64,000 nt of DNA from a virus: the IMG/VR virus record IMGVR_UViG_3300048834_000128, positions 1 through 64,000 of that record; one strand, given 5' to 3'. The notes below the pieces were generated by a model, which did not search any database, had not been told where the DNA came from, and saw nothing but the letters and a program-made list of their open reading frames with translations. The position numbers and the translations under genes were made by a program. Of the stretch, positions 1 to 64,000 are shown piece by piece. The stretch's first letter is position 1. Every line of letters begins with the position of its first letter.

Positions 1-212
1 CAGCAGCATCAGCAGCATCAGCATAAGCAGCAGCAGCAGCAGCATCAGCAGCATCAGCATAAGCAGCAGCAGCAGCAGCATCAGCAGCATCAGCATAAGC
101 AGCAGCAGCAGCAGCATCAGCAGCATCAGCAGCATCATAAGCAGCATCAGCAGCAGCAGCAGCAGCATAAGCAGCATAAGCATAAGCAGCATAAGCAGCA
201 GCATAAGCAGCA
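1..212. repeat. Trinucleotide-based tandem repeat (36-bp unit)
   Basis: The tract is built only from CAG, CAT and AAG triplets on the + strand. From 28 to 99 a 36-bp unit repeats exactly, ending in CATCAGCATAAG each time, and degenerates toward 212. It is in frame with the leftward coding sequence, where one unit codes for 12 residues of Ala, Asp and Tyr. The tract begins before the window, so its full length cannot be seen. Confidence 0.9.
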
Positions 213-499
213 GCCATTAAATCACTATCACTACATTCATTATTACCATACTTAATGGCAATCTCAACCGCTTTTCTACTTCTTTCATCCTTCATAAGAT
301 GAAGCACCGTTGCAGCACAATGACCTTTGGCAAGTGTAAGTTTGCGAATATCCATACCCACTTTTTTAGCCAACCATAGAAGCCAATCACCCCTATGACA
401 GGTCTCTACCACTTTTTCAATGGTCATGTCTTTAGCCCATACCTTTGCGTCATAGCACGCATTCAGTTCAATGAGCAGTTGTTTAAATGTTTTATTCAT
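1..499 (-). CDS. Ala/Tyr/Asp-repeat protein, Imm5-like family (C-terminus cut by window edge)
   Basis: The frame starts at the ATG at 499 and stays open to the window edge. The first ~90 residues are an ordinary domain containing CHRGDWLLWLAKKVG and LTLAKGHCAATVLHLM. Everything after about residue 93 is Ala with periodic Tyr and Asp, encoded almost only by GCT, TAT and GAT. This layout matches the 'putative immunity protein' (Imm5-like) family of phages and bacteria, where a short domain precedes an alanine-rich helical repeat. That is a recognition from memory, and the biochemical role is unknown. The DNA of the tail forms a 36-bp tandem repeat (listed separately), so its length probably varies between isolates. 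It lies at the downstream end of the leftward gene cluster. Confidence 0.7.
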   Translation of the reverse strand, partial: MNKTFKQLLIELNACYDAKVWAKDMTIEKVVETCHRGDWLLWLAKKVGMDIRKLTLAKGHCAATVLHLMKDERSRKAVEIAIKYGNNECSDSDLMAAAYAAAYAAYAYAAYAAAAAADAAYDAADAADAAAAAAYADAADAAAAAAYADAADAAAAAAYADAADAA

Positions 500-520
500 G
501 GTGTCTTTTATTAGCATGGT

Positions 521-736
521 TTAAATAATTGGTTTCCCGTTGTTGTCTCTTTTTCTGAAATTACTTACACTATTAAAACTATCCTCCATGTACATAAATT
601 CATCGTAATCATCAGCGTCCAATCCTTCCGAGTGAAATTTACATTTAGTTTCAATAAACTGAACAAGTTGCTCAATGGTATAATCCCTGCCATCTAAGGC
701 GGTTTTAAGTCTTTCTGCTATTTCTTTATTATTCAT
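521..736 (-). CDS. Hypothetical protein, 71 aa
   Basis: A small acidic soluble protein with no membrane segment and no domain I recognise. It sits between the Ala-repeat gene and the 99-aa gene, on the same strand and probably in the same transcript. The N-terminal half (KEIAERLKTALDGRDYTIEQL) looks helical and the C-terminal half is rich in Asp and Tyr. The ATG at 736 is the only good start. Confidence 0.6.
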   Translation of the reverse strand: MNNKEIAERLKTALDGRDYTIEQLVQFIETKCKFHSEGLDADDYDEFMYMEDSFNSVSNFRKRDNNGKPII

Positions 737-857
737 AGGTGCAAAGTAAATTATGGTTTAAAGTTGTTTTTCTGGTTTTCGCTTTTGCCTATATGGTGTC
801 CGTACCATATCATCCCCACAAAGCATAAAAGGGCTATTGAGTCTATTAGTAGTGCCA

Positions 858-1157
858 TTAGTTCAGATTGTTCAAATGTTTCTCAACGTAATTCCTATAT
901 GACAAATATACGCTTTCGGTATCTCCCTTGAGTGCTTTTGCCAATGAATCAAGTCCCTCATACCTCCGCTTTAATCCAATCAACGTATGTCGGGCATAAG
1001 ATAGCAGCCTTTCATCCGGAATTGTGTCGGGAGGATCCGCGAGGCGTTTGATGTGCCTGAAGAATCTTTGCGTCTCCAGAACAAGGTCATCAATGGGCTT
1101 TGACTTTAGGAACGAAACGTATGTTCCTGGTGCGATATGTACTCTTATGTAGGTCAT
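858..1157 (-). CDS. Hypothetical protein, 99 aa
   Basis: A basic, mostly helical small protein without cysteine pairs or membrane segments. No family is recognised. It lies 7 bp downstream of the stop-to-start junction with the 251-aa gene, consistent with one leftward operon. About 120 bp separate it from the next gene at 736, and I see no gene there. Confidence 0.6.
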   Translation of the reverse strand: MTYIRVHIAPGTYVSFLKSKPIDDLVLETQRFFRHIKRLADPPDTIPDERLLSYARHTLIGLKRRYEGLDSLAKALKGDTESVYLSYRNYVEKHLNNLN

Positions 1158-1164
1158 GGGGTGT

Positions 1165-1920
1165 TTAGATTATTCTGATTATTGAATTTCCTCCCAATCC
1201 TATAGGCAATATCACATCTGCCAATCCGTTACCATTCATAGATGATACAAAACCATCCAAACTCCATACGTTGCCTTGTTCCTCCGCTTTATCCATGAAA
1301 TCTTCGTCACTCAATCCTTCAATGTCATTAGGGTGTACATCTTCGCCTTCTTCAATATCTATCAAATACACCCTTTTTTCCTTTGGGGCAATTCGTTCGG
1401 GTTTTACTCCTGTGTAGGTTGAAATTTCAAATATATCGGGGGATGTGTGCAACCAATCATCAATACACTCATGTAATGGCTTTTCTGTCTTATCATATCC
1501 GCTTTTTACAAAGGCTGCATATATGCCTCTTAATCTGTCAAATTGTTCATCATAAGGTAAATCTCTAAATTCATCAAATGTATTAGATAATATCATTGCC
1601 AATAAATACTCGTCATAGGCAAAACCTGCATTTGGTTTTGGTTCACTTTCTCCATAGATAGCCATTCGCTCAAAGCAAATATCTCTTGTTTCTTCTTCCC
1701 CATCATTTATAAATTTGACATTTAAAGTGGCTAACCAATCATTTAAGACAATTAACGCTTCCTTTTCGTCAAATTCGACGTTGTTGGCATCATAATGCTC
1801 TGAAATTGCTTGTTTGATAAGTTCTAATGAATTATTAGGGTTTTGTTCGTCGTGGGCGATAATTCCGACACTTCCTGTGTCAGATTCTCTGTATTCTTCT
1901 GTTAGAATAAAATGTTTCAT
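1165..1920 (-). CDS. Hypothetical acidic protein, 251 aa
   Basis: One of the larger genes of the leftward cluster, strongly acidic throughout. The N-terminus (MKHFILTEEYRESDTGSVG) suggests a beta strand followed by helices. It has no recognisable catalytic motif, signal peptide or membrane segment. Its leader contains AAACAAATTTTAAATAA, which also precedes the 125-aa gene start at 2376, so the two genes share a translation-start region. Acidic small proteins in phage early regions are often anti-host factors, but nothing here proves that. Confidence 0.65.
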   Translation of the reverse strand: MKHFILTEEYRESDTGSVGIIAHDEQNPNNSLELIKQAISEHYDANNVEFDEKEALIVLNDWLATLNVKFINDGEEETRDICFERMAIYGESEPKPNAGFAYDEYLLAMILSNTFDEFRDLPYDEQFDRLRGIYAAFVKSGYDKTEKPLHECIDDWLHTSPDIFEISTYTGVKPERIAPKEKRVYLIDIEEGEDVHPNDIEGLSDEDFMDKAEEQGNVWSLDGFVSSMNGNGLADVILPIGLGGNSIIRII

Positions 1921-1948
1921 TTGTATTGTTATTTAAAATTTGTTTACT

Positions 1949-1962
1949 ACCCCTTTCGGGGT
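1949..1962. other. Small GC-rich hairpin between leftward genes
   Basis: ACCCC-TTTC-GGGGT forms a 5-bp stem. Read on the minus strand the loop is a GAAA tetraloop. It sits between the 125-aa and 251-aa genes and lacks a T-tract in the direction of transcription, so it is more likely an RNA-stability or attenuation element than a terminator. Confidence 0.4.
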
Positions 1963-1998
1963 TTCGATTACTTAAATCTCATCAGGTAAACTTTATGG

Positions 1999-2376
1999 TT
2001 AATCTTCGCCGTCGCTTTCGTCATACACAAGCAATTCTTCAGGCGTTCCAACAAATTTATCGACTTTGATTTGAATTTTGCCGTCAACAAACCTTACTTC
2101 GTAATCATATCCCTGAATGTCGTCGGGGGTGGTCATATAGAATCCCCCTATCTTGGCTTTCTGTGATGCTACATATTGGGCGGCAAGACAGCCCATCCCG
2201 TTTGCAAATCCGCTTTCCATAGTCATTTCAGAATTATACCCGTTGACTATTTTTTTGTCCTTTAGCCAATTTGCAAGATCGTGTCCTACTCCTGAAATGT
2301 AGCCGTCATACTGTTGATAGATTGAACATACACAATGTTCTCCGTCAAAAAACTTGGTTGTGCTTCTTGTACCCAT
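1999..2376 (-). CDS. Conserved phage protein of the MGTRS... family, 125 aa
   Basis: The N-terminus MGTRSTTKFFDG followed by IYQQYDGYISGVGHDLA is typical of a small protein family found in many phages and mobile elements and annotated only as hypothetical. The conserved QYDGY core and the C-terminal acidic tail (ESDGED) are present and the length is normal for the family. Its function is unknown. It is transcribed with the leftward accessory cluster. Confidence 0.75.
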   Translation of the reverse strand: MGTRSTTKFFDGEHCVCSIYQQYDGYISGVGHDLANWLKDKKIVNGYNSEMTMESGFANGMGCLAAQYVASQKAKIGGFYMTTPDDIQGYDYEVRFVDGKIQIKVDKFVGTPEELLVYDESDGED

Positions 2377-2431
2377 AATATTTATTATTTATTTAAAATT
2401 TGTTTAATGTTAAAAATGCTTTTTGCAATGA

Positions 2432-2737
2432 TTAATATAGTTCTATTTCAGTTATAAATGCAGTCAGTTTGTGTTTTCTTTCCTTCGGTTCGCTTTCCCA
2501 TACTCCGGTTTGGAAATTAACCTTATAGGACAAATTACCGCTTTCATTTTTAACCTTGCGAAATTGCCCTAATGAAATTCCGCTTTTAAAATGGTTGTTT
2601 AGCGCATTCCATACCTTTGAGTGGTTTGGCTTATCAAAATGCTCGTCGTGTCGTTTGTGTTTTATTACTGCTACATTTTCGGGCATTATTCCACCATTTA
2701 AAGGGTTTCTATTAATAGAAATTAATAAGTATTTCAT
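2432..2737 (-). CDS. Hypothetical protein, 101 aa
   Basis: I chose the internal ATG at 2737 (MKYLLISINRN) because it follows an A/T-rich leader like its neighbours. A longer frame opens at 2773 and would add 12 residues. The protein is basic, with many His and Lys in the middle, and has no recognised domain. It belongs to the leftward small-gene cluster. Confidence 0.55.
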   Translation of the reverse strand: MKYLLISINRNPLNGGIMPENVAVIKHKRHDEHFDKPNHSKVWNALNNHFKSGISLGQFRKVKNESGNLSYKVNFQTGVWESEPKERKHKLTAFITEIELY

Positions 2738-2777
2738 TGTATTTATTTTGTTTAATGTTTCCGCTTTTAGCAATATG

Positions 2778-3011
2778 TCAGTTTGAATGAAATTTGATAA
2801 ATGCTTTCAATTGCTGATAATCGTCATTGATCTGCTTTATCTCATTGTTGACCTTATCATCATATATATCAATCTCGAAATGTTTAATTCCTCCCTCAAA
2901 TTGCAATTTCTGTATTCTTGTGAGATTTGTGGGCTTAAGAATAATATTAACTATTCTTTGCGGGGGTGTGGTGTTCATTGATACCTGAACATTTAAAAGT
3001 GCTTTTTGCAT
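2778..3011 (-). CDS. Hypothetical protein, 77 aa
   Basis: A small protein with a beta-rich N-terminal half (ALLNVQVSMN, IVNIILKPTNL) and a helical C-terminal half. No motif is recognised. It is followed 9 bp upstream by a 48-aa gene on the same strand, in keeping with a compact operon. Confidence 0.55.
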   Translation of the reverse strand: MQKALLNVQVSMNTTPPQRIVNIILKPTNLTRIQKLQFEGGIKHFEIDIYDDKVNNEIKQINDDYQQLKAFIKFHSN

Positions 3012-3019
3012 AATATTGT

Positions 3020-3166
3020 TTATTTCGCTTTGTCGATCAGTTCATAAAGCCTATCAATTGAGGGAGCTGCCTTTACTTTGCCGGCTGCCGTTCCAATCCA
3101 GGTAAAACCGTTTCGCCTAACCTGATAACCTTTATAATCGTGGGGGTAAATTGTGATTGTTTGCAT
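3020..3166 (-). CDS. Hypothetical protein, 48 aa
   Basis: A short frame starts at the ATG at 3166 and stops with TAA at 3020. It reads MQTITIYPHDYKGYQVRRN, then GFTWIGTAAGKV and an amphipathic helix. It fills the gap between two leftward genes with 4- to 9-bp spacing, which supports it as real. The fold may be a small beta sheet plus helix. Function unknown. Confidence 0.6.
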   Translation of the reverse strand: MQTITIYPHDYKGYQVRRNGFTWIGTAAGKVKAAPSIDRLYELIDKAK

Positions 3167-3170
3167 GGTG

Positions 3171-3335
3171 TTATAGATTAAATCCGTTTCTTATCAATCG
3201 TTGTTCAAAGTGTTTCCAGTCTCCGCGCTCGGATCGTGTTAATACCTTGTTTTCTGCTTTCAGATAGGCGGTTTCTTGTTGTATGGTTCCGCGTCTGTTT
3301 ATTTTGGTGTGCAGGGTTTTGGCTGTGTGTGTCAT
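3171..3335 (-). CDS. Hypothetical protein, 54 aa
   Basis: The ATG at 3335 (MTHTAKTLHTKINRRG) is preferred over a longer frame from 3392 that would overlap the 174-aa gene by 50 bp. The product is very basic, rich in Arg, Lys and Thr, so nucleic-acid binding is possible but untested. It lies 4 bp after the stop of the upstream gene. Confidence 0.5.
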   Translation of the reverse strand: MTHTAKTLHTKINRRGTIQQETAYLKAENKVLTRSERGDWKHFEQRLIRNGFNL

Positions 3336-3339
3336 AGGG

Positions 3340-3864
3340 TTAGAAATTAAATATTTTGCCACTTTCCAAAAAATCATACTCATTCGCGTCAATCGTTTCT
3401 ATTACTGCTTCATCTGTGCATCTGTATTCATACTCATTTTGCAGTAAAATAGAATAATCCTCTAAAATATCCACTAAAAAATCATCGTCCAATTCATTTA
3501 GTTTGTCATCCATATCTCCCTCATTGATAAATTCTCCGTCATCATCTCTCTCCCACGTATCTATAAGGCTGTCGCGTTCTGAAAGGTAATTTTCTGCTGT
3601 TTTGTATGTTTCGCACATATCGCCATGATCTGCTATTATCTTATTGGCGCAATGTTCGGCACTCTCAATAAATTTGCCGTCTGCGTGTCTGTTTCTGTCA
3701 AGGTCAAAAGACGTGATTTTTAAGCCTACATTCTCCGCGTCATCATACATATTATCCCACCATTCATGTTCTGTGTTTATGTCTCTTAATTCGTCAATTG
3801 CTTTTGCCTGCGCGTCTTCACTTAATTCGTTGAATTTGTAAGTGTTAATAATTACTTGTTTCAT
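3340..3864 (-). CDS. Conserved phage protein, acidic, 174 aa
   Basis: The N-terminal pattern FNELSEDAQAKAIDEL, then EHEWWDNMYDDAENVGLKIT and FDLDRNRHADG, is a family seen repeatedly in Bacteroidota phages and plasmids, always without a known function. The protein is strongly acidic (runs such as DDDGE and NELDDDF), a feature of many DNA-mimic or anti-host proteins, though that is only an analogy. The ATG at 3864 follows an A/T-rich leader. It is part of the leftward early-type cluster. Confidence 0.7.
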   Translation of the reverse strand: MKQVIINTYKFNELSEDAQAKAIDELRDINTEHEWWDNMYDDAENVGLKITSFDLDRNRHADGKFIESAEHCANKIIADHGDMCETYKTAENYLSERDSLIDTWERDDDGEFINEGDMDDKLNELDDDFLVDILEDYSILLQNEYEYRCTDEAVIETIDANEYDFLESGKIFNF

Positions 3865-3958
3865 CTGTTTGTATTGTTTAAAAAGGTTATTGTTTAGTTG
3901 GTTGTCGGTTTGCGGGGGTGCTGTTAAGCCTTCCCCCTAACAAACAAACAAAAGGTTT

Positions 3959-4576
3959 TTAGTTGATCCTATAAATATAGAATGTTTGGTTTATTGATTC
4001 GTTGATACCATGTAAAGAAATACGTTCTTCGTCTTCGTTGCCGTCGTAACTGTTTATAAAATGGCCGCGTCCGTCGGCGCTTATGGCTGCCTCGATAAAT
4101 TCGTCCATATCTTCTATAAGGGCTTCAATGGTATCATTTGCGCTTTCGCACTTTTCGCGCTGGAATGACTCGATCATTTCCTTTGCCTCGTATGGTAATT
4201 TTGAATTTTCAATAATAAATGAAGCATTAAACGCCCAAAGTGAATCTTTAATGTATTCGGCTGTTTTTTCATTTGCCTCGTCGTCTGTCAGTACCATATA
4301 GTTGTCTTTTTCGCCGTCGTCGTCGGTTGGCTCAACTTCTGAAAGGTTATTTTCGCACCATATAATAAAGTCTATTTCTTCACCTTCTTCAAGCTCTATG
4401 TGCGCTTGTTTTCTTGCGTCCTCCTCTGTTCCTTCGTAGGCTTTGCCGTCGATGATAAAAAAGTCCTCCCCGTTGTATTGCATTAATGCAAGAGCTTTCA
4501 TGAGGTTTGTGTCTTCACTGATTGAAATTAATTGTTCATCAGTGTTTGTTTGCGGGTTTAAATTGTTGTTTGTCAT
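3959..4576 (-). CDS. Hypothetical very acidic protein, 205 aa
   Basis: A soluble protein very rich in Glu and Asp with few Lys or Arg (EEGEEIDF, TDDDGEKDN, SYDGNEDEER). It has no membrane segment or catalytic signature I recognise. The overall charge resembles DNA-mimicking anti-restriction proteins, but there is no sequence match to support that name. It lies downstream of the 78-aa gene in the leftward cluster. Confidence 0.65.
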   Translation of the reverse strand: MTNNNLNPQTNTDEQLISISEDTNLMKALALMQYNGEDFFIIDGKAYEGTEEDARKQAHIELEEGEEIDFIIWCENNLSEVEPTDDDGEKDNYMVLTDDEANEKTAEYIKDSLWAFNASFIIENSKLPYEAKEMIESFQREKCESANDTIEALIEDMDEFIEAAISADGRGHFINSYDGNEDEERISLHGINESINQTFYIYRIN

Positions 4577-4606
4577 TGTATTAAATATTAATTGTTTGTT
4601 TATTGG

Positions 4607-4843
4607 TTAAAAGTCATTTTGCGCAAAATTTGCAACGTCGATTAAATCTGATACGTTCTTATGGTTTTTTGAAATGGCTGTTTGTATCTTGCTTTCAATA
4701 TATGTTTGAAAGCTCACTATTGCCCACATACCTATATTATTATAATCATCACAAAGTTTTTTATATAACTTATGTTGTTTTGATGATAAAGAGCATCTAT
4801 AAGATGATTCTGTTGTTTCGGTGTATTGTTTTGTCGTTTGCAT
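4607..4843 (-). CDS. Hypothetical protein, 78 aa, from a leaderless promoter
   Basis: This frame is preferred over an overlapping plus-strand frame because a well-formed promoter ends 4 nt before its ATG at 4843. The protein is polar, with a Thr/Ser-rich N-terminus and a helical C-terminal half, and no recognised domain. It is the first gene after the promoter and may head the transcript for the downstream leftward genes. Confidence 0.6.
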   Translation of the reverse strand: MQTTKQYTETTESSYRCSLSSKQHKLYKKLCDDYNNIGMWAIVSFQTYIESKIQTAISKNHKNVSDLIDVANFAQNDF

Positions 4844-4847
4844 GGTA

Positions 4848-4878
4848 CAAAGGTAATACGATATATTACATTTGCAAA
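4848..4878 (-). promoter_or_regulatory. Bacteroidota-type promoter of the leftward cluster
   Basis: On the minus strand TTTG (4878-4875) is followed by 19 nt and then TACCTTTG (4855-4848), close to the TTTG-N19/20-TAnnTTTG consensus. The ATG of the 78-aa gene begins 4 nt later, implying a leaderless or nearly leaderless mRNA. The spacer holds TAATAC/TATTAC half-sites like those in the rightward promoters. Confidence 0.7.
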
Positions 4879-4983
4879 TAAATTCTGAAATATTTTTATA
4901 GAATTGTCTTAGTTAATTGATTATTAACCGATTAAATTTTAAAATAAATTTATAGAATGGATATAAAACAGCCTAAAAAATGA

Positions 4984-5670
4984 CTATTTCTTGTTCAATT
5001 TGGTGTCAATTGTCTCCAAATCCTGCACTAAAAAATGTCCAGTTATATCCTTATGCAATTTTTCATACGCTGCAAAATAGTCCTTCATTGCTATTTTGCC
5101 TTGTCTGGTCATTGCGAAGTGTGGGGACTGTTTCCGGCTCTTTGGCTTAACTTTCTTTGTTCTGGCATATATTCTATTTGCGTCCAATTCTTCAATCCAG
5201 CCCTTTTGAATAATCATTTCAAAAGTTTCCTCTATCTCATATTTATAAAAACCTGACTTTCGTACATTCTGTTTAGTAAATAGCCCTCCTGGCATTAATT
5301 CGCTTATTGAATAAACCAAACAAAGCATATCTATCTGATATTTGGAAAGTCCGCGAAGCGGGGAGCGCACCGAATTGTTAAGCGCTTTAATGATCCTTTC
5401 ATGTAAAACGCCTATTAAAACAGATTGAGCATAAAATGATTTCTTTAATTCATTCTCATAATAGACTTTAAAACGTCTTGTCAATTCTTTGTTAAATCTA
5501 TCCGCTAAGCGCCTATCAAAACCAAATAGATCATCTAATTCAATCCGGCCAATAATATCCATTTCCTCCCTACTAAACGGCCTTAACTTATTTGGGCGCC
5601 CTTGTCTTCTAATAACAGGTACAAAACCCGAAGGGGGCGGAGCCGGTGAAACAATTATATTATCACTCAT
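4984..5670 (-). CDS. Putative DNA-binding regulator, 228 aa
   Basis: The N-terminus is Pro-rich (VSPAPPPSG) followed by basic residues (RRQGRPNKLRP). The middle is helical, and residues 110-200 look like a winged-helix domain (MLCLVYSISELMPGGLFTKQNVRKS, IQKGWIEEL, FAMTRQGKIAMKDY), a layout typical of transcriptional or replication-initiation regulators. This is a fold impression, not a family match. It is the gene nearest the divergent intergenic region and has a tandem repeat just upstream of its start, which it might bind itself. Confidence 0.55.
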   Translation of the reverse strand: MSDNIIVSPAPPPSGFVPVIRRQGRPNKLRPFSREEMDIIGRIELDDLFGFDRRLADRFNKELTRRFKVYYENELKKSFYAQSVLIGVLHERIIKALNNSVRSPLRGLSKYQIDMLCLVYSISELMPGGLFTKQNVRKSGFYKYEIEETFEMIIQKGWIEELDANRIYARTKKVKPKSRKQSPHFAMTRQGKIAMKDYFAAYEKLHKDITGHFLVQDLETIDTKLNKK

Positions 5671-5683
5671 TGTTTTTAATCGC

Positions 5684-5714
5684 CATTATATAGTACCTTG
5701 CATTACATAGTACC
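5684..5714. promoter_or_regulatory. Tandem operator-like direct repeat
   Basis: CATTATATAGTACC (5684-5697) and CATTACATAGTACC (5701-5714) match at 13 of 14 positions with a 17-bp period. They lie 14-44 bp upstream of the start of the 228-aa leftward gene, where an operator overlapping the promoter would be expected. No protein is known to bind here. Confidence 0.5.
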
Positions 5715-6454
5715 GATTTTATTCAATCTTGCCTTATTCATTTTAGTATAATTCAATGTGTTTAAAATGGTAATTAGTATAAAGAAAATAAATAAACATT
5801 AGAATTGCTTTATTTCGTGCGTTTTGCGGGTATTTTACGATATTGGCTACTGATGACATACCTCATTCAATTTGCGTTCATTACGTGCCAAATATGAGCG
5901 TTTTTGCATTTCGTGTTTATTCATTCTTCACTATGCTTTTGTTTACCTTTGTATTTCAATCATTAAACAAACTACACTTAATTACAGTTTACTATTTACC
6001 AACTTTCTAAAATAACTACTATGTACTCTCATTATCAGTGCTTTATGTGTCATTGGATCGCTTTGGCTTTAGGTGAATAATCAATATTATGATGGCTTAT
6101 AGTTATATTAATTGTAAGTTATGTTAAGTAATTGAGGGGGTGGCTTCCGTAACTTCGGGTTTCGTTTGGGATCTTGCATACCCCGTTCTGTATAGTGACC
6201 ACTTCACTCCAACTAAACAAAGTATCAGACATAACTATTTCTAACATTCAACAAATATAGTGGAGTTGGGGTGAGAAAAACAAGGGGTGTGTGGTTAAGT
6301 AAGTGGTTTATAGGCGATTAAAGTTAAGACGGGGTACTGACGTAAAAGGGAGGTGATGGGGTGCTGAAAATAGGGGCATTAGGTTTTTGGCATAGTAAAC
6401 ACCGCATGAAAATAAAAAAACTATGGCTAATTTGGTGAAGTGGAATATTTGATA
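5715..6454. other. Divergent intergenic region without a clear gene
   Basis: About 740 bp separate the leftward and rightward gene sets. The region is AT-rich to about 6130, then GC-richer. A rightward TACCTTTG box occurs at 5944-5951. Possible stems occur around 6136-6260, including CACTCCAACT (near 6205) with AGTTGGGGTG (near 6263). A 19-codon frame at 6021-6080 is too short to trust. Promoters, operators or a small RNA are likely; nothing is firmly assignable. Confidence 0.4.
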
Positions 6455-6462
6455 TATGTTTG
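6431..6462 (+). promoter_or_regulatory. Promoter for the antirepressor region (leaderless)
   Basis: TTTG (6431-6434), a 20-nt spacer and TATGTTTG (6455-6462) match the Bacteroidota promoter consensus exactly. The first ATG of the rightward unit is at 6467, 4 nt later. Confidence 0.7.
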
Positions 6463-6466
6463 CGGC

Positions 6467-6727
6467 ATGAGAACGAAAGGAAAAAAGAGGAAGGGGAATA
6501 TTTTCAAGGAGTATTTCACCCTGGTTGAGTTGAGTAGGGCGTTCGGTTATAAGAATCCGAACAGTTACTATAGTAGTAATGGGCGACCTCTGTTTGATGA
6601 GGGGATCGGGTTTGTCGTGGAGAGGGTCTGTGAGGTGAAGGATGCTGAGATCGCCCGGTTGCGTCGGATGGTTGCGGCGTCGCTTGGCGAAGGGGAAAAG
6701 AGTGAACAAGGGGGTGGTGGGGTATGA
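6467..6727 (+). CDS. Hypothetical basic protein, 86 aa
   Basis: The start at 6467 (MRTKGKKRKG) is chosen because a promoter -7 box ends 4 nt before it. A frame from 6440 would start upstream of that box. The N-terminus is very basic and the middle (FTLVELSRAFGYKNPNSY) resembles a helix-turn-helix, so DNA binding is plausible. The stop overlaps the ATG of the HNH gene by 4 nt (ATGA), implying coupled translation. Confidence 0.6.
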   Translation: MRTKGKKRKGNIFKEYFTLVELSRAFGYKNPNSYYSSNGRPLFDEGIGFVVERVCEVKDAEIARLRRMVAASLGEGEKSEQGGGGV

Positions 6728-7704
6728 GTGTTTTGAGGACTGATAATATTGAAACCTTCAAAGGCGCCCAATACAGGGTTGTCAGAGGATATCCCGACTA
6801 TCTCGTTTCTGAATACGGGGTGATAATTCATAGGACGAAAGGGTTTGTCAAGGTACATACCAATAAGACAGGATACCGGTTCTGCAGACTCAAGGACTCC
6901 ACAGGGAAATGGATGTCCTGGTTCGTGCACCGGTTCGTCGCTACCGCCTGGATTGAAAACCCTACCCGCAAACCTACCGTCAACCATATTGATGGAGTAA
7001 AGCATAATAACGTGGTGTCGAATCTCGAATGGGCCACAATGAAGGAGCAGATTGACCATGCCCACGGTATGGGACTCATAGTTCACAAGTCCGGCCAGGA
7101 CCATTGGGCGCATGGGATAACCCTGTCTAAAGAGCAAAAAGAGAAAATGTCGCTTGCCAAGACCGGGGAACGACATCCCAGGTTCAAGGGATACTACATC
7201 ACCCCTTTAGGGAAATTCAGCAGCGTCAGAAGTGCCGGCCACGCCCACGGATGGTCGGGAGTCTATTTCAGTACCAGGTTCGCTAAGGAAATACTGAACG
7301 CTACGCCAGGATGGTCCTTTGAAGGGGATTACTCCTCGGTACAGATTAAAAACGAACTGCAAAGACGCGAAAACCCATCTGACCCTGAAATCACAAAAAA
7401 AAGAATGTCTGATTCCAAATTGGGCGAACGTCACCCCAAATTCAAAGGCTGGTACGTCACACCTATAGGCAGGTTTATAAATACCAAGGAAGGCGGTGAG
7501 GCTTACGGGATTTCAAGGGTCGGATTCTTCAGAAAATTCAACAGGGAGGTCAAAAAAGGCACCGATGGATGGACGTTTGACAGGATACCTCCGCTCGCAG
7601 TCTCCGCTCTAAGGGAAAAATTGCCCCAATTGGAACACAAGATCAAGGGACGGAATGATGCAAAATACCCGTTCACCGAAACGGGTGAACCTGAAGATCA
7701 ATAG
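6724..7704 (+). CDS. HNH homing endonuclease with NUMOD repeats, 326 aa
   Basis: Residues 17-45 form a NUMOD4-like segment (YRVVRGYPDYLVSEYG). The HNH core spans about 65-105: VHRFVATAW, VNHIDG at 86-91 and NLEWAT at 100-105. Two NUMOD3-type DNA-binding repeats follow (KEKMSLAKTGERHPRFKG and KKRMSDSKLGERHPKFKG). These site-specific nucleases spread by cutting alleles that lack them. This one lies between an 86-aa basic protein and an antirepressor. Its codon use is GC-richer than the leftward cluster, consistent with independent arrival. Confidence 0.9.
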   Translation: MSVLRTDNIETFKGAQYRVVRGYPDYLVSEYGVIIHRTKGFVKVHTNKTGYRFCRLKDSTGKWMSWFVHRFVATAWIENPTRKPTVNHIDGVKHNNVVSNLEWATMKEQIDHAHGMGLIVHKSGQDHWAHGITLSKEQKEKMSLAKTGERHPRFKGYYITPLGKFSSVRSAGHAHGWSGVYFSTRFAKEILNATPGWSFEGDYSSVQIKNELQRRENPSDPEITKKRMSDSKLGERHPKFKGWYVTPIGRFINTKEGGEAYGISRVGFFRKFNREVKKGTDGWTFDRIPPLAVSALREKLPQLEHKIKGRNDAKYPFTETGEPEDQ

Positions 7705-7722
7705 GATAACAACACTTTCATT

Positions 7723-8439
7723 ATGAACGAAATAATAAAAATTACGGAAAAAGACGGACGCCAGATCGTGTCCGCAAGGGAACTCTATGATTACCTGGAG
7801 TACCACAAAGGCCAGTTTGCAAGATGGGCCAAACAGACAATTACCAACAATCAGTTCGCTTCTGAAGGAGATGATTGGGTAGGGGTCAACATAGTTGTCG
7901 AGGGGAACCATGTAATGGACTACGCACTAAGCCTGTCCTTTGCCAAGAAAATCACCATGCTCTCCCAATCGGTAAAAGGGAACCGTATCAGAGAGTACTT
8001 CATTGAGTGCGAACGACTCGCTTTGACTAAGTATATAACCCCCAAAGACCTCTCCCGTAAGGAAATCCTGCTACTCGCCCTCGAAGCCGAAGAACGTGCC
8101 GAAAAAGCACAGAAACTCCTCGATGAAGCCAAACCTAAAGTGGATTTCTACGATGAAGTCACCGAAAGCAAGGATGTACTGGACTTCGGGCAGGTCGCCA
8201 AACTGATAAATAAGAAAGGGTTCGGAAGGAACAATCTGTTTGAGTTCCTGAGGAATAAGAAGGTCCTGATGCACAACAACAATCCATATCAATCGCATAT
8301 TGACAATGGTTATTTCAAGATGGTGGAGACAAGATGGACAGACAGGAACGGAGACACCAAAATAAACATCAAGACCGTCGTGTTTCAGAAAGGGGTTGAC
8401 TATATTCTCAGGCTATTGAAGAAAGAAGGGATTGAATAG
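7723..8439 (+). CDS. Phage antirepressor, AntA-like plus KilAC domain, 238 aa
   Basis: The N-terminal 90 residues match the AntA/AntB antirepressor type (VSARELYDYLEYHKGQFARWA, then EGDDWVGVNIVVEG and ALSLSFAKKITMLSQS). The C-terminal part from about 130 is a KilAC-type domain (DFGQVAKLINKKGFGRNNLFEFLRN). Such proteins inactivate a phage repressor or act as DNA-binding regulators in the phage developmental switch. No partner repressor or integrase is visible here, although the 228-aa regulator at 4984 is a candidate partner. Confidence 0.85.
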   Translation: MNEIIKITEKDGRQIVSARELYDYLEYHKGQFARWAKQTITNNQFASEGDDWVGVNIVVEGNHVMDYALSLSFAKKITMLSQSVKGNRIREYFIECERLALTKYITPKDLSRKEILLLALEAEERAEKAQKLLDEAKPKVDFYDEVTESKDVLDFGQVAKLINKKGFGRNNLFEFLRNKKVLMHNNNPYQSHIDNGYFKMVETRWTDRNGDTKINIKTVVFQKGVDYILRLLKKEGIE

Positions 8440-8502
8440 TTACGATTAACCTAATACCATACTAATTTAACCATAAATAATGAAAAATATTTCAAAAATA
8501 TC

Positions 8503-8533
8503 TTGGTAAACGTAATACGATTTAATACATTTG
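8503..8533 (+). promoter_or_regulatory. Leaderless promoter with TAATAC direct repeat
   Basis: TTG (8503-8505), 20 nt, then TACATTTG (8526-8533). The spacer holds TAATAC at 8513-8518 and 8523-8528, a 10-bp period. The ATG at 8539 is 5 nt past the -7 box. It heads the 8.5-14.1 kb gene run. Confidence 0.75.
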
Positions 8534-8538
8534 CAATC

Positions 8539-9021
8539 ATGACACAGACATTACCCGTAGTAGCAGTTTGCCTTCTTATTCTCGGAGCCATCGCCTTCAT
8601 TGTCGGGATGCTTCGCAAGAGGGCACATCAGACACCACAATCTTCGATAGATAAGTATGAAATGATTGATATGAATATCGAAAATCTGAAATCAGGCGAT
8701 ATAATGGTTCCGCACGGCACCTCTTATATAAAGATTCCTTCACCTTACTACTCAGGAAGACAAGACATCAACCCCGAATTTGCCCAAACAACAGGCGTTA
8801 CGGACGATGATTTGACGGAGTTTGAAGATACGACGGGATTTATCAAAGACGAACCGATAGAAGACCCGAGGATTGTAGAATTGTTCGGCAAGATAGGGGC
8901 ATATCAGAAACAACTCAGATATTGGAAGGGCGACGTACTTAAAGAAGCGGAATACACGGGACTTATCAATGAGTGCCTTAGAAACATCGACAAGATAAGA
9001 AAGGAGAATGACAATGGTTGA
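8539..9021 (+). CDS. Membrane-anchored hypothetical protein, 160 aa
   Basis: The ATG at 8539 is preferred over an upstream TTG because that TTG is the -33 element of the promoter. Residues 5-24 form one hydrophobic segment (LPVVAVCLLILGAIAFIVGM) followed by a basic stretch, so the bulk is probably cytoplasmic. The rest is acidic and has no recognised domain. It overlaps the next gene by 14 nt. Confidence 0.7.
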   Translation: MTQTLPVVAVCLLILGAIAFIVGMLRKRAHQTPQSSIDKYEMIDMNIENLKSGDIMVPHGTSYIKIPSPYYSGRQDINPEFAQTTGVTDDDLTEFEDTTGFIKDEPIEDPRIVELFGKIGAYQKQLRYWKGDVLKEAEYTGLINECLRNIDKIRKENDNG

Positions 9022-9313
9022 GGTATTATTCTGCATTACAGTATTTGTGTCAGGGTTCTTCGTTGGGTCATTTATAGATGATATCATTAAAAAGGCAAAG
9101 AAAGACGTGCAAGATTCAAAGGCGGGAATCGAGGTATGGAGAGCAAAAGTCATTACGGAGACCGAAGTGATGGAATTTGCGTTTACTGAAGCGATTATTC
9201 AGTCAGACTCGACAACTGAGTTGTTCCTGCATGGGAATACAGTTGCCTTTATACCTAACAGATACCTTGTAATGGTAGAAAGATTTGAAAACAATTTAAA
9301 TACTAATGCTTAG
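9008..9313 (+). CDS. Membrane-anchored hypothetical protein, 101 aa
   Basis: A hydrophobic N-terminal segment (residues 4-23, including FVSGFFVGSFIDDI) is followed by a lysine-rich stretch and a small beta-rich domain. No family is recognised. The start may be the Met at codon 1 or codon 3. It follows another single-pass membrane protein and overlaps both neighbours, as is usual in this operon. Confidence 0.65.
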   Translation: MTMVEVLFCITVFVSGFFVGSFIDDIIKKAKKDVQDSKAGIEVWRAKVITETEVMEFAFTEAIIQSDSTTELFLHGNTVAFIPNRYLVMVERFENNLNTNA

Positions 9314-9656
9314 AATAGTCAGAGTCACAAATCCTTTATTGCCCAATCCGATAGAGCAGGATGTGGTTCCGCAGGTATTCACCATCCGATACAACCCTAC
9401 CGACAGAGAACAGAAAAGAAGATTCGATAGGGAGGTCGAGAAGTGCATGGAACACCTGTTTGGAATCGAACTATCATTCACAAGGGCGTTGTTTGATCCG
9501 AACGCTGACAACTTCGTAGAGGACTACAACGATATGTACAAGGTGTGGAACGAGCAGTACACCAAGACCGCAAAATGGTTGAAGGAACATGGCAAACTGA
9601 AATTCATAGTTCCGAACGAAAGATATTTTATGAACGAATTTAAACCGAATATATGA
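9306..9656 (+). CDS. Hypothetical protein, 116 aa
   Basis: A soluble, charged protein whose N-terminal 45 residues look beta-rich and whose remainder is helical (REVEKCMEHLFGIELSF). No catalytic motif or family is recognised. It overlaps the genes on both sides by 4-8 nt, indicating translational coupling. Confidence 0.65.
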   Translation: MLRIVRVTNPLLPNPIEQDVVPQVFTIRYNPTDREQKRRFDREVEKCMEHLFGIELSFTRALFDPNADNFVEDYNDMYKVWNEQYTKTAKWLKEHGKLKFIVPNERYFMNEFKPNI

Positions 9657-10006
9657 AAATAGAAATTAGAGAATTAAAAATAGGTAATTGGGTTGAGGCG
9701 AGAAATGGATATGATAGCGAAGACTATTATGCACAAATTGACATAGATAGTTTTGGCGACAAAAGGTTTATTAATAATCTAAGAACCATCCCCTTCACTA
9801 CAGAATGGGCGGAACGATTCAACCTCATAGGGTCGGTCATCAACGGATTCTGCATAGCACCATCAGAATACAAAGGGCACGACTATGACCTCTGCCTTTA
9901 TGACGAACATACTTGGGATTCGGAACGTACCATACTATGCCCTATAAACTCCGTACACCATTGTCAGAACCTATTCTTAGACTTAGCAAACCATATACTT
10001 GAATAA
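9653..10006 (+). CDS. Conserved 'LKIGNWV' phage protein, 117 aa
   Basis: The start IRELKIGNWVEA, the central PFTTEWAERF and the C-terminal HHCQNLFLDLANHIL follow the layout of a small protein family that is very common in Bacteroidota phages and prophages and has no known role. A relative is encoded at 28683 (LRVGNLIL... LHGLQNLYKAL). Both lie in runs of small genes. Confidence 0.7.
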   Translation: MKIEIRELKIGNWVEARNGYDSEDYYAQIDIDSFGDKRFINNLRTIPFTTEWAERFNLIGSVINGFCIAPSEYKGHDYDLCLYDEHTWDSERTILCPINSVHHCQNLFLDLANHILE

Positions 10007-10008
10007 TC

Positions 10009-10257
10009 ATGGAAAAAAAAGAAATAGAAAAATTAATAGCGGAGTCATTGGATAAAAGAAAACTTTATTCAATCCTCGAATTAACAAACAATAATCCTGG
10101 AAGAATGCCGCTAAGGATAATATCTGTACTAGGGTTCATTATATTGGCGACAATGCCAATGACGAAGTTTATGGTGGTAGCTGATGCCATGATATTGTAT
10201 ATTTATTACATGACTTGTGTTGCCGTCTGCGGAACTATATGGGTTGCATCACTATAA
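10009..10257 (+). CDS. Small membrane protein, 82 aa
   Basis: The N-terminal 35 residues are charged and helical. Residues 36-82 hold two hydrophobic segments (LRIISVLGFIILATMP and AMILYIYYMTCVAVCG). No family is recognised. A holin or other membrane factor is conceivable, but its position far from the endolysin gives no support. Confidence 0.6.
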   Translation: MEKKEIEKLIAESLDKRKLYSILELTNNNPGRMPLRIISVLGFIILATMPMTKFMVVADAMILYIYYMTCVAVCGTIWVASL

Positions 10258-10280
10258 GAACAAATTAACCATATTTTAGA

Positions 10281-10562
10281 ATGAAATCAAAAACACGAAA
10301 AGAAAAAATAGAGTGCAGTTGTGGTCAGCATGTATTGTTGGTCACGCACGATGTTGATGTAAATTTCAACACATTAGGCGGCGAGTATGTTACAGAGGAA
10401 TACTACCTATCAATGTTTACCTATGGTTATGGTTGGAATAAAAAACCAAGTCTTAAATGGAGACTAAAGACCGCTTGGAATGTATTGACCAAAGGTACTA
10501 TGCACGAAGATTCCATCTGCATGACAACCGAGGAAGCAAAGAAACTTAAAGACTTTCTATGA
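10281..10562 (+). CDS. Conserved small phage protein with CxCG motif, 93 aa
   Basis: The N-terminal ECSCGQHVLLVTHD, the aromatic stretch YYLSMFTYGYGW and the C-terminal LKWRLKTAWNVLTKG..EAKKLKDFL follow a pattern seen in many phage hypothetical proteins. The CxC at residues 12-14 could be half of a metal site. Function unknown. It overlaps the next gene by 4 nt. Confidence 0.65.
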   Translation: MKSKTRKEKIECSCGQHVLLVTHDVDVNFNTLGGEYVTEEYYLSMFTYGYGWNKKPSLKWRLKTAWNVLTKGTMHEDSICMTTEEAKKLKDFL

Positions 10563-10852
10563 GCATAGAATACCTATCAGACGGAAAGAAATTCCTCATG
10601 TCCTATCAGGAACTAAAGGAACACCACTACCGAATCAGTTGTATGACAGACGAGGGGTTTCTCAATAATCTTACGGATGCACTGCACCTCGCCTGTTTCA
10701 TCTGCTACCTAAAGGAGATTCCTACATACGTCTGCCTTACAGACACGGGAATCATACACGAACTCGTACACCTATCAATATCCCCAGATACCGCAGTAAA
10801 CCAACTGCATGACATAAGGGAAATGTTTAATAAACTGCTTGAACTGAAATAA
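10559..10852 (+). CDS. Hypothetical protein, 97 aa
   Basis: A soluble helical protein with several cysteines (CMTDEG, LACFICYLK, VCLTD). Its C-terminal portion HELVHLSISPDTAVNQLHDIREMFN looks amphipathic. There is no recognised domain. It starts within the stop of the upstream gene (ATGA). Confidence 0.65.
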   Translation: MSIEYLSDGKKFLMSYQELKEHHYRISCMTDEGFLNNLTDALHLACFICYLKEIPTYVCLTDTGIIHELVHLSISPDTAVNQLHDIREMFNKLLELK

Positions 10853-10859
10853 TAAAATA

Positions 10860-11168
10860 ATGAGTAAAATAATAAAAATGGTAAGAAAAGAAACCTATAG
10901 GGATATAGTGTTTAAGATATCGGTAGACCTCGATAAGAAAATTGACCAATGTTTCGATGCCTCTGGTAGCGATATTCGTAAGTGGAAAGAAGTGAGTCTT
11001 ATATTCTATAATGTAGGCATTTCGGATAGGGAGTCTTTCATGGAAATAAATGACGAAAATATCCTTAATCTAATCTCTGATGCAAAAAGAAGTATAGACC
11101 AAATGTTGGATGGATATGACCGAGTTATTGTCGATAAACTTGAAGAATTAGGATTTAATATCGCATGA
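10860..11168 (+). CDS. Hypothetical protein, 102 aa
   Basis: A charged helical protein with no cysteine pair, signal or membrane segment. The ATG lies 7 nt after the upstream stop in an A-rich leader, and the stop overlaps the GroES-like gene by 4 nt. Co-translation with that chaperonin-like gene is likely. Function unknown. Confidence 0.65.
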   Translation: MSKIIKMVRKETYRDIVFKISVDLDKKIDQCFDASGSDIRKWKEVSLIFYNVGISDRESFMEINDENILNLISDAKRSIDQMLDGYDRVIVDKLEELGFNIA

Positions 11169-11983
11169 CAATAAAACCTCTAAATAACAACGTACTGCTG
11201 AAAGTAACGCAGTCAAACGCAAAGATTAGACTATCCGAATCCACCGAACTATATGTGCCTTGGGGTAATGAAGCGGAACGTCACTCAGATGTCGTCTGTG
11301 AAGTAGTGGCAGTACCCGACCGACTCCGATACAAGGTGAAGGAACGCACTCCGAGAGGGCAGGGAGTCCCCGAAGAAGGTTCTATGGAATGGAAGACCGA
11401 AATGGAACTCCGTGTAGGAGATAGCGTCATAATTCACTATATGGCGTTCGTGTCTTCAATAAAGAAGGGCGACAAGATAGTGGAAATCGAAGGTGTGCAG
11501 CACTTCTTCTGCCCCTATGACCTCATCATCCTCGCCAAACGCAAATGGACTCCTACTGAAACAGACGCCTTCTGGAAGCAATACGACCAATCAACCACCA
11601 AATACATCACTCAGGAATGGATGAATCAGAAGTCAATCGTAATCGACGGAAAGGACATCTACAATGTAATCATGCTCAATGGAAACATATTGGTAAATCC
11701 GGTGGAGAAGGAAATTAAATCTACCAAACTCATTCTGCCGGACTCACTGACAAAGACCAACAAGAAACTCGTCAAGGCATGCTATGTAGGCAGCAATAAC
11801 CAGGAATACATGAACGGAGTATATGCCGACGCAGATGTTGAACCGAACGATACATTGATTATTGACAAGGATTGCAATGTTTTATTGCAACCCGAAGAAC
11901 ACAGAACATTCAATGGCAAACAAGAATATTGGTGGTTTTCTAAGGCGTTAGTACATGCAATCATAAGAAATCAGGAAATATGA
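11165..11983 (+). CDS. Tandem GroES/Cpn10-like co-chaperonin, 272 aa
   Basis: The protein reads as two Cpn10-type domains in a row. The first (about 1-125) has IKPLNNNVLLKV at 3-14, ELYVP at 28-32, CEVVAVP at 45-51 and VGDSVIIHY at 84-92. The second (about 165-272) repeats the pattern: NGNILVNPV at 172-180, TKLILPD at 187-193, KACYVGS at 204-210, VEPNDTLII at 225-233 and ALVHAII at 261-267. Phage co-chaperonins such as T4 gp31 replace host GroES to fold capsid proteins in host GroEL. A double-domain form is unusual for phages and recalls chloroplast Cpn20. Its place before the head genes fits that role. The fold assignment rests on motif order only. Confidence 0.7.
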   Translation: MTIKPLNNNVLLKVTQSNAKIRLSESTELYVPWGNEAERHSDVVCEVVAVPDRLRYKVKERTPRGQGVPEEGSMEWKTEMELRVGDSVIIHYMAFVSSIKKGDKIVEIEGVQHFFCPYDLIILAKRKWTPTETDAFWKQYDQSTTKYITQEWMNQKSIVIDGKDIYNVIMLNGNILVNPVEKEIKSTKLILPDSLTKTNKKLVKACYVGSNNQEYMNGVYADADVEPNDTLIIDKDCNVLLQPEEHRTFNGKQEYWWFSKALVHAIIRNQEI

Positions 11984-12291
11984 AACAATTAACACTCGCA
12001 CTCCTGCTGCTGACATTCGCGGTGGGCTGCAAAAAGGAACCCTATGAGAAGAAGATCCGAAAAGTCGAGATATCATTCTCCGAAAGCATCAAGTATAAGG
12101 CGTATATGTCGGGATGGACTCTGAATTGCTCGAAAGATACGAGGACATTGTACATGAAGTCGGGAGAATCGCTTATCTTCGACGTGACCACCTGCAATAC
12201 CCCCAACGTATCGGTAAAGGTCATGTGTGCGGGGAAGAACCTCTATGAGAGATACAACGGAACCCATAATGTTAATGTAACCATACCATGA
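11980..12291 (+). CDS. Small lipoprotein, 103 aa
   Basis: A clear lipoprotein signal (KQLTLALLLLTFAVGCKKEP) puts the lipidated Cys at residue 17. The mature part is beta-rich with two further cysteines (residues 50 and 70) that could form a disulfide. Surface lipoproteins of phages can act in superinfection exclusion, but no such family is recognised here. It overlaps its neighbours by 4 nt on both sides. Confidence 0.75.
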   Translation: MKQLTLALLLLTFAVGCKKEPYEKKIRKVEISFSESIKYKAYMSGWTLNCSKDTRTLYMKSGESLIFDVTTCNTPNVSVKVMCAGKNLYERYNGTHNVNVTIP

Positions 12292-12518
12292 CATTCATAG
12301 AAGCAAGAGATAAATCATTGAAAGTGGAGTGGGAAGTTCTGCCGTGCCCGATGGGAGAGGATTGTTGGTGCAGGATAATAGCACCGAAGTCGCCTCTGAG
12401 ATACACCGAACATGGAATCAGTGAGAACTACTTCATAATCACAAGCGGTCAGATGGATACGGCAACCGCAGAACATTTGGTAAGGTTGCATAATGAAAGT
12501 TTAAATGTAAATGCTTAG
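12288..12518 (+). CDS. Hypothetical protein, 76 aa
   Basis: A small protein with CPMGEDCWC near the middle (residues 20-28), a cluster of three cysteines that may bind metal. The rest shows no family. It overlaps the lipoprotein gene upstream and the VRR-NUC gene downstream, so it is part of one translationally coupled run. Confidence 0.6.
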   Translation: MTFIEARDKSLKVEWEVLPCPMGEDCWCRIIAPKSPLRYTEHGISENYFIITSGQMDTATAEHLVRLHNESLNVNA

Positions 12519-12960
12519 ACAGAAAACCACCTCATCGACCTTCATAGAGTACAAACTCCAAGCAGCGATATGTAAGTATCTGCTATCTCAGTATCCTCAT
12601 GTCATGTTCTCGAGCGATACCATATCCAATGTTAAGTTGAGCGGACCACAAAAACTTCGCAACTCCAAACTTCAACACCCCGACTTCTCAGTTCCAGACC
12701 TTGCAATCTACCACCCTACCAATACATACCATGGTCTGTTTTTGGAACTCAAGGCGGCAAATCCATATACGTTGAGCGGAACTTTGAAGAAGATGATGAA
12801 GAAAAGATTGGATAGGAACGGAAACGTGATAGAGGTATATGACCATTACGCAGAGCAGGATAGGAGTCTTAGAAGATTGAGAAACCTCGGGTACAAGGCG
12901 GAGTTCTGTTGGGAACTCGATGACGCTATTAAGATTATTAAGGAATATTTGAAATCATGA
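12511..12960 (+). CDS. VRR-NUC type nuclease, 149 aa
   Basis: The pattern EYKLQAAICKYLLSQYP (conserved Glu), then VPDLAIYHPTNTYHGLFLELKA (D...ExK) and a C-terminal EQDRSLRRLRNLGYKAEFCWELDDAI matches the VRR-NUC branch of PD-(D/E)XK nucleases. Members in phages are structure-specific or general DNA nucleases that help process replication or packaging intermediates. The expected D, ExK and downstream Q residues all appear intact, so it should be active. Confidence 0.85.
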   Translation: MLRQKTTSSTFIEYKLQAAICKYLLSQYPHVMFSSDTISNVKLSGPQKLRNSKLQHPDFSVPDLAIYHPTNTYHGLFLELKAANPYTLSGTLKKMMKKRLDRNGNVIEVYDHYAEQDRSLRRLRNLGYKAEFCWELDDAIKIIKEYLKS

Positions 12961-13121
12961 GAGAAAAATTAATTAAAAAACTTTGGAAACAGAGTAAATT
13001 CAAAACAAGTGCAATCTTAATACAAGGTATTGGCATATTGCAATTTCAATCATTTTGGGATAAAGAAAGACCTCAAAGGTTAAAGGAAATATTTAAAGAT
13101 TACAACTTAGCAGGATTTTAA
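12957..13121 (+). CDS. Hypothetical protein, 54 aa
   Basis: A short frame starts with ATG overlapping the VRR-NUC stop (ATGA) and ends TAATG with the next gene, so it is coupled on both sides. It begins MREKLIKKLWKQSKFKTS, a basic helix, followed by SAILIQGIGILQFQSF. No family is recognised. The overlap pattern is the main support. Confidence 0.6.
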   Translation: MREKLIKKLWKQSKFKTSAILIQGIGILQFQSFWDKERPQRLKEIFKDYNLAGF

Positions 13122-13708
13122 TGCTATTCACCGACCTAAAGAAACTCGTATCAGACAATCCAGACAATGATTGGGAGGAACTCCACTCCTATGCCAAGAA
13201 GTTAGGTTTGGGTGGTCGTGGATGCGAATGTATGTCGGGAGAACTGCCCTACTATAATGTCGGATACAAGATGTATTCCAAGCAAATTCAAGCGGACTCT
13301 ATCCTCGTCATACCCAAACACAATCTTCTGATATATCTCAAGCACGGAAAGAAGCCCAAGATGAACGTCGTGCCAAACTACAAACTTCTGTTGGCAAGAA
13401 ACCATTTCAAGGAAACCGTGCGTGACATCGAAGCAATCAACGGAATAGAATACCCAAACGTCTACGAAAAATACGAAGGTTCCATGAGTAAGGTAAGCGT
13501 CAAGTGGTACAAGGATGAGGAGGAGTTCTATCTCGAGTTCTCCCAAAAGCACCCCGAAGGATACGGGTACTACAAGAACGGAGAAGTATCCAAGGATGTC
13601 CTCATACCCAAATTTACAAGGGAGTGGTTCTACTCCAAGGCAGTTCCCGTACCACATAAACAGGCGATGTCTTTGATATATCGAGAAAAAAACAAACCTT
13701 TGCGGTAG
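13121..13708 (+). CDS. Hypothetical protein, 195 aa
   Basis: A soluble protein rich in Tyr and Lys with a mixed alpha/beta look and no recognised motif. It has one CECM near residue 36. The ATG overlaps the previous TAA. I cannot assign a function; the neighbours are a nuclease-type gene and an RyR-domain gene. Confidence 0.65.
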   Translation: MLFTDLKKLVSDNPDNDWEELHSYAKKLGLGGRGCECMSGELPYYNVGYKMYSKQIQADSILVIPKHNLLIYLKHGKKPKMNVVPNYKLLLARNHFKETVRDIEAINGIEYPNVYEKYEGSMSKVSVKWYKDEEEFYLEFSQKHPEGYGYYKNGEVSKDVLIPKFTREWFYSKAVPVPHKQAMSLIYREKNKPLR

Positions 13709-13730
13709 ATAACCATTAAATAAAATATAT

Positions 13731-14102
13731 ATGACAGAAGAATTAGTATCACATCCGAACTTCCACCAAGCGTTTAGTATCGCTATCGTGTGTCACCAAG
13801 CAAATAAGGCATGGTGCGAACAAAACTCCGATAACTCCCAAAAGGATTGGGTAGAAGCGGAAGAGTGGCAAAGGGATTCTGCCGTTAAAGGGGTGTTGTT
13901 CAAGATGGACAACCCTAATGCAGGACATGACGCTCAGCACAATTCATGGATGGCTGAAAAAATCGCCGATGGATGGGTGTATGGAGAAACAAAGGATGCG
14001 GAAGCAAAAACCCACCCTTGTATCGTACCATTCGACCAATTGCCCTTATTTCAACAGAAGAAAGATGCACTATTCTGTGCTATCGTAGACGCTTTGAAAT
14101 AA
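13731..14102 (+). CDS. RyR-domain protein, 123 aa
   Basis: The core HNSWMAEKIADGWVYGETKDAEAKTHPCIVPFDQLP is the signature of the ryanodine-receptor (RyR) repeat, with the usual W..EK...GW.YG...K.HP..V.Y..L order. Bacterial and phage proteins with this small alpha-helical domain are known, but their ligand is not settled. The N-terminal part (AIVCHQANKAWCE) is the common phage extension. It lies just before the packaging genes. Confidence 0.8.
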   Translation: MTEELVSHPNFHQAFSIAIVCHQANKAWCEQNSDNSQKDWVEAEEWQRDSAVKGVLFKMDNPNAGHDAQHNSWMAEKIADGWVYGETKDAEAKTHPCIVPFDQLPLFQQKKDALFCAIVDALK

Positions 14103-14158
14103 CCCTCTACGTTGTGGGTGAATCACGTTAAACCCTCGTTTTTTTTCAAACAAACAAT

Positions 14159-14833
14159 ATGGAATTTACACCCGATGACTTCAAGCGGATGATGTTCAAC
14201 GTCTTTGAAGCGGATATGGACAAACCCTTCATACATCAGTTCCCCGAACTCGCACTCTACGATGAGTTCCGAGAAAACCTCCCTCAACTCGATAGAAATA
14301 CAATAATCAAATACATCTGCTATGTCTATGACAAGAACTCCCCTTACAGAGTAAAATACAAGGACTTGACCCAAAGGAAGGTTCGTGCCATGCTCGATGC
14401 GGGATACGGACTCAACGACAAGCAGGAGTTCGAGAAACCCGTAGAAGATGTCATCCAAGGAAGGGACTATAAAGCCGCAGACATGGCGGTAGCCTTCATC
14501 AAACTGCATTGTGACCTCGAATACTCACACGTGATACTTCTTGAAGCGATGTATTTCCGTGCAATGAAGAATGTCTTTTTAGGCAACTCTGAGAAAATCA
14601 AGGAACTCAACGAAATCAAGGAATCATACACCAAGGCTCAGAACGACCTCGTTTCCAACGACCAAACCAAGGCAATGATGCAGTCGCTCTACAAATCCAT
14701 CAATCGGGACAGGATAAAACTATCTCCCGAAGATATCGCCACCTCAATAAAGGACAAAGGCGTGGAAACTACCGTAGCGGAACTGAGCGATGACGAATTT
14801 GAAGCAATGGATATGCCCGAAGATGATGAATAA
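14159..14833 (+). CDS. Terminase-adjacent protein, possible small terminase, 224 aa
   Basis: A mostly helical, acidic protein directly upstream of the large terminase and overlapping it by 11 nt. The middle (YSHVILLEAMYFRAMKNVFLGNSEKIKELNEIKESYTKAQ) looks like a coiled coil, and the C-terminus is a Glu/Asp-rich tail. Location and size would suit a small terminase subunit, but I see no classical helix-turn-helix, so the role is inferred from position only. Confidence 0.55.
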   Translation: MEFTPDDFKRMMFNVFEADMDKPFIHQFPELALYDEFRENLPQLDRNTIIKYICYVYDKNSPYRVKYKDLTQRKVRAMLDAGYGLNDKQEFEKPVEDVIQGRDYKAADMAVAFIKLHCDLEYSHVILLEAMYFRAMKNVFLGNSEKIKELNEIKESYTKAQNDLVSNDQTKAMMQSLYKSINRDRIKLSPEDIATSIKDKGVETTVAELSDDEFEAMDMPEDDE

Positions 14834-17012
14834 CAAGGATATCAAGTACAAGAACATTCCCAAGTCGATACTCCTTCAATATTCTGACGGAGAAACATTC
14901 ATAGACTTCAATCTCGAAGACCCCGACCTCGATACCATCAGAGTCCCCCTGCCTAAAACACCACGTTGGGATAAGATTGACAACTTCGGACTACCTGCCG
15001 TCGAGCAGAAATTCAACATTCAGCAGATTCCGGCAAAGATTATAGAACTGCAGGAGGAACAGAACGAAAAAGGAGAATTTCTCACCCAGGAGGAGATTTG
15101 GGATAAGATTGAAACCAACATCGACTATTACAAGGATGAAATCAAGTACATAAAGGCTCAGTGGAAACACATACTTGAAGGATATTGGTTCTTTAACAAC
15201 GGAAAGGCGACCTATATCGACGGGTGGCACTATGCCTATCTAAACTTCTTTGAACTCGATATCGGACTGCCTGAGTACCGTGACCGTGACAGACGATTCT
15301 TTCACTTTGCGAGATTCTGCAAACTCGACCCTTCATGCTTCGGATTCATATACCCCAAACACCGACGTGAAGGGGCTACCTATAAGACGAGTTGCATACA
15401 CTACTTCATCATCAGCCTACTCATAAGGGCGAGGGGCGGTATTCAATCCATGACGGACGATAGCGGACGTGACGTATTTCAGAAGCACGTTATTGATCCG
15501 TGGAGTCAGATGCCGTTCTTCCTAAAGCCGAATCATGACGGAGGTGACAACCCGAAAGCAAAACTCAGGTTCTATCCATCGGCTTCAAGAGGTAAGATTG
15601 GAATAAAGAGAAGGTCGAACAAGTCATTGAGAAGTGAGATTGAGTATCGTGCCAGTGGCGAACTTGCATTTGACGGAACAAAATTATTCTTCTACCACCA
15701 TGAGGAGGTCGGCAAAACCAAAGATGTAGACATCAATAAGCGTTGGGAGGTCGTACAACTGACCCTATCCACGGGAGGAAACTCAAAGGTTCACGGGTTC
15801 TCGATACATACTTCTACCGTCGGAGAAATGGATGCGGGAGGCGGTCAGCAGTTCCGAGAACTATGCGACTCAAGCATGTGGGGACAACGGAACGCAAACG
15901 GACAGACCGCTTCTGGACTCTATATCCTATTCATACCTGCATGGGACGGACTTGAAGGATTTGTCGACGAATATGGAATGTCCGTAATAGATACCCCTAC
16001 TCAGCAGCAGTCGGACTTCATAGGGAAGAAAATCGGTGCAAGACAATTCATAGAGAACACCCTTGAACACTTGAAGACACTCCCTAAGAAAGACAAACTG
16101 CTTCAGTTCCAACGTGAACACCCGACGACTTTCAGAGGGTGTTTCAGGTCGAACATCAAGTCACCATTCTTCAATATGCAGAAACTTGAGGAACGCATGG
16201 ACGAACTCAGGGTTGACAGAACCGCCGTAATCCACGGGGATTTCAAATGGAAGAACGGAGTAAGGTTCGGAACGGTCATATTTGAAGAACACGAAAATGG
16301 CAGGTTCAGATTATCTAAACGACTCGACTCGTCGGAATCAAACAAGATTACATGGGACTCATCACTTGAGAGTTGGACAGCCCACAACGTCTACTATTGT
16401 GCAGGTGCCGACCCATATCGTTCAGACAAAACCAAGAGCTCCAAGCAGTCATTGGGAGGAGGTGCGGTCTATTGGGGGCACGATATAAGAAAAGACCCTT
16501 TCGAGAAACCGATTGATGATTGGGAGTCGGCAAGATTCATTTGCACCTACCTTTACAGACCTCCCACTACCGACGACTTCTGTGAGGATATGCTCATGAT
16601 GTGCTGGTACTACGGATGCCCGATGTATCCCGAAACCAACGTCGAGAAGGTAAGGGAGTACTTCACAAGGAACGATTGCGAGTTCATGCTCGTACACCAA
16701 TACAAGAAAGGCAAATACGACGAGCAAGGTGGTCAGCAGACCGATGAAAGAACCAAACAGAGGATATTTCAACTTCTTCAGATACAAGTGGAAAGGCACT
16801 GCCATAGGGAACGTCACAACGACCTTCTCAATCAGATTTACGAGATTAAGGGAGTAGACGACATGACTAACTATGACCTATTTACCGCAGCAGGTTATGC
16901 AATGCTCGGGGCGGACAACTATCTCGACGACCTTAACAAGGAAGTGCAGAATACCAAACCCGACGGAGGTAATCCAATGCAGGACTACTACGGAAGGTTT
17001 TTCGGCAAGTAA
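14823..17012 (+). CDS. terL: Terminase large subunit, 729 aa
   Basis: This is the ATP-driven DNA-packaging motor with a C-terminal nuclease. I start at the ATG at 14823 (MMNNKDIKY), overlapping the upstream stop, rather than a longer frame. Visible motifs are a Walker A-like RREGATYKTS at 181-190, an acidic Walker B-like LFFYHHEE at 288-295, coupling motif LTLSTGG at 313-319, and a RuvC-like nuclease with YYCAGADPY (Asp530) and a later acidic CEDMLMM segment. The atypical Walker A (R-R-E-G rather than GKT) resembles terminases of crAss-like phages. No intein or frameshift is seen. Confidence 0.88.
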   Translation: MMNNKDIKYKNIPKSILLQYSDGETFIDFNLEDPDLDTIRVPLPKTPRWDKIDNFGLPAVEQKFNIQQIPAKIIELQEEQNEKGEFLTQEEIWDKIETNIDYYKDEIKYIKAQWKHILEGYWFFNNGKATYIDGWHYAYLNFFELDIGLPEYRDRDRRFFHFARFCKLDPSCFGFIYPKHRREGATYKTSCIHYFIISLLIRARGGIQSMTDDSGRDVFQKHVIDPWSQMPFFLKPNHDGGDNPKAKLRFYPSASRGKIGIKRRSNKSLRSEIEYRASGELAFDGTKLFFYHHEEVGKTKDVDINKRWEVVQLTLSTGGNSKVHGFSIHTSTVGEMDAGGGQQFRELCDSSMWGQRNANGQTASGLYILFIPAWDGLEGFVDEYGMSVIDTPTQQQSDFIGKKIGARQFIENTLEHLKTLPKKDKLLQFQREHPTTFRGCFRSNIKSPFFNMQKLEERMDELRVDRTAVIHGDFKWKNGVRFGTVIFEEHENGRFRLSKRLDSSESNKITWDSSLESWTAHNVYYCAGADPYRSDKTKSSKQSLGGGAVYWGHDIRKDPFEKPIDDWESARFICTYLYRPPTTDDFCEDMLMMCWYYGCPMYPETNVEKVREYFTRNDCEFMLVHQYKKGKYDEQGGQQTDERTKQRIFQLLQIQVERHCHRERHNDLLNQIYEIKGVDDMTNYDLFTAAGYAMLGADNYLDDLNKEVQNTKPDGGNPMQDYYGRFFGK

Positions 17013-17032
17013 CAACATACCGACGTAAACCT

Positions 17033-17040
17033 TAACTTTG
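17033..17040 (+). promoter_or_regulatory. Promoter -7 box before the portal gene
   Basis: TAACTTTG lies 20 nt before the portal ATG in the only gap between terminase and portal. No good TTTG -33 element is placed correctly, so it may be a weaker promoter. Confidence 0.4.
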
Positions 17041-17059
17041 TAGCAATTCATATCTGACG

Positions 17060-19555
17060 ATGAACCTTAATGCACCAACTGCCGACGGACAAGGCATATA
17101 CGGATTTCCGAGACACGACGTTCCTCCCGCAACCAAACTCAAGAAGGAATGGAATATCCAATACTGCCAAGCGATACATTACCTTTATAGGAACGGACTT
17201 GCGGGGATAAACTTCTCCGATGTAAACCTTTTCGCACGTTACAGACAATACGGAAGCGGTGTGCAGGACCCCTATCAGTACATGGACCGACTCGGTATCA
17301 ATCACCCAAGCGTGCCGACACTGCCCAATCAGCAGACCGTCGCACAAGGTGAATTAGGTCCTGGAAGTCAGCCTTCCGACCACGCAAGAAAGGGTTGGAT
17401 GGACATTAACTTTGAAATCCTATCGGTAGCACCCAACTTCAAGAACATAGTACTCGGAATGTTCGAGGAAATCGAACATGACATTTACGCTGACGGAGTT
17501 GATGACAAGTCTTCTACCGAACGTGAGATGATGAAATGGGCGTTATGGGTAGAGAAGGAGATGCAGGGATATATGGCACAGATGGAGGAAGCGGCGGATA
17601 TCAAGATACCGAGGTCAAACTATGTGCCCGAAACCATGCAGGAACTTGAAATGTTCTCCTCACTCGGAGGATTCAAACTCAGAAGCGAGATAAGCATTGA
17701 AGCGGCAATCAAGTACACCATGGATATTTCCGAAATGAAGGAGATAAAGCGTAAGGTCATTCAGGACTTATTTGAACTCGGAGTCGCATGCACAAAGGAC
17801 TATCTCGACCCCGACACTCAGAAAGTCAAGGTGAGATACTGCGACCCCGCACTCATGGTTCTTCCATACACCAATCAGGATGAATTTACAAACATGCCGT
17901 TCGCAGGGGAGTACACCTTCTATACCATCGCTCAGATGCGTTCGCTCGTGGACGAGAACGGAAAGCAATGTTTCACAAACGACGAACTTGAGATAATCGC
18001 AAAAAGCGTACTCAATCAGTTCTCAAATCCTCAGACATTCTCGAACTGGACCATAGACCCCGTTACGGGATGGTATCTTTGGGATAATTTCAGGGTATGC
18101 GTACTTGACTGCGAGTTCAAATCCGATGACTACAAATACATTACCGAACGTGTAAACAATGAGGGCGAAACCGTCGTACATGAAGACGAGTTCGGACGTG
18201 TCAAGAATAGCGACAAACGCAAGACCCACGTCACCAAGACCCTAATGGTCTACAAATGCAAGTGGATAGTGGGTACGGTATATGCTTGGGATTACGGACA
18301 TCAGTTCAACGTGCCAAGACCTACGCCTTCTCAGGCAAACCTTAGTTTCCACGCCTACAAGATGAAGGCAGGTTCCTATGTCAAGAGAATGATTCCGCTA
18401 TTGGATTCGATTCAACTTGCATGGTTGAGACTTCAGAACCTTATCGCCAAGGCAGCACCTCCCGGACTTGCAATCGAGGTAGGTTCACTCAATAACGTGA
18501 CGGTCGGAAATCAGAAACTCAATACCCTTGACATTCTAAAAATCAGATCCATTACCGGAGATTTGCTATATCAGGTCGGAACCCACAGGTCATATATGCC
18601 GACCGCCACCAATTACAAACCTATTCAGGAGTTGCAGGGTGGGGTAGGAGGACAGATGCAGGAGATTTTCTTCCTTATCAACTCAAATATCGAGATGATT
18701 AGGCAGATTATCGGAATAAACAGGGTTGCCGACGGAAGTTCACCGACTGCCGACCAATTGGTAGGGGTAACGGAACTTTCTATGCAGGCTGCACAGAACA
18801 CCCTCAAACCGTTATATTATTCGTATCTCACAATTAAAGAGAGGTTGTGCCGAAATGTTGCACAGAGAATACAACTGATTGTCAAACACAACGGAATGTA
18901 TGAATTGTCCTATTATAAGGCGTTGGGTAAGAATATTACCGAAACGCTCAAGATAGGTGCCGAGGTCAACAATGCCATGTTTGGAATAAGGATAGAGGCA
19001 AGACCCGACGCAGGGGAGAAGCAAATCATACTTCAGGCTGCACAACAGGCGATGTCGGTTGGTAGGCAAGGTGTCCCGATGATAAGCATGAGTGACTATC
19101 TTATGATAAACTCATTTTTGCAGAGAGGGATGCTCAAATTCGCACAGGCATACCTTGCCCATAAGGAACAGCAGACAATCAAACGTCAGGAAGAACAGCA
19201 ACAGGCGGCAATCGAAGCACAGGGTCAGCAGAACATGATGCTTGAACAGACAAAGGCACAGCAACAGCAGCAGTTAATAGAATTGCAGAATAATCAGCTG
19301 ATGTTACAGGAGAATGAGAAACGCAAGACTCTGATGCTCCAGGAAGAAGAAAAGCGGAAGACAATCCAATTACAAGGTAGTCTAAAGATGAATGAAATCC
19401 GACTGACCAAAGGGCTGGACCTTGAGAACGACATCATCACAAAAGGAATGGAAATCGAGCAGCAGGACAAGGAACTTGAGGTTCACGAAGAACTTGAGGA
19501 GAAGAAAATCAAGGCTATAAAGGATAAACCGACACCAACAACACCAAAGAAATGA
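17060..19555 (+). CDS. Portal protein, 831 aa
   Basis: This large protein follows the terminase and is the expected portal, the dodecameric ring through which DNA is packaged. Length and features fit portals of large short-tailed Bacteroidota phages. A helical body contains MKEIKRKVIQDLFELGVACT and QNLIAKAAPPGLAIEVG. A probable tunnel/wing region has IIGINRVADGSSPTADQLVGVTE. A long Gln/Glu/Lys-rich coiled coil occupies about residues 700-820. The assignment rests on position, length and this general layout. It overlaps the next gene by 4 nt. Confidence 0.8.
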   Translation: MNLNAPTADGQGIYGFPRHDVPPATKLKKEWNIQYCQAIHYLYRNGLAGINFSDVNLFARYRQYGSGVQDPYQYMDRLGINHPSVPTLPNQQTVAQGELGPGSQPSDHARKGWMDINFEILSVAPNFKNIVLGMFEEIEHDIYADGVDDKSSTEREMMKWALWVEKEMQGYMAQMEEAADIKIPRSNYVPETMQELEMFSSLGGFKLRSEISIEAAIKYTMDISEMKEIKRKVIQDLFELGVACTKDYLDPDTQKVKVRYCDPALMVLPYTNQDEFTNMPFAGEYTFYTIAQMRSLVDENGKQCFTNDELEIIAKSVLNQFSNPQTFSNWTIDPVTGWYLWDNFRVCVLDCEFKSDDYKYITERVNNEGETVVHEDEFGRVKNSDKRKTHVTKTLMVYKCKWIVGTVYAWDYGHQFNVPRPTPSQANLSFHAYKMKAGSYVKRMIPLLDSIQLAWLRLQNLIAKAAPPGLAIEVGSLNNVTVGNQKLNTLDILKIRSITGDLLYQVGTHRSYMPTATNYKPIQELQGGVGGQMQEIFFLINSNIEMIRQIIGINRVADGSSPTADQLVGVTELSMQAAQNTLKPLYYSYLTIKERLCRNVAQRIQLIVKHNGMYELSYYKALGKNITETLKIGAEVNNAMFGIRIEARPDAGEKQIILQAAQQAMSVGRQGVPMISMSDYLMINSFLQRGMLKFAQAYLAHKEQQTIKRQEEQQQAAIEAQGQQNMMLEQTKAQQQQQLIELQNNQLMLQENEKRKTLMLQEEEKRKTIQLQGSLKMNEIRLTKGLDLENDIITKGMEIEQQDKELEVHEELEEKKIKAIKDKPTPTTPKK

Positions 19556-19758
19556 AGCATATAATCACCATTGCGGACAAGATTCGCGAAAACGGACACC
19601 AGATAGTCGTGTCTAAGAAAGAGAAGGAGGTAAGACTCTATCTCGGGAATGATAAGAAGCAGGTCATATTATCGGTAGAAGGGGAACTCACCACCGAACA
19701 GAAGGAAGCACTTCACTATTATTTAGTCACCAATCTGAACCCTGCAAAAGAAAGTTAG
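19552..19758 (+). CDS. Hypothetical protein, 68 aa
   Basis: A small, probably beta-rich protein coupled to the portal by an ATGA overlap and followed by a terminator, so it closes the terminase-portal unit. No domain is recognised. The close coupling suggests a virion or assembly role. Confidence 0.6.
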   Translation: MKHIITIADKIRENGHQIVVSKKEKEVRLYLGNDKKQVILSVEGELTTEQKEALHYYLVTNLNPAKES

Positions 19759-19795
19759 AACAGTTCTTACTTGTGTATTTATAAAGTGTGTACTA

Positions 19796-19827
19796 ATCCT
19801 CGGGAATAAAATCTCGGGGATTTTTTT
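19796..19827 (+). terminator. Intrinsic terminator after the portal unit
   Basis: ATCCTCGGG (19796-19804) pairs with CTCGGGGAT (19813-19821) as a 9-bp stem with two G-U pairs, followed by seven T. Confidence 0.85.
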
Positions 19828-19834
19828 AAATAAA

Positions 19835-19866
19835 TTTGGCAATTACAATACGATGTAATACATTTG
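19835..19866 (+). promoter_or_regulatory. Promoter with AATAC direct repeat
   Basis: TTTG (19835-19838), a 20-nt spacer and TACATTTG (19859-19866). The spacer holds CAATAC-N4-TAATAC, nearly identical to those at 8513 and 26042. It drives the 111-aa gene through a leader of about 90 nt that contains a GCCCTC/GAGGGC hairpin (about 19925-19944) followed by a short T-rich run, a possible attenuator. Confidence 0.75.
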
Positions 19867-19961
19867 CCATAGATAACCACGTTTTTAACATATTCTGAGA
19901 ATTAGAGTATTTTTCATTTTAGACTGCCCTCTTTCATCGGAGGGCTTTCTATTGAACAACA

Positions 19962-20297
19962 ATGGGCATGAAGACAAAAGAACAAGCAATAGAAGAAAGA
20001 TTCGACCGATTCTTGGAAGAAAACGGATTCGAGTTCGATGTCAAGAAGGTGGCAAGCAGCCATTACAGACTATTGAGCGAAATGGGAGAAAAGATGTTTG
20101 ACGTCTATCCTAAGAGCGGAAAGGTGTTCACCTTCGATACCCATAAGTACCATGACCTGAAAACCTTTGAGAACGCACTCTTGTTTGTAAGCGATATGAT
20201 GAATGGTGTCAAAAGGGATTACGATTCGGCTATGATTAAGCAATGCGTCGAATTTCTAAGAAAAAGAGGTTATACGATAATCGAACCGAAAAAATAA
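19962..20297 (+). CDS. Hypothetical protein, 111 aa
   Basis: A soluble alpha/beta protein: an N-terminal helix, a beta region (HYRLLSEMGEKMFDVYPKSGKVFTF) and a C-terminal helix ending RKRGYTIIEPKK. No family is recognised. It has its own promoter with the shared TAATAC repeat, so it may be expressed at a different time from the head genes around it. Confidence 0.65.
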   Translation: MGMKTKEQAIEERFDRFLEENGFEFDVKKVASSHYRLLSEMGEKMFDVYPKSGKVFTFDTHKYHDLKTFENALLFVSDMMNGVKRDYDSAMIKQCVEFLRKRGYTIIEPKK

Positions 20298-20328
20298 TTT
20301 GGAAATTAAAAAATCATTCCTATATTTG
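20298..20328 (+). promoter_or_regulatory. Promoter for the structured RNA region
   Basis: TTTG (20298-20301), 19 nt, then TATATTTG (20321-20328). No ATG with an open frame follows at once; the next sequence is a strong inverted repeat, so the first product is probably a non-coding RNA. Confidence 0.65.
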
Positions 20329-20332
20329 CCCT

Positions 20333-20430
20333 CGTGTTTAGGGTATTAGACACAGATTACATAGAAAGTATTCAAATCCATAGAATATTCGGAAATGTCC
20401 TCGCTTAATACCCTAAGTGGGGCTTTTCTT
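20333..20430 (+). ncRNA. Candidate structured RNA closed by an 11-bp stem
   Basis: TTAGGGTATTA (20338-20348) pairs perfectly with TAATACCCTAA (20406-20416). Inside, GACA pairs with TGTC and GTATTC with GAATAT, leaving bulges. A T-rich tract (GCTTTTCTTTTT, 20422-20433) follows. A good promoter ends 5-10 nt before the stem and no open frame crosses it. This could be an independent small RNA or a long-stem terminator/leader; its class is unknown. Confidence 0.5.
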
Positions 20431-20436
20431 TTTAAG

Positions 20437-20620
20437 TCAAGTCCTACACTCGGATATGATGTATGAGCCACAGGACGCGTTTAATCATATCTTAAAGCGG
20501 TAAAAGTATGCTGCGAACCGCAATCGGTTGACACACTCCGAAAGGGGCAGGGAGAGCCGAAGGACAGTGACAGGGTGTTCAATCGGAAACGATAGCCTTG
20601 ACAGTCTCCCTTGCTAATGG
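20437..20620 (+). ncRNA. Candidate structured RNA with pseudoknot-like pairing
   Basis: In this gene-free stretch several stems can be drawn by eye. GTCCT (~20440) pairs with AGGAC (~20472). ATATGAT in its loop can pair with ATCATAT (~20487), which makes a pseudoknot. GCGGT pairs with ACCGC. CGGTTG-ACAC pairs with GTGT-T-CAATCG and encloses CTCC-GAAA-GGGG, a GNRA tetraloop hairpin. GGGAGA could also pair with TCTCCC near 20610. Such nested structure is typical of ribozymes, riboswitches or large phage ncRNAs. I could not match it to a named class. Confidence 0.45.
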
Positions 20621-20802
20621 ATAAGAACATCACATTGGCTAATGCGAAACTCCCGACTTCTCAAGTCAATTATAAAAGCATTAGTGTCCAATCTCTTTAT
20701 GTCTATTTATTTAGACGTTTAGGGAAGGGACACATTTTGCCGCTCATCAGCCCTCATTCTAAGTCAATTATATATTCTTACTATACTATATATACTATAA
20801 TA
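20621..20802. other. Gene-free leader before the 75-aa gene
   Basis: AT-rich sequence with a frame that could extend the downstream gene to 20611. The amino acids of that extension look random, and it would overlap the structured RNA, so I treat it as non-coding leader. Confidence 0.4.
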
Positions 20803-21030
20803 ATGAAAATAAAAGTAAAAATTGTCAAAAAAAGCGATAATTCCGAAACGGAAGTCGAGATGACACCGAAGCAGTATAAACAATATTTTTCAAGTAAGTA
20901 TGGTAAGGTTAAAAAACCAAAGAAGAAGCGACTGAAGAAATCTTTTACAGATGTAAAAACAGGTCGTGCTATCGGAGGAATTAAGAATATGAATGCTGAA
21001 TTTAGGAGAAAAATGATGCTCGATGACTAA
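20803..21030 (+). CDS. Hypothetical basic protein, 75 aa
   Basis: The start is the ATG at 20803 (MKIKVKIVKKSDNS), which follows an A/T-rich leader. The middle is very basic (KVKKPKKKRLKKSF) and suggests nucleic-acid binding, perhaps in the capsid. The C-terminus is NAEFRRKMMLDD. It lies between the structured RNA region and the scaffold-like gene. No family is recognised. Confidence 0.6.
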   Translation: MKIKVKIVKKSDNSETEVEMTPKQYKQYFSSKYGKVKKPKKKRLKKSFTDVKTGRAIGGIKNMNAEFRRKMMLDD

Positions 21031-21075
21031 AAAACACCCTAAAAGTCAGTCGTAACAACGTATTTTCTTTCTGTA

Positions 21076-21083
21076 TATATTTG
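21076..21083 (+). promoter_or_regulatory. Promoter -7 box before the scaffold-like gene
   Basis: TATATTTG ends 23 nt before the ATG at 21107. The -33 element is not well conserved. Confidence 0.45.
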
Positions 21084-21106
21084 CAGACAGATAATTACAG
21101 AATGTT

Positions 21107-22306
21107 ATGACAGAACAAAATGACCCTGCTACAGAAAGAATGATGGCCGAGTTTATGGAAGGTTTGGAAATTCCGAAAGAGAATCCGACACCGACACCAG
21201 AACCGACCCCTACTCCTGAACCTGAACCAAATCCCGAACCTACACCTGAGCCAGAGCCGAATCCAGAGCCAACGCCTGAACCGACTCCCGAACCCGACCA
21301 GATTGCCGACGATATAAAACTTCGTGCAATCAACGAGATGCTCGGAACAAACTTCACTTCAATAGAAGATGCTGGTTATATCAGAAATACCTTGAATGAG
21401 GTAGACTCATTAAGGGAGGTACAGAAGAAATATAGGGAGATTGAGGAAACTCCCATTGCCAAATTTCACAATGACAAACTGAGGGAACTCAATACGTTTG
21501 CGGAAACTACTGGCATAGATTCACCATCGGTATTCGAGAAGATAAAGCATTTCGACGCTACCGATAAGAAAGACCCTATCGAGGCAATCGTCCTCGCAGA
21601 GATAATCAAAGACCCTTCACTCGCCACCAAAGCCGATTTGCTTAGAAAGTCAATCGCAAGGGAGTATAAGACGACCATTCCTAATGAAGAAGATTTGGAT
21701 GGAATCGAACTTGAAAGGGCGAAGGAGGATGCTGAACTCGAGTCATTCCGACTTGAGAGAAACGCAGCGAAGGCACAGAAGGAGATATCCGACGTGCTTG
21801 ACAAGGTTAAGGCGGGAACGCCTAACGAAACAATAAGGCAGATTCAGGAAAGGAGAGAGGTCATACGTGATTCGTGGGACAAGTATCTTACTGAAAAGCA
21901 AGAATTGGTTTTTGCCAAGATTCCAGTACAAGTACCGAAGGGAAAGGATGGTAACGGCAACGAAACATTCGAGGTTATAGACAATATCACATTGTCAAAG
22001 GAGGAGATGAAGGAGGCAGTACAGGCTGTCGTCAAGGAGGCTGAACGTAAGGGACTCGAACTGAATCAGGAGAATTTCCTGAAACTCGTTCCGAAACACT
22101 ACGACAGAATCATTGCAAAGAACATCCACAAAGTCACCACGTCAATCTCTTCAAAAAAAGAGGCGCAGATTCGTCTGGAACTTGAAAAGAAGTATTCCAA
22201 CCCGTCAAACCTCAAGATTGAAACCAAAGTACCCGCAGGTAATGACAAACCTAAGACCGTGGATGATATCCTCGATCCTATGTACAAAGCCCAAGGTTAC
22301 ATGTAG
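21107..22306 (+). CDS. Putative capsid scaffolding protein, 399 aa
   Basis: The protein lies directly before the major capsid gene, is highly charged and helical, and has an N-terminal Pro/Glu/Thr repeat (PTPEPTPTPEPEP..., residues ~29-62). Residues 150-300 are rich in Glu, Lys and Arg with heptad-like spacing. Position and character fit the scaffold needed for procapsid assembly. The PEPTPEP stretch is probably an extended spacer. No protease domain is apparent. The identification rests on context, not on a family match. Confidence 0.65.
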   Translation: MTEQNDPATERMMAEFMEGLEIPKENPTPTPEPTPTPEPEPNPEPTPEPEPNPEPTPEPTPEPDQIADDIKLRAINEMLGTNFTSIEDAGYIRNTLNEVDSLREVQKKYREIEETPIAKFHNDKLRELNTFAETTGIDSPSVFEKIKHFDATDKKDPIEAIVLAEIIKDPSLATKADLLRKSIAREYKTTIPNEEDLDGIELERAKEDAELESFRLERNAAKAQKEISDVLDKVKAGTPNETIRQIQERREVIRDSWDKYLTEKQELVFAKIPVQVPKGKDGNGNETFEVIDNITLSKEEMKEAVQAVVKEAERKGLELNQENFLKLVPKHYDRIIAKNIHKVTTSISSKKEAQIRLELEKKYSNPSNLKIETKVPAGNDKPKTVDDILDPMYKAQGYM

Positions 22307-22361
22307 GTCTAAATCACCGATCCCTAACTTACATTAACAAAAAAGCAAACAAACAAACAAA

Positions 22362-23747
22362 ATGGCAAACATTCCACAAATTGCGGCAACCTATCAGAAT
22401 AACATAGTGTCCGCATTCGATGTCCACAAACCGGACAAACTTTCTAAACTCTTCCGTCGTTATGGCGACCAAGGTGCATCATGGTATCTGAAATTGGCAC
22501 AAATGGGATTCGTCCTTCCTGTCGCTCAGATGCAATATTCGCACTATGAAGACCAGTTGAAAAACCCTACATTCCAAGCGAGAGCCGGTGTAGCACAACC
22601 AGCAGCAGGTGCAACCATGGATATCACATTGGCAGCAGTCGATGTAGATACCAATAACAACTTCTATCCACGTCTTAACGACATCGTTAATTTCAAGGGC
22701 GGGCAGAAAGGTTTCATCCAGTCAATCGACGTAACCACTCCATCTCAGCCGGTTCTTACCGTTGCTCCATTGGGTGCAGGTGCATCATACAGACTTCCTG
22801 CGGTTGATGCCAATGAGGAAATGTCACTTACCACAAACGCCTTCGCAGAGAAGACAGGTCAGCCTAAAGGTATCGTTCCAAGCGCTATCGAAAGGGTGAA
22901 CTACACTCAGATCATGAAGGAGACATTGGAAGTGAGCGGTTCTGAGCAAACCAACCAGACATGGATGACAGGCGGATGGGCTAATTTCAACGGAGTAACC
23001 ATGGCAGACGGTCAGGTTGCATCAGGCGATACTTGGTACAACGTAAACTTCCTTGACATGGAATGGAGAATGAACAAGCAGATTTCAGGAGCATTGCTCA
23101 TGGGGCTTGCAGGTGACGGTACATTGGTTGACGATAGCGGTAATGCCGTTCAGACAACCCAAGGTGTCGTTCCTACCATTCAGGCGTTAGGTAACAACCA
23201 GACTTACACTCCGGGTTCATTGTCGGTAACGGACTTCGACGCATGGAGCCGTATCCTTGACAGGAACTACGCAGGTGACTACGTTATGGGTTCATTCTCT
23301 AAATCATTGCAGGATGAATTGGAGAACCTATTGGTTGCATACCTTGCCAACACAAACATCCAGTTCGCAGACCCTACAGTTGAGAAAGCCGTAAATATCG
23401 GATTCACAGCATTGAAGAAATCCCAAAGGAACTTCATGTTCGACGTCGAGATGGCATTCAGCGACAGACAGACATTCGGTATCACAGGTTCAATCTACGA
23501 AGGAGCAGGTATGTTCATTCCGGTATTGAAGAAACGTGACGCGAAATCAGGTCAGATGGTCGACAACATCGGAGCACGTTACAAGGAGAAGAACGGATAT
23601 TCAAGAAAAATGGAAATCTGGTCAGTAAGCGGTTCCGGTCCTGGTATGAAAGTAACAGACATCGACAAATCCGCTACCTACATGAGATGCGATATCGGTG
23701 CCCATATCTTAGGTGCAAACCAGATGATATGGTTGCAACCGGCCTAA
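22362..23747 (+). CDS. Major capsid protein, 461 aa
   Basis: The protein has the size, position (after scaffold, before a terminator) and composition of a HK97-fold major capsid protein. The N-terminus is short (MANIPQIAATYQNNIVSAFD). Further on come an E-loop-like region with PFFTQARAG-type residues (TFQARAGVAQPAAGATM), Gly/Ala-rich strands and a C-terminal HILGANQMIWLQPA. Codon use is strongly biased (GCA, GGT, ACA), unlike its neighbours, as expected for the most abundant virion protein. The terminator after it and the leader before it fit high expression. Confidence 0.8.
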   Translation: MANIPQIAATYQNNIVSAFDVHKPDKLSKLFRRYGDQGASWYLKLAQMGFVLPVAQMQYSHYEDQLKNPTFQARAGVAQPAAGATMDITLAAVDVDTNNNFYPRLNDIVNFKGGQKGFIQSIDVTTPSQPVLTVAPLGAGASYRLPAVDANEEMSLTTNAFAEKTGQPKGIVPSAIERVNYTQIMKETLEVSGSEQTNQTWMTGGWANFNGVTMADGQVASGDTWYNVNFLDMEWRMNKQISGALLMGLAGDGTLVDDSGNAVQTTQGVVPTIQALGNNQTYTPGSLSVTDFDAWSRILDRNYAGDYVMGSFSKSLQDELENLLVAYLANTNIQFADPTVEKAVNIGFTALKKSQRNFMFDVEMAFSDRQTFGITGSIYEGAGMFIPVLKKRDAKSGQMVDNIGARYKEKNGYSRKMEIWSVSGSGPGMKVTDIDKSATYMRCDIGAHILGANQMIWLQPA

Positions 23748-23765
23748 CTAATTTAAACTATTGAG

Positions 23766-23798
23766 GGAGACGGGAGTAAAATCCCGTTTCCTTTTTTT
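23766..23798 (+). terminator. Intrinsic terminator after the capsid gene
   Basis: GGAGACGGGA (23766-23775) pairs with TCCCGTTTCC (23782-23791), a 10-bp stem with one G-U pair, followed by seven T. Confidence 0.9.
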
Positions 23799-23805
23799 AC
23801 CTTTG
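23798..23805 (+). promoter_or_regulatory. Promoter -7 box abutting the capsid terminator
   Basis: TACCTTTG begins at the last T of the terminator tract and lies about 30 nt before the ATG at 23838, restarting transcription for the 319-aa gene. The -33 element overlaps the terminator stem and is weak. Confidence 0.45.
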
Positions 23806-23837
23806 CATAGATAACAGATAACACCAACGAAAAAATC

Positions 23838-24797
23838 ATGATTTATATTAACAACGAACTGCTCAACTATAATAAGCCTGAGCACAAACAGTACAGAAAG
23901 GCGTTCGACGCTTTCAGAAGGAAATTCTCGGAGAACTTCGTAGACGGTAGAATGGTAAAGCCGTTACTCGTCAAATACAAGGAGGATCTGGTTAAGCCGG
24001 ACCCGAGGAACAAGGGATTGCTACTTCAACCTAAAAGTATGGGGCTTCAGTTCCGTTCAAGAATCTACAATGAGGATGGTCAGGAAGTCGAGATAAGGTA
24101 TTCAAGGACTCCTGGTATAATGGACCACAAACTCGGAATACTTACCTTCAAGGAGAATTTTACAGAAGTTGTGGACGGAAGACTTTCAATCACAGACCCG
24201 GACCTTGCATTGTATTTCTCGGAATATAGCAGACAGAACGCAGACAACCCTAAGAACCAAGGGGAACTTTCGGCATGGTTCAGAATCGACGATCCGGTAG
24301 CGGAAAGAAAGATTGTGGCACAGGCGAAAGCAAGGGAGGCATTATTCATGTCGAGATTGTGGAACGAACCGGAACATGGCGGACTTGGAGACAGTCGCCT
24401 GAGAGTCATAGGTGCGGAACTTATGATTAAGGATTCAGACACCGTTGATGTGAATGAATTAAGGGAGAACATCGACAGACTGATTAAATTCAGACCGGCA
24501 CTGAAGGACGAGTTCCTTGACAGAACGGACGCTACGGACATCACACCGGAAGAGGAGCATGCAAGAATGGTATTGGTCGCCAAGGCAATCGAGATGAAAC
24601 TATTCAGCGTGAACACCATCACAAGGACATATCACAAGCATGACCCTGAGACTAAGAAGCAGATAAAGAAGCCGATATTCAACTACGGAAAGAACGAGAA
24701 GAATCACAGATTGGCTTTCTATGTATATCTTGAGACAGAAGAACCAGAGACTATTGACGCGTTAAAGCAGTCGATGGCACTTCTGACTGAGGCATAG
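23838..24797 (+). CDS. Head-region hypothetical protein, 319 aa
   Basis: A charged protein with an N-terminal helix (KAFDAFRRKFSENFVDG), a beta-rich middle (FRSRIYNEDGQEVEIRYSRTPG) and a long helical C-terminal half. It sits alone between two terminators right after the capsid gene, so a head-completion, vertex or maturation role is likely by position. No family is recognised and no protease triad is evident. Confidence 0.6.
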   Translation: MIYINNELLNYNKPEHKQYRKAFDAFRRKFSENFVDGRMVKPLLVKYKEDLVKPDPRNKGLLLQPKSMGLQFRSRIYNEDGQEVEIRYSRTPGIMDHKLGILTFKENFTEVVDGRLSITDPDLALYFSEYSRQNADNPKNQGELSAWFRIDDPVAERKIVAQAKAREALFMSRLWNEPEHGGLGDSRLRVIGAELMIKDSDTVDVNELRENIDRLIKFRPALKDEFLDRTDATDITPEEEHARMVLVAKAIEMKLFSVNTITRTYHKHDPETKKQIKKPIFNYGKNEKNHRLAFYVYLETEEPETIDALKQSMALLTEA

Positions 24798-24829
24798 ACG
24801 AGTTCGTTCATAATTCGTGGTTATCTAAG

Positions 24830-24863
24830 ACCCTCATTAGAAATAGTGAGGGTTTTGTTTTTT
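24830..24863 (+). terminator. Intrinsic terminator
   Basis: ACCCTCA (24830-24836) pairs with TGAGGGT (24847-24853), followed by a T-rich tract to 24863. Confidence 0.85.
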
Positions 24864-24885
24864 AGAAAAAATGTATTTATATTTG
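24854..24885 (+). promoter_or_regulatory. Promoter of the tRNA-Trp unit
   Basis: TTTG (24854-24857) inside the preceding terminator T-tract, a 20-nt spacer, then TATATTTG (24878-24885). The tRNA begins 11 nt downstream. Confidence 0.7.
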
Positions 24886-24896
24886 CAATGTCACAC

Positions 24897-24967
24897 AAGG
24901 ATATAGTTTAATGGCAGAATAAAGGTCTCCAAAACCATTGGTAGCGGTTCGAGTCCGTTTGTCTTTG
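24897..24967 (+). tRNA. tRNA-Trp (anticodon CCA)
   Basis: A 71-nt cloverleaf can be folded by hand. The acceptor is AAGGATA/TGTCTTT (two G-U pairs), the D stem GTTT/GAAT, the anticodon loop CTCCAAA with CCA at 24929-24931, a 4-nt variable loop, and the T arm AGCGG-TTCGAGT-CCGTT. There is an A-A mismatch in the anticodon stem (second pair). The 3' CCA is not encoded. The genes of this phage use TAA, TAG and TGA as ordinary stops, so it is not a suppressor. Confidence 0.85.
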
Positions 24968-24974
24968 CAAACAT

Positions 24975-25117
24975 TTATTAAGAAAGGGGCGAAAACTTTG
25001 AATTACATGACCGAAAGGGTTGCAAACCGATTGGAATAAGATTCAAAAAGCACCTGCGAAGTACAAGCAGTCAGCCCCGCAGTTATTTCCCCCTTAAGAT
25101 GAGAAATTCTTAAGTTT
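24975..25117 (+). ncRNA. Candidate structured RNA between tRNA-Trp and terminator
   Basis: This gene-free stretch is transcribed with the tRNA and ends in a terminator. GGGGC (24986-24990) can pair with GCCCC (~25074). Inside lie hairpins GGTT-GCA-AACC, GAAT-AAG-ATTC and CTGC-N9-GCAG, plus ACC-GAAAG-GGT. An alternative pairing AAGGGG/CCCCTT with the downstream segment is possible, suggesting a switch. The only frame from the ATG at ~25008 is ten codons. Class unknown. Confidence 0.45.
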
Positions 25118-25148
25118 GCCAATCCAATTGCAGGGTTGGCATTTTCTT
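25118..25148 (+). terminator. Intrinsic terminator of the tRNA/ncRNA unit
   Basis: GCCAATCC (25118-25125) pairs with GGGTTGGC (25133-25140), an 8-bp stem with one G-U pair, followed by ATTTTCTTT. Confidence 0.8.
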
Positions 25149-25175
25149 TACCCAACAACCTAACGTGCTAAATAT

Positions 25176-25183
25176 TATATTTG
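25176..25183 (+). promoter_or_regulatory. Promoter -7 box of the lysis pair
   Basis: TATATTTG ends 7 nt before the ATG of the holin-like gene at 25191. A -33 TTTG is not evident. Confidence 0.5.
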
Positions 25184-25190
25184 TATCATC

Positions 25191-25475
25191 ATGAAGAAAA
25201 AAATAGGCATATTTCTGAACACCCCTACGGGTTCGTTCGTAAAGGTGTTCTTGGGTTCCATGGTAGGATACTATCTGAGCACCTTCCTTATGGAGGATAC
25301 CGACCCGTTCACCTTTGACAGGAAATCCATAAAGGCAATCATTGCGGGAGGAATCGCCCCTATTCTGCCGATAATCACCAATTTCATAAACAGGCAGGAT
25401 ACGCGTTACGGAAAATCACCAAAACCTACAAACCTTTCTCCCGATCCGTTAAACCCCGATAAGTATAAGTCATGA
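25191..25475 (+). CDS. Holin-like membrane protein, 94 aa
   Basis: Two hydrophobic segments (about 14-33, FVKVFLGSMVGYYLSTFLM; and 46-65, IKAIIAGGIAPILPIITNF) are followed by a polar Pro/Lys-rich tail. The gene overlaps the endolysin gene by 4 nt (ATGA), the classic holin-endolysin arrangement. Holins open the inner membrane to release the endolysin. The family is not recognised by sequence, so the call rests on size, topology and neighbour. Confidence 0.7.
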   Translation: MKKKIGIFLNTPTGSFVKVFLGSMVGYYLSTFLMEDTDPFTFDRKSIKAIIAGGIAPILPIITNFINRQDTRYGKSPKPTNLSPDPLNPDKYKS

Positions 25476-25966
25476 AAGACCAAGTAACATTAGACAGGAT
25501 AGAACTAATGCACCCTCTGTTAAAGGATGAGACGCATGAGATATATAATGAGATATGCGAAGCATTGAACGGAAGGGCGATTTGCAGGTTCGCCTACACC
25601 TTGAGAACATTTGAAGAACAAGACAAACTATTTCTTAAACGCCCAAAAGTCACCAATGCAAAAGGCGGACAATCCTATCACAACTATGGTTTAGCCGTGG
25701 ATGTTGTTCTTTTAAAAGACAAGGATGGTAACGGCACGTTTGAAACGGCATCATGGGAAACCAACGTCGATTTTGATGGTGACGGAGTTGCAGATTGGAC
25801 GGAAGTGGTAAGGATATTCAAGATGTACGGATGGGAAGCAGGCATAGATTGGAAATTTAGAGATGCCCCTCATTTCCAAAAGACGTTCGGCAAATCAATT
25901 AAAGACCTTCAGAGAATGTATTCGGCACAAGGCAAACCTAAGTACATACAATTCTCACATTTGTAA
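25472..25966 (+). CDS. Endolysin, M15-family peptidase, 164 aa
   Basis: The zinc-binding motif SYHNYGLAVDV (His70, Asp77) and the C-terminal DAPHFQ (His134) are those of the M15 D-Ala-D-Ala carboxypeptidase/L-Ala-D-Glu endopeptidase family, which cuts peptide bridges in peptidoglycan. Between them lie two Asp-rich loops (DKDGNGTFE, DFDGDGVADW) that look like calcium-binding EF-hand or dockerin loops, suggesting Ca2+ control or stabilisation. No signal peptide is present, so export depends on the holin-like protein just upstream. Confidence 0.92.
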   Translation: MKDQVTLDRIELMHPLLKDETHEIYNEICEALNGRAICRFAYTLRTFEEQDKLFLKRPKVTNAKGGQSYHNYGLAVDVVLLKDKDGNGTFETASWETNVDFDGDGVADWTEVVRIFKMYGWEAGIDWKFRDAPHFQKTFGKSIKDLQRMYSAQGKPKYIQFSHL

Positions 25967-25991
25967 CACTCACTCAAACAACACATTAACA

Positions 25992-25999
25992 TATATTTG
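25992..25999 (+). promoter_or_regulatory. Isolated -7 box directly before a terminator
   Basis: TATATTTG is followed after one base by a terminator hairpin, so any transcript starting here would be about 25-30 nt long. It may be fortuitous. Confidence 0.3.
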
Positions 26000-26000
26000 G

Positions 26001-26029
26001 TGCCTGAAAGTAAAATTTCGGGCATTTTT
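26001..26029 (+). terminator. Intrinsic terminator after the endolysin
   Basis: TGCCTGAAA (26001-26009) pairs with TTTCGGGCA (26016-26024), a 9-bp stem with one G-U pair, followed by five T. Confidence 0.85.
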
Positions 26030-26030
26030 A

Positions 26031-26062
26031 TTTGGTTTTTATAATACGTTGTAATACATTTG
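26031..26062 (+). promoter_or_regulatory. Leaderless promoter with TAATAC direct repeat
   Basis: TTTG (26031-26034), a 20-nt spacer and TACATTTG (26055-26062). TAATAC occurs at 26042-26047 and 26052-26057. The ATG at 26068 follows 5 nt after the -7 box. It heads the 26-32 kb gene run. Confidence 0.75.
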
Positions 26063-26067
26063 TGGTC

Positions 26068-26292
26068 ATGAAAGCGAAAGTCAAGAAAAAGAAATCGAGA
26101 AACAAGACGGACAGGACACATCAGCCGAGGGGAGGATCCAAGGCAATGATAGTTGTAAAATCCGAGGCATGGTTGAAGTCTGACATGATAGCGATAGGGG
26201 AGAACATGGAGCCTAAGTGTACATTGACACAGGTGGTGATTCAGGCATTGATAAACTATCGCAGGGAGAACGAACATCTAATAGCACCGTAA
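26068..26292 (+). CDS. Small basic protein, possible ribbon-helix-helix, 74 aa
   Basis: The ATG at 26068 is fixed by the promoter 5 nt upstream; an in-frame start at 26032 would lie inside the promoter. The first 25 residues are very basic (KAKVKKKKSRNKTDR). Then comes KAMIVVKSEAWLKSDMIAIGENM..CTLTQVVIQALINYRREN, a strand followed by two helices, as in ribbon-helix-helix DNA-binding proteins. As the first gene of the module it could regulate it. Confidence 0.55.
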   Translation: MKAKVKKKKSRNKTDRTHQPRGGSKAMIVVKSEAWLKSDMIAIGENMEPKCTLTQVVIQALINYRRENEHLIAP

Positions 26293-26293
26293 A

Positions 26294-26704
26294 ATGAAAT
26301 CAGTAATAAACAAAAAGATAGCGGTAAAGATAAACACCGAGCGAGATAGGGAGTTGGTAATCCCTTTCTTGCAGTCATTGGGAGGTGGGAATGTTCACCA
26401 TGTAACCAATGACAATATAGATATCGGTGAAATATGGTACATATCAACAGATAAAAATAAGATAGTGATTAACAAGTATGTAGATTTAAAAAGTGAAGGT
26501 TACACCATCCTCGAAGGAGTGCCGACTGATTTTGAACTACCAAAAACAACTGAAAGTAAAACAAGGGAGCAGCAGTTAGAGGAAGAAAACAAGGCTTTGA
26601 GGGATACTTTAGAAATGGCAAAACAATATTTCTCAGATGGCACTACTGATGACTTGATTATCCTATGTGAAAGGATTGATAAACAACTAATAAATAACCA
26701 ATGA
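26294..26704 (+). CDS. Hypothetical protein, 136 aa
   Basis: The N-terminal part (KKIAVKINTERDRELVIPFLQSLGGGN... GEIWYISTDKNKIVINKYVDLKSEGYTIL) looks like a compact alpha/beta domain known from other phage hypothetical proteins. From residue 90 a coiled coil (REQQLEEENKALRDTLEMAKQYF) follows. Function unknown. The stop overlaps the next start by 4 nt. Confidence 0.65.
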   Translation: MKSVINKKIAVKINTERDRELVIPFLQSLGGGNVHHVTNDNIDIGEIWYISTDKNKIVINKYVDLKSEGYTILEGVPTDFELPKTTESKTREQQLEEENKALRDTLEMAKQYFSDGTTDDLIILCERIDKQLINNQ

Positions 26705-26985
26705 ATAAAGAAGAATTTTATAAAAGAATAGATGACTTGACAAATGAAACAGGGTTTGATTTATCTAAAGAACAAAAACGATTTGCATTTGTTGTTGCCG
26801 AACAATACGCCACATCCCAAACCTCACAACTTGAAAAGGAGATAGAGGTGCTGAAAGAAAAGATTGAAATAGTAAAGAATATTCTTAACGATTGTATTAG
26901 TACAGATAGTGCCGTTTGGACGATAAACACAGCAAGAGAAATATTGTATAAAGACACCCACACCACCAAAACAATAGAGAAATGA
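26701..26985 (+). CDS. Coiled-coil hypothetical protein, 94 aa
   Basis: Residues 40-65 (SQLEKEIEVLKEKIEIVKNIL) form a coiled coil; the N-terminus is helical and charged. No domain is recognised. It overlaps both neighbours by 4 nt (ATGA-type junctions) in a tightly coupled series. Confidence 0.6.
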   Translation: MNKEEFYKRIDDLTNETGFDLSKEQKRFAFVVAEQYATSQTSQLEKEIEVLKEKIEIVKNILNDCISTDSAVWTINTAREILYKDTHTTKTIEK

Positions 26986-27200
26986 AACAACCAAATAATA
27001 TAATAAACTATATCTGTTATTTATTAATGTGCTTAAATGCCCTTTATAGCGTATGGAATCACGAAATTGGTTTAGCATTCCATATATCAACCACACTATT
27101 ATTCATGAGATTGTGGCACATTGAATTAGGTAAGGGTAAAGTTACAAATGTTAAAGCGGATAGTGTTGAGTTAATTATAAAACAAAAAGATAACCAATGA
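26982..27200 (+). CDS. Small membrane protein, 72 aa
   Basis: Two hydrophobic segments are visible (IINYICYLLMCLNALYSVW and IGLAFHISTTLLFMRLWHI), followed by a soluble tail ending KVTNVKADSVELIIKQK. It is a possible extra lysis or membrane-modifying factor since it lies near the lysis genes, but no family is recognised. Confidence 0.6.
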   Translation: MKQPNNIINYICYLLMCLNALYSVWNHEIGLAFHISTTLLFMRLWHIELGKGKVTNVKADSVELIIKQKDNQ

Positions 27201-27442
27201 AACAACTAATAATAGCCTTAATCCTTCTATCAAGTTGCGATAGAAATTACAACAACGATGTAAGCGGCTCAAAAAGACAAACACCATCGGCAAACACAAT
27301 ATTGCTTTCAAAAGGCAGCGACGATAATGTAATGACAATAGAACATGATTCGTGCGAATATATACTATTTCAAGGATTTCAAAGAGGTGGTATAATTCAT
27401 AAACAAAATTGCAAATATTGTAAACAAAGAAATCAAAAATGA
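27197..27442 (+). CDS. Small lipoprotein, 81 aa
   Basis: The N-terminus MKQLIIALILLSSCDRN is a lipoprotein signal with the lipidated Cys at residue 14. The short mature part has three more cysteines, including CKYCK near the C-terminus. No family is recognised. Location between the endolysin and the u-spanin candidate might link it to outer-membrane disruption. Confidence 0.65.
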   Translation: MKQLIIALILLSSCDRNYNNDVSGSKRQTPSANTILLSKGSDDNVMTIEHDSCEYILFQGFQRGGIIHKQNCKYCKQRNQK

Positions 27443-27492
27443 AACACCTACTTATACTAATAATCCTATCAAGTTGCTCTCAAAAGGCATGA
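27439..27492 (+). CDS. Tiny lipoprotein-like peptide, 17 aa
   Basis: A short frame starts at the overlap with the upstream stop (ATGA) and ends with TGA inside the ATGA of the next gene. It reads MKHLLILIILSSCSQKA, a complete lipoprotein signal with almost no mature part. The double overlap argues that it is translated. It could be a remnant of a duplicated lipoprotein (compare 27197 and 28216) or a coupling leader peptide. Confidence 0.45.
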   Translation: MKHLLILIILSSCSQKA

Positions 27493-28268
27493 AACGATTT
27501 ATCTCATTTTCTGGCGGTGTTGAAAGTACGACCATGTGCATATTGTATGGCAAATGGGCGAAGGCTATTTGGTGCGATACGGGAGCGGAGCATCAGAAGA
27601 TGTACGATAGAATGGATTTGGTAGAAGAAAAGTTAAAGAAACTGCATGGCGGTGATTTCGAGATTATCAGATTGAAGCCCAGCACGAAGATAAAAGGTGA
27701 ATTGGTCGATAATCTTTTGGATGGAGTCATCAGGCAGAAATTCATGCCTTCATCTATGAAGCGTTATTGTACGAGATTGTTCAAGATTGAGCCTATTGAT
27801 AGGTTTTTAAAAGAGCAAGGCGAATGTGAACTGATGATAGGATTGAACGCAGACGAAACCGCAAGAGAGGGTAATTACGGGATGATGGCGAATGTCAAGT
27901 ATAGTTACCCATTGCAGGATGATGGACATAGTAGAGCCGATTGCGAAGCGATACTTGATGTTTACGGATTGCACCCCAGATTCCCTGCATATATGTTGAG
28001 GGGTGGATGTTCGATGTGTTTCTTCAAATCGGAAAAGGAATATAAGGCATTGTGGTATATGGATAGGGATGAATTTGATAGGATGGTTGAGTTTGAGGAT
28101 AGATACCAAGACAAAAGGGTAAAGTTCTACTCAATAATGGGGAATGGTAAATCACTAAGGCAGTTAGCCAGAGAGTGCGAAGCGGAAATGTTTAAAATCG
28201 AATTAAAGGGAATATATGAAAATTACAATAAACAAGGCAAGTCTTGCGGTGCTTTTTGTCATCGTTAG
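27489..28268 (+). CDS. PAPS-reductase-like PP-loop protein, 259 aa
   Basis: The start is the ATG at 27489, overlapping the upstream stop. The PP-loop motif FSGGVEST (residues 7-14) binds ATP or a nucleotide, as in the PAPS reductase/DndC/tRNA-thiolation superfamily. The phage branch usually has Glu instead of Asp in SGGxDS, as here. A GGCSMC pair and a C-terminal CGAFCHR supply cysteines for metal or sulfur chemistry. Likely roles are nucleotide, tRNA or DNA modification; the substrate is not deducible. Confidence 0.85.
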   Translation: MKRFISFSGGVESTTMCILYGKWAKAIWCDTGAEHQKMYDRMDLVEEKLKKLHGGDFEIIRLKPSTKIKGELVDNLLDGVIRQKFMPSSMKRYCTRLFKIEPIDRFLKEQGECELMIGLNADETAREGNYGMMANVKYSYPLQDDGHSRADCEAILDVYGLHPRFPAYMLRGGCSMCFFKSEKEYKALWYMDRDEFDRMVEFEDRYQDKRVKFYSIMGNGKSLRQLARECEAEMFKIELKGIYENYNKQGKSCGAFCHR

Positions 28269-28680
28269 TCTGAGTTCATGCACAAGTCAAAAGGCATGGA
28301 TAAAACGTGGTGAGTCTAAGGGATGGTTACAGACCAAATCCGACACGTTAATCATCAAAGACACGATTCAAGGGTGGAGATATGACACTACGGTTCAATT
28401 CCTTTGGGTTCACGATATAGACACCCTAATAACCTCAAATGGCAAAGATAGTGTAGTTACCATAGTAAAGTGGAAAGAACGCACCATACGCCAAATAAAG
28501 ACCGAAAAAGACACGATAGTAGAGAGTAAGATAATTACCAATGAGATTCCGATATTAAAAATCATCAAACCGAACTTTTGGCAACGTCTATGGTGGCTAT
28601 GGATAATACTTACATTCATACTGACAATTTGGTTAGTGAAGTATTTAAGAGAGGATTACAACGTAAATAAAGAATTATAA
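28216..28680 (+). CDS. Candidate u-spanin (lipoprotein with C-terminal TM), 154 aa
   Basis: The N-terminal signal ends in a lipobox LSSC (Cys22). A periplasmic middle follows, rich in beta strands and charged residues, and then a C-terminal hydrophobic segment (WQRLWWLWIILTFILTIWLVKYL, about 122-144). An outer-membrane lipid anchor plus one inner-membrane segment in a single chain is the defining layout of unimolecular spanins, which fuse the two membranes in the last lysis step. The endolysin lies 2.3 kb upstream. It overlaps the PP-loop gene by 53 nt. Confidence 0.7.
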   Translation: MKITINKASLAVLFVIVSLSSCTSQKAWIKRGESKGWLQTKSDTLIIKDTIQGWRYDTTVQFLWVHDIDTLITSNGKDSVVTIVKWKERTIRQIKTEKDTIVESKIITNEIPILKIIKPNFWQRLWWLWIILTFILTIWLVKYLREDYNVNKEL

Positions 28681-28682
28681 TT

Positions 28683-29126
28683 ATGGAATACCACGAAATT
28701 ATCAACGCAAAAGACTTAAGAGTAGGCAATCTTATACTGAATAATATGTTTGTCGATGATTGGGTAACAATAGAAGTAGACCAATTATTTATCTACATAG
28801 CATCGGTAGACAATAATTTATTTAACAGATTCAGTAAAGGGATAGACTTAAGCGAATACATAATGGGGAAACTTGAGCAAGTCAAGAGAAAATCAGATTA
28901 TGTATTTGTATTGTCCGAAAACGACAATTGTTATTTGGAATTAGAAGACCACAATTGGGATGAACCTTGTTTTGATGTATTTATCAATGGGGTATATGTT
29001 ACGTGTGTGTATACCTTACATGGTTTACAGAATCTTTACAAGGCACTCTACAATGAAGAACTCGATGTAGGTAAAATAGACAAGTATAAAAAAGAGAAAA
29101 ATGAAGACAAAACCGAAAAGGCATAA
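28683..29126 (+). CDS. Conserved 'LRVGNLIL' phage protein, 147 aa
   Basis: INAKDLRVGNLILNN at the start and TLHGLQNLYKALYNEELDV near the end mark the same family as the protein at 9653, common and uncharacterised in Bacteroidota phages. The C-terminus is Lys/Glu-rich. The two copies are divergent, so any duplication is old or they were acquired separately. Confidence 0.7.
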   Translation: MEYHEIINAKDLRVGNLILNNMFVDDWVTIEVDQLFIYIASVDNNLFNRFSKGIDLSEYIMGKLEQVKRKSDYVFVLSENDNCYLELEDHNWDEPCFDVFINGVYVTCVYTLHGLQNLYKALYNEELDVGKIDKYKKEKNEDKTEKA

Positions 29127-29280
29127 CTATTGGGTGCTGCCAAACAATGTTTATAAAATACTATTGAGTACCTATATGAACACATACGAGTATCTGTTAG
29201 ATTTAGTCATTGATAACTATAAATCAACAACACCTAATCGTATCAAATCATTCAGTAAATCAGATGTAAACACACATTAA
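29101..29280 (+). CDS. Hypothetical protein, 59 aa
   Basis: The frame starts at the ATG at 29101 within the end of the upstream gene and stops with TAA at 29278-29280. It is basic at the N-terminus (KTKPKRHNYWVLPN) and then helical (YMNTYEYLLDLVIDNY). It fills what would otherwise be a gap of 180 bp. Function unknown. Confidence 0.5.
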   Translation: MKTKPKRHNYWVLPNNVYKILLSTYMNTYEYLLDLVIDNYKSTTPNRIKSFSKSDVNTH

Positions 29281-29314
29281 AATTAGCAAATAAAATAACT
29301 TATATAAAATGAAA
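29274..29314 (+). repeat. 41-bp direct repeat, copy 1 (translation-start leader)
   Basis: This identical 41-bp sequence occurs again at 29689-29729. It covers the upstream TAA stop, an A/T-rich spacer (TAGCAAATAAAATAACTTAT) and the ATG plus next codon of the following gene. Confidence 0.9.
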
Positions 29315-29695
29315 TATATGGAAAAACTATTAGAACAATTATCAATTCGTGGAGGTGCTATTGTTTGCACATCTTCACTTGATTCAGAAGAAATAAACCA
29401 AGCGATGGCATCTGATAGGATGTGGGTAGAACCCAATACATCAATAGGCTATGTCTATTTACCTAACTGGGTAGGATTTCCTACAACAGAGGAACAGGTA
29501 GAACAATTTGAAAAAGATTACCCACTTTCAGTTGATATGCCAGAAGGGTTAATGAACCCAGATTTTATATTACTTTCAAATGAGAAAATAGTTGAACATA
29601 CCGTATCGTACATAAAAAATGCGCTTTGTATGATGAGTATTGATGAGATAAGCCACCATGATGTACTGAATTTTCTAAGAAAGAAAAAACATTAA
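29309..29695 (+). CDS. Hypothetical protein, 128 aa
   Basis: A soluble acidic protein with a helical C-terminus ending LNFLRKKKH. The segment GGAIVCTSSLDSEEINQAM and the later LPNWVGFPTTEEQVEQF suggest an alpha/beta fold, but no family is recognised. It is bracketed by the two copies of the 41-bp leader repeat. Confidence 0.6.
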   Translation: MKYMEKLLEQLSIRGGAIVCTSSLDSEEINQAMASDRMWVEPNTSIGYVYLPNWVGFPTTEEQVEQFEKDYPLSVDMPEGLMNPDFILLSNEKIVEHTVSYIKNALCMMSIDEISHHDVLNFLRKKKH

Positions 29696-29729
29696 AATTA
29701 GCAAATAAAATAACTTATATAAAATGAAA
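29689..29729 (+). repeat. 41-bp direct repeat, copy 2 (translation-start leader)
   Basis: Identical to 29274-29314 and again spanning a stop codon, leader and ATG (29724). The exact conservation over non-coding bases implies recent duplication or gene conversion. Confidence 0.9.
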
Positions 29730-30089
29730 GAAATTCTAATAAATCATTTATGCGAAAGATACCCTCAATTCAAAGAATACGAAGGTGAAGGGCATTATTT
29801 CACACACTACATTGAAGATGTAAATGAAGATGCTTTGACGGACGAATGGCTTAATAAAGGGACATCATATATTTACAAGGTGGGGGTGTTCGCAGCGATT
29901 GACAGCAATAAATGCGACTACCTACATATAGTAATTGGAACTCAAAGAGACGATGTTTCTACGCCTGAAATAAAAGGATATTTCTATTTCTCGGAAGGCG
30001 AGAATGATGATGTTGCGAGGGTGATGAGTAGGGCAATGAGATGTTTAGAAAGAATGCATCCAGTTTTTGAACAACGTGAAGAATACTAA
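29724..30089 (+). CDS. Hypothetical protein, 121 aa
   Basis: A soluble protein rich in Glu, Asp, Tyr and His with an alpha/beta look (YIYKVGVFAAIDSNKCDYLHIVIGT). Its start region is the second copy of the 41-bp repeat. No domain or active site is recognised. Confidence 0.6.
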   Translation: MKEILINHLCERYPQFKEYEGEGHYFTHYIEDVNEDALTDEWLNKGTSYIYKVGVFAAIDSNKCDYLHIVIGTQRDDVSTPEIKGYFYFSEGENDDVARVMSRAMRCLERMHPVFEQREEY

Positions 30090-30118
30090 AGAATAACCAC
30101 TTAAAAAATAATAATAAC

Positions 30119-30466
30119 ATGAGTCAAACAGAAACCCACATAGGGAAATTAAGAAAAATAGAATCAACTGAGTCTATCGAAAAATGGTGCGAAAATACTT
30201 GTATATCATTAGGATATTCAACTAAGGAAAGTTACTACGGTTCATGGAAAGAAAAGTTGCAAGATGAAACCAAATGGCAAAAGTATTTTTTCTACAATGA
30301 TAGTATCTATGAAATGATAGAACATCAGGAAGTCGAGGATGATATTGATTCTATCACCTTGAATAGCGACGGCACGTATTCTTTTATAATGCAATTTTAT
30401 AATGGCGGCACTAATCTAACCGAAATGATTGAGGACGGGATAAAACGTATTCACAAAACCCAATAA
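30119..30466 (+). CDS. Hypothetical protein, 115 aa
   Basis: A charged soluble protein with a Trp-rich N-terminal half (IEKWCENTC, YYGSWKEKLQDETKWQKYFF) and a beta-rich C-terminal half ending in an amphipathic helix. No family is recognised. It follows an A-rich leader containing AATAACCACTT, also seen before the next gene. Confidence 0.6.
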   Translation: MSQTETHIGKLRKIESTESIEKWCENTCISLGYSTKESYYGSWKEKLQDETKWQKYFFYNDSIYEMIEHQEVEDDIDSITLNSDGTYSFIMQFYNGGTNLTEMIEDGIKRIHKTQ

Positions 30467-30486
30467 CCACTAAAAAACCATAACCA

Positions 30487-30660
30487 ATGAAAGTAAAAGA
30501 CCTAATCGAACAATTGAAGAAACAAGACCCTGAAAAGGATGTGATGATACAGCAAGGGGAGGAGTTCGACTATATGTTGGCACATTCCGTAAAGGTTATG
30601 GAGTTGGCAGATGAAGAAGAAGAAGAAAACATTGAGGCGGTTGTAATAAAATATTCATAA
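30487..30660 (+). CDS. Conserved small phage protein 'MKVKDLIEQL', 57 aa
   Basis: The frame from the ATG at 30487 to TAA at 30660 begins MKVKDLIEQLKKQDPEKDV, a start common to many short phage proteins (K-V-x-D-L-I-x-x-L...DP). It ends with a Glu-rich run and a beta strand. Function unknown. Confidence 0.65.
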   Translation: MKVKDLIEQLKKQDPEKDVMIQQGEEFDYMLAHSVKVMELADEEEEENIEAVVIKYS

Positions 30661-30664
30661 CACC

Positions 30665-30907
30665 ATGAGCGAAAAGAAACAGACGGCATTACAAATGTTA
30701 ATAGCCGATTTAGAAGAACAAGCAAATACTTGTCCAATGAAGGATAGGAAATTCTACATCTATTGCAAGACCTTAGCGATACAGAAGTTAGAAATGGAAC
30801 GTGAGCAGATAATTGAAAACCACGCATGGCTATTAAGTGGTGTAATGGATGAAGAATCAGCAAGGGAAAATGCAGAAGAATATTTTAAACAAACCTATGG
30901 AGAATAA
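30665..30907 (+). CDS. Hypothetical helical protein, 80 aa
   Basis: Almost entirely helical and charged (ALQMLIADLEEQANTCP, LAIQKLEMEREQIIENHAWLL), without any recognised family. It overlaps the next gene by 11 nt. Confidence 0.6.
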   Translation: MSEKKQTALQMLIADLEEQANTCPMKDRKFYIYCKTLAIQKLEMEREQIIENHAWLLSGVMDEESARENAEEYFKQTYGE

Positions 30908-31187
30908 ACCAACTGAAATATGGATAGATACATTAGCGATGTCTCAAGGCAAAATGTGCGATTACATAGGCACAAGTCAGCAAACCATTGACGATGTCAA
31001 ATACGTTTCAGCAGCCCACCATGCTAAAATAGTAAGCGAGTTAGATGATGAGGTGCATGAATTAGCAATGTCAAGATTTGAGTTGAACGTTGAGATTTTA
31101 AAATTAAAAGAGGAAATAGAGAGATTGAAAACGGAACTACTATTACAGAGAAACCTATTTAAAAACGCTAATAGAGAAGATATATGA
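30897..31187 (+). CDS. Coiled-coil hypothetical protein, 96 aa
   Basis: I start at the ATG at 30897 (MENKPTEIWIDTLAMSQGK) rather than the in-frame 30849, which would overlap the upstream gene by 59 nt. The C-terminal half is a coiled coil (VEILKLKEEIERLKTELLL). The N-terminal KPTEIWID occurs in many Bacteroidota phage proteins of unknown role. Confidence 0.6.
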   Translation: MENKPTEIWIDTLAMSQGKMCDYIGTSQQTIDDVKYVSAAHHAKIVSELDDEVHELAMSRFELNVEILKLKEEIERLKTELLLQRNLFKNANREDI

Positions 31188-31366
31188 AAGAGATAGTTAT
31201 TTACGAATTTCAATTAGATAGAATAATAGAAGCATTAAGAATAACCTCTAATATTCATAATTGCAAGACTAAAGAAACGTGTTTTGATAGGCAAGTTTGC
31301 CAAGCGTTGGCTTTTGCGAGAAACGCCAAAGAAGGGAATAAAGATAAACAAGTAAACTACCTATGA
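31184..31366 (+). CDS. Hypothetical protein, 60 aa
   Basis: A short helical protein with three cysteines (NCKTKETCFDRQVC). It overlaps both neighbours by 4 nt and so is translationally coupled. Function unknown. Confidence 0.6.
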   Translation: MKEIVIYEFQLDRIIEALRITSNIHNCKTKETCFDRQVCQALAFARNAKEGNKDKQVNYL

Positions 31367-31599
31367 ACCAACCCACCACAAGCGAATTAGACCTCTACAT
31401 AAATTCAATCGTAGATAGGTTAAGAGATAAGTACGGATATGCAGATAGGAATAGATTGAAGACGTGCGTCAATTTCTTCTACATAGATTTTGACTTACAA
31501 TCTGAGTCTATGCCTCACAAAGTAGATATCCCCTACTCAGAACTCGAAGAAAGCATGAAAGAAAATACATTACCAAAACAGATTGAAGAAATATTATGA
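31363..31599 (+). CDS. Hypothetical protein, 78 aa
   Basis: An acidic helical protein with a central beta stretch (VNFFYIDFDLQSE). No motif is recognised. It is coupled by 4-nt overlaps on both sides. Confidence 0.6.
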   Translation: MNQPTTSELDLYINSIVDRLRDKYGYADRNRLKTCVNFFYIDFDLQSESMPHKVDIPYSELEESMKENTLPKQIEEIL

Positions 31600-31925
31600 G
31601 CAAAAAAAGAAAACAATCGCATACGACGACTAAAAACACAATAAAGAAAGTTCCCGTAACGAGATTATTGGTCATTGGGTTGAAATTGGAAACATGGCAC
31701 AAGGAATTTGTAACTGACTTTCTAATGGAAGATGATTTTCATAGGTTATTCTATAAATGGTATGATGACCCAAAAACAACCGATTGGTCTCCCGAAAGCC
31801 TTATCCTATATATTAAAAATATCCACCCAAACAGAATATGTGTTTTAAAAGAGGATTATGACAACATAACCAAAGGTAAAGTCATTGAAGCAACAAGAGA
31901 AGAATGGCTAAGAGAACAGAATTAA
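31596..31925 (+). CDS. Hypothetical protein, 109 aa
   Basis: The basic N-terminus (SKKRKQSHTTTKNTIKKV) is followed by LLVIGLKLETWHKEFV and a Trp/Tyr-rich helical body. The basic tail might bind nucleic acid. No family is recognised. Confidence 0.6.
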   Translation: MSKKRKQSHTTTKNTIKKVPVTRLLVIGLKLETWHKEFVTDFLMEDDFHRLFYKWYDDPKTTDWSPESLILYIKNIHPNRICVLKEDYDNITKGKVIEATREEWLREQN

Positions 31926-31948
31926 CCAAGATAAATTAAAGATATATT

Positions 31949-32266
31949 ATGTTTATAGGCGAATTAAAAAGAATGGAAAAAAGATACGAATATAGAGGTG
32001 TTAATTATACCATATCCGTAGATATGGGCAATATATCTAAAGGCCCAAGTAGTGCTAAAAACCCGCATGACCCACGATGGCGTGAGCATATAATAGTTTA
32101 TGAACGTGTTCCAATATCGAACTTAAGAAAAGTCTTGTATGTGTCTAATGACACAATAAACGGCCTCGAAGAATTAGCACAAACCAAAATAGACGAACTA
32201 CTCGATGGTAGATACCATGAAATAATTAGGACTCTCAGGTATAATGAATTTACAGAAGTAAAATAA
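31949..32266 (+). CDS. Hypothetical protein, 105 aa
   Basis: A mixed alpha/beta protein; the true start may be the Met at codon 9 (MEKRYEYRGVNYTISVD), which begins the better-looking domain. Function unknown. It is the last gene of the AT-rich block before the tail genes. Confidence 0.6.
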   Translation: MFIGELKRMEKRYEYRGVNYTISVDMGNISKGPSSAKNPHDPRWREHIIVYERVPISNLRKVLYVSNDTINGLEELAQTKIDELLDGRYHEIIRTLRYNEFTEVK

Positions 32267-32379
32267 AGGAATTATTATAACCTTTGAAAAAATCCCGTAA
32301 CTGCAATATCTGTAAATCAAGAATGGAATACCCAAGACCTGCCTCTTTTTATTAAATAACTACCTATTGTCTAATTTGC

Positions 32380-32387
32380 TAAATTTG
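32380..32387 (+). promoter_or_regulatory. Promoter -7 box before the tail module
   Basis: TAAATTTG lies 23 nt before the ATG at 32411, within the 144-bp gap that separates the AT-rich small genes from the structural genes. The -33 element is unclear. Confidence 0.45.
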
Positions 32388-32410
32388 CTGTCAACAAACA
32401 AACAGGCAAA

Positions 32411-34618
32411 ATGGCATTCTCTGACTCAAACCTGCTAATAGGTCTCGGCTTCGACCTGACCAACGCACCAAAGGACTTCAACCTTACCGACAATACCGAC
32501 TACTCCGACCTTACCTATACGGATATATTCGGTGTCCTAAAGGCAGTCGACCCTTCAGGATCTCAATTCTACAACAATACCGACTTCAATGACCCGGATA
32601 TCGACTATAACTCGTCCGATACTTCCGCAGCACTCGGTTCACTACCTTTGGACTCAGACGGACTCGTTAAGACCGGAACATATCAGTTCACCTATTCGGT
32701 AAAGATTGTGGACATGCTGCAGTCTTTGACCATAGTGAGCAATGATTCTGGAGCGAAGACATTCACGGTAAGCGGAAACCAGGTTGCGTTGATTCAGGCT
32801 GCAAGTGCTGCAGATTGGGAGTGCGTGGATGCGGTTACTACTGCATTGACCATCATAAGTGCAACATACAGTTCCTCGACTCAACTTACCACTGTCACCA
32901 TTGATGAAACTCTCGGAGCGTTGACCGCACTCGCTCAGTTCCAATGGACGGTAGACAGGGAGTATTCAAAACTCGTATCTCAGGTCTACTCATACGAAAC
33001 TCCTTCGGTCTGCCTTAATTGGGTAAGCGACGAATGTTGCTCCTCAATGACAATTACCGATGTGACGACCTATTTCTCAGGTGCGACCGTTACAAGACTC
33101 CATACCGTAAGTTACCCGATCGGGATTTCTCCCGCACCTGCCGACCTTACAAGTCCTCTGCAGGAGTTCTCAATTACACCTATATGGACGGGAACTTGGG
33201 TCGATATCTTTACCGCAGACGTTGAAGCGGTCAACGGAATCATAACCATAACCGATTCGGTAAGGGGAGTCAAGGAACACAATGTTTCAAGCGACGAATC
33301 CTTATGTCAGGCATACACTTGTCTGGCAAATATGTCTACAAAATACAACACATTCTTAGTCACCGCACCTCAGAAAGCGATGGAGATGAGTAAGTTCATC
33401 GACCAGGCAAGTATCGCATTCATGGCGTACACGGTAGGCAAGAGATGTGGACAGAGCGACTATGCTTCCCATTTACAGGCGATATTTACGATTGCCGACT
33501 CATGCGGATGTGGTTGTTCAAGTTGCAACGATTGTTCAAGCACTCCTACTCAGGTAGTGGGATGCTGCGAGAATGTAGGCAGTTCCGATTATACGATAGT
33601 GATTCAGTCTACGGGCGGATCGCTGACCGTAACATCAAATACCGTAGGAGACACCACGACCTTTGAACTATCTGTAACGGGGTCTTGGCTCACCACTCAG
33701 ATTAACAATGCGATAGGTGCTGCAAGTATCGGGGATTTGTCAGATGTCGACGTGACGACTGCTACTCCTGCCACAGGTCAGGTTCTCGTATGGAACAACG
33801 GAACGGGTAAATGGGAGAGGGCAACGGCACAGGTATCGCTTCTCGAACTTACCGATGTAGACGATACGGGACTTGCCGACGAAATGATAATGTACTACGA
33901 TGCAGGTACTCAGACATTCAAGTTCAGACTTGAAACCGCACTTGCATTGGAAGACCTTTCAGACGTGACAATCACCGCAATAGCGACCAACGATATCATC
34001 AAATGGAACGGAAGTGCTTGGGTGAACGTCGACAACTTCCTATCATTGCTTACCGATGTAAACACTACGGGCATAGCAGACGGTTCTGCACTTGAATGGG
34101 ATACCGCAACAAGCAAATGGATAGTGTTTACGCCTAAGAAGACATTGGCAAGTCTGGATGATGTAAACTTCTTAGGTCTTGCTGACAACGACAGAATACA
34201 ATATAACACGGGGTCGGATTGGACTAATAAACCACTCCCTGCATTTACATACGGAGCGGCATCTTTTGCATCAGGATATGGTGCTACTCTTGCAGGTTTC
34301 CACGATTTTGGGTATGCTATTGACGTAATAACCAACGAGATAACAATAAGGGGTGCAATATCTAACTCTAACGGTGCTTCGGGTACTGCAATAACTCCCG
34401 TAACACTTCCCGTCGGTTACAGACCTCAGCAGACCATTCCTTTCCATTGTACGGTAGGGGGTGGAGTTGCAAACGCCATAGCAATCGGAGAAATACAGAC
34501 GGACGGAGATATCGTCATATACTCATACTACAATCCTGCAGACGGAGTTCTTACGGACGGAATACCTGCAGGTGCGATTCTTTTATCACCATCGGTTAAA
34601 TTCTATTCAGCAATCTAA
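32411..34618 (+). CDS. Virion fibre/collar-like protein with DV-repeats, 735 aa
   Basis: The N-terminal ~330 residues look like a virion-attachment region. A Cys-rich patch (CGCGCSSCNDC, then GCCEN) follows at about 365-395. From about 440 to 630, five copies of a 'L-(S/T/D)-D-V ... W/Y-N...W' unit occur, for example LSDVDVTTATP and LTDVNTTGIAD, a repeat common in phage fibre shafts. The C-terminal 90 residues form a beta-rich tip (ITPVTLPVGYRPQQTIPFHC). It shares its stop/start base with the next connector gene, so it is probably part of the head fibre or tail collar. Confidence 0.65.
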   Translation: MAFSDSNLLIGLGFDLTNAPKDFNLTDNTDYSDLTYTDIFGVLKAVDPSGSQFYNNTDFNDPDIDYNSSDTSAALGSLPLDSDGLVKTGTYQFTYSVKIVDMLQSLTIVSNDSGAKTFTVSGNQVALIQAASAADWECVDAVTTALTIISATYSSSTQLTTVTIDETLGALTALAQFQWTVDREYSKLVSQVYSYETPSVCLNWVSDECCSSMTITDVTTYFSGATVTRLHTVSYPIGISPAPADLTSPLQEFSITPIWTGTWVDIFTADVEAVNGIITITDSVRGVKEHNVSSDESLCQAYTCLANMSTKYNTFLVTAPQKAMEMSKFIDQASIAFMAYTVGKRCGQSDYASHLQAIFTIADSCGCGCSSCNDCSSTPTQVVGCCENVGSSDYTIVIQSTGGSLTVTSNTVGDTTTFELSVTGSWLTTQINNAIGAASIGDLSDVDVTTATPATGQVLVWNNGTGKWERATAQVSLLELTDVDDTGLADEMIMYYDAGTQTFKFRLETALALEDLSDVTITAIATNDIIKWNGSAWVNVDNFLSLLTDVNTTGIADGSALEWDTATSKWIVFTPKKTLASLDDVNFLGLADNDRIQYNTGSDWTNKPLPAFTYGAASFASGYGATLAGFHDFGYAIDVITNEITIRGAISNSNGASGTAITPVTLPVGYRPQQTIPFHCTVGGGVANAIAIGEIQTDGDIVIYSYYNPADGVLTDGIPAGAILLSPSVKFYSAI

Positions 34619-35301
34619 TGACAGTAGACGAGATATATCAATGGGTGAACCTTGAACTTAACAAGTCACAGACGGGAGGCACACTGAATCCCGAGGAGTT
34701 CAACCTTGCATTGAAGTGGGCGAATCAGCAGTACTTCAAGACAAAGTACGGACTGCCCGAAACGTATACCCCAGGAACACCATTGCCTCCCCAAGCATGG
34801 AGTATCACTCAGGAGAATATCGACGCATTGAGTCCGTTCCTTAAAGGTAAGGGCGGAAGGGATTACCCTGCATTAAAGGTTGACATCGACGGAAGGGCAA
34901 GTATCCCGCCTGACTATGTACACGTCTCATCGGTAAGATATGGAAATAAGGCGGTAGAGGTATTGTCAAACGACGTATTGGGAGACAGACTTTCAAGTGC
35001 CTTGGTATATCCGAGCGAAAAATATCCGATATGTACCTTTTATGGAGGGTATATTCAGTTCCATCCCGTCAGTTTGGGATTTGTGAACTTTGACTATCTG
35101 CGAATGCCTGAGACTCCCGTTTGGGCATATACGGTGGTGAACGACCAAGCGGTGTACAATAGCAATGCTTCAATTCAGTTGGAATGGAACCCGATATACC
35201 ATATTGATATCGCTAACCTGACCTTACAGTATGCTGCAAATAACCTGCGTGACCAACTGGCGATGCAGATGGCGAATAATGTTAAAATACAAGGACAATA
35301 A
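34618..35301 (+). CDS. Head-tail connector-like protein, 227 aa
   Basis: The first of three similarly sized proteins between a fibre gene and the 1136-aa protein, the place of ring or adaptor proteins in crAss-like and podoviral tails. It starts MTVDEIYQWVNLELNKSQ and has a helical N-terminal half (FNLALKWANQQYFKTKYG) and a beta-rich middle, as typical adaptors do. It overlaps both neighbours by one base (TAATG). The role is inferred from context. Confidence 0.55.
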   Translation: MTVDEIYQWVNLELNKSQTGGTLNPEEFNLALKWANQQYFKTKYGLPETYTPGTPLPPQAWSITQENIDALSPFLKGKGGRDYPALKVDIDGRASIPPDYVHVSSVRYGNKAVEVLSNDVLGDRLSSALVYPSEKYPICTFYGGYIQFHPVSLGFVNFDYLRMPETPVWAYTVVNDQAVYNSNASIQLEWNPIYHIDIANLTLQYAANNLRDQLAMQMANNVKIQGQ

Positions 35302-35945
35302 TGAATAAGGCACAGATAACGGAGTTGGTTCGTCGCAGTCTCAGTGGCGGTGACGCCCCCGCAGAACTTCGTGGCAGATACCATGAGAAGGAGATAGAGG
35401 CGTATCTTGACCTTGCATACGAATCCCTATTCAACGCAGACCCTTCCGAAAGGCAGGAGATGAGGGCGGAATTGGGACTTGATGCTTGGAAGTACGACAA
35501 ACTCACCAAATCATACAAACTCGATATTGAATTTGATTCAGATACCGAAAAGTATTATTCGACACTACCTGTCAATGTGACCTCGATAGTGGACAACACG
35601 GGTATCAGAATGGTACACCCTTTAAAGGAGGAAACCTCGGTGTTCTTTCCGAGACATCAGACGGATGCGTTCCTTATGGGAGGACTCGACGTAAATCAGT
35701 TCTCCGATATGGTCTACTACTACCTTGAAGGAAAGACCTTGTGGTACACGGGTTCGATAGACTGCAATTGGAAGCAGGTACGGGCGAAACTATTCATAAA
35801 GTTCAGCGAATTTGACGATACCGACGATATATCTTTGCCCGACGGAAAGGACATGCAACTGATTCAGATAGCGATTCAAATGCTACAGGCTAAGAAACCT
35901 CAAGATATTTTAGACGATAACGCACCAATACAGACAGCACAATAA
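35301..35945 (+). CDS. Head-tail connector-like protein, 214 aa
   Basis: Starts MNKAQITELVRRSLSGGD and continues helical to about 75 (KEIEAYLDLAYESLFN), then turns beta-rich (YYSTLPVNVTSIVDNTGIRMVHPL) with a C-terminal helix (LIQIAIQMLQAKKPQDIL). This helix-sheet-helix plan is typical of ring proteins stacked under the portal. It is coupled to its neighbours by TAATG overlaps. No exact family is recognised. Confidence 0.55.
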   Translation: MNKAQITELVRRSLSGGDAPAELRGRYHEKEIEAYLDLAYESLFNADPSERQEMRAELGLDAWKYDKLTKSYKLDIEFDSDTEKYYSTLPVNVTSIVDNTGIRMVHPLKEETSVFFPRHQTDAFLMGGLDVNQFSDMVYYYLEGKTLWYTGSIDCNWKQVRAKLFIKFSEFDDTDDISLPDGKDMQLIQIAIQMLQAKKPQDILDDNAPIQTAQ

Positions 35946-36715
35946 TGGCAGAAAAACCCTCATACGCACTAACGATAGCACAGGTTGTCAAATCTTTCCA
36001 AAACGAGCGTGGCGAAAAGACGCTTACCAATTTCGAGAGATACATGCAGATGGCACTCGAAGGATTCAGCGACATGAACGTGTTCGAGATTAACTCGATA
36101 GAGGTCGTGTATCTTACCATCGACCCCGAAACCATGATTGCCGAACTGCCCGCCGACTTCATCACCATGACCAAGATGGGCATTAATATCAACGGAAAGA
36201 TGTGGACCCTTACGGTAAACAACGACATTCTGTTGCCTCCTCCTTCAAGTATATGCGATATCGAACCGGCAGCAGTACCCGGAACTCAGGTCATAACGGA
36301 TCCGATCGGAGGATATTATTTCGCACCTCACTACAACAGGTCGGGCAGATATGTAGACACCTTATACGGAGTAGGTGGAGGATTCAATACCGCTTATTAC
36401 AGGATTGACATGTCGAGAAGGATTATCTACTTCCAAGGCAGGATTCCTAATAATGAGGTGATACTTGAGTATAAATCGTCAGGCATTAAGGGCAGTGGAA
36501 CGATAGTGCCGAGACAGGCGGTTCCTGCATTAAAGGCATACCTTCATTGGAAGTCAACAGAATATGACGGTCGTATATCAATGGGCGAAAAGATGCGTAA
36601 GGAGAACCTTTACGATAAGGAACTTGTCAAACTTACCCAACTCGAAAACTCATTCACGGTCAGCGAATTTTTGGATACAATGTACTCAACTTATAGTCAA
36701 ACTGTTAAGAGATAA
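35945..36715 (+). CDS. Tail hub/connector-like protein, 256 aa
   Basis: The N-terminal helix pair (ERYMQMALEGFSDMNVF) is followed by a strand stretch with VYLTIDPETMIAELPADFITMTKMGININGKMWTLTVN. This resembles the 'tail hub' or stabilisation proteins adjacent to the muzzle gene in crAss-like phages. A Gly-rich loop (GVGGGFN) lies in the middle. Placement by order and pattern only. Confidence 0.55.
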   Translation: MAEKPSYALTIAQVVKSFQNERGEKTLTNFERYMQMALEGFSDMNVFEINSIEVVYLTIDPETMIAELPADFITMTKMGININGKMWTLTVNNDILLPPPSSICDIEPAAVPGTQVITDPIGGYYFAPHYNRSGRYVDTLYGVGGGFNTAYYRIDMSRRIIYFQGRIPNNEVILEYKSSGIKGSGTIVPRQAVPALKAYLHWKSTEYDGRISMGEKMRKENLYDKELVKLTQLENSFTVSEFLDTMYSTYSQTVKR

Positions 36716-36721
36716 TAATAA

Positions 36722-39700
36722 ATGTCAGACATTAAAGACCAAAGATACTTCTGGGGAGGCATCGACTCGGACAGCGATTTTCGTAACGTCATGCCCGAAG
36801 ATTACATTTCGGCACACAACATCGTTTCGGGTCTTTCTAAGATAGGCGGAGTGACCAACTTCAAAGGCAATACGCTTGTTCCATATTCCCTACCTACGGG
36901 CAACAACACCTGCATAGGAACCCTTAGAAACATCAAGGAGAACTCAATCATCTATTGGGTCTATAATGACCAAGGCAACCATTCAATACTCGAATACTAC
37001 TGCGATACCAATTCCATACTCCCGATACTTGAACCCGATGCCGCATTGGGATTCACTACCGACTTCTTGGGATTCACACTTGACCATAAGATACATTCTG
37101 CGAACATCATAAACGACCTTCTGTTTTGGACAGATAATAATGTATCCCCAAGGCAGATAAACAAGAAGTCCGCAAGGGCGTTTCTCAATCAGACACCTCC
37201 GAGTGCCGACGTGTTCCCTTATGACAATCTGATAGCGACTTCTTTGGTAGAGGCGTACAAGACTCAGTTTCTTGAAACAATCAAGTACAAGCCCGAATCA
37301 CAACCCCTTATAGACCTTCGATACGACCCTACGAGAAAGACCAACTATCTGAGGGAGAAGATGGTGCAGGTAAGATACAGGTATATCTACCTTGACAACG
37401 AGCCTTCGAGGTGGAGTGACGGGTCCTATGTATCATTGCCAACGGGAGTCGAGAATATCAACGGACCCGACTATAACATGATAGCGAACAACTATCTGAG
37501 GGTATTCGTAAACACGGGGCATCCCAACGTAAAGGAGATTGAACTCGCATTCAGGTTCGGGAATACGGAAGCATGGGGTAGACTCGATACCCCGATACGC
37601 AAGTATGACAATGACAATCAGAGACTACTTTCGGATTTCACGGTGGTCACATACGACTTCTACAATGACTCGGTTCTTATCATACAACCCGACGAAATAG
37701 ACAACTATGATGCGGTTCCTTTAAAATCAAAGACTCAGGAAATAGTTGACAACAACATATTGGTATATGCAAATAATGAGGAAGGGTACGAAAATCCCGA
37801 CCTTGATGCAAGTATTACCTATTATAATGAGTTGACGGATATGGGAGAACCCGAACTCGATGACTTCAAATATGTACTCGATACGACAAACTATCTCCTT
37901 ATACCTATGAACAAGGGTGAGTTGACAGTCGGGTGTACACTTACCTTCTTTGCAAACTATTTTGCCCCCGTAAGTGATTTCTATATCAGTTACGCATTTC
38001 AGGAAGACGATTTCATAAATTGGCCGTATAATTTCCAAGAAAGCCTTTATCAGATGATGGTAAACTCGTTGGTTCCACCCGTATCTCCAAGTACCGTAAA
38101 CAAGGTGGCATCATATAATTATTTGGGAACTGATTATGCTGCAATAACCATTGACAATGCTTCTATTGACGATTTAACGGTTCTGACCCCATTTAAGAAA
38201 ATACCTTCATGGAAGAAAGGTGCATGGCACCCGTTCGGAATAGTCTACAAGGATATACAAGGTCGGGATGGCGGAGTTCTTACGGGTCAGTCATTGGCAT
38301 TATACAATCCGTATCTGCCCGAAATATTTCCTCTGACTTCACTTGACAATCAGTTCGCATACAAGTCTCAGGCAAGGATTACCATTAACCACCAACCTCC
38401 GATTTGGGCACACACCTACGAGATAGTATATGCCACCAATGACCTTCTTAAATACACCCAATTCGCAGTCAAGGATAATCCTACTCAGGACGTCAACGGG
38501 AATTACAACATAAAATGCGACTACATTATCGACTATATAAACGATGTAAGGGTTGACGGTTCACTCGACTTTCAGTTTGAAACGGGAGACAAGTTGAGAT
38601 TCATTGCAAACACCGACAACTATTGTTCCATGTATGTGGAAGCGAAGGTATTGGCGTTCGATACATCTACAAACGTATTGACCGTTTCGGCATATTCATC
38701 TTCTCAGATTACCGCAGGGATGGGCACCCCTACTCAGGAAGGCACGCTTGTGGAACTATTTCAGAACAAGACCCTTGCCACTCAGGAAGACAGACCATAT
38801 TTTGCAATCGGAGAAACCTACTCGGTACTCAATGCAGGTACGGCAACCCGTGCCCATCAAGGCAATCTTGTCAATCAGAACACTACCCTCGGGATACCTG
38901 CACAACTTTCATTAAATAGAGGGGACTGCTATATCTACCGAAGGTATTTCGATGACAACACGCTTGAAACAATGGTGGAATCCGAGAATTTCAGCGATGT
39001 GTATGCTTCAAGGAATATCGACATTTCATCATTGTATGTGGTGATTCCGAACAACAGGACTCGTAGATACGAACAAGGATTAAGGCACTCAGGAAGGTAT
39101 TTTCCGAACACCAATGTAAACAATATATGCAGGTTCGGAGGTAGCGATACAGACACCCTTAATACAATGTACGGACCTATCAACAGGATAATGGCGATAG
39201 GATACACCTTGAAATGCCTTCAGACCAAGAAGAACACCTCGATATACATTGACCGAAACATGATATTCAATGCCGACGGAACATATCAGTTGGCGACAAC
39301 GGACAAGGTATTCGGCAATAAGAACCCGAGCGAACTCGACTACGGATGTATGCACCCCGAAAGCGTTGTGGCGGACGACAGACAGATGTACTTCTTCGAC
39401 GTAAACACGGGGTCATTCATTCAGGATTCGGCAAATGGAATGATACCTATTAGTGATTACAAGGCAAGGACATTCTTCCGTGACATATCAAATCTGATAA
39501 AGAACAATCCCGATATCTATGTGTACTCGGGAGTTGACAATGCGAACGACTACATAAACGTCACCTTCATCGACACGGGACTGGTTCCTGCGATTGAGGA
39601 TACCACGATAGTCTATCAACCTTCTTCTAACAGATGGAAGACATTCACCGACTACCTGCCCGAATACTACGGGTCAAACGCACTCGTGATAGCGATGTTC

Positions 39701-40132
39701 AAGGATGGTCAGTTGTGGACGGGCAATACCAATGCGATAAGAAATAGTTTCTTCGGGGTGACATATCCTTCAAAAGTGAAGACCGTTTCAAACATGGATT
39801 TCGCCAAGATAAAGGTATTCTTAGCGGTTGCAATCTATTCAAACAAGACATGGTTCAGTCCTAACGACGGAGATATCAACGTACTGCCTTCGGTAACGTA
39901 TCCTCAAGGGATGACATCAAGGTTGCTCGAGTCGAAGTTCAGGTGGAAGGAAGGTGTTTCTTATAGCGAATACATGAGGGATTTGCTGACTCCGAACACT
40001 ACCAACCCAATCATCAACGGAAGGAAACTGAGGGGAGAATGCCTCGTGCAGGAAATCCGCAACGAAGATACCGACGAAGTGATACTCTATTCCGTGATAG
40101 TTCACTCCACTCCGAGCGAAATGTCCAAATAA
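36722..40132 (+). CDS. Large tail protein, muzzle/stopper-like, 1136 aa
   Basis: The N-terminus DQRYFWGGIDSDSDFRNVMPEDYISAHNI follows the 'GG-(x)-(D)-x-D..I....Y..A.N' start of the large tail proteins that close the short tail in crAss-like phages (muzzle). The rest is long, beta-rich and full of Asn, Asp and Tyr, with no coiled coil. It follows three connector-like genes and precedes the internal virion proteins, which supports a tail-tube end or stopper role. No enzymatic domain is visible. Confidence 0.6.
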   Translation: MSDIKDQRYFWGGIDSDSDFRNVMPEDYISAHNIVSGLSKIGGVTNFKGNTLVPYSLPTGNNTCIGTLRNIKENSIIYWVYNDQGNHSILEYYCDTNSILPILEPDAALGFTTDFLGFTLDHKIHSANIINDLLFWTDNNVSPRQINKKSARAFLNQTPPSADVFPYDNLIATSLVEAYKTQFLETIKYKPESQPLIDLRYDPTRKTNYLREKMVQVRYRYIYLDNEPSRWSDGSYVSLPTGVENINGPDYNMIANNYLRVFVNTGHPNVKEIELAFRFGNTEAWGRLDTPIRKYDNDNQRLLSDFTVVTYDFYNDSVLIIQPDEIDNYDAVPLKSKTQEIVDNNILVYANNEEGYENPDLDASITYYNELTDMGEPELDDFKYVLDTTNYLLIPMNKGELTVGCTLTFFANYFAPVSDFYISYAFQEDDFINWPYNFQESLYQMMVNSLVPPVSPSTVNKVASYNYLGTDYAAITIDNASIDDLTVLTPFKKIPSWKKGAWHPFGIVYKDIQGRDGGVLTGQSLALYNPYLPEIFPLTSLDNQFAYKSQARITINHQPPIWAHTYEIVYATNDLLKYTQFAVKDNPTQDVNGNYNIKCDYIIDYINDVRVDGSLDFQFETGDKLRFIANTDNYCSMYVEAKVLAFDTSTNVLTVSAYSSSQITAGMGTPTQEGTLVELFQNKTLATQEDRPYFAIGETYSVLNAGTATRAHQGNLVNQNTTLGIPAQLSLNRGDCYIYRRYFDDNTLETMVESENFSDVYASRNIDISSLYVVIPNNRTRRYEQGLRHSGRYFPNTNVNNICRFGGSDTDTLNTMYGPINRIMAIGYTLKCLQTKKNTSIYIDRNMIFNADGTYQLATTDKVFGNKNPSELDYGCMHPESVVADDRQMYFFDVNTGSFIQDSANGMIPISDYKARTFFRDISNLIKNNPDIYVYSGVDNANDYINVTFIDTGLVPAIEDTTIVYQPSSNRWKTFTDYLPEYYGSNALVIAMFKDGQLWTGNTNAIRNSFFGVTYPSKVKTVSNMDFAKIKVFLAVAIYSNKTWFSPNDGDINVLPSVTYPQGMTSRLLESKFRWKEGVSYSEYMRDLLTPNTTNPIINGRKLRGECLVQEIRNEDTDEVILYSVIVHSTPSEMSK

Positions 40133-40152
40133 CAACAAACATATTAATTTCT

Positions 40153-40160
40153 TACATTTG
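40153..40160 (+). promoter_or_regulatory. Promoter -7 box before the internal virion genes
   Basis: TACATTTG lies 26 nt before the ATG at 40187 in a 54-bp gap. No good -33 element is seen. Confidence 0.45.
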
Positions 40161-40186
40161 TACTCTATAAAGCAATCTGAGGACAA

Positions 40187-41038
40187 ATGATACCAATATT
40201 AGAAACTCTTACCACCGTGCTACCCCAAGTCAAGTACGGAATTGCTCCACTTGCAATAATGGCCGCAGCACAAGCCATACCTTTCGTAATCAATACCGCC
40301 AAAGGAATTTCTCAAGGATATAAGGCGAAACAACTTGCCAAAACTCCAAGGCCCGAGTATCAGATCCCGGACGCTTTAATAAAGTCCGTGAACAACGCCA
40401 AGTACATTTCCTCAATGAGGGAATTGCCAGGACAGAACCTTATGGAAGGAAGAATTGGGCAGAATTTGTCAAGAGGTATTCAGGACTTGAAGGATGTCAG
40501 CTCATCTCCGGCAGAACTTGCTGCGAACGTATCGAGAATGTACTCGGGTTCAAACAATGCTATAAATGATATCGGAATGGCTGCAGGACAGAATTGGCTA
40601 AACAATCAGGCGGGATTCCGTCAGGCATTGGGTCAGTTGGCAGGTGCGCAGGACAGGCAGTGGCAGATAAACAAGTTCGACCCTTATGCTAATGACATGG
40701 CTGCAAGTGCGGCACTAAGAGAGGGTGCGTTCAGAAATATATCGGCAGCAGGACAGAATATCGCAAGCGGAATTAGTGGGTATGGAAACATGAAATTCAT
40801 GGAGAATCTTTATGGTGGCGGCGACAATTCAATCGGAAGCGGAACGTCTGCAAAGACATTCGACACGGGCAATTCGGGCAATGCCCCTAATATATCATTG
40901 GGAGAAGCCATCGGAAGTGCCAACAATATGAATGGGCCGAATCCGAACGGAGGTCTTGACATAAACGCAATGATGCAGTATATTCAGAACAGAAACAATA
41001 CCATGAGTCCTCAATATCAGAAACCATTACCAAGATAA
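40187..41038 (+). CDS. Internal virion protein, probably ejected, 283 aa
   Basis: The N-terminal region (YGIAPLAIMAAAQAIPFVINTAKGISQGYKA) is hydrophobic and Ala/Gly-rich. Next come KTPRPEYQIPDALIKSVNNAKY and LPGQNLMEGRIGQNL, and then an Ala/Gly/Asn-rich helical body. This layout is typical of the small ejected proteins of Bacteroidota podoviruses, which form a channel through the envelope during DNA entry. The Asn/Gly-rich C-terminus looks disordered. It stands first in a row of three probable cargo genes. Confidence 0.65.
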   Translation: MIPILETLTTVLPQVKYGIAPLAIMAAAQAIPFVINTAKGISQGYKAKQLAKTPRPEYQIPDALIKSVNNAKYISSMRELPGQNLMEGRIGQNLSRGIQDLKDVSSSPAELAANVSRMYSGSNNAINDIGMAAGQNWLNNQAGFRQALGQLAGAQDRQWQINKFDPYANDMAASAALREGAFRNISAAGQNIASGISGYGNMKFMENLYGGGDNSIGSGTSAKTFDTGNSGNAPNISLGEAIGSANNMNGPNPNGGLDINAMMQYIQNRNNTMSPQYQKPLPR

Positions 41039-41041
41039 GAA

Positions 41042-42529
41042 ATGGATGGATTAGGATTAGTATATGAGAAACAGGGTAATACTGGTGCGGCTGCATACAA
41101 TCAGCCCGTATTTCAGATAGGCAATAATCCGCTCGATATGCTTGCTGCCGAAATAGGTCAGCAGGGCAGAATAGAGCAGATAAATCAGATGCGTCAGCAG
41201 AAGGAACTCGAAAGGGGCAATCAGCAGGCGTTGAAATTCGATGCTTCGGGTTGGGATATCGACAACAAGGCTTTCTTTACTCAGGCGACAAAAGACTTAA
41301 TGGCAGAGGGTGCATATCTTCAATCTCAGGGATACAATCTTAATGATTGGAGCAATCCCGAAGTCAGAAAATGGAATGAGAATAAGATAGGAACTATCCA
41401 TGCGGCACAGGCGTCTAAAGGTCAGGAGAAGGAGATAAAGGCATATTTGGATAATGTCACCTTGAATCCCGACAAGTTCGATGTAGATGCCACCATGAAG
41501 AATTTCAGGGCATATCAGGCGATGACTCCTATACAGAGGATGCAGTTGAACCCCGCCGACATAGTTGTACCTATGGAGAAACCTTTGGATATCTATACTC
41601 CATTGGAAGAAATAAAGATTGACGACTTCGTTGACGTATCGGATAGCGAGAATCCTGAAACACGCTTTAAGACCAATAAGTTAAGGGATAAGGATTTGAA
41701 GACAGCTATTGCAGCACAGATAAAGAACCCTATCTATCAGGACATCATTAAGAAAGGTGTTGAGAAAGGTCTGTTTAAGGATGAAGCGGAATACGCACAG
41801 ATGCTATTCGATAAGAAGAAATTGGAGTTCTCCAAAAACACTACCTACGAGAAGAAATCCCCACCATCAAACAATGAATGGTCACTCGACTATATCAATT
41901 CAAGAAGTTCGGATGACCTTATGGGGGAGATAGGATATGGGGCGACAACAATTAAACTATATAAAGGAGGAACACACAACTATGCGTACACAACTGATGT
42001 CGGAAATATCAATGCCGTAATAGGTAAAAGGGGTGCTATTGACGCTTCCGATGGCAAATATTTAAACGAAACGGGCACACTCAACTTACAGAGCGGTAAA
42101 CTTGTTTTGGCTCCCGTAGATGCTGTCACAGGTATTCCGATACATACCAAAAACCCCGAGAACGAACGCAAACTTCTTAAAGAGGGTAAGATAATCTTCA
42201 AGCCTATGATTATAGGCAAGGCATCCGAAGGCACGGGAGATACCAAAAAGGAAATTGACATTTGGGTTCCTGCCGAATCTACATTACAGACTACGGGAGA
42301 AAGCAAGACCATGACTGCCGCTCAGAAAGCATACATCGCATATCAGAAGAAAGCCAACGACCTCAATTCAGTAAGGGAGAAGAAAACCACAGGCACTCAG
42401 AATACACAACCTAAGAAGACAGCAACAAGAGCACAAGTCAAGTCGCTTGTCGGAACAAAAGGATATGAAGGATACACCGAACAGGAACTTATCGAGTATT
42501 ACAAGAGACAAGGGTATGAAATAAAATAA
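41042..42529 (+). CDS. Internal virion/cargo protein, 495 aa
   Basis: The N-terminal 100 residues are Gln-rich and helical (NPLDMLAAEIGQQGRIEQINQ). Residues 100-260 carry alternating charged helices. The middle is beta-rich (YGATTIKLYKGGTHNYAYTTD). The C-terminus ends with a short helical motif (SLVGTKGYEGYTEQELIEYY). It lies between an ejected-type protein and the giant protein, so it is probably injected with the DNA. Its stop overlaps the HNH gene start (TAATG). Confidence 0.6.
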   Translation: MDGLGLVYEKQGNTGAAAYNQPVFQIGNNPLDMLAAEIGQQGRIEQINQMRQQKELERGNQQALKFDASGWDIDNKAFFTQATKDLMAEGAYLQSQGYNLNDWSNPEVRKWNENKIGTIHAAQASKGQEKEIKAYLDNVTLNPDKFDVDATMKNFRAYQAMTPIQRMQLNPADIVVPMEKPLDIYTPLEEIKIDDFVDVSDSENPETRFKTNKLRDKDLKTAIAAQIKNPIYQDIIKKGVEKGLFKDEAEYAQMLFDKKKLEFSKNTTYEKKSPPSNNEWSLDYINSRSSDDLMGEIGYGATTIKLYKGGTHNYAYTTDVGNINAVIGKRGAIDASDGKYLNETGTLNLQSGKLVLAPVDAVTGIPIHTKNPENERKLLKEGKIIFKPMIIGKASEGTGDTKKEIDIWVPAESTLQTTGESKTMTAAQKAYIAYQKKANDLNSVREKKTTGTQNTQPKKTATRAQVKSLVGTKGYEGYTEQELIEYYKRQGYEIK

Positions 42530-43011
42530 TGAAAGAGATAAAACTAAAGACCGGAGGTGTTGCATTCGTTGATGACGAAGATTTTGATTTATTAAATCAG
42601 TATGTCTGGTATGGTATAAAGACACAAGCGAATATTTATGCCGTCAGAGCTTTATACGACAAGACTACAAACACAGTAAGGCATGTACGAATGCACCGAG
42701 AAGTAATTGGCGCTGTTGGTAGATGGAATTTAGTAGACCATATTAATCACAACAAATTAGACAACAGAAAAGAGAATTTAAGAATTGTTACGCAGCAACA
42801 AAATCTTTGCAATCAAAGAAAGAAAAATGGGTGCAAATTTCCGTACAAAGGAGTAAAAGCAACCAAATCCGGCAAGTACTCATCTATGATTACGCACAAA
42901 GGTAAGGGGATGGACTTAGGGACATTTGCAACAATTGAAGAAGCGGCGATTGCCTATAATAATGCTGCCATTAAGATACATGGCGAATATGCACATTTAA
43001 ATAAAATATAA
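42529..43011 (+). CDS. HNH homing endonuclease with AP2 domain, 160 aa
   Basis: The HNH core is RMHREVIG (54-61) and VDHINHNKLDNRKENLR (69-85). An AP2-type DNA-binding domain follows at 106-157 (YKGVKATKSGKYSS... LGTFATIEEAAIAYNNAA). This is a free-standing homing endonuclease. It joins both neighbours by TAATG overlaps, so it sits precisely between two virion genes without damaging either. Codon use is more AT-rich than the flanking structural genes, which supports independent acquisition. Confidence 0.92.
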   Translation: MKEIKLKTGGVAFVDDEDFDLLNQYVWYGIKTQANIYAVRALYDKTTNTVRHVRMHREVIGAVGRWNLVDHINHNKLDNRKENLRIVTQQQNLCNQRKKNGCKFPYKGVKATKSGKYSSMITHKGKGMDLGTFATIEEAAIAYNNAAIKIHGEYAHLNKI

Positions 43012-46000
43012 TGCCAGAAGAATTACTCCCTCCACCACCACCTAAGAAAAGTCAGACAACTGATGTAGATAATAGTGGATTGTTACCTCCCCCGCCGAAA
43101 AAAAAAAGTGGCATAGATACTTCCGAGTCTTTAAATACACCATCGGCATTTCCATCTACAAATAATCTACCATTTGGAGGGACTCTCCCGACATTTCAAA
43201 AGCCTATGGACAAGTATTCTGATCCATACGGAGGAGAAGATGCGCCACCTAAGAAAGTTCCTGAGAAACCTAAAAGCACAGGAGGGTTTGTCAAACCATT
43301 ACCTCCTACAAAAGACCCGAGACAGATTACTCAGGAAACCGAAATGTCAGATAACACCAAGGTCAAGCCGACCAAGGTAGATACGATACAATTTACAGAA
43401 TATGAAGCGGTAAAAGGCGATGACGGCATAATGGTCATTAAACCTAAACCCGTAGTACCTGCCGCTACCGAACCTTCATTGCCGCCCGAACAGGAAGCCT
43501 ATCAGGGAACGGGAGAACCACCTTCATATCTTGCAGGTATAGGTCAGGGTGCAGTAAGTGGGGTAGGTCAGATGGTCAAGGGATTGGCAGGTCTGTTAGC
43601 GACTCAGAAGGTAATGACATTGCCTAACGGAGAAACCGTCACATATTCAGATAAGAAACTTTCAGACTACGCACTATACAAGGTAGGGCAGACGATAGAA
43701 GACTTCGCAAAGGAGTATTTCCCGACAACAGAAGGTCAGAATGAGGAATTGTTAGGCAAACTTGCATCAGGTGCAGGAAGTATGATACCATTCATATTCG
43801 GAAGTGTTTTAGGAGGTGCATTTAAGATAAACGCCTATGTGACTCCTACATTGATGGGTTCGTTACAGAACGGGGCATCTGAATATGAGTCTGCCATAGC
43901 AAACGGAGTTGACGAAGATACTGCATTGAAGGCTTTTTGGAGTGGTGCCGCCATTGGTTCACTCGAAGGATTGCCAATAGGTCAGTGGGCTAAACGTCTT
44001 AATGGAAAGACAGGTGGACTTCTCGATGAAGCCATGAAGAAACGTATGAGAAATAAACTCGGAACTCCCGAAGCGGTTCTCGGTGCATTGGAAGAAGCAG
44101 GACAGGAAGCGTCAACCCAATTCCTTAATAACGTAAGTGCCATGAATATCTATGATGAAACACGAGGTCTTTGGGACGGAGTGGCTGAGTCAGGTATGCT
44201 CGGAGGTATATTGGGTGGAACTTTAAACGGAATAACATCGGTTCTTACTTCTAAATTAGAAGATCCGAATTTGACACCTGCCGAAAAGGTTCAGGTTCAG
44301 AAGTCATTGGATTATATGAATCAACAGGCTAAGAAACTCGAAGGAGTCGCTGCCGATGATTTGGTAAAGTTAAATGACGATAGCGATTCGGTAAAGGAAT
44401 TGAAGGTTCAGAAACAGGAACTTGAAATGGATATGGCGTCACCGGAAATAACTCCCGACGTCAAGGAACAGATATCCGCCAAGATAGAAGAAACGGATGC
44501 TCAGATAGCACAGGTCAAGCAGGAAGAATTACAGGCTGAATCAGCGATGGTTCAGACGGAAGGCGCCATTGCGGACTTGGAAGCGGAGAAAGCGGAGATT
44601 GAGAGTCAGATGTCAACGGCGACAACTGCCACTCAGGAGATATTGCAACCTCAGTTGGATGCGATAGTGTCTGACCTCGAATCATTAAGGGAGATAGTCC
44701 CGCAACAGGAGGTTACGGAACAGACGCAGACACCTGTAGGGGAAGCCAATATCCATGACTATATAAGCAGTCTTTCTCAAGACAACTATCTATTCTCTCA
44801 CGTCACTACCGAAGGTAACGCAAGAAGTATAACCGAAGGGGGCATGAGCATATCTCCTGGCACAGGTATTTCAAGTACACTTTCTCAACTAGGAGCATCA
44901 AGTGTGAATGGGCAGATTACAAGACTGATGAATGGAGAGGTAGTACATAGGGATACGAACAACAATTCATTGGCCATTATATCTGTACCGAAAGCGGAGA
45001 TTGATGCGATGTCGGGGAAGGATGTAGCGGAGAAATTCGAGAATTGGTTGGCGGAGAACGGCCATATAAACAAGGAAGGTAAATATGCAATTCCGCAGGA
45101 ATTTAACGCAGGATATTTAAGTGGAGATTCCTTCATAACAAACAAAGCAGCCCAAAACCAACAGAATAATGTCAAAGAAGAAACCAACGACCAAGGGCGG
45201 ACGGAAGTGCTGACAGGTCAACAGGAAGACATGGGAGTGGCGGAAAGTGCTACTCCCGTTGTTGAAGATGTTTCCCTTACAGATGAGGTGAACAATGTTG
45301 AAGGTGTTGCAGGACAAGGTGTTGAAGTGTCTGAAAAACCATACACCATGGATTACCCTGAATGGAAAGAGCAGGCGAGCAAAGGAAAGATGCACCGTGC
45401 AACAGGCATAACAACCGAAGAAGAGCGATCACTTGAATCTCCTATCGAAATCGGGGAGTATAATGGCTATTCCCCGCAAGATATCGCTCATTTTTATGAT
45501 CGTCGTAGAGGCGGTGATATTGCAGGATATAGAGAGTATATAGTTGACGCTATTTATGCGGGCAAAGATGTGCCAGACAAGATAATAGAAACTGTTTTTT
45601 CTGATAAGGCGATGGGTAAAATGAAAAAACTGAGAGACAAGAATGTAAAGAATAAACCAAAAATAACCAATGAAACGAACACCACTGACGGAAAGAAAAC
45701 TGCCGAAAAGCGTAATGCAAAAGGCGTACAAGAATCTGTACAACAGACTCCTGCTAAGAAAAAAATCAGACGCAAAGGAACCCCTATCCACCAAAGAAAA
45801 ATAAAGGGCAAGAGATTACAGGCTGTAAATATCGAACCTCATACTTTGAGAGAGGAGATAATGCAGCGTATAATCGGTGGTGCACGGGTCATTCGTGAGG
45901 ATATCGTCAAGATGCTCGGTAGTGAAACCGAAGCGAAGATAAAGATGAACCTTACCGCCAAGAAAGAGAACGGAGGTAAGACAATCGACCGACTTGCCGA

Positions 46001-49000
46001 AGAAATCACCGCAGAACAATACAATCGTGATGCCGACGGAAACGGAAGGTATTCCGAAGATGAGGTCAAGGCGGAACTGATGGAAGTCCTCAGAATGTAT
46101 GACCATTATTCTGCAATGGCGGATGAGATAGTCGATTCAAGGGAACGCAGTGCCGAAATGGAAGCGGAAATGCTTACCATGGATGCCGAAGAAGAACTTA
46201 TCGCTGCATTGGGCAAGAATCCCGACATGGAGGCTGCCGATGCCGCATTGGATATCATGGAGATGTTCTCAGACGAGGAACTGACTCGGATGGCGGAAGA
46301 AAAGGACATGGCATTCTCCCCTGAGATTGAGGAAGAAATATCTGACATTGAATCGGATTGGACTCCATGGGATGATGTGCCCGAAACCCCCTCAACAACC
46401 GACAAATTAATCGACGCACTCGAAAAGGCAAAGATTGATACCAAGAACACCCTTAACGCATTCGGACTACTGCCTACCACCTATAACGCTGCAATTGATA
46501 TCGTCATAGCGGCAATCAAGGCAGGAAAGGCTATCTCGGTTGCAATCAAGGAAGCACTCGACTATATCAGGTCTACCAACCCCGAAAACTTCGATGAGAA
46601 AGGATTCACCGATAAGATTCAAAGCGTGTTTGATAAGAACACCAAACCAAAGGAAGAAGTAAAGCCCGAACCTAAGCAAGAGAAGGAAGAAAAACCTAAG
46701 ACACGTGAGAAATCATTGTTCAAGAGGGCATTTGAAGGAACTACCAACTCAAGGATGAAGCAACTCATTTCCGAACATGGGCTTGATTACGAGATAGAAT
46801 CGCACGATAGGGCACAAAAGGCCGCTAAAGACTTTGTTAATGAAGTCGGACCTGACGCTGCATTGGATGCCGTAAGAAAGAACATGATTGAAGATGGTGC
46901 TGCAGCATTCGTTTGGGCGGAAATCATTGATAAGGTTGAGGTCGAACTTCAATCCGCTACCGACCCTGACGAAATATCAAGATTGCAGGAGTATCAACGT
47001 GATTTGCTCAGTGAGTTCGATAGAAAGGCTCGTTCGGGAGGTAGATTCATAAGTGCATTGCAAAGGATTTACAGGGATTCGCTATTCAATTACAAGGCGG
47101 ATACTCAGATTCAGAGGTATAAGGATATGAACAACGGAGTCATTCCTGCCGAAATAGAACAGAAGTTCAAAGACCTTGAAACTAAACTTAAAGAGGTCAA
47201 TGAGAAACTCAAGGAAACCGAAGCGAAACTCGAAGAGGAACGTGAGAAACAGGCTATTGCCGACATAAAGGAAAGTGTTGAACGTGAAGCCAAGACCAAA
47301 CCATCGGTAAAGAAGGCTGCAAAGCGTATCGCAGACAAGATAAGGGAGGGTAAGACCAACCGCCCCGACATATTCATGTCAAGCAGTCCTGCCGCTATCG
47401 TATGGAACGGGGCATTGGAAGTTGCCGCCAAGGCGGTAGAAGCGGGAGGCAGTATTGCCGAAGCCTTGCAGAAAGGACTCGAACATATCAGAAACTCCGA
47501 TTGGTATAAGAACCTTTCAGACGATACCAAGAAGTCGGCAGAGAAGGGGTTCAGAGACCATATCAACGAAACCAATCCTAAGAACACCCAAGTTGAAGTC
47601 GTAGGAGATAAGATTAGAATACCGCACGAACTTATCAGACAGAAAGTTGCCGATGGTATCACCGATCCGAACCAGCTCGCACAATCAGTATTAGACGAAA
47701 TAAAGTCGGAATATCCCGATTTGACCATTCGTCAGGTTCGTGACGCCATATCAAAGTATGGAAGACAGGTAAATATGTCCAAAGAGGATATTGAAGTCAA
47801 GATACGGAAGATAAAGCGTCTGCAAAAAGCCATTTCGCAATTGGAGGATATCGCACAAGGCAAGAGACCATTGAGAAGCGGACTCCAAAGAGACCCGCTT
47901 GATGCCGAAGAACGTGCCATTCAGAAAGAGGTCAAGGAACGGATGAAGGAACTCCCTGCCGATGAAGAAACCGCAGCAAGAGAACTCAAGACCGCACTCG
48001 ATGCAGTCAAGTCAAGGCTTAAGAACGCAATCGAAGATATCCAAAGGGAGATTGATACACGTGCCAAATCACCGAAGAAAGGAACGATAGAATACGACCA
48101 GGAAGCCAAAGACCTTGCTGCCGAACGTGACAGATTGAAAGCATTGAGGGATGAGATTCTCGGACCTAAGACTCTAACCGAAGAACAGATGATTGACCGT
48201 GCTATCAAGGGACTTGACAGAAGTATCCGAGAAATGCAGCGTCAGATAGCGGAAGAAGATGTCGCCCCTAAGAGCAAGACTCAGGTAACTTCTCCCGAGA
48301 TAGAGGAAAGACGTGCAAGGAAACGATTGCTTGCCGCTCAACTAAAGACCATGAGAGAGGAATTGGGTATCACTCAAGCCCGACAACTTGCCAACGCCAA
48401 GAAACGTGCTCAAGCACAGATTGACGAACTGCAAAGAAGATTGGACGATAGGGATTTCAGCAAGAAGACCAAGAAACAATCGCCTACCGACCAAGAACTT
48501 AATGATTTGAGGGCGGAGAAAGTGCGTATCCAACAGGAGTATGATAAGGAGCAATATAAGAATGAACTGAAGAATAGGGCGCTATGGCAAAAAATCATAG
48601 ATGGTTTAATTGAAATTATAAACCTGCCGAGGGCTGCAAGGGCAACTGCAGAATTTTCTCCCGTATTGATTCAGGGAGGTATTCAGACAGTCAGTCAACT
48701 CGTCAGAAATCCTATGTCTGTAATGAGAGCATTTAAACGATTGGGGTTAAACTTCGTTTCAGAAAGTAAAGCAGAAAGATGGATGGATAGATTGGTGGCA
48801 AGTTCGGAGTACCCCGTAATGGAACAGGCAGGTCTTTCAATAACTAAGACCGATGCAAAGATGACCGCAAGGGAGGAACTATATTTGAGTGGGCTTCTTA
48901 CTCACATGTGGAACGCAATGGGATTGCCATTGAAGGCATTGGGTAAAAAACCTTATGAGATATGGAAGGCGGCCAATCTACCCGCCGCATTTGAACGTGC

Positions 49001-49913
49001 AGGAACGGGTTATCTTAACGTGCTAAGGGTTGAAAGATTTTTGCAGGGAATGAGGATGCTCGAAATGCAGGGTAAGAATCCACAGGACAATCCGCAGGAC
49101 TACAAAGCTTTGGCAAAAGTAATAAACACATTGACAGGTCGTACCTCTTTAGGTAGGGCAGAGATGATGTCGAAGGTATTGTCAATAGCATTGTTCTCCC
49201 CTCGAAACTATGCTTCGGTAGTTAAGCAGACATTATTATTACCACTCCTTGCAGAAGGCAGAAACAAGGACGGCACAATGAAGCCATCGGTTGCTCAGAA
49301 GATTGCAATGACCGACTTCATTACCTACATGGGCATTATGACATCAATCATAGCAATGGTTAAATTCGCATACGAAGACGATGATGACCCCGACGCACCG
49401 AAAGTAAACACCGACCCGAGAAGCAGTCAGTTCATGACCATAAGGACAGGAAACACGGTAGTAGACCCTTGGCATGGTATGAAGCAGTACGTGGTATTGG
49501 CATCAAGACTCATCTCAGGTTCAACGGTAACAGGCAAAGGCGAAGTCAAGGAACTCGGCTCAGGTCCATACGTTCCTACAGAGGGTAAACTGCTATACAA
49601 CACCTTATTCAAGTACAAACTATCTCCTACCGCTTCAATGGTGGAGAAATACCTTTCCGCCCCACGGAAGAAAGACGAGAAAGGTGAATATGTCAAGGTT
49701 GACGAGTTTTCTAAGGAACCTATAAATGTCCTCGATATGACCACATCAAACCTCTATCCTATCTATTGGGAAACCCTAATGGAAGTAAACAAGGACAGAC
49801 CTGCCGACGTTGCATTATTCCTTAATGCACTCGCCTTCTGGGGTATCGGTACTCAGACATACGAACAACAGGTTAAGAAGAAAAAAACTACCGAATACAA
49901 GAAAGTGGACTAA
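43011..49913 (+). CDS. Giant polyvalent/ejected virion protein, 2300 aa
   Basis: The N-terminus is Pro/Lys-rich (PPPPPKK). Residues ~175-330 hold Gly/Ala-rich hydrophobic stretches (GIGQGAVSGVGQMVKGLAGLL, GSMIPFIFGSVLGGAF, AFWSGAAIGSLEGLPIGQW) like membrane-active parts of phage cargo proteins. Coiled coils follow (~430-560 and ~1220-1960). A compact domain at ~570-720 (LFSHVTTEGNARSITEGGMS) has the look of an ADP-ribosyltransferase-like or related effector domain, unproven. The C-terminal ~340 residues resemble the terminal domain of large polyvalent proteins. No RNA-polymerase motif was found. It probably enters the host with the DNA. Confidence 0.65.
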   Translation: MPEELLPPPPPKKSQTTDVDNSGLLPPPPKKKSGIDTSESLNTPSAFPSTNNLPFGGTLPTFQKPMDKYSDPYGGEDAPPKKVPEKPKSTGGFVKPLPPTKDPRQITQETEMSDNTKVKPTKVDTIQFTEYEAVKGDDGIMVIKPKPVVPAATEPSLPPEQEAYQGTGEPPSYLAGIGQGAVSGVGQMVKGLAGLLATQKVMTLPNGETVTYSDKKLSDYALYKVGQTIEDFAKEYFPTTEGQNEELLGKLASGAGSMIPFIFGSVLGGAFKINAYVTPTLMGSLQNGASEYESAIANGVDEDTALKAFWSGAAIGSLEGLPIGQWAKRLNGKTGGLLDEAMKKRMRNKLGTPEAVLGALEEAGQEASTQFLNNVSAMNIYDETRGLWDGVAESGMLGGILGGTLNGITSVLTSKLEDPNLTPAEKVQVQKSLDYMNQQAKKLEGVAADDLVKLNDDSDSVKELKVQKQELEMDMASPEITPDVKEQISAKIEETDAQIAQVKQEELQAESAMVQTEGAIADLEAEKAEIESQMSTATTATQEILQPQLDAIVSDLESLREIVPQQEVTEQTQTPVGEANIHDYISSLSQDNYLFSHVTTEGNARSITEGGMSISPGTGISSTLSQLGASSVNGQITRLMNGEVVHRDTNNNSLAIISVPKAEIDAMSGKDVAEKFENWLAENGHINKEGKYAIPQEFNAGYLSGDSFITNKAAQNQQNNVKEETNDQGRTEVLTGQQEDMGVAESATPVVEDVSLTDEVNNVEGVAGQGVEVSEKPYTMDYPEWKEQASKGKMHRATGITTEEERSLESPIEIGEYNGYSPQDIAHFYDRRRGGDIAGYREYIVDAIYAGKDVPDKIIETVFSDKAMGKMKKLRDKNVKNKPKITNETNTTDGKKTAEKRNAKGVQESVQQTPAKKKIRRKGTPIHQRKIKGKRLQAVNIEPHTLREEIMQRIIGGARVIREDIVKMLGSETEAKIKMNLTAKKENGGKTIDRLAEEITAEQYNRDADGNGRYSEDEVKAELMEVLRMYDHYSAMADEIVDSRERSAEMEAEMLTMDAEEELIAALGKNPDMEAADAALDIMEMFSDEELTRMAEEKDMAFSPEIEEEISDIESDWTPWDDVPETPSTTDKLIDALEKAKIDTKNTLNAFGLLPTTYNAAIDIVIAAIKAGKAISVAIKEALDYIRSTNPENFDEKGFTDKIQSVFDKNTKPKEEVKPEPKQEKEEKPKTREKSLFKRAFEGTTNSRMKQLISEHGLDYEIESHDRAQKAAKDFVNEVGPDAALDAVRKNMIEDGAAAFVWAEIIDKVEVELQSATDPDEISRLQEYQRDLLSEFDRKARSGGRFISALQRIYRDSLFNYKADTQIQRYKDMNNGVIPAEIEQKFKDLETKLKEVNEKLKETEAKLEEEREKQAIADIKESVEREAKTKPSVKKAAKRIADKIREGKTNRPDIFMSSSPAAIVWNGALEVAAKAVEAGGSIAEALQKGLEHIRNSDWYKNLSDDTKKSAEKGFRDHINETNPKNTQVEVVGDKIRIPHELIRQKVADGITDPNQLAQSVLDEIKSEYPDLTIRQVRDAISKYGRQVNMSKEDIEVKIRKIKRLQKAISQLEDIAQGKRPLRSGLQRDPLDAEERAIQKEVKERMKELPADEETAARELKTALDAVKSRLKNAIEDIQREIDTRAKSPKKGTIEYDQEAKDLAAERDRLKALRDEILGPKTLTEEQMIDRAIKGLDRSIREMQRQIAEEDVAPKSKTQVTSPEIEERRARKRLLAAQLKTMREELGITQARQLANAKKRAQAQIDELQRRLDDRDFSKKTKKQSPTDQELNDLRAEKVRIQQEYDKEQYKNELKNRALWQKIIDGLIEIINLPRAARATAEFSPVLIQGGIQTVSQLVRNPMSVMRAFKRLGLNFVSESKAERWMDRLVASSEYPVMEQAGLSITKTDAKMTAREELYLSGLLTHMWNAMGLPLKALGKKPYEIWKAANLPAAFERAGTGYLNVLRVERFLQGMRMLEMQGKNPQDNPQDYKALAKVINTLTGRTSLGRAEMMSKVLSIALFSPRNYASVVKQTLLLPLLAEGRNKDGTMKPSVAQKIAMTDFITYMGIMTSIIAMVKFAYEDDDDPDAPKVNTDPRSSQFMTIRTGNTVVDPWHGMKQYVVLASRLISGSTVTGKGEVKELGSGPYVPTEGKLLYNTLFKYKLSPTASMVEKYLSAPRKKDEKGEYVKVDEFSKEPINVLDMTTSNLYPIYWETLMEVNKDRPADVALFLNALAFWGIGTQTYEQQVKKKKTTEYKKVD

Positions 49914-49942
49914 AAACAACAGACGACAAACAAACAAAATAA

Positions 49943-52174
<2,232 letters not shown>

Positions 52175-52176
52175 TT

Positions 52177-52728
52177 ATGGCAACATTCGGCAAAACGGCA
52201 ATAGGAGGAACCACGGGAGGTACATTTACGGACCAATCCTATGTGGGAACATGGTTTACCGCACCAGAAGACGGAACGATAACCAAGATTTGGTTCTATG
52301 CACAGGTTCCCTTTGCAGGGTCTCCCGTGGACTTCAAGACCGCTATATATAGCAGGTCGAGCAATCTACCTCTGACATTATTGGCATCAAGTGCGGGAGT
52401 GGGGAGTATTCCATTGGCGTTCGCTTGGGCGTCATGTGACATAAGTTATGTGATGACAAACGGGGAGGAACTCTTTCTTTCGGCATGGGTCAATGATGCC
52501 TATGACATAAAGTATGATTCGGGAACCACCGACCAATCGTTCGAGAAGTACAATCAGACATACCCGACATGGATTACACCTATCAACACGGGAGCGGATT
52601 TCAACGCCTATACCACGGAAGTGTCAATCTATGCGGAATACACTCCTGCAGGACCACCATCCCCGTTCGGAACACCTTCCATAAGAGGGATACAGGTAAT
52701 CAAAGGAATACAAGCAATCAAATTTTAA
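52177..52728 (+). CDS. Virion surface protein, beta-rich, 183 aa
   Basis: The first 150 residues (GTWFTAPEDGTITKIWFYAQVPFAG... KTAIYS... SAWVNDAYDIKYDSG) look like a jelly-roll or carbohydrate-binding domain. The C-terminus ends in a short repeat (GIQVIKGIQAIKF) that may anchor it to a partner. It sits in the adhesion gene set right after the collagen-like fibre. The binding target is unknown. Confidence 0.6.
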   Translation: MATFGKTAIGGTTGGTFTDQSYVGTWFTAPEDGTITKIWFYAQVPFAGSPVDFKTAIYSRSSNLPLTLLASSAGVGSIPLAFAWASCDISYVMTNGEELFLSAWVNDAYDIKYDSGTTDQSFEKYNQTYPTWITPINTGADFNAYTTEVSIYAEYTPAGPPSPFGTPSIRGIQVIKGIQAIKF

Positions 52729-52729
52729 T

Positions 52730-53323
52730 ATGGGAACAAAAAACGCATTAGATATCAGTGTTACAAGACAATCCGTACCGAGTTCAATAACAAGGGCGGG
52801 TTCGGCAGACGGACTTTGGCCCGTAGAAATGATTTCGGTACTTCAATCGGATTTTACACTGAGTGCCGCATCGGGAGTGCAGACCGCATTCTCGTCGGGG
52901 CAAGACGTAATCACATTGGAAGGGTCCACTACCTATGAGTTTTGGGGTCAGTTCGACATCACCTGCGGAACTACAACGCATACTACGGCAATAGCATGGC
53001 TCGCAGGGTCGGGGCTTACGATAAATTGGATAAACTATCAGACAAGGGCGTGGAACTCCGTTGCCAATACGGTTGCCACCGCTACTCAGGGTACATGGAT
53101 TGACAGGCTTGCATCAACGGTAGTGACATCGACGGCTACGACGGCAGGTAATCATATAATGTTCAGAGGATTCATAAATGTAAATGCAGGCGGAACACTG
53201 ACTCCTCAGATAGCCTTTTCTGCCAATCCAACGGGAACCAACCTCATGAAGGCGGGCAGTTTCTTCGCATTCAAACCCGTAGGAACTAATACAGTTACCG
53301 TTACATCACCTTCAATAGCGTAA
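52730..53323 (+). CDS. Virion surface/decoration protein, 197 aa
   Basis: The N-terminus is polar; from residue ~45 a Thr/Ala-rich beta domain follows (VITLEGSTTYEFWGQFDITCGTTTHT), of the type seen in phage capsid fibres and decoration proteins. The pattern FFAFKPVGTNTVTV at the end is also typical. It overlaps the next gene by one base. Structural role likely, target unknown. Confidence 0.55.
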   Translation: MGTKNALDISVTRQSVPSSITRAGSADGLWPVEMISVLQSDFTLSAASGVQTAFSSGQDVITLEGSTTYEFWGQFDITCGTTTHTTAIAWLAGSGLTINWINYQTRAWNSVANTVATATQGTWIDRLASTVVTSTATTAGNHIMFRGFINVNAGGTLTPQIAFSANPTGTNLMKAGSFFAFKPVGTNTVTVTSPSIA

Positions 53324-55584
53324 TGAGAGGCATCTTTTCCATAATAGGGGCGAATGCAGGGAGTGCGACTCCACCCGACCCCGACACCTATACATTGAGT
53401 GCCGAATCGACGACAAGTGCGGGAGTGTATAAGGACGGGGACTTGGTAAGGACTCTTTGGAGTAATGTGGTGCAGGGTGCGGGAACGTATGCCAAACCTA
53501 CTTGGGATGGGGATGATGACAACGGCAATCCCGTTACATTACCTGCCACAATAACGGTTATGGCGAACCGAATGACCTACCAATGGCATGCAGGTATCGG
53601 AAATACAAGTACCGAAACGGAAGGACCTAACAAGATACGTGCATTAAGGCAGGTATGGGATTCTGTCACTTACGGGGATTATCTTTATAATGTGACGGGA
53701 TTCGTAGAGGGCAATTCACCGATATTCAAAGTTGATTACACTACCGACATCAACTACATGATACCCGTTCTACCGACCTCTAACCATGACGTGGTGTTTG
53801 AAATCAACTATCTATGCAGGGACGCTTCAAAGATGTATTTTGCAGGATTCGACGCATACGGATATCTTGCCGCAAATGCAATAGACTCATGTATCTATGC
53901 GATAGAACTGCCTTCGGAAGCAAAGTTCACATTCTCGTCAGGCACGACCGTCCAGCCCGCACTTGCAGACGAAACATTCAGTTGTACGGCACTCGTATAT
54001 GACGATTCGACCGCAAGAATAACGGGCATGGCGGTACATCAGACGGGTGCGTTTCTCTACATAACGAGGGGTGCTCAAAACAGACTCGAACTTTATAATA
54101 AGAATACGGGAGGAGGAGGTTCGCTAATCAACTCGACTCCCATGACAGACCTTTCCATTGACGGAAATGTACTTTGGGCTATAAGCGGAAGCGACATTAT
54201 CAAATGGAATATCAATGCACTTAACGGACTTATAACTTCGGCAGGAGTCACCATTTCGGCAACCAATCCCACAAGGATACATGCTTCGGGAGGTAACGTA
54301 TATGTTATTGAAGCGGACACCATGCAGGTCAAGGCATACAATTCTTCAGGAGTGCTTCAATGGACATTCGGGCAGTCGGGAGGTTATACCAACGCACCAT
54401 TGGCAGCAGATGACAAGTTCCACTTCATAGATTCGGTAGACCTGTTTGCAAGGGGAGTCATTACCACAGATTCGTCAAGCGGAGATATTTGGATTGGAGA
54501 CACAGGCAATAACCGAATGATGAGATACGATTCGTCAAGGACATTGCTCGATAGTTTCTCATACCTGCCTATGAATTACAATGCTGCTGCCGACATTAAC
54601 GACGGGCAGAGGGTATTTGCCTTGTTTCAGGAGTTTGACGGCATTACCGAAGAGTTCGTCGCCAATTGGGAAGCCAACCTTTGGGCACAGGTGGACCCTA
54701 CCGACTACATTCAGATGGACAGGCGTAACGTATTCAGGAACACTTGGACAATCGACGGGCATACCTTCGCTACGATAGACAATTATTCGGATGGCGGAGG
54801 GCTGAGGTTCCCCGAAGTGGTGGAACTTACAAGCACGGGCATAAGACTCACGGGAATAAATTGGGATTACTTCTCAATGGATATCGTCGAACAGAACGGA
54901 GATATAATCAGTTTCCCTTACAATGAATCGACGTCAGGAACTCAGAACCTTACAAGACAGGTCTACACGGGATTGGATGGCAGCGATAATCCTCAATGGA
55001 ACGCACCGACCACCATATCTTCCGTGCCACTTGCATTAGATACTCCGACTTGGAGTAACGGGTCAAGACCTTCTTCTAAGGGAGTCATACTCTCACCTGC
55101 TTGGCAGAACGGAGGCAGACACTTCGGTAGATATGCCGACGGATCGTGGAAATGGATGGTAGGCCCGAGTACTGCCGAAAGTTATTCAGGACCATGGTTG
55201 ACTGACGGAACATTCGATTGCGGCAATGACATTCCTGCGTTCGGAGGTTATGCAGGTTGGGATAGGTATGCTTGTGACGACATGGAAGTATGGAACTACA
55301 TCGGGGAAGGTTGGAAACAGAATCAGGTAAACAAGTGGACATTGTACCACGACACGGGACTCATGCTTATGCAATTGGGCAAGACAGGTCCCGAAGCACA
55401 GATAGATTCAGGAACAGACGAAGCACCTGCACAGGCGGCAGGAAATGCGATTGCAGGTCGATTTGTCAAGATAGGCACTAAATATTATATCTTTCATTGC
55501 GACGAATCAAGGCATGGAGCGGTTCACAGGTTCGAGATAGACGGATATTCTACCATTCAGACGTTCGATTTTGTAGAGACATAA
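53323..55584 (+). CDS. Beta-propeller adhesion protein with FlgD-Ig-like domain, 753 aa
   Basis: Residues 20-95 resemble a FlgD Ig-like fold (YKDGDLVRTLWSNVVQGAGTY... WDGDDDNGN). The middle (about 120-500) has repeated short strands with NHL/propeller features (IWIGDTGNNRMMRYDSSRTLLDSF). The C-terminal half is a further beta domain rich in Trp and Gly. This combination suggests a receptor-binding or glycan-binding tail protein. No hydrolase residues stand out. It ends just before the glycosyltransferase promoter. Confidence 0.65.
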   Translation: MRGIFSIIGANAGSATPPDPDTYTLSAESTTSAGVYKDGDLVRTLWSNVVQGAGTYAKPTWDGDDDNGNPVTLPATITVMANRMTYQWHAGIGNTSTETEGPNKIRALRQVWDSVTYGDYLYNVTGFVEGNSPIFKVDYTTDINYMIPVLPTSNHDVVFEINYLCRDASKMYFAGFDAYGYLAANAIDSCIYAIELPSEAKFTFSSGTTVQPALADETFSCTALVYDDSTARITGMAVHQTGAFLYITRGAQNRLELYNKNTGGGGSLINSTPMTDLSIDGNVLWAISGSDIIKWNINALNGLITSAGVTISATNPTRIHASGGNVYVIEADTMQVKAYNSSGVLQWTFGQSGGYTNAPLAADDKFHFIDSVDLFARGVITTDSSSGDIWIGDTGNNRMMRYDSSRTLLDSFSYLPMNYNAAADINDGQRVFALFQEFDGITEEFVANWEANLWAQVDPTDYIQMDRRNVFRNTWTIDGHTFATIDNYSDGGGLRFPEVVELTSTGIRLTGINWDYFSMDIVEQNGDIISFPYNESTSGTQNLTRQVYTGLDGSDNPQWNAPTTISSVPLALDTPTWSNGSRPSSKGVILSPAWQNGGRHFGRYADGSWKWMVGPSTAESYSGPWLTDGTFDCGNDIPAFGGYAGWDRYACDDMEVWNYIGEGWKQNQVNKWTLYHDTGLMLMQLGKTGPEAQIDSGTDEAPAQAAGNAIAGRFVKIGTKYYIFHCDESRHGAVHRFEIDGYSTIQTFDFVET

Positions 55585-55600
55585 TATTGTCATACATTTG
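55570..55600 (+). promoter_or_regulatory. Leaderless promoter of the glycosyltransferase
   Basis: TTTG (55570-55573), a 19-nt spacer and TACATTTG (55593-55600), with the ATG at 55605 only 4 nt later. Confidence 0.7.
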
Positions 55601-55604
55601 AGGC

Positions 55605-56762
55605 ATGAACGAACCTAAATTCTCAATAGTAATGATTGCCAAGAACGAAGCGAACGTGCTTGGCAGATGCCTTAACTCACTTTCAAACTTCATTCAAAGG
55701 GGTGGAGAAATAATCCTATGTGATACGGGGTCTACCGACAATACGATTGCCATTGCCCACCAATACGGATGCAAGGTGATAGAATACTCAGGTGCCCGAA
55801 AGGAACTCAAACGTGCAGACGTGGAGAACATCAATTTCCTATCAAAGAGATACGACGAAGATAAGATTGCCGAATACGGAGACTTCATCTTCGATTTCTC
55901 AAATGCCCGAAACCATGCCACCGAACACGCCAAGAACGACTTCATAATCAGTCTCGACGCCGACGAGGTATATGCCACATTGGATATTGACGCCATTAAC
56001 TCACTTATTGACAATGGTGCGAGAAACATCAGTTACGACTTCGTATTCTCTTTCAGACCCGATGGGACTCCCGACGTTCAGTTCGTGCAATCAAAGGCAT
56101 TTGACAGAAGATACTTCAAGTGGGTCAATGTAATTCACGAGGTATTGCAGGGCGAAGGTCCGACCATTTACGTTCCATCGGAAACCATAAGACTCGAACA
56201 TCATCAGGAGGCAGGGAAGGAACATCGTACCAACTATATCAAAGGTCTTGCATACGACCATCTTTGCAACCCCAAGGGTGACAGAAATGCACACTACTAC
56301 GCAAGAGAACTCATGTACACGGGCAGATACCGTTGGGCGATTGACAGATTCAGACACCACCGAAACCTCAACGCTTGGGACTTGGAAAGGAATCAGAGTC
56401 TTATCTACATGGGCGACTGCTACGGATACATCGGAAACCAACCTATGCAGGAAGCATGCTATCTCGACGCCATAAAGGAACTCGCAACCCGAAGGGAAGG
56501 ACTTATAAAACTCGCTTGGTTATATTACTCTCAGAAGAAATACCGTCACGCCATCATATACGCAACGGGTGCACTATCCATTCCTTGGACAAGTTACTAC
56601 TCGAACCGTGCATCACACTATAATGAGGAACCTTACGAGATACTCTACCTGTCATACGGATGGCTCGGAGAAATACCAAAGGCTAAGGACTTCTGCCAAA
56701 AGTGTATCGAACTTTGCCCCGACTCAGAGAAGTTCAAAGACCATCTGAAATACTATCTATAA
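55605..56762 (+). CDS. GT2 glycosyltransferase with TPR-like C-terminus, 385 aa
   Basis: The N-terminal domain is GT-A type: FSIVMIAKNEANVLGRCL at the start, CDTGSTDNT at 39-47 and the metal-binding DADE at 118-121. The C-terminal ~150 residues (RYRWAIDRFRHHRNLN, CYGYIGNQPMQEACYLDAIKEL, LGEIPKAKDFCQKCIEL) form TPR-like helix pairs, as in SunS- and WaaE-like enzymes. It has its own strong promoter inside the adhesion genes, so it may glycosylate fibre proteins or remodel a host surface sugar. Donor and acceptor are unknown. Confidence 0.9.
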   Translation: MNEPKFSIVMIAKNEANVLGRCLNSLSNFIQRGGEIILCDTGSTDNTIAIAHQYGCKVIEYSGARKELKRADVENINFLSKRYDEDKIAEYGDFIFDFSNARNHATEHAKNDFIISLDADEVYATLDIDAINSLIDNGARNISYDFVFSFRPDGTPDVQFVQSKAFDRRYFKWVNVIHEVLQGEGPTIYVPSETIRLEHHQEAGKEHRTNYIKGLAYDHLCNPKGDRNAHYYARELMYTGRYRWAIDRFRHHRNLNAWDLERNQSLIYMGDCYGYIGNQPMQEACYLDAIKELATRREGLIKLAWLYYSQKKYRHAIIYATGALSIPWTSYYSNRASHYNEEPYEILYLSYGWLGEIPKAKDFCQKCIELCPDSEKFKDHLKYYL

Positions 56763-56782
56763 CAACATAAGGATTTTGTCGT

Positions 56783-56790
56783 TAAATTTG
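56783..56790 (+). promoter_or_regulatory. Promoter -7 box
   Basis: TAAATTTG lies 22 nt before the ATG at 56813. No well-placed -33 element. Confidence 0.4.
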
Positions 56791-56812
56791 CCTGTATCAA
56801 ACAGACAAAATA

Positions 56813-57352
56813 ATGAGCAGCATCACGAAGAATTTCGCTAACCATATCCTCATTCAAGGGGACAACATGACTCAACCTGCAATATTTACCAATTCGGCAG
56901 ATGCAGTCTGTACCTATACCGAAAACTCGGTCACTCTTTCTTTCGGCAACAAGGGATTCATATTCTCCTCCGATTGGGGCATTTCAACCCACGGGGCATT
57001 GACCGAAGTTCTTACCGTCGATGTTTCGGCATGGGACCCCGTTGATATCGCAACACTTATTAACACCAACGTGCTTACCGAAGACCGTGCATCAGGCGAC
57101 CCTGTGATTATCGCAGACACTACCATGGTGCCAGGTCAGTTCACCGTAATCGAAGCATTAAGCGATACGGTTCTCGACGTTTCCGACTCCGCAGCAACGG
57201 TGGAAGTGGATGGTTCGGGGGATCCTATCACGACATTGGGCGATTATGTAGGACAGACAATCCCTAAAGGTGCGTTCGTCTACGGAAAGTTCACTCAGAT
57301 ACAACTTGTAAGCGGTGCTGTAAAGGCATACTCTAACCTTTCAAACGTATAA
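56813..57352 (+). CDS. Putative virion decoration protein, 179 aa
   Basis: Acidic, Thr/Ser/Val-rich and beta-strand dominated (EVLTVDVSAWDPVDIATLINTN), with few charges of positive sign. This resembles small head-decoration or fibre-base proteins of phages. The start could also be the Met at codon 19 (MTQPAIFTN). It is placed between the glycosyltransferase and a glycine-rich adhesin. Confidence 0.55.
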   Translation: MSSITKNFANHILIQGDNMTQPAIFTNSADAVCTYTENSVTLSFGNKGFIFSSDWGISTHGALTEVLTVDVSAWDPVDIATLINTNVLTEDRASGDPVIIADTTMVPGQFTVIEALSDTVLDVSDSAATVEVDGSGDPITTLGDYVGQTIPKGAFVYGKFTQIQLVSGAVKAYSNLSNV

Positions 57353-57358
57353 ATCTAA

Positions 57359-58252
57359 ATGACCAAGGGCATCAGTATCGGACCCGGCATTGGTCCTCTA
57401 TATCCGCATAACCGACCTTACGATGGCAACCCTTTCATGGTGGCATCAGGAGGAACCGTTACCGAGGATGGAGATTTTAAGATACATACATTCCTTACTT
57501 CCGACGACTTCATTGTTTCCAATTTGGGAAGCACGGGAGAAGTCGAGGTATTGCTTGTTGCAGGTGGTGGTGGTGGTGGTTCTCCGAACTCATCAACATC
57601 TGCAGGTGGAGGAGGTGCGGGTGGAGTACTTCATCTCGCATCGGAAATACTCGGCGGTTCAGGTACATACCCCGTCGTAGTTGGTGCAGGAGGTACCGCT
57701 ACATTATTCTCAAACGCGCCATCAGGACAAGGAGGTCCAGGAGGTAATTCAACATTCAATAGCAACACTGCAATAGGTGGTGGTGGTGGTTCAAGGTTTG
57801 GAATCGTAGGAGGGAACGGAGGTTCAGGCGGTGGAGGGTGTTATACATCCCCTGCAGGAACGGGCACGGTCGGTCAGGGCAACAACGGAGGTCCTAATAT
57901 AGGAGGTGGCGGAGGTTGCGGTGGCGGTGGTGGTGGTGCGGTCGGTTCATCTCATTCAGGAGGCTCGGGAGGTAATGGCGGAAATGGTGTTTCAAACTCC
58001 ATCACGGGAAGTGCCGTAACATACGGTGGTGGTGGTGGTGGTGGAACATACAATAACGCCACGGCAGGAACGGGTGGAACGGGTGGTGGTGGAGCAGGAG
58101 GCAGTTCATCCACTCTTAACGGGACTGCAGGAACAGACGGACTCGGAGGCGGTGGCGGTGCCGGTGCGAACACGGGAGGAACCAATATCGGAGGAGTAGG
58201 CGGTTCAGGAGTGGTAATCATAAGGTATCAGTTTCAAGATTCAACCCCATAA
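57359..58252 (+). CDS. Glycine-rich adhesin-like tail tip protein, 297 aa
   Basis: A short N-terminal domain is followed from residue ~65 by VLLVAGGGGGG, many (GGx)n blocks and a final GGSGVVIIRYQF, the signature of phage glycine-rich domains thought to pack as polyglycine-II sheets, as in S16-type adhesins. Loops between the glycine blocks carry the variable residues that would contact the receptor. One Cys-Gly pair and a CY appear inside the blocks. It precedes a chaperone-like gene, as in other tail fibre pairs. Confidence 0.8.
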   Translation: MTKGISIGPGIGPLYPHNRPYDGNPFMVASGGTVTEDGDFKIHTFLTSDDFIVSNLGSTGEVEVLLVAGGGGGGSPNSSTSAGGGGAGGVLHLASEILGGSGTYPVVVGAGGTATLFSNAPSGQGGPGGNSTFNSNTAIGGGGGSRFGIVGGNGGSGGGGCYTSPAGTGTVGQGNNGGPNIGGGGGCGGGGGGAVGSSHSGGSGGNGGNGVSNSITGSAVTYGGGGGGGTYNNATAGTGGTGGGGAGGSSSTLNGTAGTDGLGGGGGAGANTGGTNIGGVGGSGVVIIRYQFQDSTP

Positions 58253-58629
58253 TGGCAAAAACATACTGCATAGTGAAGGATGGTGATATTGTGAACGTAA
58301 TAGTCGCATCCGAAAGATTCATTACCAAATACGCAAGGAGGAACACCGACGTAAAGGCGATTGAGAATACCGATACCAAAGTCGGGATGGTAGGAGGTCT
58401 TTATGATGAGAAATCCGATAGGTTCATTCCTGCCAAACCATATAAGCAATGGGTTCTTGACGAAAAGACCCTCAAGTGGAAGTCCTCAAAGGAAGTTCCC
58501 AAAGACAACAAGGAATACGTTTGGGATGAGAAACTCGACAAGTGGGAGGATATTGACGCCTACAAACTGAAATACAAGAACGACAATACGAAACCTGACA
58601 AGGAAGACGTTAAAATCAAACCGAAATAA
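58252..58629 (+). CDS. Tail fibre assembly/chaperone-like protein, 125 aa
   Basis: The order DGDIVNVIVA..., GLYDEKSDRFIPAKPYKQW, LDEKTLKWKSS and YVWDEKLDKWED is a recurrent pattern of small proteins next to tail fibre genes in many phages, similar in style to Tfa. The tail is Lys/Asp-rich. It overlaps the glycine-rich adhesin gene by one base, which suggests it helps that protein fold or becomes part of the fibre. Confidence 0.6.
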   Translation: MAKTYCIVKDGDIVNVIVASERFITKYARRNTDVKAIENTDTKVGMVGGLYDEKSDRFIPAKPYKQWVLDEKTLKWKSSKEVPKDNKEYVWDEKLDKWEDIDAYKLKYKNDNTKPDKEDVKIKPK

Positions 58630-58632
58630 TCC

Positions 58633-58640
58633 TATATTTG
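58633..58640 (+). promoter_or_regulatory. Promoter -7 box
   Basis: TATATTTG lies 31 nt before the ATG at 58672, in the 42-bp gap after the chaperone-like gene. The -33 element is not evident. Confidence 0.4.
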
Positions 58641-58671
58641 CAAAATCAAACAATTTAAAACCCTATAAATC

Positions 58672-58917
58672 ATGCAACAATACATCATCTGGTGGCAACC
58701 GACCAAAGAAACAGACTTGGTGAATGAGTTTCCTGAACTCGATACAACCAACGCAACATACGAAGAACCGACCGTCGCTTGGGAGGATGGATACAATTGG
58801 GTCGAGCAGGACTTGACTCCAGAACAATTCGTCATAGTGGATAATGCCGCTAACCAATTGATCGCGATTGATGTAAAACCGTCTCCACATCCACCTTATT
58901 CACCGACAGGCAGATAA
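58672..58917 (+). CDS. Hypothetical acidic protein, 81 aa
   Basis: Acidic and Trp-rich (YIIWWQPTKETD, AWEDGYNWVEQD), without a recognised family. It has its own -7 box and precedes two membrane proteins. Function unknown. Confidence 0.55.
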   Translation: MQQYIIWWQPTKETDLVNEFPELDTTNATYEEPTVAWEDGYNWVEQDLTPEQFVIVDNAANQLIAIDVKPSPHPPYSPTGR

Positions 58918-58923
58918 TCTGAC

Positions 58924-59376
58924 ATGGGCAATCAACTGAGAAAGTTTATGTGGAATCTGATAGTAAGGGACATTTGGCACAAGTACAATTGTTTCGGTGT
59001 CACCAATGCACGGAAAATCAATTCCATATTGCTCATGTGTATCATACCTTCGGCAATGCTATGTTACCTTATCATGTACTATCTTCTACCTGCAAAGGCG
59101 GTCGATGCACAATGGTACACGTATTTCATAACCAAGGCGGCACAGATGATGGCGTTCTCGTTCATCTCCTACTCATACTTCAAGGATTCACGTGATGCGG
59201 GGATGGCTACGGCGGTAATGGTATATTGCGGAATCAACTTCATTTCCGACGTGTTCGGATTCCACCACAAGATGTTTTGGTTCAACGCAATGGCATATCT
59301 TTTCTTCGCAGCAATGAGCCTATATATTATAAGAGATATTTGGCACAGATGCAAGAAAGATGAAGATGACCGATAA
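58924..59376 (+). CDS. Polytopic membrane protein, 150 aa
   Basis: Four hydrophobic segments are visible at about 33-53, 64-86, 92-111 and 116-138, with a basic N-terminus and a charged C-terminus (RCKKDEDDR). It overlaps the next holin-like gene by 17 nt. It may act with that protein in lysis or block superinfection; no family is recognised. Confidence 0.65.
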   Translation: MGNQLRKFMWNLIVRDIWHKYNCFGVTNARKINSILLMCIIPSAMLCYLIMYYLLPAKAVDAQWYTYFITKAAQMMAFSFISYSYFKDSRDAGMATAVMVYCGINFISDVFGFHHKMFWFNAMAYLFFAAMSLYIIRDIWHRCKKDEDDR

Positions 59377-59692
59377 ATACTTTGAAATACTGTCTTCATA
59401 CTTAGGCATCATTACATGGTTCATCATATTGATCGCTGCCAAGATAAGCCATGTGGCAACACGGAAGAAGCTCACACGCAGTCAGCTCGTCGCCAATATC
59501 CTCTATGCACTCATAGGTGGAGTACTTGCATTTTTCGGCACCGCAACCCTTCAGCAGAACATAAGGATAATAGCGGTAGGAGTGGGAGTCCTCGCAGGAG
59601 ACGTGATAGTGGAGTGGATACCGAGCAATTTCAAGGGATTATTGGACACGGCAGGAACCGTCGTAAAAAAATGGTTGTCCAGAAAGAAATAA
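59360..59692 (+). CDS. Holin-like protein (LydA-type), 110 aa
   Basis: Three hydrophobic segments occur at about 12-28, 45-62 and 67-85. The pattern WFIILIAAKISHV..KKLTRSQLVAN..GGVLAFFG..IRIIAVGVGVLAGDVIVEW resembles the LydA/phage-holin family. The true start may be codon 3. It is the second holin-like gene of the window, so one of the two may be an antiholin. A strong terminator follows. Confidence 0.7.
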   Translation: MKMTDKYFEILSSYLGIITWFIILIAAKISHVATRKKLTRSQLVANILYALIGGVLAFFGTATLQQNIRIIAVGVGVLAGDVIVEWIPSNFKGLLDTAGTVVKKWLSRKK

Positions 59693-59739
59693 TTACATAC
59701 ATTCGCATTCTCATTGTATTCAGTTTTTAAAGTTTGTAG

Positions 59740-59770
59740 AAAGACCCTCATTGATTTGTAGGGTCTTTTT
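59740..59770 (+). terminator. Intrinsic terminator after the holin-like gene
   Basis: AAAGACCCT (59740-59748) pairs perfectly with AGGGTCTTT (59760-59768) and is followed by T's. Confidence 0.9.
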
Positions 59771-59784
59771 GCTTATAAAATAAA

Positions 59785-59816
59785 TTTGGACATTATATAC
59801 ATTTGTAATACATTCG
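59785..59816 (+). promoter_or_regulatory. Leaderless promoter, TACATTCG variant
   Basis: TTTG (59785-59788), a 20-nt spacer and TACATTCG (59809-59816), 4 nt before the ATG at 59821. An extra TACATTTG at 59798-59805 and a TAATAC at 59806-59811 lie inside the spacer. Confidence 0.65.
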
Positions 59817-59820
59817 CAAA

Positions 59821-60048
59821 ATGAATATATTTAAAAGGAGAGTCAAAAAGAAAATCAGTTTTATTAAAACGGTTGAACTCAAAAGTGCGAATAGTTGGGA
59901 TACTTCCTATCATACAGAGGTAAATGGTCGCTATGTATCCAATAGCGTATCTCACAATAAAGAACAAGCGGAATCAATCTTTGAAAAAGTATTGGAACTG
60001 CATGGGACAACAAAAACCAAAGAAGTGTTAAGAGAAGAATATCGGTAA
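59821..60048 (+). CDS. Hypothetical protein, 75 aa
   Basis: A basic N-terminus (NIFKRRVKKKISF), a beta hairpin-like middle (SYHTEVNGRYVSNSV) and a C-terminal helix. No family is recognised. It shares one base with the HNH gene start (TAATG), so the two are co-translated from a leaderless promoter. Confidence 0.6.
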   Translation: MNIFKRRVKKKISFIKTVELKSANSWDTSYHTEVNGRYVSNSVSHNKEQAESIFEKVLELHGTTKTKEVLREEYR

Positions 60049-60416
60049 TGCCTAAGCAATGTCAGCACGAAGGGTGTACCAACCCGATATTCTCCCACGG
60101 ATTCTGCCGTTGGCACCAAGGATATAGAACCGACAAGAAACCCAAAAGAATCAATCCCATATCGGAGAAACTCGCTGAGAACCTGAAGGTCTACAAGGCG
60201 GTTAGGGAGGAGTTCCTCTCAAGACACCCTCTCTGCCAGGCAAAGATAGCAGGATGCACAAGGGAGTCGGTTCAGATCCATCACAAGAAAGGTAGAATAG
60301 GCGAACTTCTCACAGACAACCGATACTTCCTCGCGGTCTGCCACAACTGCCACCACCATATCGAACTCAATCCAATCGAAGCAAAACTCAACGGATGGTC
60401 ACTCGATAGGTGTTAA
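60048..60416 (+). CDS. HNH/NinG-like nuclease with zinc finger, 122 aa
   Basis: An N-terminal zinc-binding cluster (CQHEGCTNPIFSHGFCRWH) is followed by a helix and a HNH-type core with CQAKIAGC, IHHKKGR and CHNCHHHIE. This is the pattern of small phage HNH endonucleases close to NinG. They may act in recombination, packaging or homing. The catalytic His pair and the zinc cysteines are all present, so it should be active. Confidence 0.8.
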   Translation: MPKQCQHEGCTNPIFSHGFCRWHQGYRTDKKPKRINPISEKLAENLKVYKAVREEFLSRHPLCQAKIAGCTRESVQIHHKKGRIGELLTDNRYFLAVCHNCHHHIELNPIEAKLNGWSLDRC

Positions 60417-60436
60417 CAACGTATCGTTTTTATTCC

Positions 60437-60444
60437 TATTTTTG
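60437..60444 (+). promoter_or_regulatory. Promoter -7 box
   Basis: TATTTTTG lies 43 nt before the ATG at 60488 and is followed by an A-rich leader. The -33 element is weak. Confidence 0.35.
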
Positions 60445-60487
60445 ACACATTATTTAATTTAACTTAATTTAAAAACAAACAAACATC

Positions 60488-61066
60488 ATGTCACAAATTT
60501 CATTAACCGTAGTGCAATCAGGCACAAAATTGCTTGACACTCCATCCGTGCTTTCATTGAACTCTTTTTGGTTCAACCTTCTGACTGCCGATACTACCGT
60601 GTCAGGCGCAAACTCTAAAATAGAATATCATCGCTCGGGACCTGCCGGTGGAAGTTATTTCGTCTACTATGTGAGTGAAACCGTAACTGAAATCGAAGCA
60701 CTTGTAAACGGCGCAAGTCCTGCATTGACCAATAGGGTCGCTGTATCAATCCCTGCCACCGCAACGATGGCTGAGGGAGATTTGGCCAAGGGATATGTCG
60801 TAACCACGTCAGCCGCAGCCACAACAATCACAACCCGTACATTTGCACAGATATCTGCAGAGCTTGGTGCTGAAGCAGGTGCTACTTATGATTGGGTTTT
60901 AAATAATGTTGGCGGCGCAAACACCGTGACAATTACTCCAGGTGCGAATATCACTGCAGCAAGTGCGTTGACAGGTGGTACTGACATGACCGTCGCAAGT
61001 ACAGAGTTAGCGGTATTCAGAATTACATTCGCAGCCTCCTCTGCAACAATCGCAAGACTCGTGTAA
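60488..61066 (+). CDS. Putative virion decoration protein, 192 aa
   Basis: Beta-rich and dominated by Ala, Thr, Val and Ser, with few charged residues (VAVSIPATATMAEGDLAKGYVVTTSAAATTITTRTF), the style of head-decoration or fibre-shaft proteins. It has its own promoter-like box, an A-rich leader and a strong terminator, consistent with high expression. No family is recognised. Confidence 0.6.
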   Translation: MSQISLTVVQSGTKLLDTPSVLSLNSFWFNLLTADTTVSGANSKIEYHRSGPAGGSYFVYYVSETVTEIEALVNGASPALTNRVAVSIPATATMAEGDLAKGYVVTTSAAATTITTRTFAQISAELGAEAGATYDWVLNNVGGANTVTITPGANITAASALTGGTDMTVASTELAVFRITFAASSATIARLV

Positions 61067-61097
61067 GTATCCTTTTATTTTCTATATTCATTCAGAG

Positions 61098-61124
61098 AAC
61101 CCTTGCGAAAGCAGGGGTTTTTTG
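61098..61124 (+). terminator. Intrinsic terminator after the decoration gene
   Basis: AACCCTTGC (61098-61106), a GAAA tetraloop and GCAGGGGTT (61111-61119) form a 9-bp stem followed by T's. Confidence 0.9.
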
Positions 61125-61133
61125 TTATACTTG
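61103..61133 (+). promoter_or_regulatory. Weak leaderless promoter of the interrupted HNH gene
   Basis: TTG (61103-61105), 20 nt and TATACTTG (61126-61133), one mismatch from the -7 consensus, ending 4 nt before the ATG at 61138. It overlaps the terminator stem. Confidence 0.4.
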
Positions 61134-61137
61134 CAGT

Positions 61138-61329
61138 ATGAATATAGTTAATTTAGAGGGCGAAGAATGGCGTCCAGTAGTAGGCTATGAAGGTCTGTAC
61201 GAAGTATCTAATTTGGGTAGGGTTAAATCTCGTGATAGAAGAGTAAGGTCAAAAGGAAATTTAACTCAAATGAAAAAAGGGGTGCTAATGACTCCTTATT
61301 TAAACAATGGTAACTATATACAAGATTAA
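61138..61329 (+). pseudogene. NUMOD4-HNH homing endonuclease, 5' part, split by an IS
   Basis: The first 57 codons (to 61308) encode a NUMOD4 domain: EEWRPVVGYEGLYEVSNLGRVKSRDR. The inverted repeat of the insertion then adds six codons (GNYIQD) and a stop. The missing HNH half lies beyond the element, from 63749. Joining 61308 to 63749 gives an uninterrupted frame (TPYLNN then KYMKVLLRDG). The residual peptide is unlikely to be functional. Confidence 0.92.
61301..61308. repeat. Target-site duplication, left copy (TAAACAAT)
   Basis: The same 8 bp recur at 63741-63748 directly outside the other end of the element. Eight bp is the usual duplication length of IS1595-family transposition. Confidence 0.92.
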
Positions 61330-61335
61330 CCTAAA
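61309..61335 (+). repeat. Left terminal inverted repeat
   Basis: It matches the reverse complement of 63714-63740 at 22 of 27 positions; both begin GGTAA(C/T)TATATAC and contain TTAACC. It contains the TAG stop of the nuclease gene (61333-61331). Confidence 0.92.
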
Positions 61336-61789
61336 TATTTCCTTGATTTGCCCATTTTTGAAATTCTCCCATATTAAAAACCTTCAATAAATTGTTGCCT
61401 ACTTGACCTCTAAGCCATATTTCAGCAGATTGCTTATAACCTCCACCATCTAAAAGCACTATTACTTGGTGAGGGTGTTTCTGTTGAATATTCAATACAA
61501 AGTATGGAAACTTTTCATCGACCGATCCGCCACTCTGTTGCCACTTACTTTCTATAATCAAACAATTTACCCATTTTTCAGGATGAAACAAAACGAAATC
61601 ACAATACATTGGAGTTCCGTATATACTTGCTCCTATATGAAATTGCCTTGAATAAATTGGCTGATTAAGATAAGTTGCAACCTTGAATTTATCTCTTGGA
61701 ACATACTGATATTCCTTTTCAATTAATCTGTCTTCAATGAACTTTTCTAATCGTGTCCCCGTGTAATTTGACTGGTTCTTTTCTTTCAT
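61331..61789 (-). CDS. PD-(D/E)XK restriction endonuclease, 152 aa
   Basis: A short nuclease with Asp64 in MYCDFVLFH and Glu80-Ser-Lys82 in LIIESKWQ, a PD-X15-ExK arrangement. The segment SGGSVDEKFPY and the LLDGGGYK strand fit small type II-like PD-(D/E)XK enzymes that are often found next to DNA adenine methyltransferases. The ATG overlaps the methyltransferase stop (TAATG), so the nuclease is translated last, the safe order for an R-M pair. The cleavage site is presumably that of the partner methyltransferase. Confidence 0.8.
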   Translation of the reverse strand: MKEKNQSNYTGTRLEKFIEDRLIEKEYQYVPRDKFKVATYLNQPIYSRQFHIGASIYGTPMYCDFVLFHPEKWVNCLIIESKWQQSGGSVDEKFPYFVLNIQQKHPHQVIVLLDGGGYKQSAEIWLRGQVGNNLLKVFNMGEFQKWANQGNI

Positions 61790-62733
61790 TAGTAGTTTGT
61801 AATTAAAACCTCTTCAACGGCATTTCTACCATTTGGTTTGCAATTTACAAGTCTTGGAGCATTTACAATAGAAATTTTGAACATATTACCCTTATATAAA
61901 TCTCTTATGAAAGGTGTATTGCTATTTGAAACCATTATTTTCACTCCTTTTTTATGAAGTGACTTGCAAAACTCAGAAAGTTCCCTTTGGTTTTGTTCTG
62001 TAAATCCATCAACTGCATACTTTGTAAATGATGTATCAGTAGTAGGGTGATATGGGGGATCAAAATAAATGAAATCGCCATTTTGCGGACTTAGTTTTGA
62101 ATAATCACCATATCTAACATCTACATTCTGCAATGCTTTATTACAAAGCAAAAGATTGTCCTTTTGGCAAATTCCAGGATTTACATATTTACCCATAGGC
62201 ACATTAAATTCACCTTTTGAATTGACACGATATAAACCATTAAAACAAGTCTTATTCAAATATATCATTCGTGCTGCAATTTCAATAGGGTCTTCTAAAT
62301 TGTGCTGTGAACGAATATGATAATAATATACTTCATTGTGTTTTGCTTGATGTTTTTCAAGAATTTCAATCAACTTTTCAACGTCCTTTTGAATGACCTT
62401 GTAAGTTAAAATCAAGTCCATATTAGCATCATTTAAAACAGCATTATTTAGTTTTGATTGCAATTCAAAAAACAATGCACCTCCACCAACAAAGCCCTCC
62501 CAATATGTATTAAAGTGTTCGGGTAATCTTGATGTCAGTTCGTGCATTATACTGCGCTTACCGCCAACCCATTTTAAAAAGGGGGTTGCTTTATCTCCTT
62601 GCTCTTCATCTTCTGGTATATCAGACAAGTCCTTTGTATTCACATTTGAAAACCTTTCAAGTGCTTCCGAAAATGGCATATCAAGGCTGAATGCAGGATC
62701 GTGTTTTTTTGGGTTTGATGTTTGTTTTGACAT
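61789..62733 (-). CDS. DNA adenine methyltransferase, Dam family, 314 aa
   Basis: The class-alpha N6-adenine methyltransferase motifs are in order: FLKWVGGKR at 52-60, the SAM-binding FVGGGALFFE at 81-90, LNKTCFNGLYR at 159-169 and the catalytic DPPY at 225-228. The first 45 residues are an acidic extension absent from ordinary Dam. Dam and DpnM relatives methylate GATC, so GATC is the best guess for the site. It is co-translated with the transposase upstream and the nuclease downstream. Confidence 0.92.
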   Translation of the reverse strand: MSKQTSNPKKHDPAFSLDMPFSEALERFSNVNTKDLSDIPEDEEQGDKATPFLKWVGGKRSIMHELTSRLPEHFNTYWEGFVGGGALFFELQSKLNNAVLNDANMDLILTYKVIQKDVEKLIEILEKHQAKHNEVYYYHIRSQHNLEDPIEIAARMIYLNKTCFNGLYRVNSKGEFNVPMGKYVNPGICQKDNLLLCNKALQNVDVRYGDYSKLSPQNGDFIYFDPPYHPTTDTSFTKYAVDGFTEQNQRELSEFCKSLHKKGVKIMVSNSNTPFIRDLYKGNMFKISIVNAPRLVNCKPNGRNAVEEVLITNY

Positions 62734-63674
62734 TATGCGTTAGCGATTAGTTGTTGATATTTGATTCGTTTTCCATCGCAACTATTCAGTAGCAAATTAA
62801 ACCTATTTTCTTGTGATATTTCTCTTGTATTATATCTAAACGCAAATTCATTCAAATAGTTGTTAAGGTGTTTAGGACTTACGAAATGGTAAATTCCTAT
62901 AATACCACGTTTTAAAAGCGAGAAAAAACCCTCTGCGGTGTTAGTGTGAACTTCACCTTTTACATACTCACCATGTCCATGTTTTACTATTTGGTGATTG
63001 TAAAGCCATTTTACTGAATTATAAACCCTATACTCATCGGTCATTAGTTTTGTTCCTAAAACCACATTGTTAGTAATAAAATTACCTATTGCTTTGCTAT
63101 CGACTGAATCAGATTTTTGAACCTTTACAATTCCTTTTCTTTCTACAACTGCAAGGACTGGAGTTTTAGTCTTTGTGCTTCTACCTTGTGTATTTTCAGT
63201 TTTCTTAGATCTATGTTTGTTCTTTTCTTTGCCACCAATGTATGTTTCATCAGCCTCAACGATATTTTTCAAAGGAGCATTGAAAGCCTTTGTTCTACTT
63301 GCGTGGCGTAATCTATGAAGCATAAACCAAGCGGTTTTTTGTGTTACATCCAAATCTTTGCCTAACTGCAAAGAACTGATACCTTTTTTGTGTGAGGTTA
63401 TTAGATAGATAGCAACAAACCATTTTTGAAGTGAAATTTTAGTACCCTCGAAAATGCTACCAACCTTAGCAGTAAATTGTTTACGACAATCTTTGCATTT
63501 AAACCTTTTTCCATCTGAAAATGCGTAAACTTTCTCATTTCCACAATGAGGGCAATAAATACCATCTTTCCAACGCATTTGTTTTAGGTGTTCAAGGCAA
63601 ACTTTCTCATCAGAGAAATAATTCATAACTTGCATTAAACTATTGAAATTCAGGTTTTTGCTATCTTTTTTCAT
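62733..63674 (-). CDS. IS1595-family transposase, 313 aa
   Basis: The N-terminus holds a zinc ribbon (CPHCGNEKV, then CKDC; Cys41, 44, 60, 63). The ISXO2-like DDE domain shows VEADETYIGG with Asp142, MTDEYRVY with Asp213 and NTAEGFFSLLKRG with Glu248. All catalytic residues are intact and the length is normal, so the element is probably mobile. The last base of its stop is the first base of the methyltransferase start (TAATG). Confidence 0.95.
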   Translation of the reverse strand: MKKDSKNLNFNSLMQVMNYFSDEKVCLEHLKQMRWKDGIYCPHCGNEKVYAFSDGKRFKCKDCRKQFTAKVGSIFEGTKISLQKWFVAIYLITSHKKGISSLQLGKDLDVTQKTAWFMLHRLRHASRTKAFNAPLKNIVEADETYIGGKEKNKHRSKKTENTQGRSTKTKTPVLAVVERKGIVKVQKSDSVDSKAIGNFITNNVVLGTKLMTDEYRVYNSVKWLYNHQIVKHGHGEYVKGEVHTNTAEGFFSLLKRGIIGIYHFVSPKHLNNYLNEFAFRYNTREISQENRFNLLLNSCDGKRIKYQQLIANA

Positions 63675-63697
63675 ATTCTATGTCCTAATTGACACTA

Positions 63698-63727
63698 CAA
63701 ATATACACAAAATTTTGGGTTAAACAA
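63698..63727 (-). promoter_or_regulatory. Transposase promoter reaching into the right inverted repeat
   Basis: On the minus strand TTG (63727-63725), a 19-nt spacer and TATATTTG (63705-63698) precede the transposase ATG at 63674. The -33 element lies in the inverted repeat, so transposase binding could repress its own gene. Confidence 0.65.
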
Positions 63728-63740
63728 GTATATAATTACC
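63714..63740 (-). repeat. Right terminal inverted repeat
   Basis: Partner of the left repeat at 61309-61335, matching 22 of 27 positions in inverted orientation and starting with GG at the outer end. Confidence 0.92.
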
Positions 63741-63748
63741 TAAACAAT
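63741..63748. repeat. Target-site duplication, right copy (TAAACAAT)
   Basis: Identical to 61301-61308. Confidence 0.92.
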
Positions 63749-64000
63749 AAATACATGAAAGTGTTATTAAGGGATGGGAATAGAAAAAAACTGGTTTATT
63801 TACATAGGTTAATAGCAGGGGCATTCATTGATAATCCTAACAACCATCCTATGATAAACCATATAGACGGCAATAGATTAAACAATTCTATCGACAACTT
63901 AGAATGGTGCACAAATTCAGAAAACCAAATACATGCAATATCCATCGGGTTAGTAGATAGGGGTGATTTATATAAGAGGCTCAATAATAACGGAAGAAGA
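63749..64000 (+). pseudogene. NUMOD4-HNH homing endonuclease, 3' part (runs off the window)
   Basis: In the frame that continues the 5' part, 84 codons are open to the window end. They contain the HNH core: YLHRLIAGAFIDNPNN, MINHIDGNRLNNS and NLEWCTNSENQIHA. An ATG at 63755 could start a fragment lacking the NUMOD4 domain, but no promoter box is seen before it. Together with 61138-61308 it makes at least a 141-residue endonuclease. Confidence 0.9.

Follow-up and report, generated by a model that had tools for sequence, protein, structure and literature searches.

A putative type II restriction-modification pair carried as passengers of an IS1595-family transposon in a phage genome

Introduction

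Restriction-modification (R-M) systems are frequently described as selfish mobile genes. Usually they travel on plasmids or integrated elements, or with an insertion sequence (IS) by accident. R-M systems carried on transposons, placed between IS copies, or moved together with an IS have been described (PMC3031569), and addiction has been proposed as a reason for their persistence (PMC3031569 and references therein). Among the insertion sequences, IS1595 elements with passenger genes are termed "transporter ISs" (Siguier, Gagnevin and Chandler 2009, as cited in PMC3129680 and PMC8496243). Passenger genes in IS1595 elements are thus known, as is the mobility of R-M systems; in open papers we found no description of their combination, i.e., of an IS1595 element with R-M genes, or of the nuclease family PDDEXK_11, and a prior listing in ISfinder or REBASE is possible.

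Here we analyze a locus in a 64,000-nucleotide stretch of DNA (hereafter the window), taken from a 75,878-bp viral record which encodes terminase, portal, and tail genes. An earlier, sequence-only reading of the same DNA had proposed an R-M system packaged inside an IS1595-type transposon. We compared the locus with its relatives in cellular genomes, viral contigs, and plasmids. Most probably, it is an autonomous IS1595-family transposon of the transporter IS type, with the genes of a compact type II R-M system, predicted to be GATC-specific, as its passengers.

Results

The element occupies positions 61309-63740 of the window (2,432 bp). Its 27-bp ends both start with GG and agree at 22 of 27 positions; the end at 61309 reads GGTAACTATATACAAGATTAACCTAAA, and the end reverse-complemented from 63740 reads GGTAATTATATACTTGTTTAACCCAAA. 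The terminal inverted repeat at the nuclease end (61309..61335, + strand) overlaps the last nuclease codons by 5 nt, and the repeat at the transposase end lies at 63714..63740 (- strand). Directly outside both ends is an exact 8-bp target-site duplication, TAAACAAT (61301..61308 and 63741..63748), so that both the imperfect repeats and the duplication proposed earlier were borne out. This end pair was the best in a scan of the whole window for 8-bp duplications around 27-bp inverted ends, which returned no second comparable pair; in 10 shuffled windows, the best pair per shuffle agreed at 16-18 of 27 positions. GG-ended inverted repeats with an 8-bp duplication, characteristic of the IS1595 family, are found in the relatives as well. 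The full element is present once in the record, with one transposase gene between its ends, and its GC content is 33%, compared to 43% in the phage. A composite transposon was considered and rejected, as two flanking IS copies are missing. Both cargo genes lie between the ends of the single IS, which is the arrangement that defines a transporter IS.

Insertion of the element has split a phage NUMOD4-HNH homing endonuclease gene. The 5' part (61138..61308, + strand) contains NUMOD4 (PF07463, 4.2e-13) and matches positions 130-178 of PHROG 59 (phrog_59), and the 3' part (63749..64000, continuing to 64156 of the record, + strand; L185 ORF) contains HNH_3 (PF13392, 5.1e-9) and matches positions 176-243 of the same family. 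When the element is excised together with one copy of the duplication, the flanks form one open frame. The phage has a second HNH endonuclease gene of PHROG 59, located at 6724-7704 of the window.

Genes encoding a transposase (62733-63674), a methylase (61789-62733), and a nuclease (61331-61789) form, in that order, the single leftward operon (- strand) reported earlier. Each junction is a TAATG sequence, that is, a 1-base stop/start overlap, because of which translation of the three genes is probably coupled. The transposase (313 aa, no internal stop) matches PF12762 (1.8e-42, 145.4 bits) and, with its N-terminal zinc ribbon, PF12760 (58.4 bits), both above cut-off, as well as NF033547 (214.6 bits, cut-off 75). 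These three models identify the ISXO2-like DDE domain with zinc ribbon typical of the IS1595 family, in agreement with the intact DDE transposase originally claimed. Many relatives have TTGAC at element position 14, within the transposase-side repeat, and a TATAAT-like box 17 bases further on (fit by shuffling: p <=0.01 for L084 and L085, p 0.03 for L167). The window repeat instead fits the Bacteroidota-type form CTTG-N19-TATATTTG (candidate promoter at 63698..63728, - strand; shuffle p ~0.01), with the upstream box located within the terminal inverted repeat. The simplest reading is that a promoter for the whole operon is carried in the end of the element and that the phage host is a member of the Bacteroidota. 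The distribution of the nuclease cannot fix the host, since it is rare in this phylum (7 of 395 genomes).

The methylase (314 aa) is an N6-adenine DNA methyltransferase of the Dam/DpnM type (PF02086; TIGR00571, 289.9 bits, cut-off 114.85) with the catalytic and SAM-binding motifs FVGGG and DPPY, which confirms the Dam-family assignment made earlier and supplies the methyltransferase expected of a type II system. Its closest PDB chain is M.DpnII (2dpm; 1.1e-59, 205 bits), and the score of E. coli Dam is 124 bits. Alignment to 2dpm and E. coli Dam revealed that the KWxGGK lysine, NGLxRxN, and FNVPxG are common to the three proteins; the Dam/DpnM target-recognition motifs are also kept in the methylases of the relatives, and DPPY in 81 of 81 paired methylase-nuclease loci. 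GATC is predicted as the target site because the recognition-region residues match those of DpnM and E. coli Dam. A single-sequence methylase scan of viral contigs gave no match. The protein also has a 47-residue N-terminal leader (F-LDMPF-EAL-RF; window 62590-62733, - strand) missing from DpnM and Dam. Several other transposon-borne methylases have a similar leader, which also starts an unrelated passenger ORF (L007:2290-2430), as if the leader were part of the element and different cargo could be placed behind it; a scan with the leader motif for further cargo returned L007 only.

The nuclease (152 aa) belongs to PDDEXK_11 (PF20472, 5.7e-36). Its motif, C-D64-X15-E80-S-K82, retains the spacing and the acidic and lysine residues of the PD-X15-ExK signature assigned earlier, with cysteine instead of the expected proline before the aspartate. 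At least 90% of 38 relatives retain D64, E80, and K82; KWQ and GSVDEK are conserved as well. The catalytic pattern is present in 81 of 81 relatives with a neighboring methyltransferase gene and in all 15 transposase-linked loci, so that the window pairs the methylase with a linked nuclease whose active site is intact. In the confident AlphaFold2 model (pLDDT 89.9), the nearest solved folds are PD-(D/E)XK nucleases, including BstEII, Can2, NucS/EndoMS, and PspGI; the structural similarity is weak (E 3e-3 and TM 0.48 for BstEII, the best match; none below E 0.001). A PDB sequence search identified no significant relative, PADLOC and NCBIfam contain no model for the protein, and Pfam at E values up to 1 returned PDDEXK_11 and a weak DUF2726 match only, on which basis membership in the DpnII/MboI protein family was rejected. 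Taken together, the data point to a putative restriction endonuclease from an uncharacterized family of small enzymes, PDDEXK_11. Nuclease searches gave no match in phage records and one in plasmids. A single-sequence search of viral contigs found no close relative, and therefore a nuclease alignment was used to scan them.

Scanning IMG/VR with the transposase yielded 80 loci (L002-L081), of which L013/L014 and L020 hold the trio of genes in the window order at 41-48% identity. The nuclease-alignment scans yielded 80 genome loci and 22 viral loci; with plasmid locus L082 these make 103 loci, in which L166, L167, and L173 are L013, L014, and L020 again. A Dam gene lies near the nuclease gene in 83 of the 103, and in 15 of these 83 an IS1595 transposase gene is located upstream on the same strand. 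The transposase-methylase-nuclease order occurs in Chloroflexota, Rickettsiales, Eremiobacterota, several CPR lineages, and other viral contigs. GG-ended inverted repeats and exact 8-bp duplications surround the trio in L084 (Anaerolineae), L085 (SAR202), L093 (Rickettsiales), L103 (Eremiobacterota), L105 (Paceibacterota), L141 (Colwellbacteria), and the viral loci L163 and L164. Nine elements, including that of the window, thus enclose both cargo genes within exact duplications, which contradicts the possibility that the cargo always lies outside the repeats; the proposed search for the transposase with linked cargo and ends of the same kind has found the trio in cellular genomes and viral contigs alike. 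The duplication matches at 7/8 positions in L132 and at 6/8 in L095, and none was found around the trio in L157, L167, L172, and L173. GG-anchored ends were found for L013, L014, and L020, with no matching duplication in L014 and L020; end pairs assigned to these three loci by an automated search lacking the GG constraint were spurious and were discarded. No copy above ~65% amino acid identity was found. The earlier proposal that the element moves between phages and bacteria is therefore upheld for the distribution, with diverged copies in both, and not for a single transfer event, as no near-identical pair was found.

Several of these loci have further features. Viral contig L013 stops exactly at the terminal CCC of the element (6264), which is typical of a multi-copy repeat in assembly, and the DNA just beyond the element in L014 (6235-6363) encodes a fragment resembling an IS1595 transposase. 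The Rickettsiales/alphaproteobacterial loci L093 (2692-3552) and L095 (4019-5001) have a methylase-nuclease gap of ~0.9 kb, with room for a fourth gene. Nuclease loci with no transposase detected were found in archaea, Rickettsia, Holosporales, and ~50 cyanobacteria, the last with a convergent methylase gene. In Nostocales and other cyanobacteria (L099-L162), PDDEXK_11 with a convergent Dam gene and no nearby IS1595 transposase is widespread and is a candidate chromosomal GATC R-M family. In a Rickettsia MAG (L089:3952-5462), a Dam gene and a PDDEXK_11 gene are enclosed by inverted ends of the TATATAC type, with a duplication matching at 6/8 positions and no transposase; this is a candidate non-autonomous R-M element.

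Protein distances among 14 trio elements are correlated for the transposase and methylase (r 0.86), the transposase and nuclease (r 0.80), and the methylase and nuclease (r 0.88; Mantel permutation, p ~0.0002 in each case). In a tree of 87 transposases, those from R-M carriers cluster (2 label changes compared to 13.2 in shuffled data; 0 of 500 shuffles as low), and the phage element groups with an element from an Anaerolineae genome (100/98). Because the protein distances correlate and the R-M transposases cluster, the three genes behave as a single transposon that is inherited as a whole. In the methylase tree, the labels require 7 changes (14.0 shuffled), with transposase-free pairs interspersed, which indicates that transposase loss or cargo capture also occurred. 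Gene pairing, conserved active sites, and co-divergence support the complete R-M pair proposed earlier, as far as sequence comparison can indicate.

Besides the window element, 49 of the 80 viral IS1595 loci have GG-ended inverted repeats and 8/8 duplications (two 7/8). These 49 elements are 1.3-4.9 kb long, far longer than the 0.9-kb transposase gene, and thus passengers are common and IS1595 elements of viral contigs often carry extra genes. Pfam recognized DNA methylases (L003, L007, and L017), a type I M+S pair (L024), and an MvaI/BcnI-type endonuclease (L018), in addition to DUF3800, P63C, and PIN proteins; the former show that DNA-modification cargo is recurrent in this transposase family.

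Outside 61309-63748, GATC occurs in the phage 45 times compared to 224 expected (~5-fold under-represented), and the phage also avoids CTAG (2 compared to 97 expected), AGCT (15 to 87), and CGCG (21 to 79). The GATC deficit is at odds with a GATC methylase gene having been carried for a long time. Since GATC avoidance would be of little use to a phage with a long history of protection by a Dam methylase of its own, we infer that the element was acquired recently, in a phage lineage exposed to GATC restriction, which suggests that the insertion is not a long-standing phage adaptation. Only the intact duplication points to recent mobility, as no copy above ~65% amino acid identity was found; a search for close DNA relatives of the phage found none.

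In L164 (3151-5478) and L167 (3157-5472), each of the two terminal repeats contains GATC, at an identical place; in L093 and L095, GATC occurs near the promoter, within the first 80 bp. The first 80 bp contain GATC in 5 of 14 R-M elements (~2.1 expected) compared to 6 of 47 others (~12.4 expected). Methylation control of transposition is possible in these R-M elements; in that of the window, GATC is absent from the first and the last 80 bp.

Discussion

Since diverged copies of the three genes are found both in other viral contigs and across several bacterial phyla, the trio is a real, long-lived mobile unit, a putative defense or addiction module, and not a chance arrangement. We infer enzyme activity, specificity, transposition, and phage benefit from sequence comparison. 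In the mechanism that we propose, a promoter with its upstream box in the transposase-side inverted repeat would drive expression of the transposase, then the methylase, and then the nuclease. The methylase would place N6-methyladenine on GATC, and the small PD-(D/E)XK nuclease would cut DNA without this mark, either at GATC or at a site overlapping it. Such a pair would protect the DNA of its carrier and penalize its own loss, so that the element may persist on a chromosome, plasmid, or phage. The phage copy looks like a recent insertion into a selfish gene that the phage can spare, and methylation of the phage genome would be a side benefit against GATC-cutting hosts.

A more far-reaching reading, which we hold as a tentative and rather unlikely extension, is that the trio forms an ancient, dedicated R-M transposon lineage spanning phyla and phages, composed of the transposase, the methylase, and a new GATC-cutting nuclease family, in which the R-M pair serves as the element's own addiction module and Dam methylation of GATC in the ends or promoter makes transposition depend on how the DNA is methylated in some sublineages (L164/L167 and L093/L095).

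The GATC sites of L164/L167 (both ends) and L093/L095 (near the promoter) could also be taken to mean that the methylase leads, being useful for anti-restriction or for control of transposase expression, with the nuclease secondary or inactive in the window copy. Dam control of IS10 and IS50 (PMC9296519) sets a precedent, the phage strongly avoids GATC and would gain from methylation, and IS1595 elements L003, L007, and L017 carry methylases with no recognizable nuclease, as L024 carries a type I-like M+S pair. However, retention of the nuclease catalytic residues in every transposase-linked locus, co-divergence of the nuclease with the methylase, and the GATC-free termini of the window element argue against this explanation, which we consider improbable.

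Even less probable is that the nuclease, instead of being the cognate restriction enzyme, assists the element, e.g., by cutting target or donor sites in favor of transposition or homing. Its gene abuts the terminal repeat and is presumably co-expressed with the transposase, and the interrupted host gene itself encodes a homing-type endonuclease. In contrast, most Dam-PDDEXK_11 pairs, among them the many convergent cyanobacterial pairs and the pair on an Alicyclobacillus plasmid, have no detected nearby IS1595 transposase, and other IS1595 elements lack this nuclease. Finally, a bare IS lying by chance or through chimeric assembly beside unrelated genes would be conceivable for a window that rests on one metagenomic virus record, but it is refuted to near certainty by the exact duplication, the restored host frame, and the conservation of the trio, with co-diverging proteins, in at least 8 other elements from unrelated samples.

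The vehicle of the predicted R-M pair is an IS-sized transposon that has retained the pair through deep divergence and also jumps into phages. Whether the transposon, the phage, or the cell is served by R-M genes can thus be tested directly.

Among known systems, the plasmid of Alicyclobacillus sp. TC (NZ_CP044435.1) resembles the window in its adjacent, co-directional Dam and PDDEXK_11 genes, with 32% identity of the nuclease, and differs in that no IS1595 transposase was detected within 6 kb. The DpnII/MboI (GATC) systems share with the window a methylase closest to M.DpnII and the same recognition-region residues, whereas the window encodes a PDDEXK_11 nuclease (152 aa) unrelated to DpnII by Pfam, a single methylase, and its own transposase. 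In IS-linked and composite-transposon R-M systems (PMC3031569), the R-M genes likewise move with an IS, but they are carried between IS copies or by the activity of an adjacent IS, whereas both window genes are internal passengers of one IS-sized element. The described IS1595 transporter ISs have the same transposase family, GG-ended repeats, 8-bp duplication, and passengers inside a single IS; the window element differs from them in its cargo, which is predicted to be a complete type II R-M pair and has stayed with the transposase across several phyla.
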